DNA from: Planctomyces sp. SH-PL62
GTDB lineage: Bacteria > Planctomycetota > Planctomycetia > Planctomycetales > Planctomycetaceae
DNA length: 41,281 bases
Direction of reading: 5' to 3'
NCBI GenBank assembly: GCA_945905295.1
Contig: CAMDPX010000041.1
Span: forward strand, 1-41,281
Position 1 is the stretch's first letter. The number at the start of each line of letters is the position of its first letter. The notes under the pieces are model-generated. The model was not told where the DNA came from, did not search any database, and saw only the letters and a program-made list of their open reading frames with translations. Both the position numbers and the translations under genes were made by a program. This document shows, in pieces, positions 1-41,281 of this stretch.

Positions 1-1
1 C

Positions 2-970
2 GTTGAAAACGTGCCCCACGAACGCGCCGTCACCGTCGAATACTTCCGCGACATCCAGCCGATCCTCAAACGGAGCTGCGTCGCATGCCACACGAAGTCC
101 TGGGAGAAGCCCGCCGGCAACTTGGTACTCGATGCCGACGACGAACAGATTCAATTCGAGCATCACGGCAAGTTCCCCGGCACCTACCTGCGGTTGGCGA
201 TGGACGAGCGGGCGAAGTTCGGACACAAGCCGATCGGCTACGACTCGTGGGGATACCCGAACGCCTCACGCTACATACGCAAGATGCAAGCGCGGCGGAG
301 TCTGCTCGTCTGGAAAATCTTCGGCGAGCGGCTGGATGGTTTTTCCAATGACGATCACCCGTCCGAACCGGAGCCGGGTGTTGGCCACTTCGCGCTCAAA
401 GGAGAGAAAGTCGATACGCAACAGAATCGTCACAAGTACGACCTCGACTACCTCGGCAGCGGGATGCCTCCGCCGGATGCGGTCGCTGGAAAGTCGCGTG
501 GTCCCGATGGGAAGGCGATCAAAGTCGAGCCGCTCTCGGATGAAGATCGTCTCACGATCGTCCGCTGGATCGATCTCGGCTGTCCGATCGACTTCGACTT
601 CGATCCCGCTCATCCGGAACAGCGCGGCCTCGGTTGGATGCTCGACGATAACCGCCCGATCCTGACGGTGACGTCGCCGCAACCCGGTGCCAATAGACCG
701 CTCGCTCGAATTCTGATCGGCATGCACGACTACGACAGCGGCCTGGAGTTGGACAGCTTCGATGTCCGTGCCGACTTCGCTGTGAGTGGAATCGCCGCCG
801 GTGAGAATCTGGCGTCGAAGTTCCAACAGAAATCGCAAGGCGTGTGGGAGCTCAAGCTGTCATCACCGTTGAGTCAGATTCCGTCCGGCACGCTCAAGGT
901 CGCGATTCGAGATCGCCAAGGGAATTGGTCCCGCATGGAGCGACGCTTTCAGGTCGGCTCAACGCAATGA
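2..970 (+). CDS. C-terminal part of a CxxCH (cytochrome c-like) planctomycete protein, 5' truncated
   Basis: The reading frame is open from the window edge to the TGA at 968-970, so the true start lies upstream; the GTG at 11 need not be a start. A heme-binding type motif CVACH lies at 70-84, followed by a long region with [12 protein letters not shown] near its end and a C-terminal beta-rich segment. This resembles the PSCyt1-type (planctomycete cytochrome C) region of large secreted planctomycete proteins, which usually come with DUF1501 or DUF1549/DUF1553 domains; that is family knowledge, not shown here because the N-terminus is missing. The first 20 bases are an exact copy of a repeat arm at 38921-38940, so the protein appears to carry a translated repeat. 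Its stop overlaps the ATG of the next gene. Substrate and electron partners are unknown. Confidence 0.75.
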
Positions 971-1689
971 GCAAAGCCAAATCGGCCGGCGCGGCCTGGA
1001 AGCAACTCAATCAACAGATCGTGGCCTGTCAGCGATGCCCCCGATTGCGGCGGCACTGTGCCGACGTCGCGATCGAGAAGCGAGCGGCGTATCGCGATTG
1101 GGAGTATTGGGGGCAGCCAGTCCCGAACGTCGGTGATCCAGCGGGGCGGATGCTGATCGTCGGCCTCGCGCCAGCCGCGCATGGAGCGAACCGGACCGGC
1201 CGTATGTTTACCGGCGACCGCAGCGGTGACTGGCTCTTTCGAGCGTTACACAAAGCCGGCTTCGCAAATCAGCCGACTTCGACAGCACGCGACGATGGCC
1301 TGCAATTGCGCGACTGCGTGATCACGGCGACGTGCCACTGTGCTCCGCCAGACAACAAACCGACGCCCAAGGAAATCGCGAATTGCTCCGAGTGGTTCGA
1401 GCAGACCGTCGCACTGCTTCCCGTCCGAGTCTTCGTCGCGTTGGGACAGATCGCGTGGCAAAACATTGTTGATCACGCGCTCGCGGCCGGTTGGCTGGAA
1501 GGACGACGTCCCAAATTCGGTCATGGAGCAGAGGTGCCGCTCGACAATAACACTCGCTGGTTGATCGGCAGCTATCACCCCAGCCAGCAAAACACGTTTA
1601 CTGGCCGGCTGACCGAACCAATGCTCGACGCCGTTTTCGCTCAAGCGCGAACTCGGCTGGCCAATCTCAGCAGTGCCCCGCGCTCGTAG
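967..1689 (+). CDS. Uracil-DNA glycosylase, family 5 (UDGb-like)
   Basis: This 240-residue protein should remove uracil (and probably other deaminated bases) from DNA in base excision repair. Motif A reads [19 protein letters not shown] (residues 66-84), the family 5 signature in which the usual catalytic Asp/Asn is replaced by Ala; motif B is HPSQQN in the C-terminal third. Cysteines C21, C24, C125 and C140 fit the four ligands of the 4Fe-4S cluster of families 4 and 5. I chose the ATG at 967, which overlaps the upstream stop (ATGA), rather than the upstream in-frame start at 844, because the region before 967 is coding in another frame and the family begins near CxxC. The TAG stop lies inside a palindromic repeat that starts at about 1681. 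Confidence 0.9.
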
Positions 1690-1748
1690 TGCCCCCATTC
1701 ATGGGGGCGAGCTCGATCCCGACCCGATGAATCGGGTCACTACAAGCG
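1681..1748. repeat. Palindromic repeat between convergent genes, GTAGTG...CACTAC family
   Basis: Outer arms CGCTCGTAGTG and CACTACAAGCG (one mismatch) enclose two small hairpins, one around GCCCCCATTCATGGGGGC and one around GACCCGATGAATCGGGTC. The stop codon of the glycosylase gene (1687-1689) is part of the left arm. The same architecture occurs at 12367-12432. It lies between two convergent genes and may act as a bidirectional terminator, but there is no clear T run. Confidence 0.8.
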
Positions 1749-1754
1749 CGAAGA

Positions 1755-2417
1755 TCACTGCCGCTCGCGTTCCTTCAGGACGTTCTTCAAATGCCGCTTC
1801 GCGGCTGCGGCGGTGTCCCACTTGCCGGCGATGATCTGTGGCAGCGTTTCGTCCAAATCCATCGGGTGGGTGATGTCTGCGATTCGGCCTTGGCCATCCA
1901 CGATGATTGCCGTGGGGATCGTGCTGATCTCGGCCGCTTTCAGCCACGTCGTGGACATTGCTCCGTGGTCGGGGTTGCCGTCCGTAACTTCGTCAACGGC
2001 GATCCGATATTCGAGCTTAGCTTCCATCTTCTTGACGAGCTCTTCCGCCTCGGAGACTTCGTCTTCCCAGATGTTGACGCCGATGAAAGTCACGTCGGGG
2101 AATTGCTTCTGCAACGCAGAGACGTGAGGCATCGCTTTGATGCACGGCCCACACCAGGTCGCCCAGAACTCGATGACGTAGATCTTGCCCGGTTCAAACG
2201 ACGTCACTGGCTCGCCCTTGAGGAATCGTCCGACTTTCAATGCGGGAGCGGCCGATCCAACGGTCAGAGCTGGCGGAGCACTCTTCTCCTCTGCGATTGG
2301 CTCGGATTTCGACGTGGTTTCCGTGAATCCCGGATCTGGCGGGCTGCTCGGAGTCAGTGACGGCGTGCGCGAACATCCCAAAACGAACAACAGCAAACCG
2401 ATCGAACATCGTGTCAT
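1755..2417 (-). CDS. TlpA-like thioredoxin-fold lipoprotein
   Basis: A 220-residue exported thiol:disulfide oxidoreductase candidate. Residues 4-15 form a short hydrophobic signal ending in VLGC, a plausible lipobox with C15 as the lipidated cysteine, followed by a Ser/Pro-rich linker. The thioredoxin domain occupies about 55-200 with the redox motif WATWCGPC (C89, C92) and the strand FIGVNIWEDE. Proteins of the TlpA/ResA group reduce periplasmic disulfides, for example during cytochrome c maturation, but the target here is unknown. The gene starts 9 bp after the stop of the M28 peptidase gene on the same strand, so the two are probably co-transcribed. Confidence 0.85.
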   Translation of the reverse strand: MTRCSIGLLLFVLGCSRTPSLTPSSPPDPGFTETTSKSEPIAEEKSAPPALTVGSAAPALKVGRFLKGEPVTSFEPGKIYVIEFWATWCGPCIKAMPHVSALQKQFPDVTFIGVNIWEDEVSEAEELVKKMEAKLEYRIAVDEVTDGNPDHGAMSTTWLKAAEISTIPTAIIVDGQGRIADITHPMDLDETLPQIIAGKWDTAAAAKRHLKNVLKERERQ

Positions 2418-2426
2418 GACAATTCC

Positions 2427-4058
2427 TCATGCGTGAGCAGAACTTGATTTCACAGCGGGCAACCCCAACGCAGAATAAAGAGGCATCACAGCCAATGCGA
2501 ACGCCGGACAGAGCAGAACCCCCGCGGCAGGTCCGAGCGCGATCGACAACAGATGCAGCACCGGCACTAGCAACACGGCTCCGCCGATTGTCACAACGAT
2601 CGTTCGGATCGTGATGCACCACCGGGTCATCGACAAACCCGTCGCAAGCATCGCCGGCCAGAGGAACAACGGACTGAACTCCGGCGCGACCATCGCCACA
2701 CTGATCCCCGCCAATGAACCCCATAACCACAGCGCGCTCCACAACGCTTCGGCCGAGCAGCGCCGCAGAAACCACGATGCGATCCCCAAAGTGCTCGCCG
2801 TCGATACCAACCACAACGCGACGCTCAGCGCGTGTCCGTACCACACAAGGTTGCGAGGCAACATGCCGACGTCTTGCATCAGCCGGCTCAAGAACCAACC
2901 GATTCCCACGCTGACGATCAAGACGACGAGAATTGTCACGGCAAACAACATTCGCGCGCGGTGGCCGTCTTTCGTGAGCAGTGTCCGGCGATTGATCACG
3001 CACAGGAGCACGCAAGCGGCAATGCTCAACGGCAGACACCACGACAACGGGTAATGCACGACGAAAAAGCCAAGCACATCGAAAAAGGCCGCGTCATCTG
3101 TCGTCTGCGGCAGTTCCACATCAGTCGTGGCAATGCGTCGCGCCAAGTTCAGGGCCTGCTGGCCGAAGTGCTGCAAGCTGCGGCGGTCGAGGTTCGCCAG
3201 CGTGTCGTCTGGTTGGTGGTACCGATGGGCTCCGTCGCCGATCGCGAAATTGAACCCTTGCCACCCGGCTTTTTGAAACACGGTGAAGTCGGTGCTGTTG
3301 GGCATCGTCCGATACACCGCCGTGAACAGCGATCCGGTGATCCGCGGCCGAGCCAACTCGTTCGACCATGCTTCAATGGCTGCTCGGTTGCCGGCGTGCG
3401 TCTCGTACATCATCACCGGCCCGCTGGTTCCGCGAGCGTCGAAGTTCATCACGATCGGCTTTCGCGCCGACAACGGATGCCGTTTCACGAACTGCTGTGC
3501 TCCGAGCAACCCCAACTCTTCGCCGTCGGTGAAGAGCAAATACAGCGGTCGCTTCAGAGGCGATCTGGTCTTCGCGGTTCCTTCCACGAGCGTCGTCGCT
3601 GCCTCCATCACAGCGGCGACACACGCTCCCGCATCGCCCGCCCCAGGTCCGGTGCGGCACGAGTCGTAATGGGTCGCCAACACCAGCGGCCGAGCCTCCA
3701 GCTTGGCTTTCGTCGGGTGGCTCGCCAGCACATTGTGGATGACGACCTTCGCATCCGACTCGATGACGGCCGTCTGTACCTCGACCTGCCAGCCCATGTT
3801 TCGCAACAACCCAACCAGCCGGTCGCGCACCAACTGATTTTCGATCGAACCTGCCGGATGCGGCTTCGGCGGAAACAACTCTTCGTGAATGCTGGCCGCC
3901 CGCTCGGCGGAGAAGATCATCGCATCGGCCGCGGCTCCTTGTTCATCCGGAATGGGTTGCGGACCACGATAAAGCCAGCAAACCAAGAGCTCGATCGCGA
4001 GCAATCCTGCGATGGAAATCGCCACCGATCGGACTCGGACGGACATTCTGAGTTTCAT
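2427..4058 (-). CDS. M28-family zinc aminopeptidase with C-terminal membrane domain
   Basis: A 543-residue protein. One N-terminal membrane segment lies at about 12-30. The M28 catalytic domain (about 50-310) shows every expected ligand: H130 in LATHYDS, D142 in GAGDAG, the catalytic E180 and the ligand E181 in FTDGEELGLLGA, D207 in MNFDARGTSGP and H281 in HRYHQPDDT. The remaining C-terminal 220 residues are rich in hydrophobic stretches and probably form six or more membrane helices, a layout known from vacuolar or ER-type M28 proteins. The catalytic domain should face outside the cytoplasm, although topology was not computed. It is the first gene of a two-gene unit with the TlpA-like protein. 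Confidence 0.88.
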   Translation of the reverse strand: MKLRMSVRVRSVAISIAGLLAIELLVCWLYRGPQPIPDEQGAAADAMIFSAERAASIHEELFPPKPHPAGSIENQLVRDRLVGLLRNMGWQVEVQTAVIESDAKVVIHNVLASHPTKAKLEARPLVLATHYDSCRTGPGAGDAGACVAAVMEAATTLVEGTAKTRSPLKRPLYLLFTDGEELGLLGAQQFVKRHPLSARKPIVMNFDARGTSGPVMMYETHAGNRAAIEAWSNELARPRITGSLFTAVYRTMPNSTDFTVFQKAGWQGFNFAIGDGAHRYHQPDDTLANLDRRSLQHFGQQALNLARRIATTDVELPQTTDDAAFFDVLGFFVVHYPLSWCLPLSIAACVLLCVINRRTLLTKDGHRARMLFAVTILVVLIVSVGIGWFLSRLMQDVGMLPRNLVWYGHALSVALWLVSTASTLGIASWFLRRCSAEALWSALWLWGSLAGISVAMVAPEFSPLFLWPAMLATGLSMTRWCITIRTIVVTIGGAVLLVPVLHLLSIALGPAAGVLLCPAFALAVMPLYSALGLPAVKSSSAHA

Positions 4059-4150
4059 GGATTCGCTTCAACTGGAGTTGGCCGAGAAGCTTGATGGTTG
4101 GGGAGTTGTCGCGGTTGGGGTGAGTTCTGGCGAGGTCGAACAGGACACTC

Positions 4151-4238
4151 TTCGCACACGGATGCGAGAGGTACACACGGATGAAGGCAAGGTGACGGCA
4201 TCGTTCATCCGTGTGTACCTCTCGCATCCGTGTGCGAA
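4151..4238. repeat. Perfect 35-bp inverted repeat in a divergent intergenic region
   Basis: Arms 4151-4185 and 4204-4238 are exact reverse complements over 35 bp with an 18-base loop. Each arm carries CACGGATG twice, as does the arm of the repeat at 23881-23962. It sits between the divergent M28 peptidase and DUF1501 genes, so it probably lies near or in their promoters. The other parts of the 4059-4337 gap show only the ribosome binding site GGAGGAGGT at about 4324-4332. Confidence 0.92.
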
Positions 4239-4337
4239 GTCATCCACCAAATTTCCGCAGACAGTCTTGATCAGCCGCAGAGAATCCGGCATCGTGTAGC
4301 CCGCAACGAACCAGCAGTCTCCCGGAGGAGGTGCGGC

Positions 4338-5711
4338 ATGATTGAACTCGGACGAAGAGCAACTCGCGATTGCCAGGGCCTGAGCCGCCGAGCGTTGTTG
4401 CAAATGGGAGCGTGCTCGGCGCTCGGCCTGTCGCTGCCACAACTATTGGCGCGGAGCGCGGCCGCCGAATCGAGCCCCGCGGTGAAGTCCGTTTTGCTCC
4501 TCTGGATGTGGGGTGGTCCTAGTTCGTATGAGATGTGGGATTCAAAACCAAACGCGCCGTCGAAGATTCGTGGTTGCTACGGTCCGATCGCGACCGCCTC
4601 GCCGGGAATGCAGATCAGCGAACTGTTGCCGATGTGCGCGGAGAACTCGCGGCTGTTCACGATCATCCGCAGCATGGCTCACGACATGAAGGACCATAAC
4701 CAGGGAGGCACGGTCGCGCTGACCGGCAGCACCAACGGATCGCAGGCTTCCGGAGGCATTCCTTTTCCTGGTCGAGTTCGGCCTAGCATGGGATCGCTGG
4801 TGTCGTATCTGACTCGCCGCCGATCGGGTGATTGGCCGGCTTTCACGACGATCGGTCCTAATTGCAAAGTCAGCGGAGCCGATCTGCGCGGGCAATTGGC
4901 CGGAGCACTGGGTGCCGCTCACGATCCGTTCCGCATCGACAGCTTCACTCATGAGGATGGCTTCAAGATTCCGCCGTCGATTGAGCCGCTGGCTGGAATC
5001 GGTGGCTCGCGACTGAACGATCGCAAATCGCTGCTTGCCGGATTGGATGACATTCAGCGACGAACCGAAGCGGCGGATGCCACGCGATTCGACGACTTGC
5101 AACGCAAAGCGTTTGGATTGTTGACCTCCGCCAGCGCGAAGCGAGCGTTGAATGTCGATGAAGAATCCGAGTCATTGCGTGAGCGATACGGTTACACGGT
5201 CTTCGGTCAGAATTGTCTGCTCGGCCGGCGATTGATTGAGGCGGGGGTGCCGTTCGTCCAAGTCAATTGGAGCGGCGACGCGGAAGACGAACAGCAAGGC
5301 GGCGATGGCGGCTGGGATTTGCACTATCGCTTGTTCGAGCGGATGCAGGATCGCTTCTGCCCGATCTTCGATCGCACCTTCACCGCATTGCTGACCGATC
5401 TCGAGTCGCGCGGCCAGTTGGCATCGACGTTGGTGATCGCGATGGGCGAGTTCGGTCGCAGTCCAGAAATCAGCAGCATCGGCGGCCGAGAACATTGGCC
5501 ATTCGGCTACTCGATTGTTGTCGCGGGCGGCGGCACTCCAGGCGGAACCGTGATCGGTTCGAGCACTGCCGATGGTGGCTACCCCGCGTCGCGCCCGATC
5601 CATCCGGTTGATCTGCATGTCACGGTGCTCGAAAAGATGGGGCTCGACAAATTGGAGTTGTTCGTCAAAGGCTCCGAAGTCCTGGGCACGCCGATTGGTG
5701 AGTTGGGATGA
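4338..5711 (+). CDS. DUF1501 secreted protein (first of three)
   Basis: A 457-residue DUF1501 protein, a family with a sulfatase/alkaline phosphatase-like fold, very abundant in planctomycetes and usually exported. The start at 4338 follows a strong GGAGGAGGT site; the ORF is open upstream but that part lies over the intergenic region. The N-terminus has a Tat-like signal, SRRALLQMGACSALGLSLPQ (residues 16-35). Family hallmarks are WMWGGPSSYEMWDSKP, LLPMCAENSRLFTIIRSM, MGEFGRSPEI and GREHWP. The biochemical role of the family is not established; many members are encoded with DUF1549/DUF1553 proteins, but here the partners are a PD40/LamG protein, whose ATG overlaps this stop, and a HEAT-like protein. 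Confidence 0.9.
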   Translation: MIELGRRATRDCQGLSRRALLQMGACSALGLSLPQLLARSAAAESSPAVKSVLLLWMWGGPSSYEMWDSKPNAPSKIRGCYGPIATASPGMQISELLPMCAENSRLFTIIRSMAHDMKDHNQGGTVALTGSTNGSQASGGIPFPGRVRPSMGSLVSYLTRRRSGDWPAFTTIGPNCKVSGADLRGQLAGALGAAHDPFRIDSFTHEDGFKIPPSIEPLAGIGGSRLNDRKSLLAGLDDIQRRTEAADATRFDDLQRKAFGLLTSASAKRALNVDEESESLRERYGYTVFGQNCLLGRRLIEAGVPFVQVNWSGDAEDEQQGGDGGWDLHYRLFERMQDRFCPIFDRTFTALLTDLESRGQLASTLVIAMGEFGRSPEISSIGGREHWPFGYSIVVAGGGTPGGTVIGSSTADGGYPASRPIHPVDLHVTVLEKMGLDKLELFVKGSEVLGTPIGELG

Positions 5712-7420
5712 TGGTTGAGTTCAAAGGGAAAGTGCCCGACGAATCGAAGGAGACGACGAATGACACAAGCCCATTCGTCGTCTCCTTCGATTCGTCGGGC
5801 ACCTTCCTTTTCCCCCTTCTGATCCTCGCGTTAACCCTATCGCCGCACATTCGTGCCGACGAACCAGCACCGTCGGTCACTCGACTGACGAAAACGCATT
5901 ACTCCAAATTCTTCCTGCGCTATTCGCCGACCGGCACGCACATCGTCTATTCACGCCACTATGCGAATCGCCGAGCGGCCAATCAGATTCTGGTTGGCTT
6001 GCATCTCGTCAAAGCGGACGGCACCGATGATCGACGATTGCTGGCCGAGTTCGATCGCGAAGTGCAAATCCAAGAGCATCCGGCTTGGTCGCCGGACGGC
6101 AAGCAACTGATCCTCTCCGGCGGAGGCAACGACACCGGTAACTCGTCGAAGGACACGTTCGTCTGCGACGTCGATCTCGAATTCAAATCGACGCGATTAC
6201 GAAAGCTCATCCCCAGCCAGGGAGTGAGTATTGGCGAAGAGCCCTGTTGGTCACCCGATGGCAAACGGCTCTGCGCGGTCAGCATCACCGAGCGATTGTT
6301 TGTCGTCGATGCCGACGGCAAGAACCTTGCGCAGATCGTGCAGGTCGATGGCTCGTACTGCCATCAACCCGATTGGTCCCCCGATGGAGAGTGGATCGCG
6401 TTCGCCACCGATCGCGACGGCAACATCGAGATCTACAAAGTCCGCCCCGACGGCACCGAGTTGACGCGGCTCACGCAATCGCCCGGTCTCGACGCGCACC
6501 CGCGCTGGTCGCCTGATGGCCGCTGGCTCAGCTTCACCTCGAATCGTTCCGGCAACTACGACATCTGGGTGATGCGAGCCGATGGCAGCGATCTGCGCAA
6601 TCTGACAAAGCACTCGTCGACCGACGACCAAGCCGCCTGGTCACCCGATGGCAAATCCCTCGCGTTCGTTTCCATGCGCGACGGAGGCTTCGACATCTAT
6701 CGCATGCCGGTGCCGACCGAATTGGCCGTTGCGGACAGACCGGCGGTGAAACCGGCTGAGCCTGCGACGAAACCTGCCGACGAACTTGTGCTGCGTTACT
6801 CGTTCGACGAGTTGACTGATCAGTCCACATTGGCGAAAGACTACGCGGGCCGGCATCCGTTGGAGTTGAAGGGAGCCAAGCCGATCAGCGTTGCGACAGG
6901 CAGATCCGCACTGCTCTTCGATGGGAAAGCCAGCTTCGCCCCTGCTGGCAATGCGACGACGCTGAGATTGACCGGACCGCTCACGATTTCGTTGTGGGTG
7001 CGACCGGAGTCTGCGACGGGCAATGGCTATCTCGTGTCGAAACACGGATGGAATATCTACCTCGGCGCGGATGCGATCCCGCGTTTTGAAACACGCACGG
7101 CCGAAGACAAAGCCTGGGACACGCTCGCCGCGAAAAAACCGCTGGGGGCAAAAACTTGGTCGATGGTCACGGTGATCTTCGATCCGAAAGTGGGTCACAA
7201 GCGGATCTACATCAATGGCGAGCTCTCTGCGGAATCGCCGCGTTCTGACGGCGCTATCGGAGCCGCCGTTGGATACCCGCTCGAATTTGGTCACTACGTC
7301 GCGAGCAAGACGCAGTGGTTCCACGGACAACTCGACGAGATCCGCCTTGCCGCAGTGGCTTGGTCCGCAGAACGAGTCGCCAAAGAGTACGAGCAACAAC
7401 GGAAGCTCGTCTCACCCTAA
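5708..7420 (+). CDS. Secreted TolB-like PD40 beta-propeller with C-terminal LamG domain
   Basis: A 570-residue protein. Five PD40-type blades are marked by WSPDG at about residues 128, 182, 223, 267 and 311, with typical FATDRDGNIEIY and FTSNRSGNYDIWVM follow-ups. A concanavalin-like LamG domain spans about 359-565. The hydrophobic signal core FLFPLLILALTL comes only at residues 33-44, with probable cleavage after HIRA. The first 30 residues are encoded by a 31-bp perfect inverted repeat (5732-5802), so the native start was probably close to the signal peptide and has been pushed upstream by an insertion. The ATG overlaps the DUF1501 stop by 4 bp, which indicates coupled translation. A role in binding exported glycans or proteins is only inference. 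Confidence 0.82.
   Translation: MMVEFKGKVPDESKETTNDTSPFVVSFDSSGTFLFPLLILALTLSPHIRADEPAPSVTRLTKTHYSKFFLRYSPTGTHIVYSRHYANRRAANQILVGLHLVKADGTDDRRLLAEFDREVQIQEHPAWSPDGKQLILSGGGNDTGNSSKDTFVCDVDLEFKSTRLRKLIPSQGVSIGEEPCWSPDGKRLCAVSITERLFVVDADGKNLAQIVQVDGSYCHQPDWSPDGEWIAFATDRDGNIEIYKVRPDGTELTRLTQSPGLDAHPRWSPDGRWLSFTSNRSGNYDIWVMRADGSDLRNLTKHSSTDDQAAWSPDGKSLAFVSMRDGGFDIYRMPVPTELAVADRPAVKPAEPATKPADELVLRYSFDELTDQSTLAKDYAGRHPLELKGAKPISVATGRSALLFDGKASFAPAGNATTLRLTGPLTISLWVRPESATGNGYLVSKHGWNIYLGADAIPRFETRTAEDKAWDTLAAKKPLGAKTWSMVTVIFDPKVGHKRIYINGELSAESPRSDGAIGAAVGYPLEFGHYVASKTQWFHGQLDEIRLAAVAWSAERVAKEYEQQRKLVSP
5732..5802. repeat. Perfect 31-bp inverted repeat at the start of a coding sequence
   Basis: Arms 5732-5762 and 5772-5802 are exact reverse complements with a 9-base loop; weaker pairing continues outward to about 5727 and 5807. 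The hairpin is translated as residues about 9-32 of the PD40/LamG protein, between start codon and signal peptide. A stem this long close to the start codon could affect translation. Confidence 0.92.
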
Positions 7421-7433
7421 AAAGAGCCCGTTG

Positions 7434-8420
7434 ATGGCAAAAGCCAATCCCATTGATGCTCGCCTAAAGCGACTGACCGAACTGGCCAACGAACCTGATT
7501 CGGAAGCCGCTCGCGCCGAGTTGCGGCGCTGCTTGCAGGCGTCATCAAATCTCGTGATCGCGAAAGCGGCGGAGATCATCGGCGAACGGGAGCTGACGGA
7601 ATTCTCGGACGAGTTGAAATCGCTCTGGTCGCCACTCTGCACCGAGCCGGAACGGGATCGCGGATGCACGGTGAAGGCGGCGATCGTCGATGCGCTCGCG
7701 CGGCTCGGCTTCGACGATCCCGATTTCTGTCTGGCCGGCATGAAGTACGCGCAGATCGAGCCTGGCTGGCCAAAAGCTTCCGACACGGCGGTCAATGTGC
7801 GTGGTGGATGTGCCGCGCTGCTGGCTCGGTCGTGGAGAATCGCCGTCAACGACAAGCTGATCGCGATGACGGAATTGCTGGCGGACTCCGAACGAGTCGC
7901 TCGCGTCCACGCCGTCAACGCCATTGCGGACGTCGGGCATGAATGCGTCATCCCCTTGCTCCGAGTGAAAGCCCAATGCGGTGACTCGAAAGTGGAAGTC
8001 ACCGGAGCCTGCTTCAGTGCGCTGCTGCGTCTTCGTCCGGAAGAGTCCATTCCCTTCGTCGCTCGCTACCTGCGGCACTCCGACGAGCAACTCGTCTGCG
8101 AGTCCGCCGCCGCGCTGGGGGAATGCGGTCGCCCCAATGCGATTCAGATCCTCATCGAGACGTGGAAACGCACCGAAGACGGCGACTTGAATGAATCGCT
8201 GCTAATCAGCCTCGGCCTCTCACGTCACACGCTGGCGGTGGATTTTCTGATCTCGGTCCTCACGTCGGTGACGAAGGCATCCGAATCCGCATTGCGAGCA
8301 CTCGCTCCCAACCGCTTCTACCCCGACATCCGGCAGCAGGTTCAAACCGCAGTCGAAGGCACGAAGAATGGACGCCTGCGGGCGATCTTCAACGAACTAT
8401 TCGGTGGCAGTTCGCCCTAG
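7434..8420 (+). CDS. HEAT-repeat-like helical scaffold protein
   Basis: A 328-residue soluble protein with no signal peptide. The sequence is a series of amphipathic helical pairs with HEAT/PBS-lyase-like features, such as SERVARVHAVNAIADVGHE, VTGACFSALLRLRPEESIPF and QLVCESAAALGECGRPNAI. Proteins of this kind bind other proteins; no catalytic motif is visible. The ATG at 7434 comes 13 bp after the stop of the PD40/LamG gene, so it is probably the third gene of the DUF1501 unit. Unlike the two products before it, this one looks cytoplasmic, so the shared transcript does not prove a shared pathway. It ends 10 bp from the convergent toxin gene. Confidence 0.75.
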   Translation: MAKANPIDARLKRLTELANEPDSEAARAELRRCLQASSNLVIAKAAEIIGERELTEFSDELKSLWSPLCTEPERDRGCTVKAAIVDALARLGFDDPDFCLAGMKYAQIEPGWPKASDTAVNVRGGCAALLARSWRIAVNDKLIAMTELLADSERVARVHAVNAIADVGHECVIPLLRVKAQCGDSKVEVTGACFSALLRLRPEESIPFVARYLRHSDEQLVCESAAALGECGRPNAIQILIETWKRTEDGDLNESLLISLGLSRHTLAVDFLISVLTSVTKASESALRALAPNRFYPDIRQQVQTAVEGTKNGRLRAIFNELFGGSSP

Positions 8421-8430
8421 CGCCGGCCAG

Positions 8431-8751
8431 TTACTCAGCTTGATCGAAAAATGCCTTTCGGCGTTCTTTCCAAATTTCGGGATCGCGTTTTGCGTGAATG
8501 ACACCAATGACATGGACCGTGCTGCCGAGAACGACGTAGTAGACGACCTGCTGAAATGGATCGACCACTTGAAAACGGACGCCTGGCAGGATCTCGCCGA
8601 AAATTGTTGGCATCTCTTCGAGGACGTCGAGCGAATGTCGCACATCGTTGAGAAATCGTTGACCCAAGCCAGTGCCTTGCCGCTCGTAGTAGTCGTGCGA
8701 CTTCTGAAGGTCCGCTTCGGCTTCTGCCGTGAGCCTGACCGTCCAACTCAT
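8431..8751 (-). CDS. RelE/ParE-family toxin
   Basis: A 106-residue protein of the ParE/RelE toxin superfamily. It begins MSWTVRLTAEAEADLQKSHD, has the helix HDYYERQGTGLGQRFLNDV, and ends with the family's beta strands (YYVVLGSTVHVIGVIHAKRDP). ParE members poison gyrase and RelE members cleave mRNA; the sequence does not decide which. I start it at the ATG at 8751, because the upstream in-frame extension overlaps the antitoxin gene. The start overlaps the antitoxin stop by 4 bp (ATGA), the usual order of antitoxin first, toxin second, with translational coupling. Confidence 0.85.
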   Translation of the reverse strand: MSWTVRLTAEAEADLQKSHDYYERQGTGLGQRFLNDVRHSLDVLEEMPTIFGEILPGVRFQVVDPFQQVVYYVVLGSTVHVIGVIHAKRDPEIWKERRKAFFDQAE

Positions 8752-8978
8752 GACTGAGCTCGCGACCGGATTCGAGCGACGACCTCGTCCCAAGTACTCG
8801 AACGCTCCGGCTGCGCAATGGCGGCGTCACGGCGGCGCTCAAGCTCGTGTTTCAAATCGTCGGTCAATTCCGGGACGAAAGGTTCGTCGACGAGACTTAG
8901 CCACAGCTCTCCGATCAACTCACGACGATCTTCAACACTGAGTTGCTTGAGCGAATCCAAAGTGGCAACATCGACCAT
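8748..8978 (-). CDS. Antitoxin of the putative addiction module family (TIGR02574-like)
   Basis: A 76-residue acidic, helical protein. The N-terminal part (SLKQLSVEDRRELIGELWLS) and the C-terminal ERRRDAAIAQPERSSTWDEV match the small addiction module antitoxins commonly paired with ParE-like toxins. The start at 8978 is preceded by GGAG at a good distance. It should neutralise the toxin encoded directly after it and may repress its own promoter. A second pair with the same plan is at 40376-40926. Confidence 0.8.
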   Translation of the reverse strand: MVDVATLDSLKQLSVEDRRELIGELWLSLVDEPFVPELTDDLKHELERRRDAAIAQPERSSTWDEVVARIRSRAQS

Positions 8979-9001
8979 AACCGTGCTCCGCGAAAATGAA
9001 T

Positions 9002-9024
9002 GGCGAGTTCCAATTGAACTCGCC
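9002..9024 (-). terminator. Possible short hairpin terminator after mdh
   Basis: Arms GGCGAGTT and AACTCGCC enclose a 7-base loop between the mdh stop and the antitoxin start. Read on the minus strand it is followed by a T-rich stretch (ATTCATTTT). The stem is short, so this is a weak call. Confidence 0.35.
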
Positions 9025-9044
9025 ACGTTAGCGTCACCAACAGC

Positions 9045-10037
9045 CTACCCCGGCAGCAGATCCTTCACCACATCTCGTTCGGACTTCAACTCGTTGACCG
9101 AGAGGTTGATCTTCTCGCGAGCGAATTCGTTGTGCTCTTGGCCGGGGATGATCTTCCAGGTCGTGCCGTTGCTGGTCAGAGGGAAGCCGACGATCAGGTC
9201 GGAGTCGATGCCGTAGTCACCCTTGCTGCACACGGCGGCGGAGAAGCTGTCACCGGCTTCGGTCGGGCGAACGATGCACTTCACGCTGTCGAGCGCGGCG
9301 TTCGCGGCTGAGGCGGCCGAAGAAGCTCCGCGAGCTTTGATGACGGCGGCTCCGCGCTTTTGCACAGTGTCGATGAAGGTGGTCTTCAACCACGCCTCGT
9401 CCTTGATGACCGACGTTGCGGCTTGGCCGTTAATGCGAGCGTGATAGAAGTCCGGAAACTGCGTGGCCGAGTGGTTGCCCCAGATGTTGCAGCCTTTGAC
9501 CGAGCCGACTCCCACGCCCGCCTTCTGAGCCAACTGGCTTTGAGCGCGATTCTGGTCGAGCATCGTCATCGCGTACCAACGATCGCGCGGCACCTTCGGA
9601 GCGTTCATCATCGCGATCAGGCAGTTCGTGTTGCACGGGTTTCCGACGACGAGAACTCGCACATCTTTCGCCGCCGCGTTCTGAATGGCTTGGCCGGTCT
9701 TCGTGAAGATCGGGCCGTTGATGCGGATCAGGTCCGAGCGTTCCATTCCGTCCTTACGCGGCACGCTGCCGACGCAAATCACGAAGTTGCAATCGCGAAA
9801 GCCATCCTCCAGGTGATCGCTGTCAGCTTTGACGACTCCGGCCAACGTCGAGAACGCGCAGTCATCCAACTCCATGTGAACGCCGGTCAGAGCGGGGAGC
9901 ACGGGCGGCACTTCGACCAGATGCAGAATCACCGGCTGGTTCGGTCCGAAGACCTCGCCCGACGCGATGCGAAAAATCATGGCGTAACCAATCTGGCCAG
10001 CGGCACCCGTCACAGCGACACGAATCGGAGCAGTCAT
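9045..10037 (-). CDS. mdh: Malate dehydrogenase (NAD-dependent, cytosolic type)
   Basis: A 330-residue enzyme interconverting malate and oxaloacetate with NAD(H) in the TCA cycle. The Rossmann motif GAAGQIGY is at residues 11-18. Substrate-binding arginines are R94 and R100 in [13 protein letters not shown]133 is in VGNPCNTN, R164 is in LDQNRA and the catalytic H189 is in IWGNHSATQ. Length and the GAAGQI N-terminus fit the group formerly called cytosolic-type MDH, which is also found in bacteria. The start at 10037 (MTAPIRV) is preferred; a longer frame from 10118 exists, but its extra residues are translated intergenic repeat. It stands alone, divergent from the TIM-barrel isomerase gene. 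Confidence 0.95.
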
Positions 10038-10074
10038 GGTTTTGAGAATCCTTGTTTGTTGTGAAGTTGTTGGT

Positions 10075-10200
10075 TGGAAATCCCAAGGTCCAAAACCCAA
10101 TGACCAATGAAATCCCAAGTCTCAATGTCGAAGCGATCGTTGGGATTTGGAACTTGGAAATTGGTCATTCAATGGACATTGGAGTTTGGAAATTGGACAT
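10075..10200. repeat. Imperfect AT-richer inverted/direct repeat between mdh and the isomerase
   Basis: The region repeats short elements such as AATGACCAATG, TTGGGATTTGG, AACTTGGAAATTGG and AGTTTGGAAATTGGACATT. AATGACCAA at 10099-10107 pairs with TTGGTCATT at 10161-10169. Base composition is richer in A and T than the flanking genes. It lies in the divergent promoter region of both genes. Confidence 0.6.
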
Positions 10201-10248
10201 TCCGTCCGTCGCGCGAACTTCTAGCGATTGCCAGAAAGGCCAGCAACC

Positions 10249-11190
10249 ATGTCCGCAAGCACTTCCCATCGAGGCCAGCCGCTCTTGGCGTTTTCGACAC
10301 TGGGCTGTCCCGATTGGAGGTTTGACGAGATCGTCGCACGTGGCGTTGAGTACGGCTACGACGGCGTTGAGATTCGTCTGATCGAGCGTGAGACCGACCT
10401 GCTCAAGCGGCCGGAGTTTCGTACGCCCGAGTTGGCGTCACGAAAGAAACAGCTTTCCGATGCGGGGTTTCGAGTCTGTGGTTTGTCCTCATCGGTCCGC
10501 TTTGAAGAGACCGACCGATCCGTTCGAGACGCTCAACTTGCGGCGGGCCGAGCTTACTGTGATCTCGCTCGTGAATTAGGAGCACACTTCGTTCGCGTCT
10601 TCGGCGACATGATTCGACCGAACGAAGACGAAGTTCCGCAACTCGACTGGATCGCCAGCGGCCTGCAAGCATTGGGCGAGTACGCCAGCACGGTTGGAAT
10701 CGACATCTTGATTGAGACTCACGGCGACTTCTGTCGTAGCGACAAGATGGTCTCGCTGATGAGTCGCGTGACATGTCCCGCCGTCGGCGTTCTGTGGGAC
10801 ACACACCATCCGTGGCGATTTCACGGCGAGTCGATCGCCGAAACATGGGCCGCTCTGAAGAAGTGGACTCGGCATACGCATTGGAAGGACTCGGTGACTC
10901 GCCCGCCCCAACATGCCGAAGCGGTCTCGCCGGAAGTGGCCACTCAGATCGCCGAGGCGGCGCGACTGGCGCATGCCACGAACACGGGACATCAACACGC
11001 CGACTATGCTCTTTTCGGTGGCGGTGAGTTTCCTGCTCGCGAGTTATTGCAACGATTGTTGGCCGACGGCTACTCCGGCTGGTACAGCCTGGAGTGGGAG
11101 AAGATGTGGCACCCGCAGATCGAGGTGCCGGAAATCGCCGTACGGTTGTTCTCGCAGAAGTTCCGCGAGTTGTGGGACACGCTGTCGTAG
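10249..11190 (+). CDS. Sugar phosphate isomerase/epimerase (TIM barrel, AP endonuclease 2-like)
   Basis: A 313-residue cytoplasmic TIM-barrel protein of the xylose isomerase-like family. Metal-binding residues of the fold are visible: Glu in ILIETHGD, Asp and His in VLWDTHHPW, His in TRHTHWKD and the last Glu in YSLEWEKMWHP. The N-terminal strand AFSTLGCPDWRFDEIV is typical. Such enzymes isomerise or epimerise sugars or inositols; the substrate cannot be read from the sequence. The ATG at 10249 follows GAAAGG; a TTG at 10228 would add seven residues and is less likely. Planctomycetes carry many paralogs linked to carbohydrate breakdown. Confidence 0.85.
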   Translation: MSASTSHRGQPLLAFSTLGCPDWRFDEIVARGVEYGYDGVEIRLIERETDLLKRPEFRTPELASRKKQLSDAGFRVCGLSSSVRFEETDRSVRDAQLAAGRAYCDLARELGAHFVRVFGDMIRPNEDEVPQLDWIASGLQALGEYASTVGIDILIETHGDFCRSDKMVSLMSRVTCPAVGVLWDTHHPWRFHGESIAETWAALKKWTRHTHWKDSVTRPPQHAEAVSPEVATQIAEAARLAHATNTGHQHADYALFGGGEFPARELLQRLLADGYSGWYSLEWEKMWHPQIEVPEIAVRLFSQKFRELWDTLS

Positions 11191-11325
11191 AAAACGTCGC
11201 CGCGAAATATCTCATCGAACGACTGCTGACCCCACGGCACAGTGCGGATTGCCAACAACAACAGCCAACCTCGCATGTCGGCCTCTTCCTCGCGACGAGT
11301 GGTTTCGTCGGTGAAGGAGGATAAC

Positions 11326-11430
11326 ATGCCCGCCCGCAACGAACACCACTGTCCCCGTTGTCCGGCCATGAGCCGTGAGCCGATGGCCGACGGCCGACGG
11401 CCGTTATCGCAACTTGTTCAACCAAAATAA
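11326..11430 (+). CDS. Possible 34-residue ORF with a strong ribosome binding site
   Basis: AAGGAGG at 11314-11320 stands six bases before an ATG that opens a 34-codon frame beginning MPARNEHHCPRCPAM. The CPRC pair could bind a metal, but the second half of the frame is made by the inverted repeat at 11371-11456, and no family is recognised. It may be a real small protein cut by the repeat, or an accident. Confidence 0.2.
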   Translation: MPARNEHHCPRCPAMSREPMADGRRPLSQLVQPK

Positions 11431-11456
11431 CGGATAACGGCCATCGGCTCACGGCT
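11371..11456. repeat. 18-bp perfect inverted repeat with nested GGATAACGG elements
   Basis: Arms 11371-11388 and 11439-11456 are exact reverse complements (AGCCGTGAGCCGATGGCC). Inside are further copies of GCCGACGG and a GGCCGTTATC/GGATAACGGCC pair. It precedes the secreted esterase gene. The rest of the 11191-11483 gap holds only the short ORF listed separately and the CAGGAG site before 11484. Confidence 0.85.
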
Positions 11457-11483
11457 TTCGGCCGGAGAGATTCAGGAGTCACC

Positions 11484-12350
11484 ATGCGAAATCTGTTGTT
11501 GGCATTCTTGATCGTTTCGATTTCCACTTCGTTGTCGGCTGCGCCGCCGATACCAGATTCGGTCGTTTGGGAAGAAGCGATCGAATACTCGAGTCCCGAA
11601 GACACGCACTTGCAGCTCAACATGGCTCGGCCGAAGACGGGCGACGGCCCGTTCCCGACGGTGCTTTGCATTCACGGCGGCGGTTTCCGAGCGGGCAAGC
11701 GCGAGTCCTACGACGCGCTCTGCGTGAAGCTGGCCGAACGAGGCTACGTGGCGGCGACGATGACGTATCGACTGGCTCCAAAGCACAAGTTCCCGGCGGC
11801 GGTGCATGACACAAAAGCCGCCGTTCGTTGGCTGCGAGCGAATGCCGCGAAATACAAAGTCAATCCGAACAAACTCGGTGTGACCGGCGGTTCGGCGGGC
11901 GGGCATCTCGCACAGTTCTTGGGAGTAACCGCGAACGTGCCGCAGTTCGAGGGAACCGGCGGCAACGCCAATCAATCGAGTGCCGTGACCTGCGTCGTCA
12001 ACGTTTACGGCCCCAGTGACTTCACGAAGTCGTATGGCAAGAGTGTTGATGCTCACGAAGTCTTGCCGCTGTGGTTCGGCGGCGACTTGAGCACTCACAA
12101 AGCTTTGCACATTCAAGCCAGCCCGCTGTATTGGGTCACACCCAACGCCGCTCCAACGCTCTGCATTCACGGCACCGAGGACAAGTACGTCGCTCACGAA
12201 CAAGCGGTGTGGCTGATCGACAAACTCAAGGCCGCGACGGTTGAAGCCGAACTCCTAACGCTCGAAGGAGCCGGCCACGGATTCAAAGGTGCCGACGCGG
12301 AGAAGTCCGAAGCCGCGCTGTTCGCGTACTTCGACAAGCATTTGAAATGA
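11484..12350 (+). CDS. Secreted alpha/beta-hydrolase (BD-FAE/esterase-like)
   Basis: A 288-residue exported hydrolase. A signal peptide covers residues 1-19 (hydrophobic LLLAFLIVSIS, cleavage near SLSA-AP). The catalytic apparatus is complete: oxyanion motif H64-G65-G66-G67, nucleophile S137 in TGGSAGG, D233 in HGTEDKYV and H265 in GAGHGF. The HGGG motif and the short lid point to the esterase/lipase group that includes bifunctional feruloyl and acetylxylan esterases (BD-FAE), so removing acyl groups from plant or algal polysaccharides is a reasonable guess. CAGGAG at 11473-11478 precedes the ATG. Confidence 0.88.
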   Translation: MRNLLLAFLIVSISTSLSAAPPIPDSVVWEEAIEYSSPEDTHLQLNMARPKTGDGPFPTVLCIHGGGFRAGKRESYDALCVKLAERGYVAATMTYRLAPKHKFPAAVHDTKAAVRWLRANAAKYKVNPNKLGVTGGSAGGHLAQFLGVTANVPQFEGTGGNANQSSAVTCVVNVYGPSDFTKSYGKSVDAHEVLPLWFGGDLSTHKALHIQASPLYWVTPNAAPTLCIHGTEDKYVAHEQAVWLIDKLKAATVEAELLTLEGAGHGFKGADAEKSEAALFAYFDKHLK

Positions 12351-12366
12351 TGAGGATGGGCTGCCA

Positions 12367-12432
12367 GCGCTGGTAGTGACCCGATTAATCGGGTCTTCGG
12401 AGCGACCGCATGAATGCGGTCACTACGAGCGC
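12367..12432. repeat. Palindromic repeat between convergent genes, same family as 1681-1748
   Basis: Outer arms GCGCTGGTAGTG and CACTACGAGCGC (one mismatch) enclose two hairpins, GACCCGATTAATCGGGTC and GACCGCATGAATGCGGTC. The design is the same as at 1681-1748. It fills the gap between the convergent esterase and propeller genes. Confidence 0.85.
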
Positions 12433-12434
12433 AG

Positions 12435-13355
12435 CTACTTCATCGGCTTCCCCTCAATCGGCTTGCCGTTGGTCGTCAGGACTTGGATCTCGTGAGCGTT
12501 GTGCTTGCCGGTGTAGGTCCAAACCATTTTCTTGTCGGGCGTCACCTCGAACACCTTGATCGTGCCGCGTGAACCGTAGCTGGCGATGACCGTGTTCCCA
12601 TTCGGGAGCCGCTGGCCGCCGCAGGGATCGGCGAATGGTTTCTCGTTGGGGAAGTCGTCGTTGCCGACTCGCCAAACGACCTTGCCGGTCGCGTCCATTT
12701 CGACCGTCTTATTGCCATTCGTGAGATTCACGAGCGTGTTGCCGTTCGCCAATCGGATCGCCGTGAAGGGCCAATTCCTCGCTTCGCGACCGCCGAGGAA
12801 ATCCATGTCGGTCGGGAATTCTTTGAGTACCTCACCGGTCGGCGAATACTCCTTCACCTTGAAAGCCAGCAGATGCGGCACGAGATAGTTGCCGCTCGGC
12901 AGCTTGCGCGCCATGCGCGTCTGCATGTGAGCATTGTCGGTCTCCGGCTTGAGCGGGAATTCGAGCACGATCTTCCCAGCGGCATCGACTTCCAGCAGTC
13001 GCGGCTTCGGTCCCAACTCGGTGATCAGCGTGCGTCCATTTTCGAGCCGCTCGACCGTGCCGATCTCTTTGGCCTCGGCCGATCGCGCGAATCGAAACAC
13101 GATCTCCTTCTCGCGTGTGAACTCTTTGACTTCATCGCTCCAGGCGATGAGCACGTTTCCATTCGGCAGCACGAACCCATCGCGAGCCGCCCCCTTCCCG
13201 GAGTTCCAGGCTTCGTTGCCCTCTTCATCAATGATGCCGGTGAATGAAGGCCCGGCGATGAAGAACGAATGCTTGATCGCATCTTCGCTGCGAGCAGCTT
13301 GACCGCCTGTCAGAAGAACGACCAACAAGACCAGGTTGAGTCCGCGGAGTTTCAC
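12435..13355 (-). CDS. Secreted beta-propeller protein (PQQ/arylsulfotransferase-like repeats)
   Basis: A 306-residue protein with a signal peptide (LNLVLLVVLLTGGQAARSE). It contains repeated blades of the form LPNGNVLIAWSDEVKEF, LENGRTLITELGPKPRLLEV, LPSGNYLVPHLL, LANGNTLVNLTNGNKTVEMD and LPNGNTVIASYGSRGTIKVF, each LxxGNT followed by D-G-K-V-W/E. This is a six- or seven-bladed propeller of the PQQ-like/ASST-like group; no enzymatic residues stand out. I chose a GTG start at 13355 because it is preceded by GAAAGGGA and followed directly by the signal peptide. A much longer open frame upstream runs antisense to the epimerase gene and is not credible. Confidence 0.78.
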   Translation of the reverse strand: MKLRGLNLVLLVVLLTGGQAARSEDAIKHSFFIAGPSFTGIIDEEGNEAWNSGKGAARDGFVLPNGNVLIAWSDEVKEFTREKEIVFRFARSAEAKEIGTVERLENGRTLITELGPKPRLLEVDAAGKIVLEFPLKPETDNAHMQTRMARKLPSGNYLVPHLLAFKVKEYSPTGEVLKEFPTDMDFLGGREARNWPFTAIRLANGNTLVNLTNGNKTVEMDATGKVVWRVGNDDFPNEKPFADPCGGQRLPNGNTVIASYGSRGTIKVFEVTPDKKMVWTYTGKHNAHEIQVLTTNGKPIEGKPMK

Positions 13356-13478
13356 GATGTCCCTTTCAATTCCGGCCGACGGCCTGAGGGCAACTTGCAA
13401 AAGGCCAGTTATGAACCGGCGACATTCGCGGTTCGGAGGGTCGGACTCTACCAAACACATTGTTGGAAGGCTTGCGAC

Positions 13479-14471
13479 ATGAAGATCGTCATCCCAGGCG
13501 GCAGCGGTCAGGTCGGGACTGTGTTGGCTCGTGCGTTTGTCGCCGATGGGCATGAAGTCGTGGTACTCAGCCGAAGCCCGTGGCCGACGCTGCCAGCGTC
13601 GGCGCAAACGGACGCTGGCAGCGTCCGCCACGTCGAATGGGACGGCGAGACGATGGGACGCTGGACGACCGAACTCGACGGGACTGACGTCGTCATCAAC
13701 CTGGCTGGCCGCAGTGTCAACTGCCGATATGGTGCGAGGAATCGGCGCGAGATCAAAGAATCGCGTGTGAAGTCCACACGAGCCGTCGGACAAGCAATTG
13801 CCGAGGCAAAACATCCTCCGCGAGTTTGGCTGCAAGCGAGCACCGCCACGATTTACGCACATCGCTACGACGCTGCGAACGACGAAGCGACCGGCATCAT
13901 CGGTGGCAACGAACCGGACTCGCCCGACACTTGGCGATTCAGCATCGACGTGGCCAAGTCGTGGGAGCAGGCCACCATTGAAGCGGTCACTCCGCAAACT
14001 CGGCAAGTGCTGCTGCGATCGGCCATCACGATGAGTCCCGATCGCGGCGGTGCGTTCGATTACCTACTGCGTTTGGTGCGCTGGGGCCTGGGAGGAAAAC
14101 ACGGCGACGGACGACAGTTTGTCTCATGGATTCACGACCGCGACTTCGTGCGAGCGATCTACTGGCTGATCGCGCATGACCTCTCTGGTCCCGTCAACTT
14201 GGCATCGCCGAACCCGCTGCCGAACAGCGACTTCATGCGTCAATTGCAAAACGCTTGGGGCATTCGCATCGGCTTGCCCGCAACGAAGTGGATGCTGGAG
14301 ATCGGCACATGTCTGATGCGATCGGAAAGCGAACTGGTGCTGAAGAGCCGCCGTGTCATCCCCAGCCGAATGCTGGCCTCTGGATTTGAATTCGAGTTCC
14401 CAACGTGGGCCGACGCGGCTCAGGATTTGTGCGATCGTTGGAGGGGAATCCATCGGTCCGACCAGTCGTAG
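13479..14471 (+). CDS. TIGR01777-family NAD(P)-dependent epimerase (SDR39U1/YfcH-like)
   Basis: A 330-residue atypical SDR enzyme. The nucleotide-binding motif PGGSGQVG is at residues 6-13. The family segments VVINLAGRSVNCRY, NRREIKESRVKSTRAVG, VWLQASTATIYAHR and the C-terminal VNLASPNPLPNSDFM (DUF1731-like end) are all present. The substrate of this family is unsettled. Residues about 34-51 (SPWPTLPASAQTDAGSVR) are an extra loop encoded by an inverted repeat at 13579-13632. The ATG at 13479 has GGAAGG at 13465-13470. The last 52 bp overlap the end of the convergent transferase gene, a rather long tail-to-tail overlap. Confidence 0.88.
   Translation: MKIVIPGGSGQVGTVLARAFVADGHEVVVLSRSPWPTLPASAQTDAGSVRHVEWDGETMGRWTTELDGTDVVINLAGRSVNCRYGARNRREIKESRVKSTRAVGQAIAEAKHPPRVWLQASTATIYAHRYDAANDEATGIIGGNEPDSPDTWRFSIDVAKSWEQATIEAVTPQTRQVLLRSAITMSPDRGGAFDYLLRLVRWGLGGKHGDGRQFVSWIHDRDFVRAIYWLIAHDLSGPVNLASPNPLPNSDFMRQLQNAWGIRIGLPATKWMLEIGTCLMRSESELVLKSRRVIPSRMLASGFEFEFPTWADAAQDLCDRWRGIHRSDQS
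13579..13632. repeat. In-frame palindromic insert, GACGCTGGCAGCGTC family
   Basis: Arms 13579-13600 and 13611-13632 are reverse complements with one mismatch in 22. The unit spans 54 bp, 18 codons, and is translated inside the epimerase without breaking the frame. Confidence 0.88.
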
Positions 14472-15085
14472 GTCTCCAGCGCGTCGAATTGCTTCTTGTA
14501 GTCGTAGTGCGACGGTTCGCGGAAAGCGTAACCCGGATAGTAGTAGCGGTAGCCGTGTTGCTGAGCGTACTCGATCTCCAGCAACATGGTGGCGATCCCC
14601 GGACTTCGCCAAGCATGATCCGGGTGGAAGAAACCGTAGACGCTGGAGACCGAGCGAGCGCCGAGATCGAGATAACTCGCGGCAATCAATTGCGATCCGT
14701 CGTAGAGCGCGACTTCCAAGTTGGCGCAGGGAATCCGGTTGGGCAACGGGCCGAGAAAGTTCTCCAGCGACTCCGGAATGTTTTCCGTGAATCGCTGCTT
14801 GTGCAGTTCGAACAAGTCTTCCCGCTCGGCGTCGATGACTGTGGGTGCGACTTGCAATCGCAGGTCGGCATTTTTGCGGCGGACTCGGCGTTGGCTCTTC
14901 GACAAAGAAAAGCGTTTGAGATCCAAACGCAGCGGCATCACATGCCGCAGTTCGGTCCCCGACAGCGTGTACGAATAACGAAAGAACGCCGGACCGAAGT
15001 GACGCCAGCCTTGCTTCCAAAGATGGTCCATGTCGGCCGGCCGTGCCGAAATCAGGTACGCGGATTCGTCGATGGGCGGAATCAT
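14420..15085 (-). CDS. ATE/Bpt-like aminoacyl-tRNA-protein transferase homolog
   Basis: A 221-residue GNAT-fold protein. The C-terminal half matches the ATE_C domain of arginyl/leucyl-tRNA-protein transferases: SSVYGFFHPDHAWRSPGIAT, LEIEYAQQHGYRYYYPGYAF and YKKQFDALETYDW. In the N-terminal half the segment FSLSKSQRRVRRKN corresponds to the conserved SRSQRR region, but the CxxC-type cysteines that normally precede it are missing (here ELRHVMPLRLDL). Known relatives attach an amino acid to N-terminal Asp/Glu and thereby mark proteins for ClpS/ClpAP degradation; whether this variant does so is uncertain. It is the last gene of a DUF1501-Uma2-transferase run, 9 bp after Uma2. Confidence 0.78.
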   Translation of the reverse strand: MIPPIDESAYLISARPADMDHLWKQGWRHFGPAFFRYSYTLSGTELRHVMPLRLDLKRFSLSKSQRRVRRKNADLRLQVAPTVIDAEREDLFELHKQRFTENIPESLENFLGPLPNRIPCANLEVALYDGSQLIAASYLDLGARSVSSVYGFFHPDHAWRSPGIATMLLEIEYAQQHGYRYYYPGYAFREPSHYDYKKQFDALETYDWSDRWIPLQRSHKS

Positions 15086-15094
15086 GAGTCGCTG

Positions 15095-15712
15095 TCAGCG
15101 ATCGCGGCGGGCTTTGAAGACGTGATCGACCGCGACCGTAATACCGGGTAGTTTCACGATGCTTAATGATTCGCCCAGTTTCAGGACGCATGTGTCAGCG
15201 TAGGTTCCGTTCGACTGCGGATTGCGATAGACCTCGACACACTGCTGGCGGATGTTTGCAATCCAATATTCGCCAACTCCGGCCTCGGCATAGAGCGAGA
15301 GTTTCTCAGTGCGGTCGTAGTCGAGCGAAGAATCGGCGACTTCGATGAGCAGCAAGATATCCGCCGATAGCGGAGCGGAGGTGGCGTAGTCGTCGCCTCG
15401 CGACACCGCCAAGACCACGTCAGGTTCCGGACGGCTGTCGAGGACGACGACGGGATTCTGACTACGCACGACGAACGAGTCGTCCAGAAGTCGAATGAAC
15501 AGTTTGACGAGCCGGTCAACGCACGAGGCATGGGGATCGCCGATGGTCATTTTCCGCACAAGCTCCCCGCGAATGAGTTCCAGGTTGTCGTTCTCGTCAA
15601 GAATGCCGAACTCGATCATCTGCAAGTAGTCTTCGAGCGAGAAGCGATAACGCGAGCGAGTCGCTGGCATGGCGATCGCTTTTCCATCAACCATCTCGTA
15701 GGCGACGCTCAT
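15095..15712 (-). CDS. Uma2-family (DUF820) PD-(D/E)XK nuclease-like protein
   Basis: A 205-residue Uma2 protein. Conserved positions are visible: FSLEDYLQMIEFGILDENDN, E47 in LELIRGE, H61, the motif E96-P-D98, E124 in LLIEVADSS and K137 in DRTEKLSLYAEAGVGEYW. These are the residues of the nuclease-type core. The family is strongly expanded in cyanobacteria and planctomycetes and is often called putative endonuclease, but a physiological role is not known. The ATG at 15712 comes 2 bp after the stop of the DUF1501 gene, so translation is probably coupled. Confidence 0.88.
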   Translation of the reverse strand: MSVAYEMVDGKAIAMPATRSRYRFSLEDYLQMIEFGILDENDNLELIRGELVRKMTIGDPHASCVDRLVKLFIRLLDDSFVVRSQNPVVVLDSRPEPDVVLAVSRGDDYATSAPLSADILLLIEVADSSLDYDRTEKLSLYAEAGVGEYWIANIRQQCVEVYRNPQSNGTYADTCVLKLGESLSIVKLPGITVAVDHVFKARRDR

Positions 15713-15714
15713 GA

Positions 15715-17088
15715 TTAGACCAGTTCCCGAATTGGCTGCACACCGTCGATGACGTACTGCGGGCGACCGGCGAGATCGTTGATCGTCGCGGTGTTCACGT
15801 CGATCCCCAACGAGTGATACAGCGTCGCGAAGACTTCTTGGAACGTGACGGGGCGGTCTTTGGCGTGCTCGGCGTTGCGGTTGGTTGAGCCGATCACTTG
15901 GCCGGTGCGGAGTCCGCCGCCGGCGAGCATTGCGCACGCGACTTCGGGCCAGTGATCTCGTCCGCCGTTCGGATTGATCTTCGGAGTCCGTCCGAATTCG
16001 CCCCAGACGAGGACCGTTGTCGTGTCGAGCAGATCACGGCGTTCGAGGTCTTCGATCAACGCTGAGAGTCCGATGTCGAGCATCGGGAAGTGCTCGCGAG
16101 CGTTCGAGAAGTTTGTGCCATGAGGCATACCGTGCCAGTCCCAGCGGCCGTAGGCCAGTGTGACGACGCGGGCTCCAGCTTCGACCAGGCGGCGAGCCAG
16201 CAGGAAGTAATCGTTGTTCAACGGACCGGCGTCGCCGTAGCCGGCGGGCTTGTCGCTACCTCGGCCGTAGCGGTCGCGCAGCTTCGGGTCTTCGCGTTCG
16301 AGGTCAATGGCTTCGGCGAGCTTGCTGGAGGTCAGGATGCCGAACGCTTGCTCGGTGAACTTGTCCATGCCTTTGAGCATCCCGCTGGCATCGACGTCGC
16401 GCCGCAGCGTGTCGAAGTTCTTCAGCAACGACTTCCGAGTTCCGAAGCGATCGTTATCAACGCCGTTGAGCACCATGTCCTTCTTGCCTTCGGCATTCGG
16501 AAGGAACGGCGCATGACTGGGACCGAGGAATCCTGGTTGACCGGGATCGGCCCAGGTCGACGTGATCATCTTCGGCGCGAGTCCGACAAACGAAGGCACG
16601 GCGGGATCGACGGCTCCTTGCAGTTTCGAGACGAACGATCCCATCGACGGCCAGCCACCGGCGATTTGATTCGCGAAGCGGCGTCCCGTCTGACATTGAA
16701 ACGCGGCATGACGGCCATCCGAACCGACGAGCGAGCGGATGATCGCCAGCTTGTCAGTCATCGCCGCGAGCTTCGGCAGCAGTTCACAAATTTGGATGCC
16801 GGGCACGTTGGTCGCGACCGGCAGGAACTCGCCACGAATTTCCGACGGCGCGTCCGGTTTCAAATCCACCAAGTCCTGGTGCGGAGGACCTCCGGACAAA
16901 AAGACGTTGATGACCGCTTTGTGGCGTGTCGGCGGTTGGCCAGTCGCGGCGGCGGCTTGCTCGGCTCGCAAGAGTTGCGGCAGCGAGAGCGTTGCGCCTC
17001 CCAATGCGAGGCCACCGATTTGCAGAAAACTACGGCGGTCAAGCCGGTCGCAAAAGCCATTCTGCCGGGGTCCAACGATCGTCAGCAT
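15715..17088 (-). CDS. DUF1501 secreted protein (second of three)
   Basis: A 457-residue DUF1501 protein with a Tat-type signal, [20 protein letters not shown] (residues 17-36). Hallmarks are [71 protein letters not shown] and [14 protein letters not shown]. The start at 17088 is preceded by GGAGA; an upstream frame extends to 17241 but looks non-coding. The C-terminus VQPIRELV is typical of the PSD1-linked subgroup, yet no DUF1549/DUF1553 gene is adjacent. It heads an operon with Uma2 and the transferase homolog, a mixture for which I know no explanation. Confidence 0.92.
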
Positions 17089-17228
17089 GTTTCCGTCTCC
17101 GTGGTGATCCAAGAGAGCCACTGGCCTTGGTTTCGGCGGGGGGCAGTCTATCACTTCAACCAACGAATGAAAGATGGCTGATGTTGATACGGATCGGCGA
17201 GAACATCGCGGCCGAGTCGCAACCATAC

Positions 17229-17289
17229 GTAGGACGGACAATCCTGTCCGTCATCAAGACTTCACGACGGACAGGATTGTCCGTCCTAC
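17229..17289. repeat. Perfect 23-bp inverted repeat, GTAGGACGGACAATCCTGTC family
   Basis: Arms 17229-17251 and 17267-17289 are exact reverse complements with a 15-base loop. It lies in the 287-bp gap between the kinase gene stop and the DUF1501 start, both on the minus strand, where it may act as a terminator of the kinase transcript or be a passenger. Confidence 0.92.
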
Positions 17290-17375
17290 AAAATGCACGC
17301 GGCACAACAAGAGGTTGAGACCAAGTAGAACATCACTGTCATGCCGACGGAAATCACGTGGTCATTGAGGGTCGA

Positions 17376-20300
17376 TCAGGTGCCTTCGACGTCTTCCAAT
17401 TCCTTGATCACCGCTCGTGCTTCGGCAGCTTGTTCGGTCGAACCTGGCCAGCCGAATTTCATTCCGGCTTCGGCCTGAGCCAATCGCGTCTTGGCCAGGT
17501 CGTAACGGGCATCGTGTTGGCCAGCCACTTGCAGGCTCTCCTCAAAGAACGATTTGGCTCGTGGCTCGTGGCCTTCCAGCGCGGCGAGGATGCCGGCCTC
17601 GCGAAGTGCATGTGGACGGCAGGCGCGATAGCTCTTGGTGATACTCAGCGCGCCGCCGAGCGCTCGTTTCGCATTGCGAAGTGCCCGCTTGCGCTCGGAA
17701 CCCTCGGCGGTTCGTTCGGCGACAGTCCGCAGCGCGGTCACTTTCCACGTCTTGGCGGCAAACAGACAACAGTCGCGGAATTCGCGGCGATTGGCCTCAT
17801 CCAACATTTTCTGGAGCATGTCTGCGGCCTCTTGAGGCTTGTCTTCGCAGAGCAGCAACTCCAGTCCGCGCGTGAAGAACGTCGATGTAATCGCCAACGG
17901 ATCGACGCGATCTCTTTCCATTTCCGTTTTGATCGCCCCCGGCGGAACCAGATGCGGCGCGGCCGGCATCCAAAACAAAAGTGAGATGCAAGCGGCCGAG
18001 TAGTCACCGGTCTCGATCCCAATCTCGTAGGCTTTCTTGACTTCGCGATGCGCGCCCTTGAGATCTCCCGAGTGATACAACGGCACGCTCATGATCATGC
18101 GGGCCATGTTGGCTTCCCAGATGTCGCCGGCACCTTCGAGCAAACGGACGGCTTCCGATCCTGTCCGGATTCCTTCCTGGAAAGTCCCCAAGACAATGCA
18201 CGAGAACGTGTGGAAGCTGCGCGCCTTGCCCTGCCCCCACAGGTCTCCGTTATTGACCGCGATCTGATAGGCCCGCTCGGCGTATTTGATGCCGCGTTTC
18301 GCCAGCGGCAGTCCCGTCATCGCGATCGCGTGGAAGGCATACGTTCTTCCCAGTTCCTGAGACGGCGGATACTTCTCGGCCAAGTTCATCTGTCGCATGT
18401 GGGACCAGAGCACAAACTTCATGCCCCGCGTGAACCAATAGGTCAGCGTGAGGTTGTCATAGATGCGGGCGCGAAACAGATCCATTTGACCCTGCGGAGA
18501 CTTCGGATCCATCTTGCCAACGAACCGTGCGGGAAACTTCGTGTGCAGGACTTGGGCGACAGCCTCTTTGACGAGACGGGGAACCACGGTCAACACGGAC
18601 GGAGGGCGGTTATCAATTTCCGCGATCGCCTTTTCGAGATAGGTCAGTGAATCCCCCATGTCTCCTTTTTTGAACGACGCGGTCCCCAACTTCCAACTCA
18701 GCCGCGCGCTGACCAAGTTGTCTTGGTTCAAGACTTGAGCCGCCGCAAAGTGCTCTCTCGCTTCGAGGTACTTGGCACGCAAGACGAGGACATCCCCAAG
18801 CCCTTCCAGGATGCGGAACCGAATGGCCGGAGCAACTTCATTCGCTCCGCGCAGCGCGATCCGATACTGCTGCTCGGCCACTTCGAGAGCGTTCTGCTGA
18901 CGCGCCTGCTCGGCGGCGATCACGGCCAGTGGAAGCGCCCGAGCGTTGTCTCCCGCGGCGGACAAATAGTGTGTCAGATCAAAGACACGTCGCCACTGTT
19001 GCCGTTCCAGGCGGAAGAAATCCGTCGGTTCTGCGAAGGAGGGTGCGTTCGTCAAATGAGCCCACACACTCTCCACGGAGATGCCGCTGAGTTGCAGGAT
19101 CGTTTCGGCGAGGCTCAGGTTGTAACCCTGCTTGGTCCCCGCTTCCAAATGGTTCACGACCGACTCGCGGATGCGGTCGTGATAGCTTTCGACGACGGTC
19201 GATTCATCTCCCGATTCGGTGGCGCGGATGAAGTTGCGGGTCCGCAACTGCACGAGCAGGTTCTGACCTTTGGCACCTACCGCCAACGCTCGGTAGGCCT
19301 CGGCCGAGACAATCGGGCGACCCGCGACGGCGATCAATTCCAAGAGTCGTCGCGTTTCTTCGGGCAATCGACTCACGCGTTTCCAAATGACTTCATCGAG
19401 TTCCAACTTCTGGTCGGCCGCTTCCGGAGCTTCTTGAACGTGTTGCACCAACTCCCACACGAAGAACGGCCAGCCGCCTGATTCCTGTGCGATCTTGGCC
19501 GCAAATCTGATGGAATCCAGGTCGTCGCGTTTGAGCAGCATCAGCGCCAGTTGAGTCGCGTCATGCTCCTCCAACGCTTCGACGGCGAGTTCTTGTCGAT
19601 GCGGATGGGCTTGGCCCGTGGTGTAGGCCGTATCCAACGCCTTCAGGCACAAACTGGTCCCGACGTACTCGCTGCGGTACGAACCGAATAGCAACACTCG
19701 CGGGGATTCCGGCGGACGCATCAGATCGCCCAGCAACTCCGCGCTGTCTTCGTCGCCCCACTGCAAGTCGTCGATATACAGCACCACCGGCTGCCGCGCG
19801 CCGAGCCATTTCAGGAGCTCGCGCAGGGCGTTCATGGCTCGCTGACGGAGTTCCTGCTGGTCCACATTGTCGATCGAGGGCTTGCCAGCGTCGGTCGCTC
19901 CGGGCATCTGCCCCAGGACGGGAAACAGCCGAACCAGCGGCAGGCTATCTTCCGGCACAGCCTGGCGGAGAACCTCCACCGGGAGCCTTTCGAGATGGCT
20001 GGCCAGCGAATCAATCAGACTGTCGAGCGCCTTGAACGGGACCGATTCTTGTTCGTAGCAACGGCCCGTTAGAACGACCGCCTTTTGTTGAGCTTTGATT
20101 TCCTCCAGAAAGGCCTGAATCAAAACGCTCTTGCCCATGCCGGACTTGCCATGCACGAACACGCTCCGAGTGGAGCCCGCTTTGACTTGGTCGAAAGCAT
20201 CCTTCAACGCAGCGAGGTGCCGTTCTCTTCCGACCAACTCGACGGCCTGGCCGGTTCGCTTCACGGTTTGAGCACGCACCGTCTCGATCATGTCACCCGC

Positions 20301-21878
20301 GCCGATGAGACGCAGAATGTCGAACACGGTGGGACGCTTCGCGGGGTCGCGCTGCAACAGCGCCATGCAGAGGTCATTGAGTTCCTGCGGGACAGTCGGT
20401 TCCAATTCGCGCGGCTCTTTGGGCGTCTCCTTCTGCTTCTTGAAGATGACCTGCAGCGCTTTGCCCTCGATCGGCATGCGCCCGGTCAGCAGTTCATACA
20501 GCATGACTCCGACGGCGTACCAATCGCTGGCGGGCGTCACCGGCCGGCTGGCGGCTTGTTCGGGGGCCATGTAATCGGGAGTCCCCTGAATCCCTTGCGG
20601 ACGCCCATCCCCTTCGATCTGCGCCGCCAACCCGAAGTCGACCAGAACCACACGGCCTTCGGTGGTGACGAGGACGTTGGAGGGCTTGATGTCACGGTGC
20701 AACACACCCGCTTCGTGCAGCGCGTGCAACCCCAACGCCAACTGTCTCAGTCCGTCAGAAAGGCGCTGCAGGACGGCCAGCGAAAGCCGCGGCCCGGCTC
20801 TCGGAACTTTGGCGATGAGCTTGAGTGTCTTGTTGCGATTCAGCTTCTCGAATTCCGACCAGACGTATTCGAGAAAATCCACCGCATCGAGAATCTCCAT
20901 CGTGAAGCACCACGTCTTGCCGTCCGAGAGCAAGTCGTAGGGGCCCGCGAGATTGGGATGCGAGATATCTGCCAGCGAGCGAAATTCCTGCTTGAAACGC
21001 TGCAAGCCAATCGGGCTGATCCGCTGCAATGTCTTGAGCGCGACCTGCCGATCCAACTTCTCGTCGTAAACTCGATAGACGATTCCCATGCCGCCGCGGC
21101 CCAGCTCATTGATCACTTTGTATCCGGGCAGGTTCGGCGGTTCGGTCAGATCGACCTCTACCTGCATCGCTGTCGTCGTGCGTTGGCCCGAAAATGTTTT
21201 CTGGGCGGTTCCCACTTCGCTCGTTGGTGTGGCGACTGGTGCGGAGTCGGCAGTCTCAGGTGGAAAGTCCACGGTGCAAGTATTCGACACATCGGGAGCT
21301 GAAGAGCTCGATCGGCTCGCGTCGGAGGCTGGAGCGGCCGGGACACCTAGTTCGCGCTCAGCCGCTTCGAGTTCTGCTGCGGTGGCAATGAAAGTCCGAT
21401 CCCCAGCGATTGGCTCCAATTTCGGAGCAGTCGTGACATCCAGTTCGCGCTCAGCCGCTTCGTGTTCCGCCGCAGTGACAATGACGGTCCTGTTCCCGCC
21501 GTTTGGCTCCACTTTCAGAGCATCCAGGGCGTCTAGCTCAAGCTCAGCGGCTTCGAGTTCCGCAGCGGTGGCGATGATGGTCTTGTTCCCACCGACTGGC
21601 TCGTCCGGCGGAGCAGGTAAGTCCACCGTGGGAGCAAACGGTTTCGGCACCTCGGTGATCATTGTCTGGCCCGAAAAATGGGTCAGGGCTGAACTGGATG
21701 GGCCTTCGACCGGCGCGGAATCTCGGGACACGATTGTCCGATCGAGAGGCCCTGGGGCCGGCGTGTGCATCTCGGCCTTCGGGGTCGTGACCGATCCACA
21801 CAAAGGACAGACGACGCGTTGATCGGCCGGAGTGGCGACATCGAATTGGTGGCCGTGGTGGCACTGCAACTGGGGCAT
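17376..21878 (-). CDS. Giant Ser/Thr protein kinase - STAND-like ATPase - TPR protein
   Basis: A 1500-residue signalling protein. Order: an N-terminal zinc-ribbon-like segment (CHHGH, VVCPLCG; residues 6-27); a low-complexity linker with three 31-residue tandem repeats (93-185); a Hanks-type kinase domain (about 252-525) with LGRGGMGIVYRV, K282, HRDIKPSN (D396) and DFG (414-416), so it is probably active; an AAA/NACHT-like ATPase (about 548-830) with Walker A GKSGMGKS (577-584) and Walker B VVLYIDDLQW; then a long helical TPR-like region to the end. This is the PknK/LuxR-ATPase type of layout without a recognised DNA-binding domain. I start at 21878 (MPQLQCHHG), preceded by GGGGAGAAG. No transmembrane segment was seen. 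It stands alone, divergent from the porin gene. Confidence 0.9.
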   Translation of the reverse strand: MPQLQCHHGHQFDVATPADQRVVCPLCGSVTTPKAEMHTPAPGPLDRTIVSRDSAPVEGPSSSALTHFSGQTMITEVPKPFAPTVDLPAPPDEPVGGNKTIIATAAELEAAELELDALDALKVEPNGGNRTVIVTAAEHEAAERELDVTTAPKLEPIAGDRTFIATAAELEAAERELGVPAAPASDASRSSSSAPDVSNTCTVDFPPETADSAPVATPTSEVGTAQKTFSGQRTTTAMQVEVDLTEPPNLPGYKVINELGRGGMGIVYRVYDEKLDRQVALKTLQRISPIGLQRFKQEFRSLADISHPNLAGPYDLLSDGKTWCFTMEILDAVDFLEYVWSEFEKLNRNKTLKLIAKVPRAGPRLSLAVLQRLSDGLRQLALGLHALHEAGVLHRDIKPSNVLVTTEGRVVLVDFGLAAQIEGDGRPQGIQGTPDYMAPEQAASRPVTPASDWYAVGVMLYELLTGRMPIEGKALQVIFKKQKETPKEPRELEPTVPQELNDLCMALLQRDPAKRPTVFDILRLIGAGDMIETVRAQTVKRTGQAVELVGRERHLAALKDAFDQVKAGSTRSVFVHGKSGMGKSVLIQAFLEEIKAQQKAVVLTGRCYEQESVPFKALDSLIDSLASHLERLPVEVLRQAVPEDSLPLVRLFPVLGQMPGATDAGKPSIDNVDQQELRQRAMNALRELLKWLGARQPVVLYIDDLQWGDEDSAELLGDLMRPPESPRVLLFGSYRSEYVGTSLCLKALDTAYTTGQAHPHRQELAVEALEEHDATQLALMLLKRDDLDSIRFAAKIAQESGGWPFFVWELVQHVQEAPEAADQKLELDEVIWKRVSRLPEETRRLLELIAVAGRPIVSAEAYRALAVGAKGQNLLVQLRTRNFIRATESGDESTVVESYHDRIRESVVNHLEAGTKQGYNLSLAETILQLSGISVESVWAHLTNAPSFAEPTDFFRLERQQWRRVFDLTHYLSAAGDNARALPLAVIAAEQARQQNALEVAEQQYRIALRGANEVAPAIRFRILEGLGDVLVLRAKYLEAREHFAAAQVLNQDNLVSARLSWKLGTASFKKGDMGDSLTYLEKAIAEIDNRPPSVLTVVPRLVKEAVAQVLHTKFPARFVGKMDPKSPQGQMDLFRARIYDNLTLTYWFTRGMKFVLWSHMRQMNLAEKYPPSQELGRTYAFHAIAMTGLPLAKRGIKYAERAYQIAVNNGDLWGQGKARSFHTFSCIVLGTFQEGIRTGSEAVRLLEGAGDIWEANMARMIMSVPLYHSGDLKGAHREVKKAYEIGIETGDYSAACISLLFWMPAAPHLVPPGAIKTEMERDRVDPLAITSTFFTRGLELLLCEDKPQEAADMLQKMLDEANRREFRDCCLFAAKTWKVTALRTVAERTAEGSERKRALRNAKRALGGALSITKSYRACRPHALREAGILAALEGHEPRAKSFFEESLQVAGQHDARYDLAKTRLAQAEAGMKFGWPGSTEQAAEARAVIKELEDVEGT
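21324..21602 (-). repeat. Three tandem 93-bp repeats encoding a Thr-containing linker
   Basis: Three in-phase 31-codon units encode residues 93-123, 124-154 and 155-185 of the kinase. Each begins with E-P-x-x-G-(N/D)-(K/R)-T, continues (I/V/F)-I-x-T-AAE-x-EAAE-x-EL, and ends in a short variable part. Each unit offers one or two threonines after a basic residue, followed by an acidic helix. Confidence 0.85.
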
Positions 21879-22381
21879 CACAACTTCTCCCCGCAGGATG
21901 CAACGTCGCCCCCCACGTCCGGCACATGGAATCGCAGGCACGGCGGACGGCGGTGGAAAACAAAAACCATGCGAATTCCCACAAAAAGCAATCCAGAACT
22001 CAGTGCGTACTCTGCGCTCAAATCCGGCCAAAGAATCTACAAAAAACGGAATGCCGAGTCACTCGCCCGGTAATTCAGCCAACCCCTGAGGTTGTGAGGA
22101 GCAGTCCGACAATACGTTCGCTCGCGGCGGTGTTGGCCAAGTCCGATGCCCGCTTCCTCGCTCCGTCACCGAGCCAATTGAAACAGAACGCGCTTCGGAG
22201 TTTAACGTTTGTACCAATTCTCAGGGTATTGCACCAAACAACACGAATGATCCTTGCGCCTGGGACAAGGCGCATACCGAATATCCGCCCGACCGGTCGA
22301 TGAAAACACGGCACCATCGTTGGACCGAGATTATTCCCATCGACCCTCAGGATCTCTTCCACTTGTCTAAGAGAGATAACC
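21879..22381. other. 503-bp divergent intergenic region, no gene seen
   Basis: This must hold the promoters for the kinase gene (minus) and the porin gene (plus). I see AGAGAG shortly before the ATG at 22382 and GGGGAGAAG before the kinase start. A small stem TGCGCC/GGCGCA lies near 22255-22274. No large palindrome of the type filling most other gaps was found. No -35/-10 pair is clear enough to call. Confidence 0.5.
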
Positions 22382-23590
22382 ATGCTCAAAAAAGTGTTTA
22401 CTCGCCTCTTCGTCTGCACGGGACTGATCCTGACCGCCCTCGCGCCATCGAGTCAAGTTCAGGCGCAGGGCATTGCCGTGACGGGCGTTGGCCCCGTCAA
22501 TCGGTCATTTGGCGGTGCCGGCACGGCCGCTCCGTTGGATGCCATCGGAGCCTTGCACTGGAATCCGGGCTCGATCAGTGCGCTGCAATGCAATGAAATC
22601 GGTTTCGGAACCGAGTTGCTGAGCGCCAGCATCCGACTGTCATCAAGCATCCCCGGCCTTGGCGCTGGCTCGACCAACAGCGATGCGGGTTGGGCAGCGG
22701 TTCCGACCATCGGCTGGGTGCATCACCTGGACGGCACACCCATGACCATCGGCTTGGGCGTCTACGGAGTCGCTGGCTTCAAGAACAACATGCCGTTCGA
22801 TGCGGCGAATCCCGTGCTCTCGAATGCCGGCCCATTCACCGGCATTGGCCCGGCCTTTGGATCGGCGGAGATCCTGCAGATTGCGCCGACAATGTCGTAT
22901 CAACTCACCGATCGACTTTCGGTCGGCTTTGCACCGACGATCACCACCGAATCAGTGATTCTGGATCCCCTCGGGCCACCCATTACGCCCGCCACGACGG
23001 CAGCCCAAGGCAATCGCATGCACTGGGGGGGAGGATTCCAGGTGGGTGCCTACTATCGCAGCGAGTATGGGATCAACGCCGGAGCGACGTTTAAGAGCAA
23101 GCAATGGATTGAGGAACTGGATTTCCAAACCGCGGGAGGCAGAGTCAATTTCAATCTCGATTACCCCGCGATCGTTTCACTCGGCCTGTCCTACACGGGC
23201 ATGGAGAACTGGACCTTCGCCATCGACGGTCGCTATTTCGACTATGAACACACCGATGGTTACCGCGAACTGGGCTGGCGCAGCGTCTTCGCCGGAGCGG
23301 TTGGTGTCCAATATCGTGCGACCGATCGGCTCTCCGCTCGGTTCGGCTACAACTTCAATCAAAACCCGATTGAATCCGGTGCAGTGGCGACAAACCTGAT
23401 TTCCCCTTTGATTCAGGATATGAACTTCTCGACCGGTGCCACCTACATGTTTACGAACCAAGTCGCCTTCAATGCGGCGTATGTGTATCTCGTCAACAAC
23501 AGCGTCACGGGGTCGTTGGGGCCGGGGACGACGGTTTCCAATGAGATCTCTGCGCATTCGTTGATCGCAGGTGTCAGCGTGAAGTACTAA
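22382..23590 (+). CDS. FadL/OmpP1-family outer membrane protein
   Basis: A 402-residue outer membrane beta-barrel of the FadL/TodX group, which lets hydrophobic compounds such as long-chain fatty acids pass the outer membrane. A signal peptide occupies residues 1-29 (LFVCTGLILTALAP, cleavage after VQA). The N-terminus GIAVTGVGPVNRSFGGAGTA and PLDAIGALHWNPGSIS carries the family's conserved Asn-Pro plug region. Alternating beta strands follow and the protein ends in SLIAGVSVKY, a barrel-closing strand with an aromatic end. AGAGAG precedes the ATG and a strong terminator follows the stop, so it is a single-gene transcript. Confidence 0.88.
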   Translation: MLKKVFTRLFVCTGLILTALAPSSQVQAQGIAVTGVGPVNRSFGGAGTAAPLDAIGALHWNPGSISALQCNEIGFGTELLSASIRLSSSIPGLGAGSTNSDAGWAAVPTIGWVHHLDGTPMTIGLGVYGVAGFKNNMPFDAANPVLSNAGPFTGIGPAFGSAEILQIAPTMSYQLTDRLSVGFAPTITTESVILDPLGPPITPATTAAQGNRMHWGGGFQVGAYYRSEYGINAGATFKSKQWIEELDFQTAGGRVNFNLDYPAIVSLGLSYTGMENWTFAIDGRYFDYEHTDGYRELGWRSVFAGAVGVQYRATDRLSARFGYNFNQNPIESGAVATNLISPLIQDMNFSTGATYMFTNQVAFNAAYVYLVNNSVTGSLGPGTTVSNEISAHSLIAGVSVKY

Positions 23591-23618
23591 CCTTCAAAAC
23601 GCGACACGGCCGTACCTC

Positions 23619-23654
23619 AAAACTTCCGAAGTCTTCGAGACTTCGGAAGTTTTT
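23619..23654 (+). terminator. Strong intrinsic terminator after the porin gene
   Basis: A perfect 16-bp stem, AAAACTTCCGAAGTCT with its reverse complement, closed by a 3-base loop and followed by a T run (TTTTTG). It starts 28 bp after the stop codon. This is the clearest rho-independent terminator in the window. Confidence 0.92.
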
Positions 23655-23689
23655 GTTTTGGCACTCGCACTGCGTCCCGCGCCAAGAAT

Positions 23690-23785
23690 TTGGGTTGAGC
23701 CCATCAGCCGCTTCGCGCTAGCTTACGGTGAGAGCCGGGCCGCTATCGCGTTCCGGCTGATTGACTGAACCCGAAAATCAAGAAC
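23690..23785. repeat. Imperfect palindromic repeat, GGGTTGAGCCCATCAGCCG family
   Basis: GGGTTGAGCCCATCAGCCG pairs imperfectly with CGGCTGATTGACTGAACCC; between them lies CGCTTCGCGCTAGCTTACGG. It belongs to the 493-bp gap between porin and channel genes, which holds this repeat, the terminator and the 30-bp palindrome at 23881, and no gene that I can support. Confidence 0.6.
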
Positions 23786-23880
23786 TGACGCAGCACTAAT
23801 GCCACAGATCAGAATTAGCCTTCCACCAGAACCATCGTTGGTTGCCTGCTGATCAAAACGAAATTTTTAGACCGACTGAT

Positions 23881-23962
23881 CCCCACGGATGGCATGGCGA
23901 CACCACGGATAAAGCAGTGTTTCTCGTTTTTCATCCGTGGTGTCGCCATGCCATCCGTGGGG
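23881..23962. repeat. Perfect 30-bp inverted repeat upstream of the MscS gene
   Basis: Arms 23881-23910 and 23933-23962 are exact reverse complements with a 22-base loop. Like the 4151-4238 repeat, each arm contains CACGGAT twice, around a different core (GGCATGGCGACAC here). Confidence 0.92.
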
Positions 23963-24083
23963 AGTTTAGGGCTCCATAACAGTTCAATTGCGATCTGTGG
24001 CACCAGGCTGCGGGGCAGCAACCAGAGGCTCGGCTTTTTAGAAAAGCGCGGCACTTTGGTCCGTTTTCAATGGGAGATTCAGA

Positions 24084-26162
24084 ATGACCAATAAACGCCA
24101 ACCTGTCGGCGACTTTGACGACCTGTTGCGACGCTTCGCACAAGTTCCCAAGGCGGAGTTTGTTGCCGAGGAACGCAAGGACCAGCGGCAACGGCAGCGG
24201 CTTTCTGACATCTGTTTCCTTTTCTCAGTCGGTTTCGTTGTTCTTGCAATTGCGACCGCTCAAGCGGAGGAGCCGAAGGCCGCCGCTCCGAAAGCGGAAA
24301 CGTCCGATGTCGAGCGTATCGCCGATTTGCAGCAGACGCTCGAAACCGATCATGTCCGGCTGAAGGAGTTGGAATCCGAGCTCAACGATCCTGCCAGCGA
24401 ATATGCGAAGGCGGAAAAAGACTTTCAGGGATTCGATCGCGAGCTGGAACAGAAGCGTGAGTCGCTGGCGAAGCTCAAGGCCGACGGCAAATCGGCCGAG
24501 GCGACCGCTTTGGAAAAAGAGATCGTGTCCGTCGAGAAGCAACGCAAGCTCGCGAAAGAACTCTTCGAACTGGCGCATGAGGAACGCAAGGCACTGCGTG
24601 AGGAAGTCGCCACGTTGCGGCGCAAGGCGCAGCTCGATCAAGAAGCCTTGGACGAATTGACTGGCGCGAAGCCGAAGCCGGAAGAGGAATCCAAATCCCC
24701 TGACAAAGAACACGATCGCGGCAAAAAGTTGGCGGACACCAAGGACTCGAAACCTGACGCGGAGAAGCCGAGCGACGCGCAAGACAAACAGGACGATGCT
24801 GCGCCGCAAGAGAAGCCGGATGACGATGACCCGGAGTTGATGCAGGCCGAGGAAGAGGCTCGCAAGAAAGAAGAGGAAGCCGACGAGGCTCAGGCAGAAA
24901 CCCGATCCATCGCGGCACGCATCGCCGATTTGCAGAAGCTCATCCTCCAGCAGCAGAAGATGCTCGCGTTGGCTCGCAAGAAGTCGGAGTTGGCTCAGGC
25001 GACGCGGAAGGAACTCGAATCGGAATTGGTCAAGCGTGAGAAAGAGGGAGCCGTCGCGGCGGAGCTTCAAGAATTGCGAACGGGAGCGACAGATGCTCGG
25101 CAGCGATTTGCGGCGGCTCAAGCGGATGTGACCGAAGCGACCGATCGACTCAACGATCGGCGATCCGAGTTGGCCTCACTGCAATCCGAGCAGATTCTCG
25201 TCTTGCAGGATGCGGCGCAGTCGCGACTGGCGGCGGAGGCGGCCAAGGAAACGGTGGACGAACTTCGGAACCCATTCACGCTCCGCAATGTTTCGCAGTG
25301 GCTGATCGATCATGGTCCGCGAGTGCTTCTGCTGGTGCTGGGCATGTTCGTGATGAATTATCTCTCGCACTTCTTTTCCAGCCGCACGATCAACCTGGTT
25401 GCGGGGGGAACGAGCCGCGGTTCTCCCATCGAACGCGAGAACCGGGCCCGCACGCTGGTCGGCGTGTTTCAGAACGCCTGCACGGTCGCCATTTTTATCG
25501 TCGGCACCTTGATGATTCTGGAAGAGTGTGGAGCCAACATCACCGTCCTGGTCGGCGGCGTGGCCGCTCTCGGCTTGGCGGTCGCTTTCGGAGCACAGAA
25601 TTTGATCAAGGACTATTTCTCTGGTTTCGTCATGCTGTTGGAGAACCAGTACATGCTCAACGACACCATCCGCATCGGCGAGATGACCGGCCAGGTCGAA
25701 CGCATCACGCTGCGCATGACGGTGCTGAGAGACAGCAGCGGCGTCGTGCATTTCATCCCCAACGGGACCATCGCGAGCGTCAGCAATGAAACCCACGGCT
25801 GGTCGCGAGCGATCGTCGAAGTCGGCGTGGCCTATAAAGAAAACGTCGATCATGTGATGGGTGTGCTCGCCGAAATTTCGCGAGAGCTTCGTGCGGACAA
25901 AACCTTCGGCCCGATGATTGTGGAAGACGCGCTGCCCCCCTTCGTCGACTCCTTGGGGGAGTCCGCTGTCACGCTCAAGTTCTCGTTCAAGACCAAGCCG
26001 AATCAGCAACTCGCCGTGAAGCGCGAGTTATTCCGGCGCATCAAGAACCGCTTCGATGAACTCGGCATCGAACTGCCATTCCCGCATCGCACGCTCTATC
26101 ACCGCTACGAATCCGAAGCCGAATTGCCGCCCGGCCTGAGCGAGATCAAACGCTGCGCGTGA
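24084..26162 (+). CDS. MscS-family mechanosensitive channel with long coiled-coil domain
   Basis: A 692-residue channel. Residues about 47-60 form a signal-like or membrane segment (CFLFSVGFVVLAIATAQA). A charged coiled coil rich in Glu, Lys and Ala runs from about 70 to 395 and should lie in the periplasm. Membrane helices follow at about 407-425 and 466-483, then the MscS pore helix TVLVGGVAALGLAVAFGAQN and the beta domain with FIPNGTIASVSNETHGWSRA. Such proteins release solutes under osmotic downshock. The first 40 residues before the signal segment (GDFDDLLRRFAQVPKAEF) look foreign to the family and resemble a separate small cytoplasmic protein, so an N-terminal fusion is possible. Confidence 0.85.
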   Translation: MTNKRQPVGDFDDLLRRFAQVPKAEFVAEERKDQRQRQRLSDICFLFSVGFVVLAIATAQAEEPKAAAPKAETSDVERIADLQQTLETDHVRLKELESELNDPASEYAKAEKDFQGFDRELEQKRESLAKLKADGKSAEATALEKEIVSVEKQRKLAKELFELAHEERKALREEVATLRRKAQLDQEALDELTGAKPKPEEESKSPDKEHDRGKKLADTKDSKPDAEKPSDAQDKQDDAAPQEKPDDDDPELMQAEEEARKKEEEADEAQAETRSIAARIADLQKLILQQQKMLALARKKSELAQATRKELESELVKREKEGAVAAELQELRTGATDARQRFAAAQADVTEATDRLNDRRSELASLQSEQILVLQDAAQSRLAAEAAKETVDELRNPFTLRNVSQWLIDHGPRVLLLVLGMFVMNYLSHFFSSRTINLVAGGTSRGSPIERENRARTLVGVFQNACTVAIFIVGTLMILEECGANITVLVGGVAALGLAVAFGAQNLIKDYFSGFVMLLENQYMLNDTIRIGEMTGQVERITLRMTVLRDSSGVVHFIPNGTIASVSNETHGWSRAIVEVGVAYKENVDHVMGVLAEISRELRADKTFGPMIVEDALPPFVDSLGESAVTLKFSFKTKPNQQLAVKRELFRRIKNRFDELGIELPFPHRTLYHRYESEAELPPGLSEIKRCA

Positions 26163-26313
26163 CGGGTGCATAACAACAATTCCACAGGCAGGGGTCAGAC
26201 ACCGGACAAATGCTGCATAGCCCCGCCGAGTGGATTGCTTGGCGGATCGCGATACCATGCCGCCCTCTGAATTGGCTGAGCAATTTCTTCAGCAACTTTG
26301 GCGGCGAGGTTTC

Positions 26314-26613
26314 ATGAGAGACAACACTGATCCCGTAGTCCGCACAGGTCGGCGCGAAGCGTTGATCGTAGTCGGCATTTGGTTGACGGCGGGGATTTGG
26401 TCCGTCACCGCCAGCTATCGCCTGGGCTACAACCGCCCGGTCGAAGAGTTGAAGTTGATCTGGGGCTTTCCCGAATGGACGTTCTGGGGCGTCGCCGTGC
26501 CGTGGGTGGTCTGCGTCATCATCTCGTGGATCTTCGGCGCGTTGTTCGTCCACGATGCCGACTTGGGCGAAGAGTTGCCGGAAGAAGCTGATGAACTCGG
26601 ATTGGGGAGCTAA
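26314..26613 (+). CDS. DUF997 (YhdT-like) small membrane protein, symporter partner
   Basis: A 99-residue protein with two membrane helices, ALIVVGIWLTAGIWSVTAS and TFWGVAVPWVVCVIISWIFG, and an acidic C-terminus. The G-F-P-E-W motif between them and the D-A-D-L-G-E-E end fit DUF997/YhdT, a family encoded beside sodium:solute symporters such as PanF. I prefer the ATG at 26314, preceded by GCGAGG; an ATG at 26257 would add 19 residues. The symporter gene starts 3 bp after its stop, so the two are co-translated and probably act as one transport unit. Confidence 0.8.
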   Translation: MRDNTDPVVRTGRREALIVVGIWLTAGIWSVTASYRLGYNRPVEELKLIWGFPEWTFWGVAVPWVVCVIISWIFGALFVHDADLGEELPEEADELGLGS

Positions 26614-26616
26614 CTC

Positions 26617-28521
26617 ATGAATAATCTCCCCCCTGCTCTGCTGGCCGCGGGTGACACGGCCACGATGCCAAGCGTCGGCTACGGTGCGTTGATCGCGCTC
26701 GTGGGATTCATCTTCGCGAGCTTGTGGATTGGCGCGTTGGCCAATCGCAAGACGCGCGAAGGCTCGTTCATGACCGGGTTCTTCCTGGGCAATCGCGGCT
26801 TGGGCGCGTGGGCGCTCGCGCTGACCGCGACCGTGCAAAGCGGCGGGACGTTCATGGGGTTTCCGTCGCTGGTCTACACGCACGGCTGGATCGTCGCGCT
26901 GTGGATCGGCGGCTACATCGTGGTGCCGATCACCGGTTTTGGCATTCTCGGCAAACGACTCGCACAGCTCAGTCGCCGCACCGAGGCGATCACTGTCCCC
27001 GATCTGTTTCGTGCGCGATTCGGCAGCCCGGCCTTGGGACTGGTCGCGTCGTTGTTCATTCTGCTGTATTTGTCCTTCATGATGTTCGCGCAGTTCAAAG
27101 CGGGCGCGATCGTGATGAAGACGGCTTGGCCCGGCTCCGGCGTGCTGTCGGTCAATGAAGATCAAAAGCCGTTCGCCCTCTCCACGAATTCCCTGAGTGC
27201 CTTGAAAGAGGATCGTGTCCCCGATTCGGTGATCGAAAAGTTGACGCCGTTGGTCGGTCACGGTTTCTCGACGGAACGAGATCTGGCCTCGCAACTCAAG
27301 TCGCTGCTCACCGCCGAGGAGTTGACCGAGTCGAAAGACCGCATCGTCAAACGCTCGAAACAATTGGACCGGCTGTACCTCTACGGCCTGGCGATTTTCT
27401 CGTTGACGGTCGTGGCCTACACGCTGATGGGGGGCTTCCTCGCGGCCGTGTGGACGGACATGTTTCAAAGCGTGCTGATGTTCTTCGGCGTGATGGTGCT
27501 GCTGTTCGCGTCGTTGCATCAGGCCGGTGGCTTGGAGAACGCGACTCGCACGGCTTTGAAGAACACCGGGCCGGGCTATGTCTACGGCCCCGGCTACGAC
27601 GATCGGTTCGAGGGTCCGAAGGCCGCCCCGAATGCGAAGACCGCGCCGCGCTTGGCTTATGACGCCGAGGTGCCTCGCGAGTTTCTGCCGCTGTCGCTGG
27701 CTCTGTCGTTCTTCTGCGTGTGGGTGTGGAGTGGCGTTGGTTCGCCAGCGAGCTTGGTGCGGCTGATGGCCAGCCAGAACACGCAGGTCATTCGCCGTTC
27801 GATCTATTTGCTGAGCGTCTACAACTTGGGGATCTATCTGCCGTTGATCGTGATCTGCATCTGCGGCCGAGCGTTGATCCCCGAACTGCCAGGACAAACC
27901 GACGAGATCATCCCGCGCATGGCGTTGCTTTCGACGAAGGATTGGCCGGGCGGTTCGTTAATCGCCGGAATGATCCTCGCCGCTCCGTTCGGAGCGGTGA
28001 TGTCCACGGTCAGTTCTTATCTGGTTGTGCTGTCGTCGGGCCTGGTGCGTGACATCTACCAACGCTTCATCCGTCCTCAGGCGACACCGGGCGAGCTTCG
28101 CAAAGCCGCCTACCTCTCGATGGTTTTCGTCGGTGCGGTGGCGGTGGTCGTAAACATCAGCCCGGTCGCATATCTCCAAGCGTTCATCGTCTTCAGCTCG
28201 ACCGGCTCGGCCGCGACCTTTCTGATTCCCGCCATCATGGCCTGCTACTGGCGACGGGCCACCGTTGCCGGCGCACTCGCCGGCATGATTGGTGGTGCCT
28301 CAACGGTCCTGTCCCTGTACTTGCTCGGCATCCTCGAGAAGACGCCCGAACAACGCATCGGGCAACTCACCAGCTTCCGTCCGTATTATCTGTGCGACGT
28401 CGACCCGTTCTTGTGGGGGGTCTTGGTCTCCGGCCTGTTCAGCGTCGGCGTGAGCCTGCTGACCTCGCCACCGGACGAGGCGCTGGTCTCAAAGATGTTC
28501 GACAAGGAACCCGCAAAGTAG
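26617..28521 (+). CDS. Sodium:solute symporter family (SSS) transporter
   Basis: A 634-residue transporter with about thirteen hydrophobic segments. The start AALIALVGFIFASLWIGA, the FFLGNRGLGAWALALTATVQ segment (the N-terminal sodium-binding region), VYTLMGGFLAAVWTDMFQSV and SGLVRDIYQRF are typical of SSS proteins of the PanF type. The substrate could be pantothenate or another carboxylate or sugar; the sequence does not decide. A hydrophilic insert of about 80 residues, including SVNEDQKPFALSTNSL and SLLTAEELTESKDRIVKR, interrupts a loop that is short in ordinary members. The last two codons lie in the arm of a 20-bp inverted repeat. Confidence 0.88.
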   Translation: MNNLPPALLAAGDTATMPSVGYGALIALVGFIFASLWIGALANRKTREGSFMTGFFLGNRGLGAWALALTATVQSGGTFMGFPSLVYTHGWIVALWIGGYIVVPITGFGILGKRLAQLSRRTEAITVPDLFRARFGSPALGLVASLFILLYLSFMMFAQFKAGAIVMKTAWPGSGVLSVNEDQKPFALSTNSLSALKEDRVPDSVIEKLTPLVGHGFSTERDLASQLKSLLTAEELTESKDRIVKRSKQLDRLYLYGLAIFSLTVVAYTLMGGFLAAVWTDMFQSVLMFFGVMVLLFASLHQAGGLENATRTALKNTGPGYVYGPGYDDRFEGPKAAPNAKTAPRLAYDAEVPREFLPLSLALSFFCVWVWSGVGSPASLVRLMASQNTQVIRRSIYLLSVYNLGIYLPLIVICICGRALIPELPGQTDEIIPRMALLSTKDWPGGSLIAGMILAAPFGAVMSTVSSYLVVLSSGLVRDIYQRFIRPQATPGELRKAAYLSMVFVGAVAVVVNISPVAYLQAFIVFSSTGSAATFLIPAIMACYWRRATVAGALAGMIGGASTVLSLYLLGILEKTPEQRIGQLTSFRPYYLCDVDPFLWGVLVSGLFSVGVSLLTSPPDEALVSKMFDKEPAK

Positions 28522-28674
28522 ACGAGTCACTCCGAGGCTGTGAAAGAATTGGTAGCTGAACTCGCCAGAGTTCAGTTTTCTCGGCGAATTCTGAAGTCTG
28601 GCGACTTCAGCGACCCAAAACTTCACAGGCTCTCCGTGACTCGAATTCGAGCCACGGAGTGACTCGTCTACTTT
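28515..28674. repeat. Large compound inverted repeat in a convergent gap
   Basis: Outer arms 28515-28534 and 28655-28674 are exact reverse complements over 20 bp. Nested inside are a GAGGCTGTGAA/TTCACAGGCTC pair with one mismatch and two small hairpins (CTGAACTC..GAGTTCAG and CTGAAGTC..GACTTCAG). It includes the stop of the symporter gene and ends at the stop of the convergent PPOX gene, so it fills the whole gap. Confidence 0.9.
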
Positions 28675-28675
28675 G

Positions 28676-29320
28676 TCAGTAGAGTTTCTCGCAATAAGCT
28701 TTTTCGATCATCGTCTCCAGCTCGGCGACCGGCGTGGCGAGGCCGATCTGATCGACCAGAATCTTGCCGAGCGTGGGAAATTGATCGCGCGGCAGACGGG
28801 CGTCGTCAGACCAGAGCCGTGACCTTCGCAGCGCCTTGGCACACTGCAAAAACGCCTCGCGAACCTCGACCAACAGACCGGTTCGCGGCGTCTTCCCGTT
28901 GACCGCGCACTCGTCGAGCAAGTCCGATCGCAGCACGATCCGCGCGAGACCATTCACTCGCAGCGTTTCATCGACCCCCGGAACCAAGAAGAGCAATCCG
29001 ACGTGTCGGTTTTGCAGCAGGTTCAACAAGCTGTCGATGCGGTTGTTTCCCAGCCGATCCGGAATGAACAACGTGTGGTCATCCAGCACTCGGACAAATC
29101 CCGGAGCGTCGCCGCGCGGCGAAACGTCCGCCGTGCCATCGGCCGCCGCGCTCGACAAGCACAAGAACGGAGACCGCGCGATGAAATGGCAGCAGTGCTC
29201 ATCGAGCCGCAGCAAACTCTTGCGAGCGGCAATCTCCGAAGGTGGGCCGTACAAGGCTCGCAATTCCGCATCGCTCTCGGCGAACTCCAGCACCCGTCCG
29301 CAGAACGTTTCAGTCTTCAT
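28676..29320 (-). CDS. Pyridoxamine 5'-phosphate oxidase-like flavin-binding protein
   Basis: A 214-residue protein of the PPOX/FMN-binding split-barrel family, close to the MSMEG_1061/DR2398 type. Features are HCCHFIARSPFLCLSSAAADG, DVSPRGDAPGFVRVLDDHTL, the FMN-contact segment IPDRLGNNRIDSLLNLLQN and GLLFLVPGVDETLRVNGLA. Such proteins bind FMN and may reduce small molecules; the substrate is unknown and true PNP oxidase activity is unlikely given the short length and divergence. It follows the AAA+ ATPase gene on the same strand after 115 bp that include a half copy of the GGCGAGCGGGGCGG repeat. Confidence 0.85.
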   Translation of the reverse strand: MKTETFCGRVLEFAESDAELRALYGPPSEIAARKSLLRLDEHCCHFIARSPFLCLSSAAADGTADVSPRGDAPGFVRVLDDHTLFIPDRLGNNRIDSLLNLLQNRHVGLLFLVPGVDETLRVNGLARIVLRSDLLDECAVNGKTPRTGLLVEVREAFLQCAKALRRSRLWSDDARLPRDQFPTLGKILVDQIGLATPVAELETMIEKAYCEKLY

Positions 29321-29414
29321 CGAATTTGTCTCCCAAGTTTGTGGACCTCAGGCTAATCAGGCCCAAGGGAGGAGACAAACTCAGACGAAACTCGTCCCGT
29401 CAATGAATGAGCCA

Positions 29415-29428
29415 GGCGAGCGGGGCGG
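29415..29428. repeat. Half copy of the GGCGAGCGGGGCGG repeat arm
   Basis: The 14-base sequence equals the beginning of the left arm at 31007. No matching second arm is nearby, so it is a remnant or a chance similarity. It lies 7 bp from the AAA+ gene stop. Confidence 0.5.
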
Positions 29429-29435
29429 CCCGCGT

Positions 29436-30953
<1,518 letters not shown>

Positions 30954-31366
30954 GGCCAGAGACTTTCAAACTACGAACTTCACACCGCGCGAACAATCGG
31001 CTCTTAGGCGAGCGGGGCGGCGTCAGCCCCCAGTTTTCAACTGCCGTCGCAACCACCGGGGGGCTGACGCCGCCCCGCTCGCCATTTTTTCAATTGCACC
31101 GCGCGCAGGTCGGACCGCTCGCGGAAAATCCAGCGGGTGAAAGCTAGGTCACGCTCAGGAGATGTCAAACACGCCCGGCCCGCGAACTCGCACCGCTCAA
31201 TCGACACAACCGTCACGGTTCGCGGCGAGTGCAACTGCTCGCAGCGAGTTGAAAAGCCCGCATCGGCCAAATACTCTGTCCCCCTCCCACCCTGGAAACC
31301 ATTCGTGGCCGATTCGGCCGCGCTCATCCCTCTTCCCGCCTGGACTTGTAAGGAGATTGACTCACC
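30954..31366. other. 413-bp divergent intergenic region
   Basis: It contains the 24-bp palindrome listed separately and the start signals of two divergent units. A candidate plus-strand promoter has TTGAAA at 31249-31254, a 17-base spacer and TACTCT at 31272-31277, about 90 bp before the GTG at 31367; the -10 box matches only three of six consensus bases. AAGGAG stands at 31350-31355. Apparent ORFs across it look like shadows. Confidence 0.4.
31007..31083. repeat. Perfect 24-bp inverted repeat, GGCGAGCGGGGCGGCGTCAG family
   Basis: Arms 31007-31030 and 31060-31083 are exact reverse complements with a 29-base loop. A T-rich stretch (ATTTTTTC) follows the right arm. It lies in the divergent region before the AAA+ gene and the adenylating enzyme gene. 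Confidence 0.92.
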
Positions 31367-32467
31367 GTGAGTGACACTGCCCTCGCCGCCAAACTGGCCA
31401 AAGCTAAGGAATTGCTCGACGAACACACCCGCCAAACCGTCCGCTGGCACTTCAGCGATGAGACCGGTTGCCCGTTCTGGCTGGAAAAGAAGAAGGAATT
31501 CAAGTTCGACCCGCTCAAAGAGGTCAACTGTTTCGACGACCTCAAGAAGTTCCCCAACTTCGAGGACGAATGGCTGCGAGGCGGCCCGATTCGCCGTTGG
31601 GTTCCGAAGGGCCTCGCCGACAAGCCCGTCTACGTCTTCGAGACCGGCGGCACGACCGGTATCCCGAAGAGCCGCATGGTCATCGAGGATCACTGGATCG
31701 ACTACGAGAATTTTAGCGACACACTGCCGGATGAGTTCTTCCCGCGCGGCTCGAACTGGCTGATGCTCGGCCCCTCCGGTCCGCGCCGCTTGCGATTGGC
31801 TGTCGAGCATCTCGCGCAGTATCGCGGCGGCATCTGCTTCTGCGTGGACCTCGATCCGCGCTGGGTCGTCAAGCTCTTGAAGAAGGGAGACATCTCCGGC
31901 GTGAAGGCGTATGCCGACCACGTCATCGACCAAGCCGTGACGATTCTCTCCGCCGGCCACGACATCAAGTGCGCGTTCGCAACGCCAAAGTTGCTCGAAG
32001 CTCTCGCCCTGAAGTTGATGGACAAGGGGAGCAGCATCGAAGAGTCCGGCATCAAGGGGATCTTCGCCGGAGGCACCGAATTCACTCCGCAGTGGTATCG
32101 CTTCTGTCGTGAAGAACTGCTCGGCCCGAACGTCTACATCACGCCGACCTACGGCAACACGCTGATGGGCCTCGCCTGCGGAAAGCCCTTCGACCCGGCC
32201 GACAACTTCAAGATCACCTACTACGCTCCGCAACCCCGAGCCGTCATCGAGACCGTCGAGTTCAAGGACTACAACCAAGTCGTCCCCTACGGCAGCACCG
32301 GCCGAGTGAAACTCTACACGCTGACGAAAGAACTCTTCGTCCCCGGCTTCATGGAGCGAGACGAAGGCGAACGCGAACTCCCGCACGACAAATACCCTTG
32401 GGACGGCATCAGCGGCACACGACCATTCCACGAATTCGCGGCGACAACGACGGTCGGGGTGTATTGA
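31367..32467 (+). CDS. Small adenylate-forming enzyme (LuxE/PaaK-like acyl-activating)
   Basis: A 366-residue member of the ANL superfamily. The phosphate-binding loop is TGGTTGIPKS (93-102). Later motifs include FAGGTEFTPQWY, YITPTYGNTLMGLA and the late GSTGRVKLYTL. At this length it has the large adenylation subdomain but little or none of the usual C-terminal subdomain, as in LuxE-type acyl-protein synthetases. It should activate a carboxylic acid with ATP. The start is GTG at 31367 with AAGGAG about 12 bases upstream. With the aldehyde dehydrogenase-like gene at 33024 it could form an acid-to-aldehyde pair, as LuxE and LuxC do; this is inference from size, order and motifs. Confidence 0.75.
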   Translation: MSDTALAAKLAKAKELLDEHTRQTVRWHFSDETGCPFWLEKKKEFKFDPLKEVNCFDDLKKFPNFEDEWLRGGPIRRWVPKGLADKPVYVFETGGTTGIPKSRMVIEDHWIDYENFSDTLPDEFFPRGSNWLMLGPSGPRRLRLAVEHLAQYRGGICFCVDLDPRWVVKLLKKGDISGVKAYADHVIDQAVTILSAGHDIKCAFATPKLLEALALKLMDKGSSIEESGIKGIFAGGTEFTPQWYRFCREELLGPNVYITPTYGNTLMGLACGKPFDPADNFKITYYAPQPRAVIETVEFKDYNQVVPYGSTGRVKLYTLTKELFVPGFMERDEGERELPHDKYPWDGISGTRPFHEFAATTTVGVY

Positions 32468-32470
32468 GCC

Positions 32471-32688
32471 ATGACCATTCGATACCTGGAAGAGGCTTGT
32501 TTCGCCGAACCGTTCAAGCCGTTTTTTTGCACTTGGCGGATGGACGCGAATTGCACATTCCTCATCCGGAATTCGTGATATTTCTGCCGTCGAAATGGAT
32601 TGTTACCGTGTTTGATCGAGAGGGCTCACGCAATTGGGTGGACTTGGAACTCGTGACATCGTTGCGTTTTCCTCACGTTGAGAAATGA
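32471..32688 (+). pseudogene. Frameshifted paralog of the small protein at 32729
   Basis: From the ATG at 32471 the frame encodes MTIRYLEEACFAEPFKPFF and then leaves the homologous sequence at a run of seven T (32522-32528). In the -1 frame the similarity resumes with LHLADGRELHIPHPEFVIF and ends in DLELVTSLRFPHVEK at 32688. The rebuilt 72-residue product aligns along its length with the intact neighbour (KPFQPFVVRLNDGRKFRIP). One extra T would repair it. It is a decayed copy, a sequencing error in the homopolymer, or a gene expressed by slippage at the T run. Confidence 0.72.
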
Positions 32689-32728
32689 GGGGGCGATTCG
32701 GAATGTTGTGCTTTTTCAGGGAACTCAC

Positions 32729-32959
32729 ATGACTGCCGAAGATATTCGAGTCGCTTATTACACAAAGCCCTTTCAGCCGTTCGTCGTGCGGCTAAACGAT
32801 GGGCGAAAGTTTCGGATTCCCAAACGAAATTACATTGGAATCTCACCGATTGGTGACGAGATTGTGATCGCTCATAAAGACTCGTTCGAGTTAATCCAGA
32901 TCGACAATGTCGTGGCGCTCGAACTCACGAAGAAAAAGAAACAACGGCACCCCGCCTAG
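32729..32959 (+). CDS. Small planctomycete protein of unknown function
   Basis: A 76-residue protein beginning MTAEDIRVAYYTKPFQPFVV. The pattern is a short helix, then beta strands: K-P-F-x-P-F-V-V-x-L-x-D-G-R, a central segment ending in VIAHKDSFELIQIDNVVALEL and a basic tail (KKKKQRHP). Many small proteins with the PFxPFxxxLxDGR pattern occur in planctomycetes, and I know no function for them. No signal or membrane helix is present. It is the intact partner of the frameshifted copy 40 bp upstream, and both lie between the two enzyme genes in the same direction, which suggests one transcript. Confidence 0.7.
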   Translation: MTAEDIRVAYYTKPFQPFVVRLNDGRKFRIPKRNYIGISPIGDEIVIAHKDSFELIQIDNVVALELTKKKKQRHPA

Positions 32960-33023
32960 TCGTGAGCTGGGTGGCTGACCCGATGACTTACTCACCGCAC
33001 CTGAAAACGAAAGATTGATTGAC

Positions 33024-34460
33024 ATGCTTGAAATTCCCGTCATCCGCTGGGGCCAACCATACGAGTCCATGGAAAAGGACAAGATCGTCCACTTTGAAAC
33101 CGGCGAAGCCGTTGCGACTGTCAACAACGCGAACGCCGGCCTCATCAAGATGGACATGCGAAAGCAGGGCAAGGCTCGCGACATCCTGCGGCAGTTCACC
33201 GTCGAGCAGCTTTGCGAGATGAGTGCGAAGGCCGCCGACCTCTATCAATTCGAAACGCTGCCGCTCGGCAACGGCACGCAGACACCGGCCGAGTTTTGCC
33301 GCATGCAATCCGCGACGACCGGCCTGCCTGAGCACATGTGTGCCGGCAACATGAAGAAGAACGCCTATGTGCTCCGCAACATGCGGCACACGTTGGAGGC
33401 TCTGACGCGCGGGCTGCCGCTGGAGATTCTGACCAAGGGCTATGGCATGGAAAGCCGCGGCGTGATGGTCAGCTATCAGGCTCAAACGAACGTGCTGGGC
33501 ATGGTGCTGCCATCGAATTCACCCGGCGTGCATACGCTGTGGATGCCGGTCATCCCGTTACAGATCGGCCTCGTGCTCAAGCCCGGCCCGCAAGAGCCGT
33601 GGACGCCGTACCGCATGTATGAGGCGTTCGCTCAAGCCGGTGTGCCGCGCGAAGTCTTTTGCGTTTATCCCGGCGGTCCAGAATGCGGTGCTGCCGTGCT
33701 CGAAACCTGTAACCGCGCGATGATCTTCGGCGGGATTCCGACCGTCGAACGCTATCACGGCAACCCTCGCGTGCAGGCTCACGGGCCGGGCTTCTCGAAG
33801 ATTCTGTTCGGCGACGACATGGTCGATGATTGGGAGAAGCATCTCGATCTCATGACCGAAAGCGTGTTCGCCAACAGCGGCCGAAGCTGCATCAGTTGCT
33901 CCGGCATCTGGGCCTCGCGGCACACGGAAGAGATTGCCGAAGCGCTGGCCAAACGGCTCGGCCCGATCGCGCCGCTGGCGATGAACGATCCGAAGTCGCC
34001 GCTGGCAGCCTTCACCGTGCCCGGAGCGGCCAAGGCGGTCAACGCGCAGATCGAAGAATTGGTGAAGGCTCCAGGCGTCACCGAAGTCACCGCGAAGTAC
34101 CGCAACGGCGACCGCCACGTCGCTCACGAGCGGTACGACTTCTTGCGTCCGACCGTCATCCATTGCACCAGCACCGAACCGACGATCGCCAACACCGAGT
34201 ACATGTTCCCCTTCGTCTCGGTCGTGAAGTGCGAGCAGAAGGACATGATCTCGAAGATCGGCGGCACGCTAGTCGCCTCCTGCCTGACGAAGGACGAGGC
34301 GTGGTCGCGACAACTGCTCGACGCGACCAACATCGACCGGCTGAACATCGGCGAGGTGAAGACGATCCAACTTCACTGGATGCAGCCCCACGAAGGCAAC
34401 ATCATCGACTTCTTGTTCCGAGCGCGAGCGTTCCAAAACAGCCCCCCGCCGTCGCACTAG
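33024..34460 (+). CDS. Aldehyde dehydrogenase-superfamily acyl reductase (LuxC-like)
   Basis: A 478-residue member of the aldehyde dehydrogenase superfamily. The nucleotide-binding part shows LPSNSPGVHTLWMPVIPLQ and LKPGPQEP (K186), with F replaced by S in the classical PWN(F) motif. The nucleophile is C289 or C292 in NSGRSCISCSG. The long N-terminal region before residue 150, with GKARDILRQFTVEQLCEMSA, and the TVERYHGNP segment resemble acyl-CoA reductases of the LuxC kind more than ordinary ALDHs. The likely reaction is reduction of an activated acyl group to an aldehyde with NAD(P)H. I start at the ATG at 33024, preceded by AACGAAAG. It is the last gene of the 31367 cluster. Confidence 0.8.
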   Translation: MLEIPVIRWGQPYESMEKDKIVHFETGEAVATVNNANAGLIKMDMRKQGKARDILRQFTVEQLCEMSAKAADLYQFETLPLGNGTQTPAEFCRMQSATTGLPEHMCAGNMKKNAYVLRNMRHTLEALTRGLPLEILTKGYGMESRGVMVSYQAQTNVLGMVLPSNSPGVHTLWMPVIPLQIGLVLKPGPQEPWTPYRMYEAFAQAGVPREVFCVYPGGPECGAAVLETCNRAMIFGGIPTVERYHGNPRVQAHGPGFSKILFGDDMVDDWEKHLDLMTESVFANSGRSCISCSGIWASRHTEEIAEALAKRLGPIAPLAMNDPKSPLAAFTVPGAAKAVNAQIEELVKAPGVTEVTAKYRNGDRHVAHERYDFLRPTVIHCTSTEPTIANTEYMFPFVSVVKCEQKDMISKIGGTLVASCLTKDEAWSRQLLDATNIDRLNIGEVKTIQLHWMQPHEGNIIDFLFRARAFQNSPPPSH

Positions 34461-34483
34461 AGCGAACGGCAGGACTTTGCATT

Positions 34484-34542
34484 CCCGTAGCCGCGTCCGC
34501 CAGAACGCGGGTCGCCCGCACTCTGGCGAGTGCGGCTACGGG
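34484..34542. repeat. Palindromic repeat in a convergent gap, CCCGTAGCCGC family
   Basis: CCCGTAGCCGC (34484-34494) pairs perfectly with GCGGCTACGGG (34532-34542); inner parts (CGCCAGAA and TCTGGCG) pair partly. It fills the 88-bp gap between the convergent reductase and permease genes. Confidence 0.85.
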
Positions 34543-34548
34543 AGCGGT

Positions 34549-35670
34549 TCAGGTTTGCATTCGGCCCGAGAACCACGCCACCAGTCCGCCGCAAACGATG
34601 ATTGGCAGCCAGACCGCGAAATCCAGCGGCAGCCAATGGATGCGGCCCAGGTAATTGCTCATCTGAGCCAACGCCATCAAGCACAGCATCATGCCGCAGC
34701 ACACCGCCAAGTTGGTGATGATCGAGAAGCTTTCTCGCCGCAGCACCAACGGCACGGCCAGGCAGACCGCCAGCAGGTTGCCCAACGGCCGAGTCATCCG
34801 CTCGTGCAAGTGCAGCACCTGCGACCGCGCGGTCATCGTGCTGAAGGACGGATTCCGCAGCCGTTCGACCAGATCCCACGACGACTGATAGCGGTAAGCC
34901 GAGGTCATCCCCGATAACTGCTCGGTACCGACGTCGGTCACGATGAAGAGGTCGTTCGGATCGTCTAACGGCAAAACGACCTTCTGACCGGCCGTTGTCA
35001 GCCGGAGTTGGGCAAACACGGGACTGGCCTGCTTCAGATGCCAGCCCGCCGGCCGATGCTTCGTTTTGCGATGATAGATCGCGTGCTCCGCTCGCAGCGT
35101 GATGATCTCCGAGTTGATCTCCGGAGCCGGCAACAGAAACTCCGGTTGCAGCAGTTTGTGCTCCGTCAGAATCAGACCTTCGCCGCTGACTTCAATGTGC
35201 GAAGAAAAATCGCGTCTGACATACACGCGCTGAGTGTCCTTCGAACCCGCTCCGATGGGCTTGAGCAGTTCATCCGCGACCGCCGGCAACAACACTTCTT
35301 GATTGAACATCAACAGTCCGTTGACCACCAGCGCGCCGATCAACATTGGCAACACCAGTCTCGCGGCCGGCACACCGGCCGACAGCATCGGATGCAGTTC
35401 GCGGTTTTTCACCAAAAGCGAGAACACGACCATCGTGGCAATGACCGTCAGAATCGGTCCCACCATTTCGAACATTACCAGCGACTGGTAGCTATAGAAC
35501 TCCGCCATGCGCGCCAGCACGGTCAAGCCGTTGCCTCCACCCGAATAATCCTGGAAGGCGTCGACGTTCGTGAAACCGTCGAACACCACGTACAAGCCCA
35601 CGGTGGCGACATAGCCAATCCCGAAGACGTGCCAAAATCGGCCCAGCAGATAGCGATCAATCGTCGTCAC
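34549..35670 (-). CDS. LptF/LptG-family (YjgP/YjgQ) permease
   Basis: A 373-residue inner membrane protein. Three hydrophobic segments lie before residue 120 (VATVGLYVVFDGF, ILTVIATMVVFSLLVKNRE, LVLPMLIGALVVNGLLMF) and three after 290 (LAVCLAVPLVL, LAVCCGMMLCLMALAQM, VWLPIIVCGGLVAWFSG), flanking a periplasmic jellyroll-like domain. The NRELHPMLSAGVP segment corresponds to the coupling helix. LptF and LptG with LptB extract lipopolysaccharide and pass it to the Lpt bridge. Only one such permease gene is in the window. The start is GTG at 35670 with GGGGAATGG upstream. It follows the third DUF1501 gene on the same strand after about 107 bp. Confidence 0.87.
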   Translation of the reverse strand: MTTIDRYLLGRFWHVFGIGYVATVGLYVVFDGFTNVDAFQDYSGGGNGLTVLARMAEFYSYQSLVMFEMVGPILTVIATMVVFSLLVKNRELHPMLSAGVPAARLVLPMLIGALVVNGLLMFNQEVLLPAVADELLKPIGAGSKDTQRVYVRRDFSSHIEVSGEGLILTEHKLLQPEFLLPAPEINSEIITLRAEHAIYHRKTKHRPAGWHLKQASPVFAQLRLTTAGQKVVLPLDDPNDLFIVTDVGTEQLSGMTSAYRYQSSWDLVERLRNPSFSTMTARSQVLHLHERMTRPLGNLLAVCLAVPLVLRRESFSIITNLAVCCGMMLCLMALAQMSNYLGRIHWLPLDFAVWLPIIVCGGLVAWFSGRMQT

Positions 35671-35777
35671 GGCGAATCCATTCCCCGGAGCCAGCCGCGA
35701 ATCCCTGCGGCGCGGCGGGATTACAGGTCAACGGCGAAATGCGGTCAAGGCGGGTCGGGAGCGAGCCGAGCCCACAA

Positions 35778-37259
35778 TCACGCAAAGACTTTCTGCACGA
35801 CTTCGCCTTCGACATCCGTCAGCCTGTGATCGCGGCCTTGGTGGCGGAACGTCAGCCGTGTGTGATCCAAGCCGAGTGCATGCAGAATCGTGGCTTGCAA
35901 GTCGTGAACGTGGATCGGGGCGGCGATCGGGTGATAGCCGAGGTCGTCCGTCTCGCCGATGATCTGGCCGCCGCGAACTCCGCCGCCGGCGAGCAGCATC
36001 GTGAAGGCGAACGGGTGATGGTCGCGGCCTTCTTTGCCGGGATTGATCCCTCGGCGGACTTCGTTCATCGGCGTGCGGCCGAACTCGCCACCCCAGATCA
36101 CCAGCGTGTCGTCGAGCAACCCGCGTCGCTTCAGATCGTGAATCAGCGCGGCGGAAGGGCGATCGGTCTTGTCGGTGTTCTGCTTGAGCTTGTTGTTGAG
36201 GTCCGCGTGATCGTCCCAGGTGTAGTGATACAACTGCACGAAGCGGACGCCCCGCTCGACCATCCGCCGAGCCAGCAGGCAATTCCGCGCGAACGTGTCG
36301 GTCTTCTCATCGCCGATGCCGTACTCGGCCAGCGTGTGCGGCGACTCCTGTTTGAAATCGAGCAACTCCGGCGCGGCGGCCTGCATCCGAAACGCGAGTT
36401 CGTAGCTTTCGATCCGCGTGGCGATCTCCGGATCGGGCTGCTGTTGCTGACGCAGCCGATTGAGATCGTTGATCGCATCCAACCGCTGCCGCTGCTGCTG
36501 CCGAGTGACTCCCTCGGGATTCGCAAGATGCAGAATCGGATCACCCTGGCTGCGAAACGTCACGCCGCGATGCGTCGCCGGCAGGAAGGCACTGTCCCAG
36601 AGCGCGGTCCCGGCGATGTCCCCCGGCCCGTTGTTCGATAGCAGCACGGTGAAACTCGGCAAGTTCCGCGACTCGCAGCCGAGGCCGTAGGTGATCCACG
36701 ATCCCATGCTCGGCATCCCGAACCGAGGCACCCCGCACTGCATCTGAAGCTGAGCCGGATCATGATTCGGCACGTCGGTCTTCATCGTGCGGATCATGCA
36801 CAGGTCATCGGCACACGTCGCCAGATGCGGCAAGTAATCTGAGAAGTCCATTCCGCACTCACCATGCTTCGTGAACCTCCTCGGCGACGCCCAAACCCGC
36901 GCGCTCCCTTTGATCAGCGAATCGCTCAGCCCTTCCAAAAACGACGCCGGCACCGGTTGCCCGTGCAACTTCTGCATGACCGGCTTCGGCGAGAACAGGT
37001 CGAACTGACTCGGCGCGCCAGCCATGAAGAGGAAGATCACGTTCTTCGCACGCGGTTCGAAATGCGAAGCCTTTGGAGTGAGCGTATTGCCGACGGCGTT
37101 CGCCGAAGCGGCTTGCACAGACTCGGCATTCAAACACTGAGTGAGGGCTATCGATCCGAGGCTGACGCCCGCCCGCTGCAGGAAGCAACGGCGAAGCAAT
37201 CCCGACGAAAGGCCATCGTCCTGCGGATGATTCTGGCAGCAAATAATGTCAGATGTCAT
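35778..37259 (-). CDS. DUF1501 secreted protein (third)
   Basis: A 493-residue DUF1501 protein. The N-terminus has a Tat-like LLRRCFLQRAGVSLGSIALT (residues 21-40). Hallmarks are FLFMAGAPSQFDLFSPKP, MPSMGSWITYGLG, the long helical part with RLRQQQQPDPEIATRIESYE, VIWGGEFGRTPMNE, GRDHHPFAFTMLLAGGG and HALGLDHTRLTFRHQGRD. This subtype is normally encoded directly after a DUF1549/DUF1553 (PSD1) protein. Such a gene is found at 37935-40352 on the same strand, but two plus-strand genes now lie between them. Function of the family is not established; the fold suggests a phosphatase or sulfatase-like role outside the cytoplasm. Confidence 0.92.
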   Translation of the reverse strand: MTSDIICCQNHPQDDGLSSGLLRRCFLQRAGVSLGSIALTQCLNAESVQAASANAVGNTLTPKASHFEPRAKNVIFLFMAGAPSQFDLFSPKPVMQKLHGQPVPASFLEGLSDSLIKGSARVWASPRRFTKHGECGMDFSDYLPHLATCADDLCMIRTMKTDVPNHDPAQLQMQCGVPRFGMPSMGSWITYGLGCESRNLPSFTVLLSNNGPGDIAGTALWDSAFLPATHRGVTFRSQGDPILHLANPEGVTRQQQRQRLDAINDLNRLRQQQQPDPEIATRIESYELAFRMQAAAPELLDFKQESPHTLAEYGIGDEKTDTFARNCLLARRMVERGVRFVQLYHYTWDDHADLNNKLKQNTDKTDRPSAALIHDLKRRGLLDDTLVIWGGEFGRTPMNEVRRGINPGKEGRDHHPFAFTMLLAGGGVRGGQIIGETDDLGYHPIAAPIHVHDLQATILHALGLDHTRLTFRHQGRDHRLTDVEGEVVQKVFA

Positions 37260-37316
37260 CTGGACGTCCTGTGGTCGCTTTGATTAAATCACGCCATTCA
37301 ATTCGTGAGGCTGGTC

Positions 37317-37568
37317 ATGGCCTGGTTCGACATCATTTGGAACTATGACGACGAAGAGGGTAATGTCGAACACGTCGCGGAACACGGACTAACTCCCGAA
37401 GATGTGAACGAAGTCTTGGAAAATCCCATTCGCGAGGAAATCAGCGAGTCCAGCGGTCGCCCCATCGCGTTTGGATACACACCCGACGGAAGACTGATCG
37501 CGGTCGTTTACGAGGAAGTCGACGATTGCACGTTGTATCCAGTCACGGCCTATGTGATCGAGGAATAA
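37317..37568 (+). CDS. BrnT-like small protein, probable toxin
   Basis: An 83-residue acidic protein. The order WFDIIWNYDDEEGNVEHVAEH, GLTPEDVNEVLENP, SSGRPIAFGYTPDGRLIAVVY and LYPVTAYVIEE matches the strand-helix-helix-strand plan of BrnT and related RelE-fold toxins (W-x-x-x-N-x-x-H-x-G-x-x-x-E-x-V). It lacks the positive charge usual for RNase toxins, so activity is doubtful. The ATG at 37317 follows GAGG. The partner gene begins 2 bp after its stop. Both are on the strand opposite to their neighbours. Confidence 0.6.
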   Translation: MAWFDIIWNYDDEEGNVEHVAEHGLTPEDVNEVLENPIREEISESSGRPIAFGYTPDGRLIAVVYEEVDDCTLYPVTAYVIEE

Positions 37569-37570
37569 TC

Positions 37571-37918
37571 ATGGCTCGCAAACTTCGGAAAGTGATCAAT
37601 CGCCCCGCCACGGCCGAGGAAAAAACGCGGCATCGCAGTATTCGTGCGCAAGTCGCTGCCGAACTGCCTCGCATTCAAGCGAAGGGCCGCCAAATCTTGG
37701 CCGAGACCGCCGGAGAACGACGGCACCTCGATACGGTCTTCATTTCTGGTGAAGAATACGTCTTCGACGCCATCGATCAGTTTGCCGCCAGCAACTCGCT
37801 CGCCAATCGTGGAGCTGTGGTTCGAATGGCCTTGTCGAAACTATTGGGGATCGAGATCGACCAACCGCATCATGGCTGGCAACCAGGACGCGCTCGAAAA
37901 GCGGATTCCGCGTCATAG
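37571..37918 (+). CDS. Partner of the BrnT-like gene, possible antitoxin
   Basis: A 115-residue basic protein. The N-terminal half is a charged helix (TAEEKTRHRSIRAQVAAELP, AKGRQILAETAGERRHL). The part around LDTVFISGEEYVFDAIDQF and NSLANRGAVVRMALSKLLGI could be a ribbon-helix-helix or other small DNA-binding unit, with a short basic C-terminal tail. I do not recognise a named family. Coupling to the BrnT-like gene at 2 bp, in the toxin-first order of BrnT/BrnA, is the reason for the antitoxin suggestion. Confidence 0.5.
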   Translation: MARKLRKVINRPATAEEKTRHRSIRAQVAAELPRIQAKGRQILAETAGERRHLDTVFISGEEYVFDAIDQFAASNSLANRGAVVRMALSKLLGIEIDQPHHGWQPGRARKADSAS

Positions 37919-37934
37919 CTGAGCCATTCTGACC

Positions 37935-40352
37935 TCAGTCCCGCGTGATGAACTCATGCAGGTTGAGCACCACGCCGGCGAGATTTGCCCAACGCAACTT
38001 GTCGGCCGGCGGATCGTGTGAATCAAGGAATTGTTTCAACCGAGCCGTCTCGGCGTCGTTCGGATCGCGAGATAAGCACAACTGCACCGCGTCACGAATG
38101 CGTTCCTTGTCCGAACGTCCGACGTCGTGCTGAATGCGCTCGGCGAGCGCGGCGGCCATCTCGCCGAAGACCGGGTCGTTGAGCAACGTCAGCGCTTGCA
38201 GCGGCGTGTTCGATCGGTCGCGGCGCGTGCAGACATCGACCGGCGGCGGAGCATCAAACGTGATCCCCTGCGCGAACGGCGAGGTTCGCAGGATGAACGT
38301 GTAGAGGCCGCGTCGGTAGCGATCCGCGCCTTCGCTGGTCTTCCACGAATTGCTGCCGAAGGCTTCCATCGTGACTCGCTCGTGTTGCGGCGGAAAGACG
38401 CTCGGTCCGCCGAGCTTGCGGCTGAGCAGGCCGCTGACGGCAAGTGCCGCGTCTCGCACCGTCTCGGCGGGGACTCGCAAGCTGTTCTGTCTCGCGAGCA
38501 AGGCGTTGTTTGGATCGCGCATCGCGAGTTCCTCTCGCGGCCGTGACGATTGCCGGTACGTCGCCGACGTGACAATCAACCGGTGCATGCGCTTGACGTC
38601 CCAGCCGTAGGTCAGGCTTTCCAGCCTGACTCGATCGCTTCTCAACGCGTCGTCGCCCACCGGGTCAGGCTGGAAAGCCTGACCTACGAACTCCGCCGCG
38701 AGCCAATCGAGTAACTCCGGATGCGACGGCGGATCGCCGCGTGTGCCGAAGTCATCTGACGTCGCGACGAGACCTCGGCCGAAGAACTCCTGCCACATCC
38801 GGTTGACGGTGACTCGTGCCGTCAACGGGTTGTCGTGCGACACCAGCCAGCGAGCGAGCGCTAGTCGTGGCGGAGCCGACTTCTCGTGGAGCACGTTTTC
38901 AACGTGCTTCGATCCGGGCACGTTGAAAACGTGCCCCACGGAAGGCAACACCTTGGGAACTCCTGGCGCGACATCCGCACCACGGCCACGAAAGTCGCCA
39001 CGTTCGTGAATGTAAGTCTGTCGCGGAGCGAACGCCGCTTGCATCACCGGTGCTCGCGTGGCGTGCGCGGCAGCGAACTCTTTCTTCAACGCGACGAGTT
39101 TCTGTTGAAGCTCCGGCAGTTTCAGTTCGGCGAACTTCTTCGCGTCCACGATCGAGCCGTGCGCCAAGAAGTAATCGAGCCAGTCGTCCTGCTGACGCGG
39201 CGTTCGTTTGTCCCATGGAAGTCGCACGATCTCACAGCCTTCGAGTTGCCCTTCGCCCAAGTGGCCACCCCAGATCAGGCCGAGCACTTCCCACTGCCGA
39301 TCCCAGATATGGTCTTCGCCGGGATGAGCTGCGGCGTGCAGAGCTTTCGCTTCCCATTGCTTCTGGAGTTCGGTCAGCCCCGCGCGATACGGTTCGACGA
39401 TCTCGCACCGCCGCCGTTCGTACTCCGGCCGCGAGCGTTGATAGCCGGCGACTTCGTCCGGCAGCGGAGCGTCGATGTTGACCTCGTCGACATCATCAAA
39501 GAAGGCGTACAGCCGATAGAACTCCGCCTGAGTCAGCGGGTCGTACTTGTGATCGTGACACCTCGCGCATCCGACGGTCAGGCCGAGCCAAATCGTGCCG
39601 ACCATCGACGTCCGATCCACGATCTGCGCGACACGAAACTCTTCGAGGTCCGCGCCGCCCTCGCGGTTGCTGAGCGTCTGACGCAGGAAGCCAGTGCCGA
39701 GGATGCGGTCGAGCAACGCGCGATCTTCGGCGCGACGATCTTCGGTGAGCCGGAGGGCGTTAGCCCCCGGACGAATTGGAACGTTCGCCGCAGTCCGGGG
39801 GCTAACGCCCTCCGGCTCACCTGTGCTCATGAGATCCCCCGCCAACTGTCGCACTGTGAATTCATCGAACGGCAGATTGTCGTTGAGCATTCGCGTGAGC
39901 CAATCGCGATAGCGCCACGCGACCGGGCGTAACTGATCGGTCAAATGTCCGTCGCTGTCGCCGTAATGGCACAGATCGAGCCACGGCCGAGCCCACCGCT
40001 CCCCGTAATGCGGCGACGCGAGCAGCCGATCCACCAACCGCTCGTAAGCGTCCGGTTGCTCGTCGTGGACGAACGCCGCGACCTCCTCCGGCGTCGGCGG
40101 CAGCCCGATCAGGTCGAGCGTGATTCGCCGAATCAACGTGACTCGGTCGGCTTCCGGAGACGGCGCGACGTTCTCTTTCTCCAACCGCGCGAGCACGAAC
40201 GAGTCGCTGCCGTTTCGCGGCCAATCGGCTTGCCGAACTCGCGGCGGAGTCGGGCGAGTGATTTTGCGGAACGACCAATGCGGTTCGTCAGCAGCGAATG
40301 CCGTCGAGCAGAGCAGCACGACGAGCAGGCTTGGTTTGTGAATCCAATCCAT
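37935..40352 (-). CDS. DUF1549/DUF1553 (PSD1-type) cytochrome-like secreted protein
   Basis: An 805-residue exported protein. A signal peptide (PSLLVVLLCSTAFAA) covers residues 1-21. The DUF1549 part includes RRITLDLIGLPPTPEEVAAF, HYGERWARPWLDL and the heme-like motif CARCH (262-266) in GCARCHDHKYDPLTQ. The DUF1553 part includes RLALARWLVSHDNPLTARVT, NRMWQEFFGRGLV, GWDVKRMHRLIVTSATYRQSS and RSNTPLQALTLLNDPVF. Three palindromic repeats are translated inside it, at residues about 177-204, 471-489 and 556-582, each within an otherwise conserved stretch or its edge. The family's activity is unproven. I start at 40352; the gene begins 23 bp after the ParE-like toxin gene and may share its transcript. 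Confidence 0.92.
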   Translation of the reverse strand: MDWIHKPSLLVVLLCSTAFAADEPHWSFRKITRPTPPRVRQADWPRNGSDSFVLARLEKENVAPSPEADRVTLIRRITLDLIGLPPTPEEVAAFVHDEQPDAYERLVDRLLASPHYGERWARPWLDLCHYGDSDGHLTDQLRPVAWRYRDWLTRMLNDNLPFDEFTVRQLAGDLMSTGEPEGVSPRTAANVPIRPGANALRLTEDRRAEDRALLDRILGTGFLRQTLSNREGGADLEEFRVAQIVDRTSMVGTIWLGLTVGCARCHDHKYDPLTQAEFYRLYAFFDDVDEVNIDAPLPDEVAGYQRSRPEYERRRCEIVEPYRAGLTELQKQWEAKALHAAAHPGEDHIWDRQWEVLGLIWGGHLGEGQLEGCEIVRLPWDKRTPRQQDDWLDYFLAHGSIVDAKKFAELKLPELQQKLVALKKEFAAAHATRAPVMQAAFAPRQTYIHERGDFRGRGADVAPGVPKVLPSVGHVFNVPGSKHVENVLHEKSAPPRLALARWLVSHDNPLTARVTVNRMWQEFFGRGLVATSDDFGTRGDPPSHPELLDWLAAEFVGQAFQPDPVGDDALRSDRVRLESLTYGWDVKRMHRLIVTSATYRQSSRPREELAMRDPNNALLARQNSLRVPAETVRDAALAVSGLLSRKLGGPSVFPPQHERVTMEAFGSNSWKTSEGADRYRRGLYTFILRTSPFAQGITFDAPPPVDVCTRRDRSNTPLQALTLLNDPVFGEMAAALAERIQHDVGRSDKERIRDAVQLCLSRDPNDAETARLKQFLDSHDPPADKLRWANLAGVVLNLHEFITRD
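38607..38687. repeat. In-frame palindromic insert, GTCAGGCTGGAAAGCCTGAC family
   Basis: Arms 38607-38630 and 38664-38687 are exact reverse complements over 24 bp. The unit is 81 bp, 27 codons, and is read in the PSD1 gene as a segment starting VGQAFQPD. Similar VGQAFQPD strings are common in planctomycete proteins as far as I recall. Confidence 0.92.
38886..38939. repeat. In-frame palindromic insert, GCACGTTGAAAACGTGC family
   Basis: GCACGTTTTCAACGTGC at 38891-38907 is the exact reverse complement of GCACGTTGAAAACGTGC at 38918-38934; with the outer GTGGA/CCCAC it spans 54 bp, 18 codons. It is read as VGHVFNVP...HVENVLH in the PSD1 protein. The right arm recurs at positions 1-20. Confidence 0.92.
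39744..39821. repeat. In-frame palindromic insert, GGAGGGCGTTAGCCCCCGGA family
   Basis: Arms 39744-39771 and 39794-39821 are exact reverse complements over 28 bp. The unit is 78 bp, 26 codons, read in the PSD1 protein as GEPEGVSPRT...PGANALRLT between LMST and the region before ILGTGFLRQ. Confidence 0.93.
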
Positions 40353-40375
40353 GATCTTGGTCCTCGCAATGCGTG

Positions 40376-40687
40376 TCAGCGGCGGCGACGAGATTTCCAG
40401 TAACCGGGCTTTCGGCTGGAATGGCCGACGGACCAAACATTGATGATTTCGTCCGCCAACTCGAAAACGATCACATACGGAAACCGGGGCAGCACAAGTC
40501 GCCGAACATCACCGTCGCCTCGCCATGTTTCGAGTCGGGGGAACGATCGCGGATTGGATTCTATTCGAGCCATCCCCACATCGACGGTGGCCAGGAATTC
40601 AAATCCCAACTCGGCGCGTCGCTTTTCGTACCAGCGAGCCGCCGATCGCAATTCGTTCTCGGCTTGGGGATGAATCTGCAGAATCAT
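40376..40687 (-). CDS. ParE-family toxin
   Basis: A 103-residue ParE/RelE-type protein: ILQIHPQAENELRSAARWYE, helix RAELGFEFLATVDVGMARIE, SFPRLETWRGDGDVRRLVLP, and the last strands FPYVIVFELADEIINVWSVGH followed by a basic end. This is the classical ParE pattern, so gyrase poisoning is likely, not shown. I use the ATG at 40687, which overlaps the antitoxin stop by 4 bp; the longer frame upstream lies over the antitoxin gene. It shares little sequence with the toxin at 8431-8751 beyond the fold. Confidence 0.87.
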   Translation of the reverse strand: MILQIHPQAENELRSAARWYEKRRAELGFEFLATVDVGMARIESNPRSFPRLETWRGDGDVRRLVLPRFPYVIVFELADEIINVWSVGHSSRKPGYWKSRRRR

Positions 40688-40926
40688 TCCGCCCTCGCCT
40701 GAGATAAGTCCTTCAGCAGATCGGCTCGGACGTTCGACCACGGCCGCATCACGACGGCCCCGCGCGATGCCTCTTCTCGGCGCGACTGGATTTCGGCGAT
40801 CCATTCGCGTTCATCCACGTCCAGGGATTCATCAGGACTTAGACTGAACAGCATTTCGGCGGCGACTTCCGCGCGATCCGCAGCCGGCAATCGCAGCGCT
40901 TGTTCGATGAGTTCTTGAGCGGACAT
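40684..40926 (-). CDS. Antitoxin of the putative addiction module family
   Basis: An 80-residue acidic helical protein, SAQELIEQALRLPAADRAEV then SPDESLDVDEREWIAEIQSR and a short C-terminal part. The pattern, including D-V-D-E-x-E-W, is that of small antitoxins of ParE-like toxins (TIGR02574-like). AAGGAG stands a few bases before the ATG at 40926. It should be transcribed together with the toxin and perhaps with the PSD1 gene that follows. Confidence 0.85.
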   Translation of the reverse strand: MSAQELIEQALRLPAADRAEVAAEMLFSLSPDESLDVDEREWIAEIQSRREEASRGAVVMRPWSNVRADLLKDLSQARAE

Positions 40927-41000
40927 GGCTTGGCTCCTTGAGAGAAATCAATGCGGACAGGGTATCGAGTCGGGCACTGGAACGGCCATTGATTCGGCCG

Positions 41001-41150
41001 ATACTCCGAAGGAGTTATGTCTCATAGCCCAGGGTTGCCGCGGTTCGCGGCTACCCTGGGAATCGGATTGGCCAAGGATGTTCTACCCCAACGGGGTTGC
41101 GTCCTCTGCGTGGTCGAAGGCCGCAACCCCTTCGGGCAACGCCGTTAAGT
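41001..41150. repeat. Composite repeat cluster at the right edge
   Basis: CCCAGGGTTGCCGCG (41028-41042) pairs with CGCGGCTACCCTGGG (41046-41060) with one mismatch. Then ACGGGGTTGCG pairs with CGCAACCCC around a GTCCTCTGCGTGGTCGAAGG centre. Read on either strand the block gives open frames (for example GVARRGCGLRPRRGRNPVGV on the minus strand) that I take to be translated repeat, not a gene. The plus-strand ORF at 40925-41236 is explained this way. Confidence 0.65.
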
Positions 41151-41154
41151 ATTT

Positions 41155-41281
41155 TTACATAGCGAGCGTTAGGTGCTGTTTGAGTTGGAGTTTGTGTTGT
41201 CGTGTGGCGGCGATGATGTTTGGTTTTCCGGCGTGAGGCTTGTCTTTGTTGTCGGGACGGTAGCGTGCTTGTTTGGATTTC
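41155..41281 (-). CDS. C-terminal fragment of an unidentified gene, truncated by the window
   Basis: On the minus strand a frame is open from the window edge to a TAA at 41155-41157 and gives 42 residues, rich in Lys, Arg, Gln and His, ending in KLQLKQHLTLAM. The base composition is less GC-rich than nearby genes. It could be the end of a basic protein such as a transposase or an accidental frame beside the repeat cluster. Confidence 0.25.
   Translation of the reverse strand, partial: KSKQARYRPDNKDKPHAGKPNIIAATRQHKLQLKQHLTLAM

Follow-up and report, generated by a model that had tools for sequence, protein, structure and literature searches.

Palindromic repeats in the loops of a planctomycete PSD1 paralog family: REPINs and a REPIN-like pair probably spread in trans by RAYT transposases

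Three palindromes are translated within a single PSCyt2/PSD1 gene of a planctomycete genome. Two of them (A and B) fit the description of REPINs and the third (C) is REPIN-like, and the reading that we favor, with a probability of roughly 0.85, is that such elements are mobilised in trans by RAYT transposases and that, among the copies that enter genes, those survive that keep the reading frame and lie in tolerant loops. The class of element is already known; the new part is the recurrence of insertion at two loop hotspots of one paralog family. The window, i.e. the whole stretch of 41,281 nucleotides that was analysed, is contig 41 of an assembly of 8.6 Mb in 476 contigs (Table 1).

Table 1. 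Features of the window and the evidence by which they were placed
Feature	Position	Strand	Remarks
PSCyt2 (DUF1549) + PSD1 (DUF1553) gene, host of three palindromes	37935..40352	-	Pfam, gene call
REPIN A	38607..38687	.	two GTAGGTCAGGCTTTCCAGCCTGAC units head-to-head, 81 bp tag to tag; PSD1 loop hotspot 1
REPIN B	38886..38939	.	two GTGG[A/G]GCACGTTTTCAACGTGC units head-to-head, 54 bp; linker before PSD1
REPIN-like pair C	39745..39820	.	two GTGAGCCGGAGGGCGTTAGCCCCCGG units head-to-head; loop in PSCyt2 half
PSD1 loop hotspot 2 (RQSS)	38544..38555	-	empty in the window gene, filled in 17 genome paralogs; coordinates by hand from residues 598-601
Fourth in-frame palindrome, in epimerase-family gene	13579..13632	.	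inverted-repeat search, gene call, Pfam; additional to those of the sequence-only reading
Non-coding family-D pair (GGCGAGCGGGGCGGCGTCAGCCCC)	31007..31083	.	same kind replaces B in two genus mates
Non-coding pair of GTAGTGAC-type units	12373..12426	.	family flanking RAYT gene at C42 (L135)
Non-coding GTAGCCGC-type pair	34486..34540	.	

Architecture and distribution of the repeats

The host gene (37938-40352 by gene call, without the stop) matches both Pfam families (7.8e-93 for PSD1 and 2.4e-80 for PSCyt2), and its dN/dS of 0.14-0.18 relative to five genus mates, with the insert regions excluded, indicates that purifying selection acts on it outside the inserts. All three palindromes are stop-free in its single open frame, as a sequence-only reading of the window had proposed, and yield the peptides VGQAFQPD...VRLESLTY (A), VGHVFNVP...HVENVLH (B) and GEPEGVSPRT...ALRLT (C). 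That reading gave perfect arms of 28, 17 and 24 bp. The lengths were close, but an inverted-repeat search finds perfect arms over the full length for C only (39744-39821, 29 nt), whereas A (38606-38688, 28-nt arms, 25 nt of them perfect in the genome survey) and B (38885-38940, 23-nt arms, the inner 17 nt perfect) are matched at 96%, with a mismatch in the full arm. By the same search, 222 inverted repeats were detected in 721,281 bp of the genome, whereas 181,281 bp of dinucleotide-shuffled sequence yielded no such repeat, which excludes a chance origin of the palindromes; the 222 include non-REPs of low-complexity or minisatellite-like character (L170; L177 18000; GLRVEG...PSTLNPQPST, which is present at both PSD1 loops).

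Every arm forms a small hairpin of its own that carries an outer tag, namely GTAG followed by GTCAGGCTTTCCAGCCTGAC in A, GTGG followed by [A/G]GCACGTTTTCAACGTGC in B, and GTGA followed by GCCGGAGGGCGTTAGCCCCCGG in C, and in all three cases the paired units are opposed, tags outermost, as inverted head-to-head doublets. The palindromes, which had been described as unrelated, are indeed so in sequence but share one architecture, the one for which the names BIME and REPIN are in use (PMC3733652 and PMC3116915, in the excerpted text). In A (GTAG) and in B (GTGG), the short hairpin bears on one side an unpaired, GTAG-like tag, and GTGG and GTRG are among the variants described for the GTAG superfamily (PMC3733652, section 5, as excerpted). 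Pair C has the hairpin, but its GTGA tag falls outside the variants listed in that section, and so it is graded as REPIN-like only.

The repeats are numerous and are located mainly outside genes, as is characteristic of REPINs. Pattern searches of the 8.6 Mb genome recovered 107 copies of A, 230 of B and 31 of C (the reversed-pattern controls gave 0), so the arms are not unique to the window. With looser patterns applied to 36 genomes, A was found in 10 of the 12 members of the genus (218 units in the window genome, 0 to 158 in the mates) and B in all 12 (275 in the window genome); another genus of the family (G019) has 135 units of A and 2 copies of B, and the remaining 23 of the 36 genomes have neither. 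Only 45 of the 222 inverted repeats lie wholly within genes, although 85% of the sequence is genic, the other 177, of whatever kind, being located at gene ends or outside genes; A is outside genes in 22 of 35 cases and B in 25 of 33, at loci partly chosen for PSD1. Given that 20 of the 34 stretches in the survey came from contigs picked partly because earlier searches matched there, the density of inverted repeats was taken from the other 14 (80 in 280 kb). PSD1 is carried by 5 of the 30 insert-bearing genes that were scanned against Pfam (a few small or doubtful ones were omitted), and the other hosts include genes with the Pfam domains of SecA, UvrA, gamma-glutamyltranspeptidase, glycosyltransferase 28 (MurG-like), QueG and HypF.

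Turnover of the inserts and the keeping of the frame

Alignment of the window gene with its orthologs from six genus mates reveals turnover at all three sites among these seven genus members. At site A, the window and two of the mates have A itself and G005 has a worn copy of it; G001 has a different hairpin, and the site is empty in G003 and G004. By locus, an A-type insert is common to L273, L274 and L275 (worn in the last) and is absent from L276 and L278. At site B, the B element is present in the window only, a family-D pair takes its place in G009 and G007, and the remaining mates have other sequence. At site C, pair C is shared by the window and three mates, G001 has a unit that belongs to another family, and G003 and G004 have a third kind, with other palindromic sequence in L108 and L109/L110; the unit in the G001 ortholog is identical to the GTAGTGAC-type unit that flanks the RAYT gene L135 of the window genome. 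Beyond the genus, a homolog alignment was built from 79 loci of named genomes, of which the 42 that cover at least 550 residues, five of them genus mates, were used (the 37 shorter ones, L277 included, were dropped). A short canonical linker without an insert occupies site A in 37 of the 37 distant homologs, and the site C insert is absent from 36 of the 36 that cover it, these homologs being placed outside the genus by identity alone (62% or less, compared to 75-86% for the mates); at site B, several of them have longer linkers, without the B-site peptides of the genus. The sharing of an insert at the same residue by homologs from distant genera, which the sequence-only reading had named as evidence against itself, is not observed, and the possibility that the inserts are a conserved structural part of the protein is ruled out by the distant homologs that lack them.

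Could the inserts nevertheless be functional protein segments maintained by selection? The persistence of A-type inserts in three genus mates, at a dS of 0.38-0.53 to the window gene, is the observation that speaks for this notion, which we consider very improbable: the site A insert is missing from two genus mates and from every distant homolog, unrelated peptides take over at sites B and C, and the arms vary among the mates. The structure model of the window protein, too, has low confidence at the inserts. Its mean pLDDT is 77 (39 sequences), nine segments fall below 50, and the three longest internal ones among these correspond to the inserts: residues 181-204 to C (176-201), 470-489 to B (470-487) and 557-580 to A (554-580). 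A thin alignment at these places may contribute to the low pLDDT there. Taken as REPINs in tolerant loops, the inserts are probably neutral.

The lengths of the copies bear on how the frame is kept. The spans had been given as multiples of three, which holds for A (81 bp) and B (54 bp), and for C when the arms are measured (78 bp) but not from tag to tag (76 bp). The contrast that had been drawn with non-coding palindromes is weak in the window itself, since four of the latter, at 12373-12426 (54 bp), 4150-4239 (90 bp), 23880-23963 (84 bp) and 28514-28675 (162 bp), are multiples of three as well. With more copies it becomes real for two families but not for the other two: for family A, the tag-to-tag length is divisible by three in 11 of 13 genic copies vs. 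5 of 22 outside genes (Fisher p 5e-4; the in-gene copies are mostly from PSD1, some selected as such), and for family B the counts are 8 of 8 and 13 of 25 (p 0.015), whereas they are 0 of 5 and 1 of 6 for family F, and 0 of 2 and 9 of 17 for family D (copies near locus ends, three of B, two of F and one of D, were omitted from these counts). For the in-gene copies of F and D, the flanks must supply the remainder, so that the keeping of the frame hinges on the junctions. The commonest length outside genes is 82 bp for family A and 63, itself a multiple of three, for family B. The suggestion that the units carry an open frame by design has to be abandoned, as the family-A unit contains a stop in three of the six frames and its commonest non-genic length is the 82 bp just mentioned. 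A first frame test, by codon score alone, was too strict (it scored 31 same-strand cases as 15 open, 5 stopped and 11 shifted), and gene calls took its place, their 'inside' class being open by construction; a search of six-frame open reading frames is less circular. By a PSD1 search of short six-frame open reading frames, none of 90 genes has its PSD1 domain split between frames; one copy (L239/L380) is missing its N-terminal part, with no REP pair at the break.

Recurrent insertion at two loops of the PSD1 domain

The genome contains 117 matches to PF07587, which amount to about 106 genes once the split ones are joined; among the latter, the break falls at about profile positions 57-67 in ten genes and at position 90 in one. 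We read 90 of these genes, that is, 77 domains and 13 further genes (from 15 stretches, two of which repeat genes already read). Across the 287 columns of the 77 domains there are 25 palindromic inserts, 10 at columns 63-66, 15 at columns 86-93 and none elsewhere, and the 13 further genes add two more, in L376 and L383, both at column 88, for a total of 27 in 90 genes. The first loop follows LDWLA-EF, and the second, around YRQSS, is located in the model (residues 598-601) between the helices 584-592 and 605-610. The inserts in these loops are not all REPs, some being palindromes of another make. Family A accounts for 8 of the 10 palindromes detected at loop 1, where two other kinds are also found and where L181 is a ninth family-A gene by its peptide, with no partner arm detected; loop 2 contains A, F, REGEAPAEP, RRAGGVSPPV/QASGGRQPPG and other types, with A in only 2 of 17 (Fisher p 7e-4, the windows having been set post hoc on data already seen). 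The repeated filling of two loops by different families points to insertion where the protein tolerates it, whereas the predominance of A at the first hotspot and the mixture at the second imply that target preference also matters. Among 20 PSD1 domains of three sister species (about every seventh row among the matches listed), there are only two inserts, at columns 88 and 226, the latter of which indicates that the two loops are not the sole possible places.

How did the same element come to occupy the same codon in so many genes? The nine family-A genes are 38-59% identical, yet the first 23 bases of the upstream unit are the same in all of them, and in nine of nine the junction, with NTC directly followed by GTAG, falls at a codon boundary, at one and the same codon. 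On a PSD1 tree of 63 rows, computed with the insert columns removed (14 of the 77 rows were dropped, 13 from a distant subfamily and one fragment), the presence of A requires 8 changes for the 9 genes, and given that 200 label shuffles required 9 changes in 143 cases, 8 in 50 and fewer in 7, the scatter of A over the paralogs is about random. A single clade of family-A genes is rejected (p 2.2e-9), and the PSD1-domain tree goes far toward separate A-bearing clades nested among empty genes, although it has 17 weak branches among its 60 inner ones. Furthermore, the spacer between the arms differs from gene to gene. The scattered genes, the identical units and the differing spacers, taken together, favor repeated insertion over one inherited insert. 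A single old insertion in the PSD1 ancestor, inherited by the paralogs and homogenised by gene conversion, could produce identical upstream units at one codon of such divergent genes, and the DNA directly upstream (the LDWLA codons) is conserved; nonetheless, we deem this scenario quite improbable in view of the empty paralogs among which the A-bearing genes are scattered, of the dissimilar spacers, and of the other families that occupy the same site.

A further question is whether the hotspots reflect the target choice of the transposase, i.e. TTC directly before GT in conserved F-V codons, more than the tolerance of the loops. The flank directly before the tag is indeed biased, toward [T/C]C for A and [T/A]C for B: 47 of 69 A units have C at -1, and among the 57 B units 48 have C at -1 and 51 have T or A at -2. 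The dominance of family A at the first hotspot, and the presence of TTCGT there in some of the empty paralogs, fit the same explanation. Against it, the motif is just two to three bases long and, in the survey alone, is weaker for A (C at -1 in 13 of 25 units, compared to 45 of 54 for B), many families are found at the second hotspot, and both hotspots are inter-helix loops in the model. On balance, targeting as the principal cause appears unlikely, and tolerance of the loops would be the main one.

The candidate mover, related elements and implications

The earlier proposal that a REP-associated tyrosine (Y1) transposase acts in trans is partly borne out. Y1 transposase matches are found at 15 places in the genome (13 in a first search and two more in a second), and at three of these (L135, L141 and L142) REP units of one family flank both sides, the rest having them on one side or not at all. 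One B-like unit (GTGGAGCACGATTCCATCGTGCTC) lies upstream of L140, and distant C-like units lie near the weak Y1 fragment L143. In the flanks of up to 1.5 kb, some of which end at contig ends, no exact A or B unit was found beside any of the 15 places, and the search for a RAYT with exact A, B or C units on its flanks found none. In sister species, the related RAYT L261 lies between pairs of GTGGGGCAGGTTTTCAACCTGCCC, which is B with one compensated pair, and the related RAYT L270 between pairs of the A-like GTAGGACGGCCTTTCCAGGCCGTC. Mobilisation in trans by a RAYT is accordingly likely, and the mover would belong to a known class of enzymes. The signs of mobility are comparative, namely the turnover at the three sites and the distribution of A and B over the 36 genomes.

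Inverted repeats, high copy number and the lack of coding capacity of their own would also be shared by MITEs of a classical DDE insertion sequence. This we regard as extremely improbable, considering that every arm is itself a tagged hairpin and that Y1 transposase genes are flanked by pairs of the same architecture. By eye, no obvious target duplication is visible at sites A-C in the genus-mate alignment, whose empty sites are not near-identical to the filled ones. The MITEs Correia/NEMIS and ERIC resemble the present elements in being small, non-autonomous and in some cases in frame, but differ from them in having terminal inverted repeats and target duplications instead of paired tagged hairpins (PMC2229807, as excerpted).

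The closest likeness is to the GTAG-tagged REP/BIME/REPIN families, which likewise have a terminal GTAG or GTGG tag, a short hairpin and head-to-head pairing, occur in hundreds of copies, for the most part outside genes, and flank RAYT genes (excerpts of PMC3733652 and PMC3116915). REP copies in frame within genes have already been published, and planctomycetes are among the named hosts (same excerpts). The present case differs from the known ones in that several families recur at the same two loops across one set of paralogs and turn over among sister species; the nearest published example in the excerpts is that of different REPs at about one recB site in two Xanthomonas species (PMC3733652, section 15). 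Among the matches listed in a search of open-licence literature, the silence of which is weak evidence, no paper dealt with REPs in PSD1 genes or described REPs inserting repeatedly into the same loops within a family of paralogs. The Rickettsia palindromic elements likewise are palindromic repeats fused in frame to proteins, as are the inserts described here; they are found in conserved proteins, where they are tolerated, one such protein having been shown to be active (excerpts of PMC2229807 and PMC3733652). They differ in being 105-146 bp long or, in other cases, CGTC-tagged, and not GTAG-tagged (same excerpts); the tags here are GTAG, GTGG and GTGA, and not the CGTC of the RPE-4/6 type, for which the excerpts of PMC3733652 report no associated transposase.

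The scenario that emerges is one in which non-autonomous pairs of tagged hairpins would have spread through a planctomycete genus, the probable movers being RAYT (Y1, HUH) transposases that act in trans. Short, family-specific flanks are favored for insertion, and most copies lie between genes, whereas copies within genes would persist provided that the frame is kept, that both units read through without a stop, and that the site is a tolerant surface loop. The core of the sequence-only reading, in which mobile repeats enter genes and survive when harmless, is supported. A more far-reaching proposal is that REPINs are a standing source of loop diversification in the very large PSD1/PSCyt2 family of this genus, RAYT insertion being steered to a few codon-phased sites and the loops being rewritten with new peptides, some of them possibly put to use; we consider it doubtful.

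For annotators, there is a practical warning: peptides that recur in the proteins of this genus, such as VGQAFQPD or GHVFNVP, come from the translation of repeats and are not protein motifs. More generally, with about 106 PSD1 paralogs exposed to several unrelated repeat families, the genome amounts to a natural insertion scan, in which two loops take every insert detected in the domain across 90 genes. The old question of how selfish palindromes turn into protein segments becomes testable by counting, and such counting can tell apart the contributions of reading frame, stop content, tolerance of the loop and choice of target.

Palindromes translated within genes

At locus L170 of the window's genome (3546-7362), stretches of the form GMTNDE...IRHSSF are read in frame from palindromic arrays of GAATGACGAATGACGAA that lie in two adjacent genes, and YHS and Fer4 domains are found in these two array-bearing neighbours. 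Several palindromic inserts also lie within UvrA-type genes of the same genome (L177:13096-19999); uvrA is listed among REP targets in PMC3733652.

In the genus mate G001, the ortholog of the window's PSD1 gene (L108/L277) contains two in-frame TGA codons, and a unit search of that genome found no units of family A, the GTAG-tagged repeats.

Inverted repeats at gene boundaries

The usual position of a REP is directly after a stop codon. Five PSD1 genes of the window's genome (L376, L380, L381, L382, L384) have an inverted repeat immediately 3' of the stop codon. The window repeat with 40-bp arms, at the beginning of a reading frame, would form the translated N-terminus of that frame.

Inverted repeats and RAYT reading frames, with their positions
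Feature	Size	Position	Context
Inverted repeat	40-bp arms	window 5723-5811	beginning of reading frame 5708-7420
Inverted repeat with smaller palindrome within	162 bp	window 28514-28675	between ends of two convergent genes
RAYT reading frame	271 aa	L141:1432-2244	
RAYT reading frame	271 aa	L142:135-947	

Overlap of the RAYT genes with their REP

At L141 and L142, where a RAYT gene is flanked on both sides by one REP family, both RAYT frames include, close to the N-terminus, the REP-encoded peptide VGTESQPT; the transposase gene and its REP therefore overlap.
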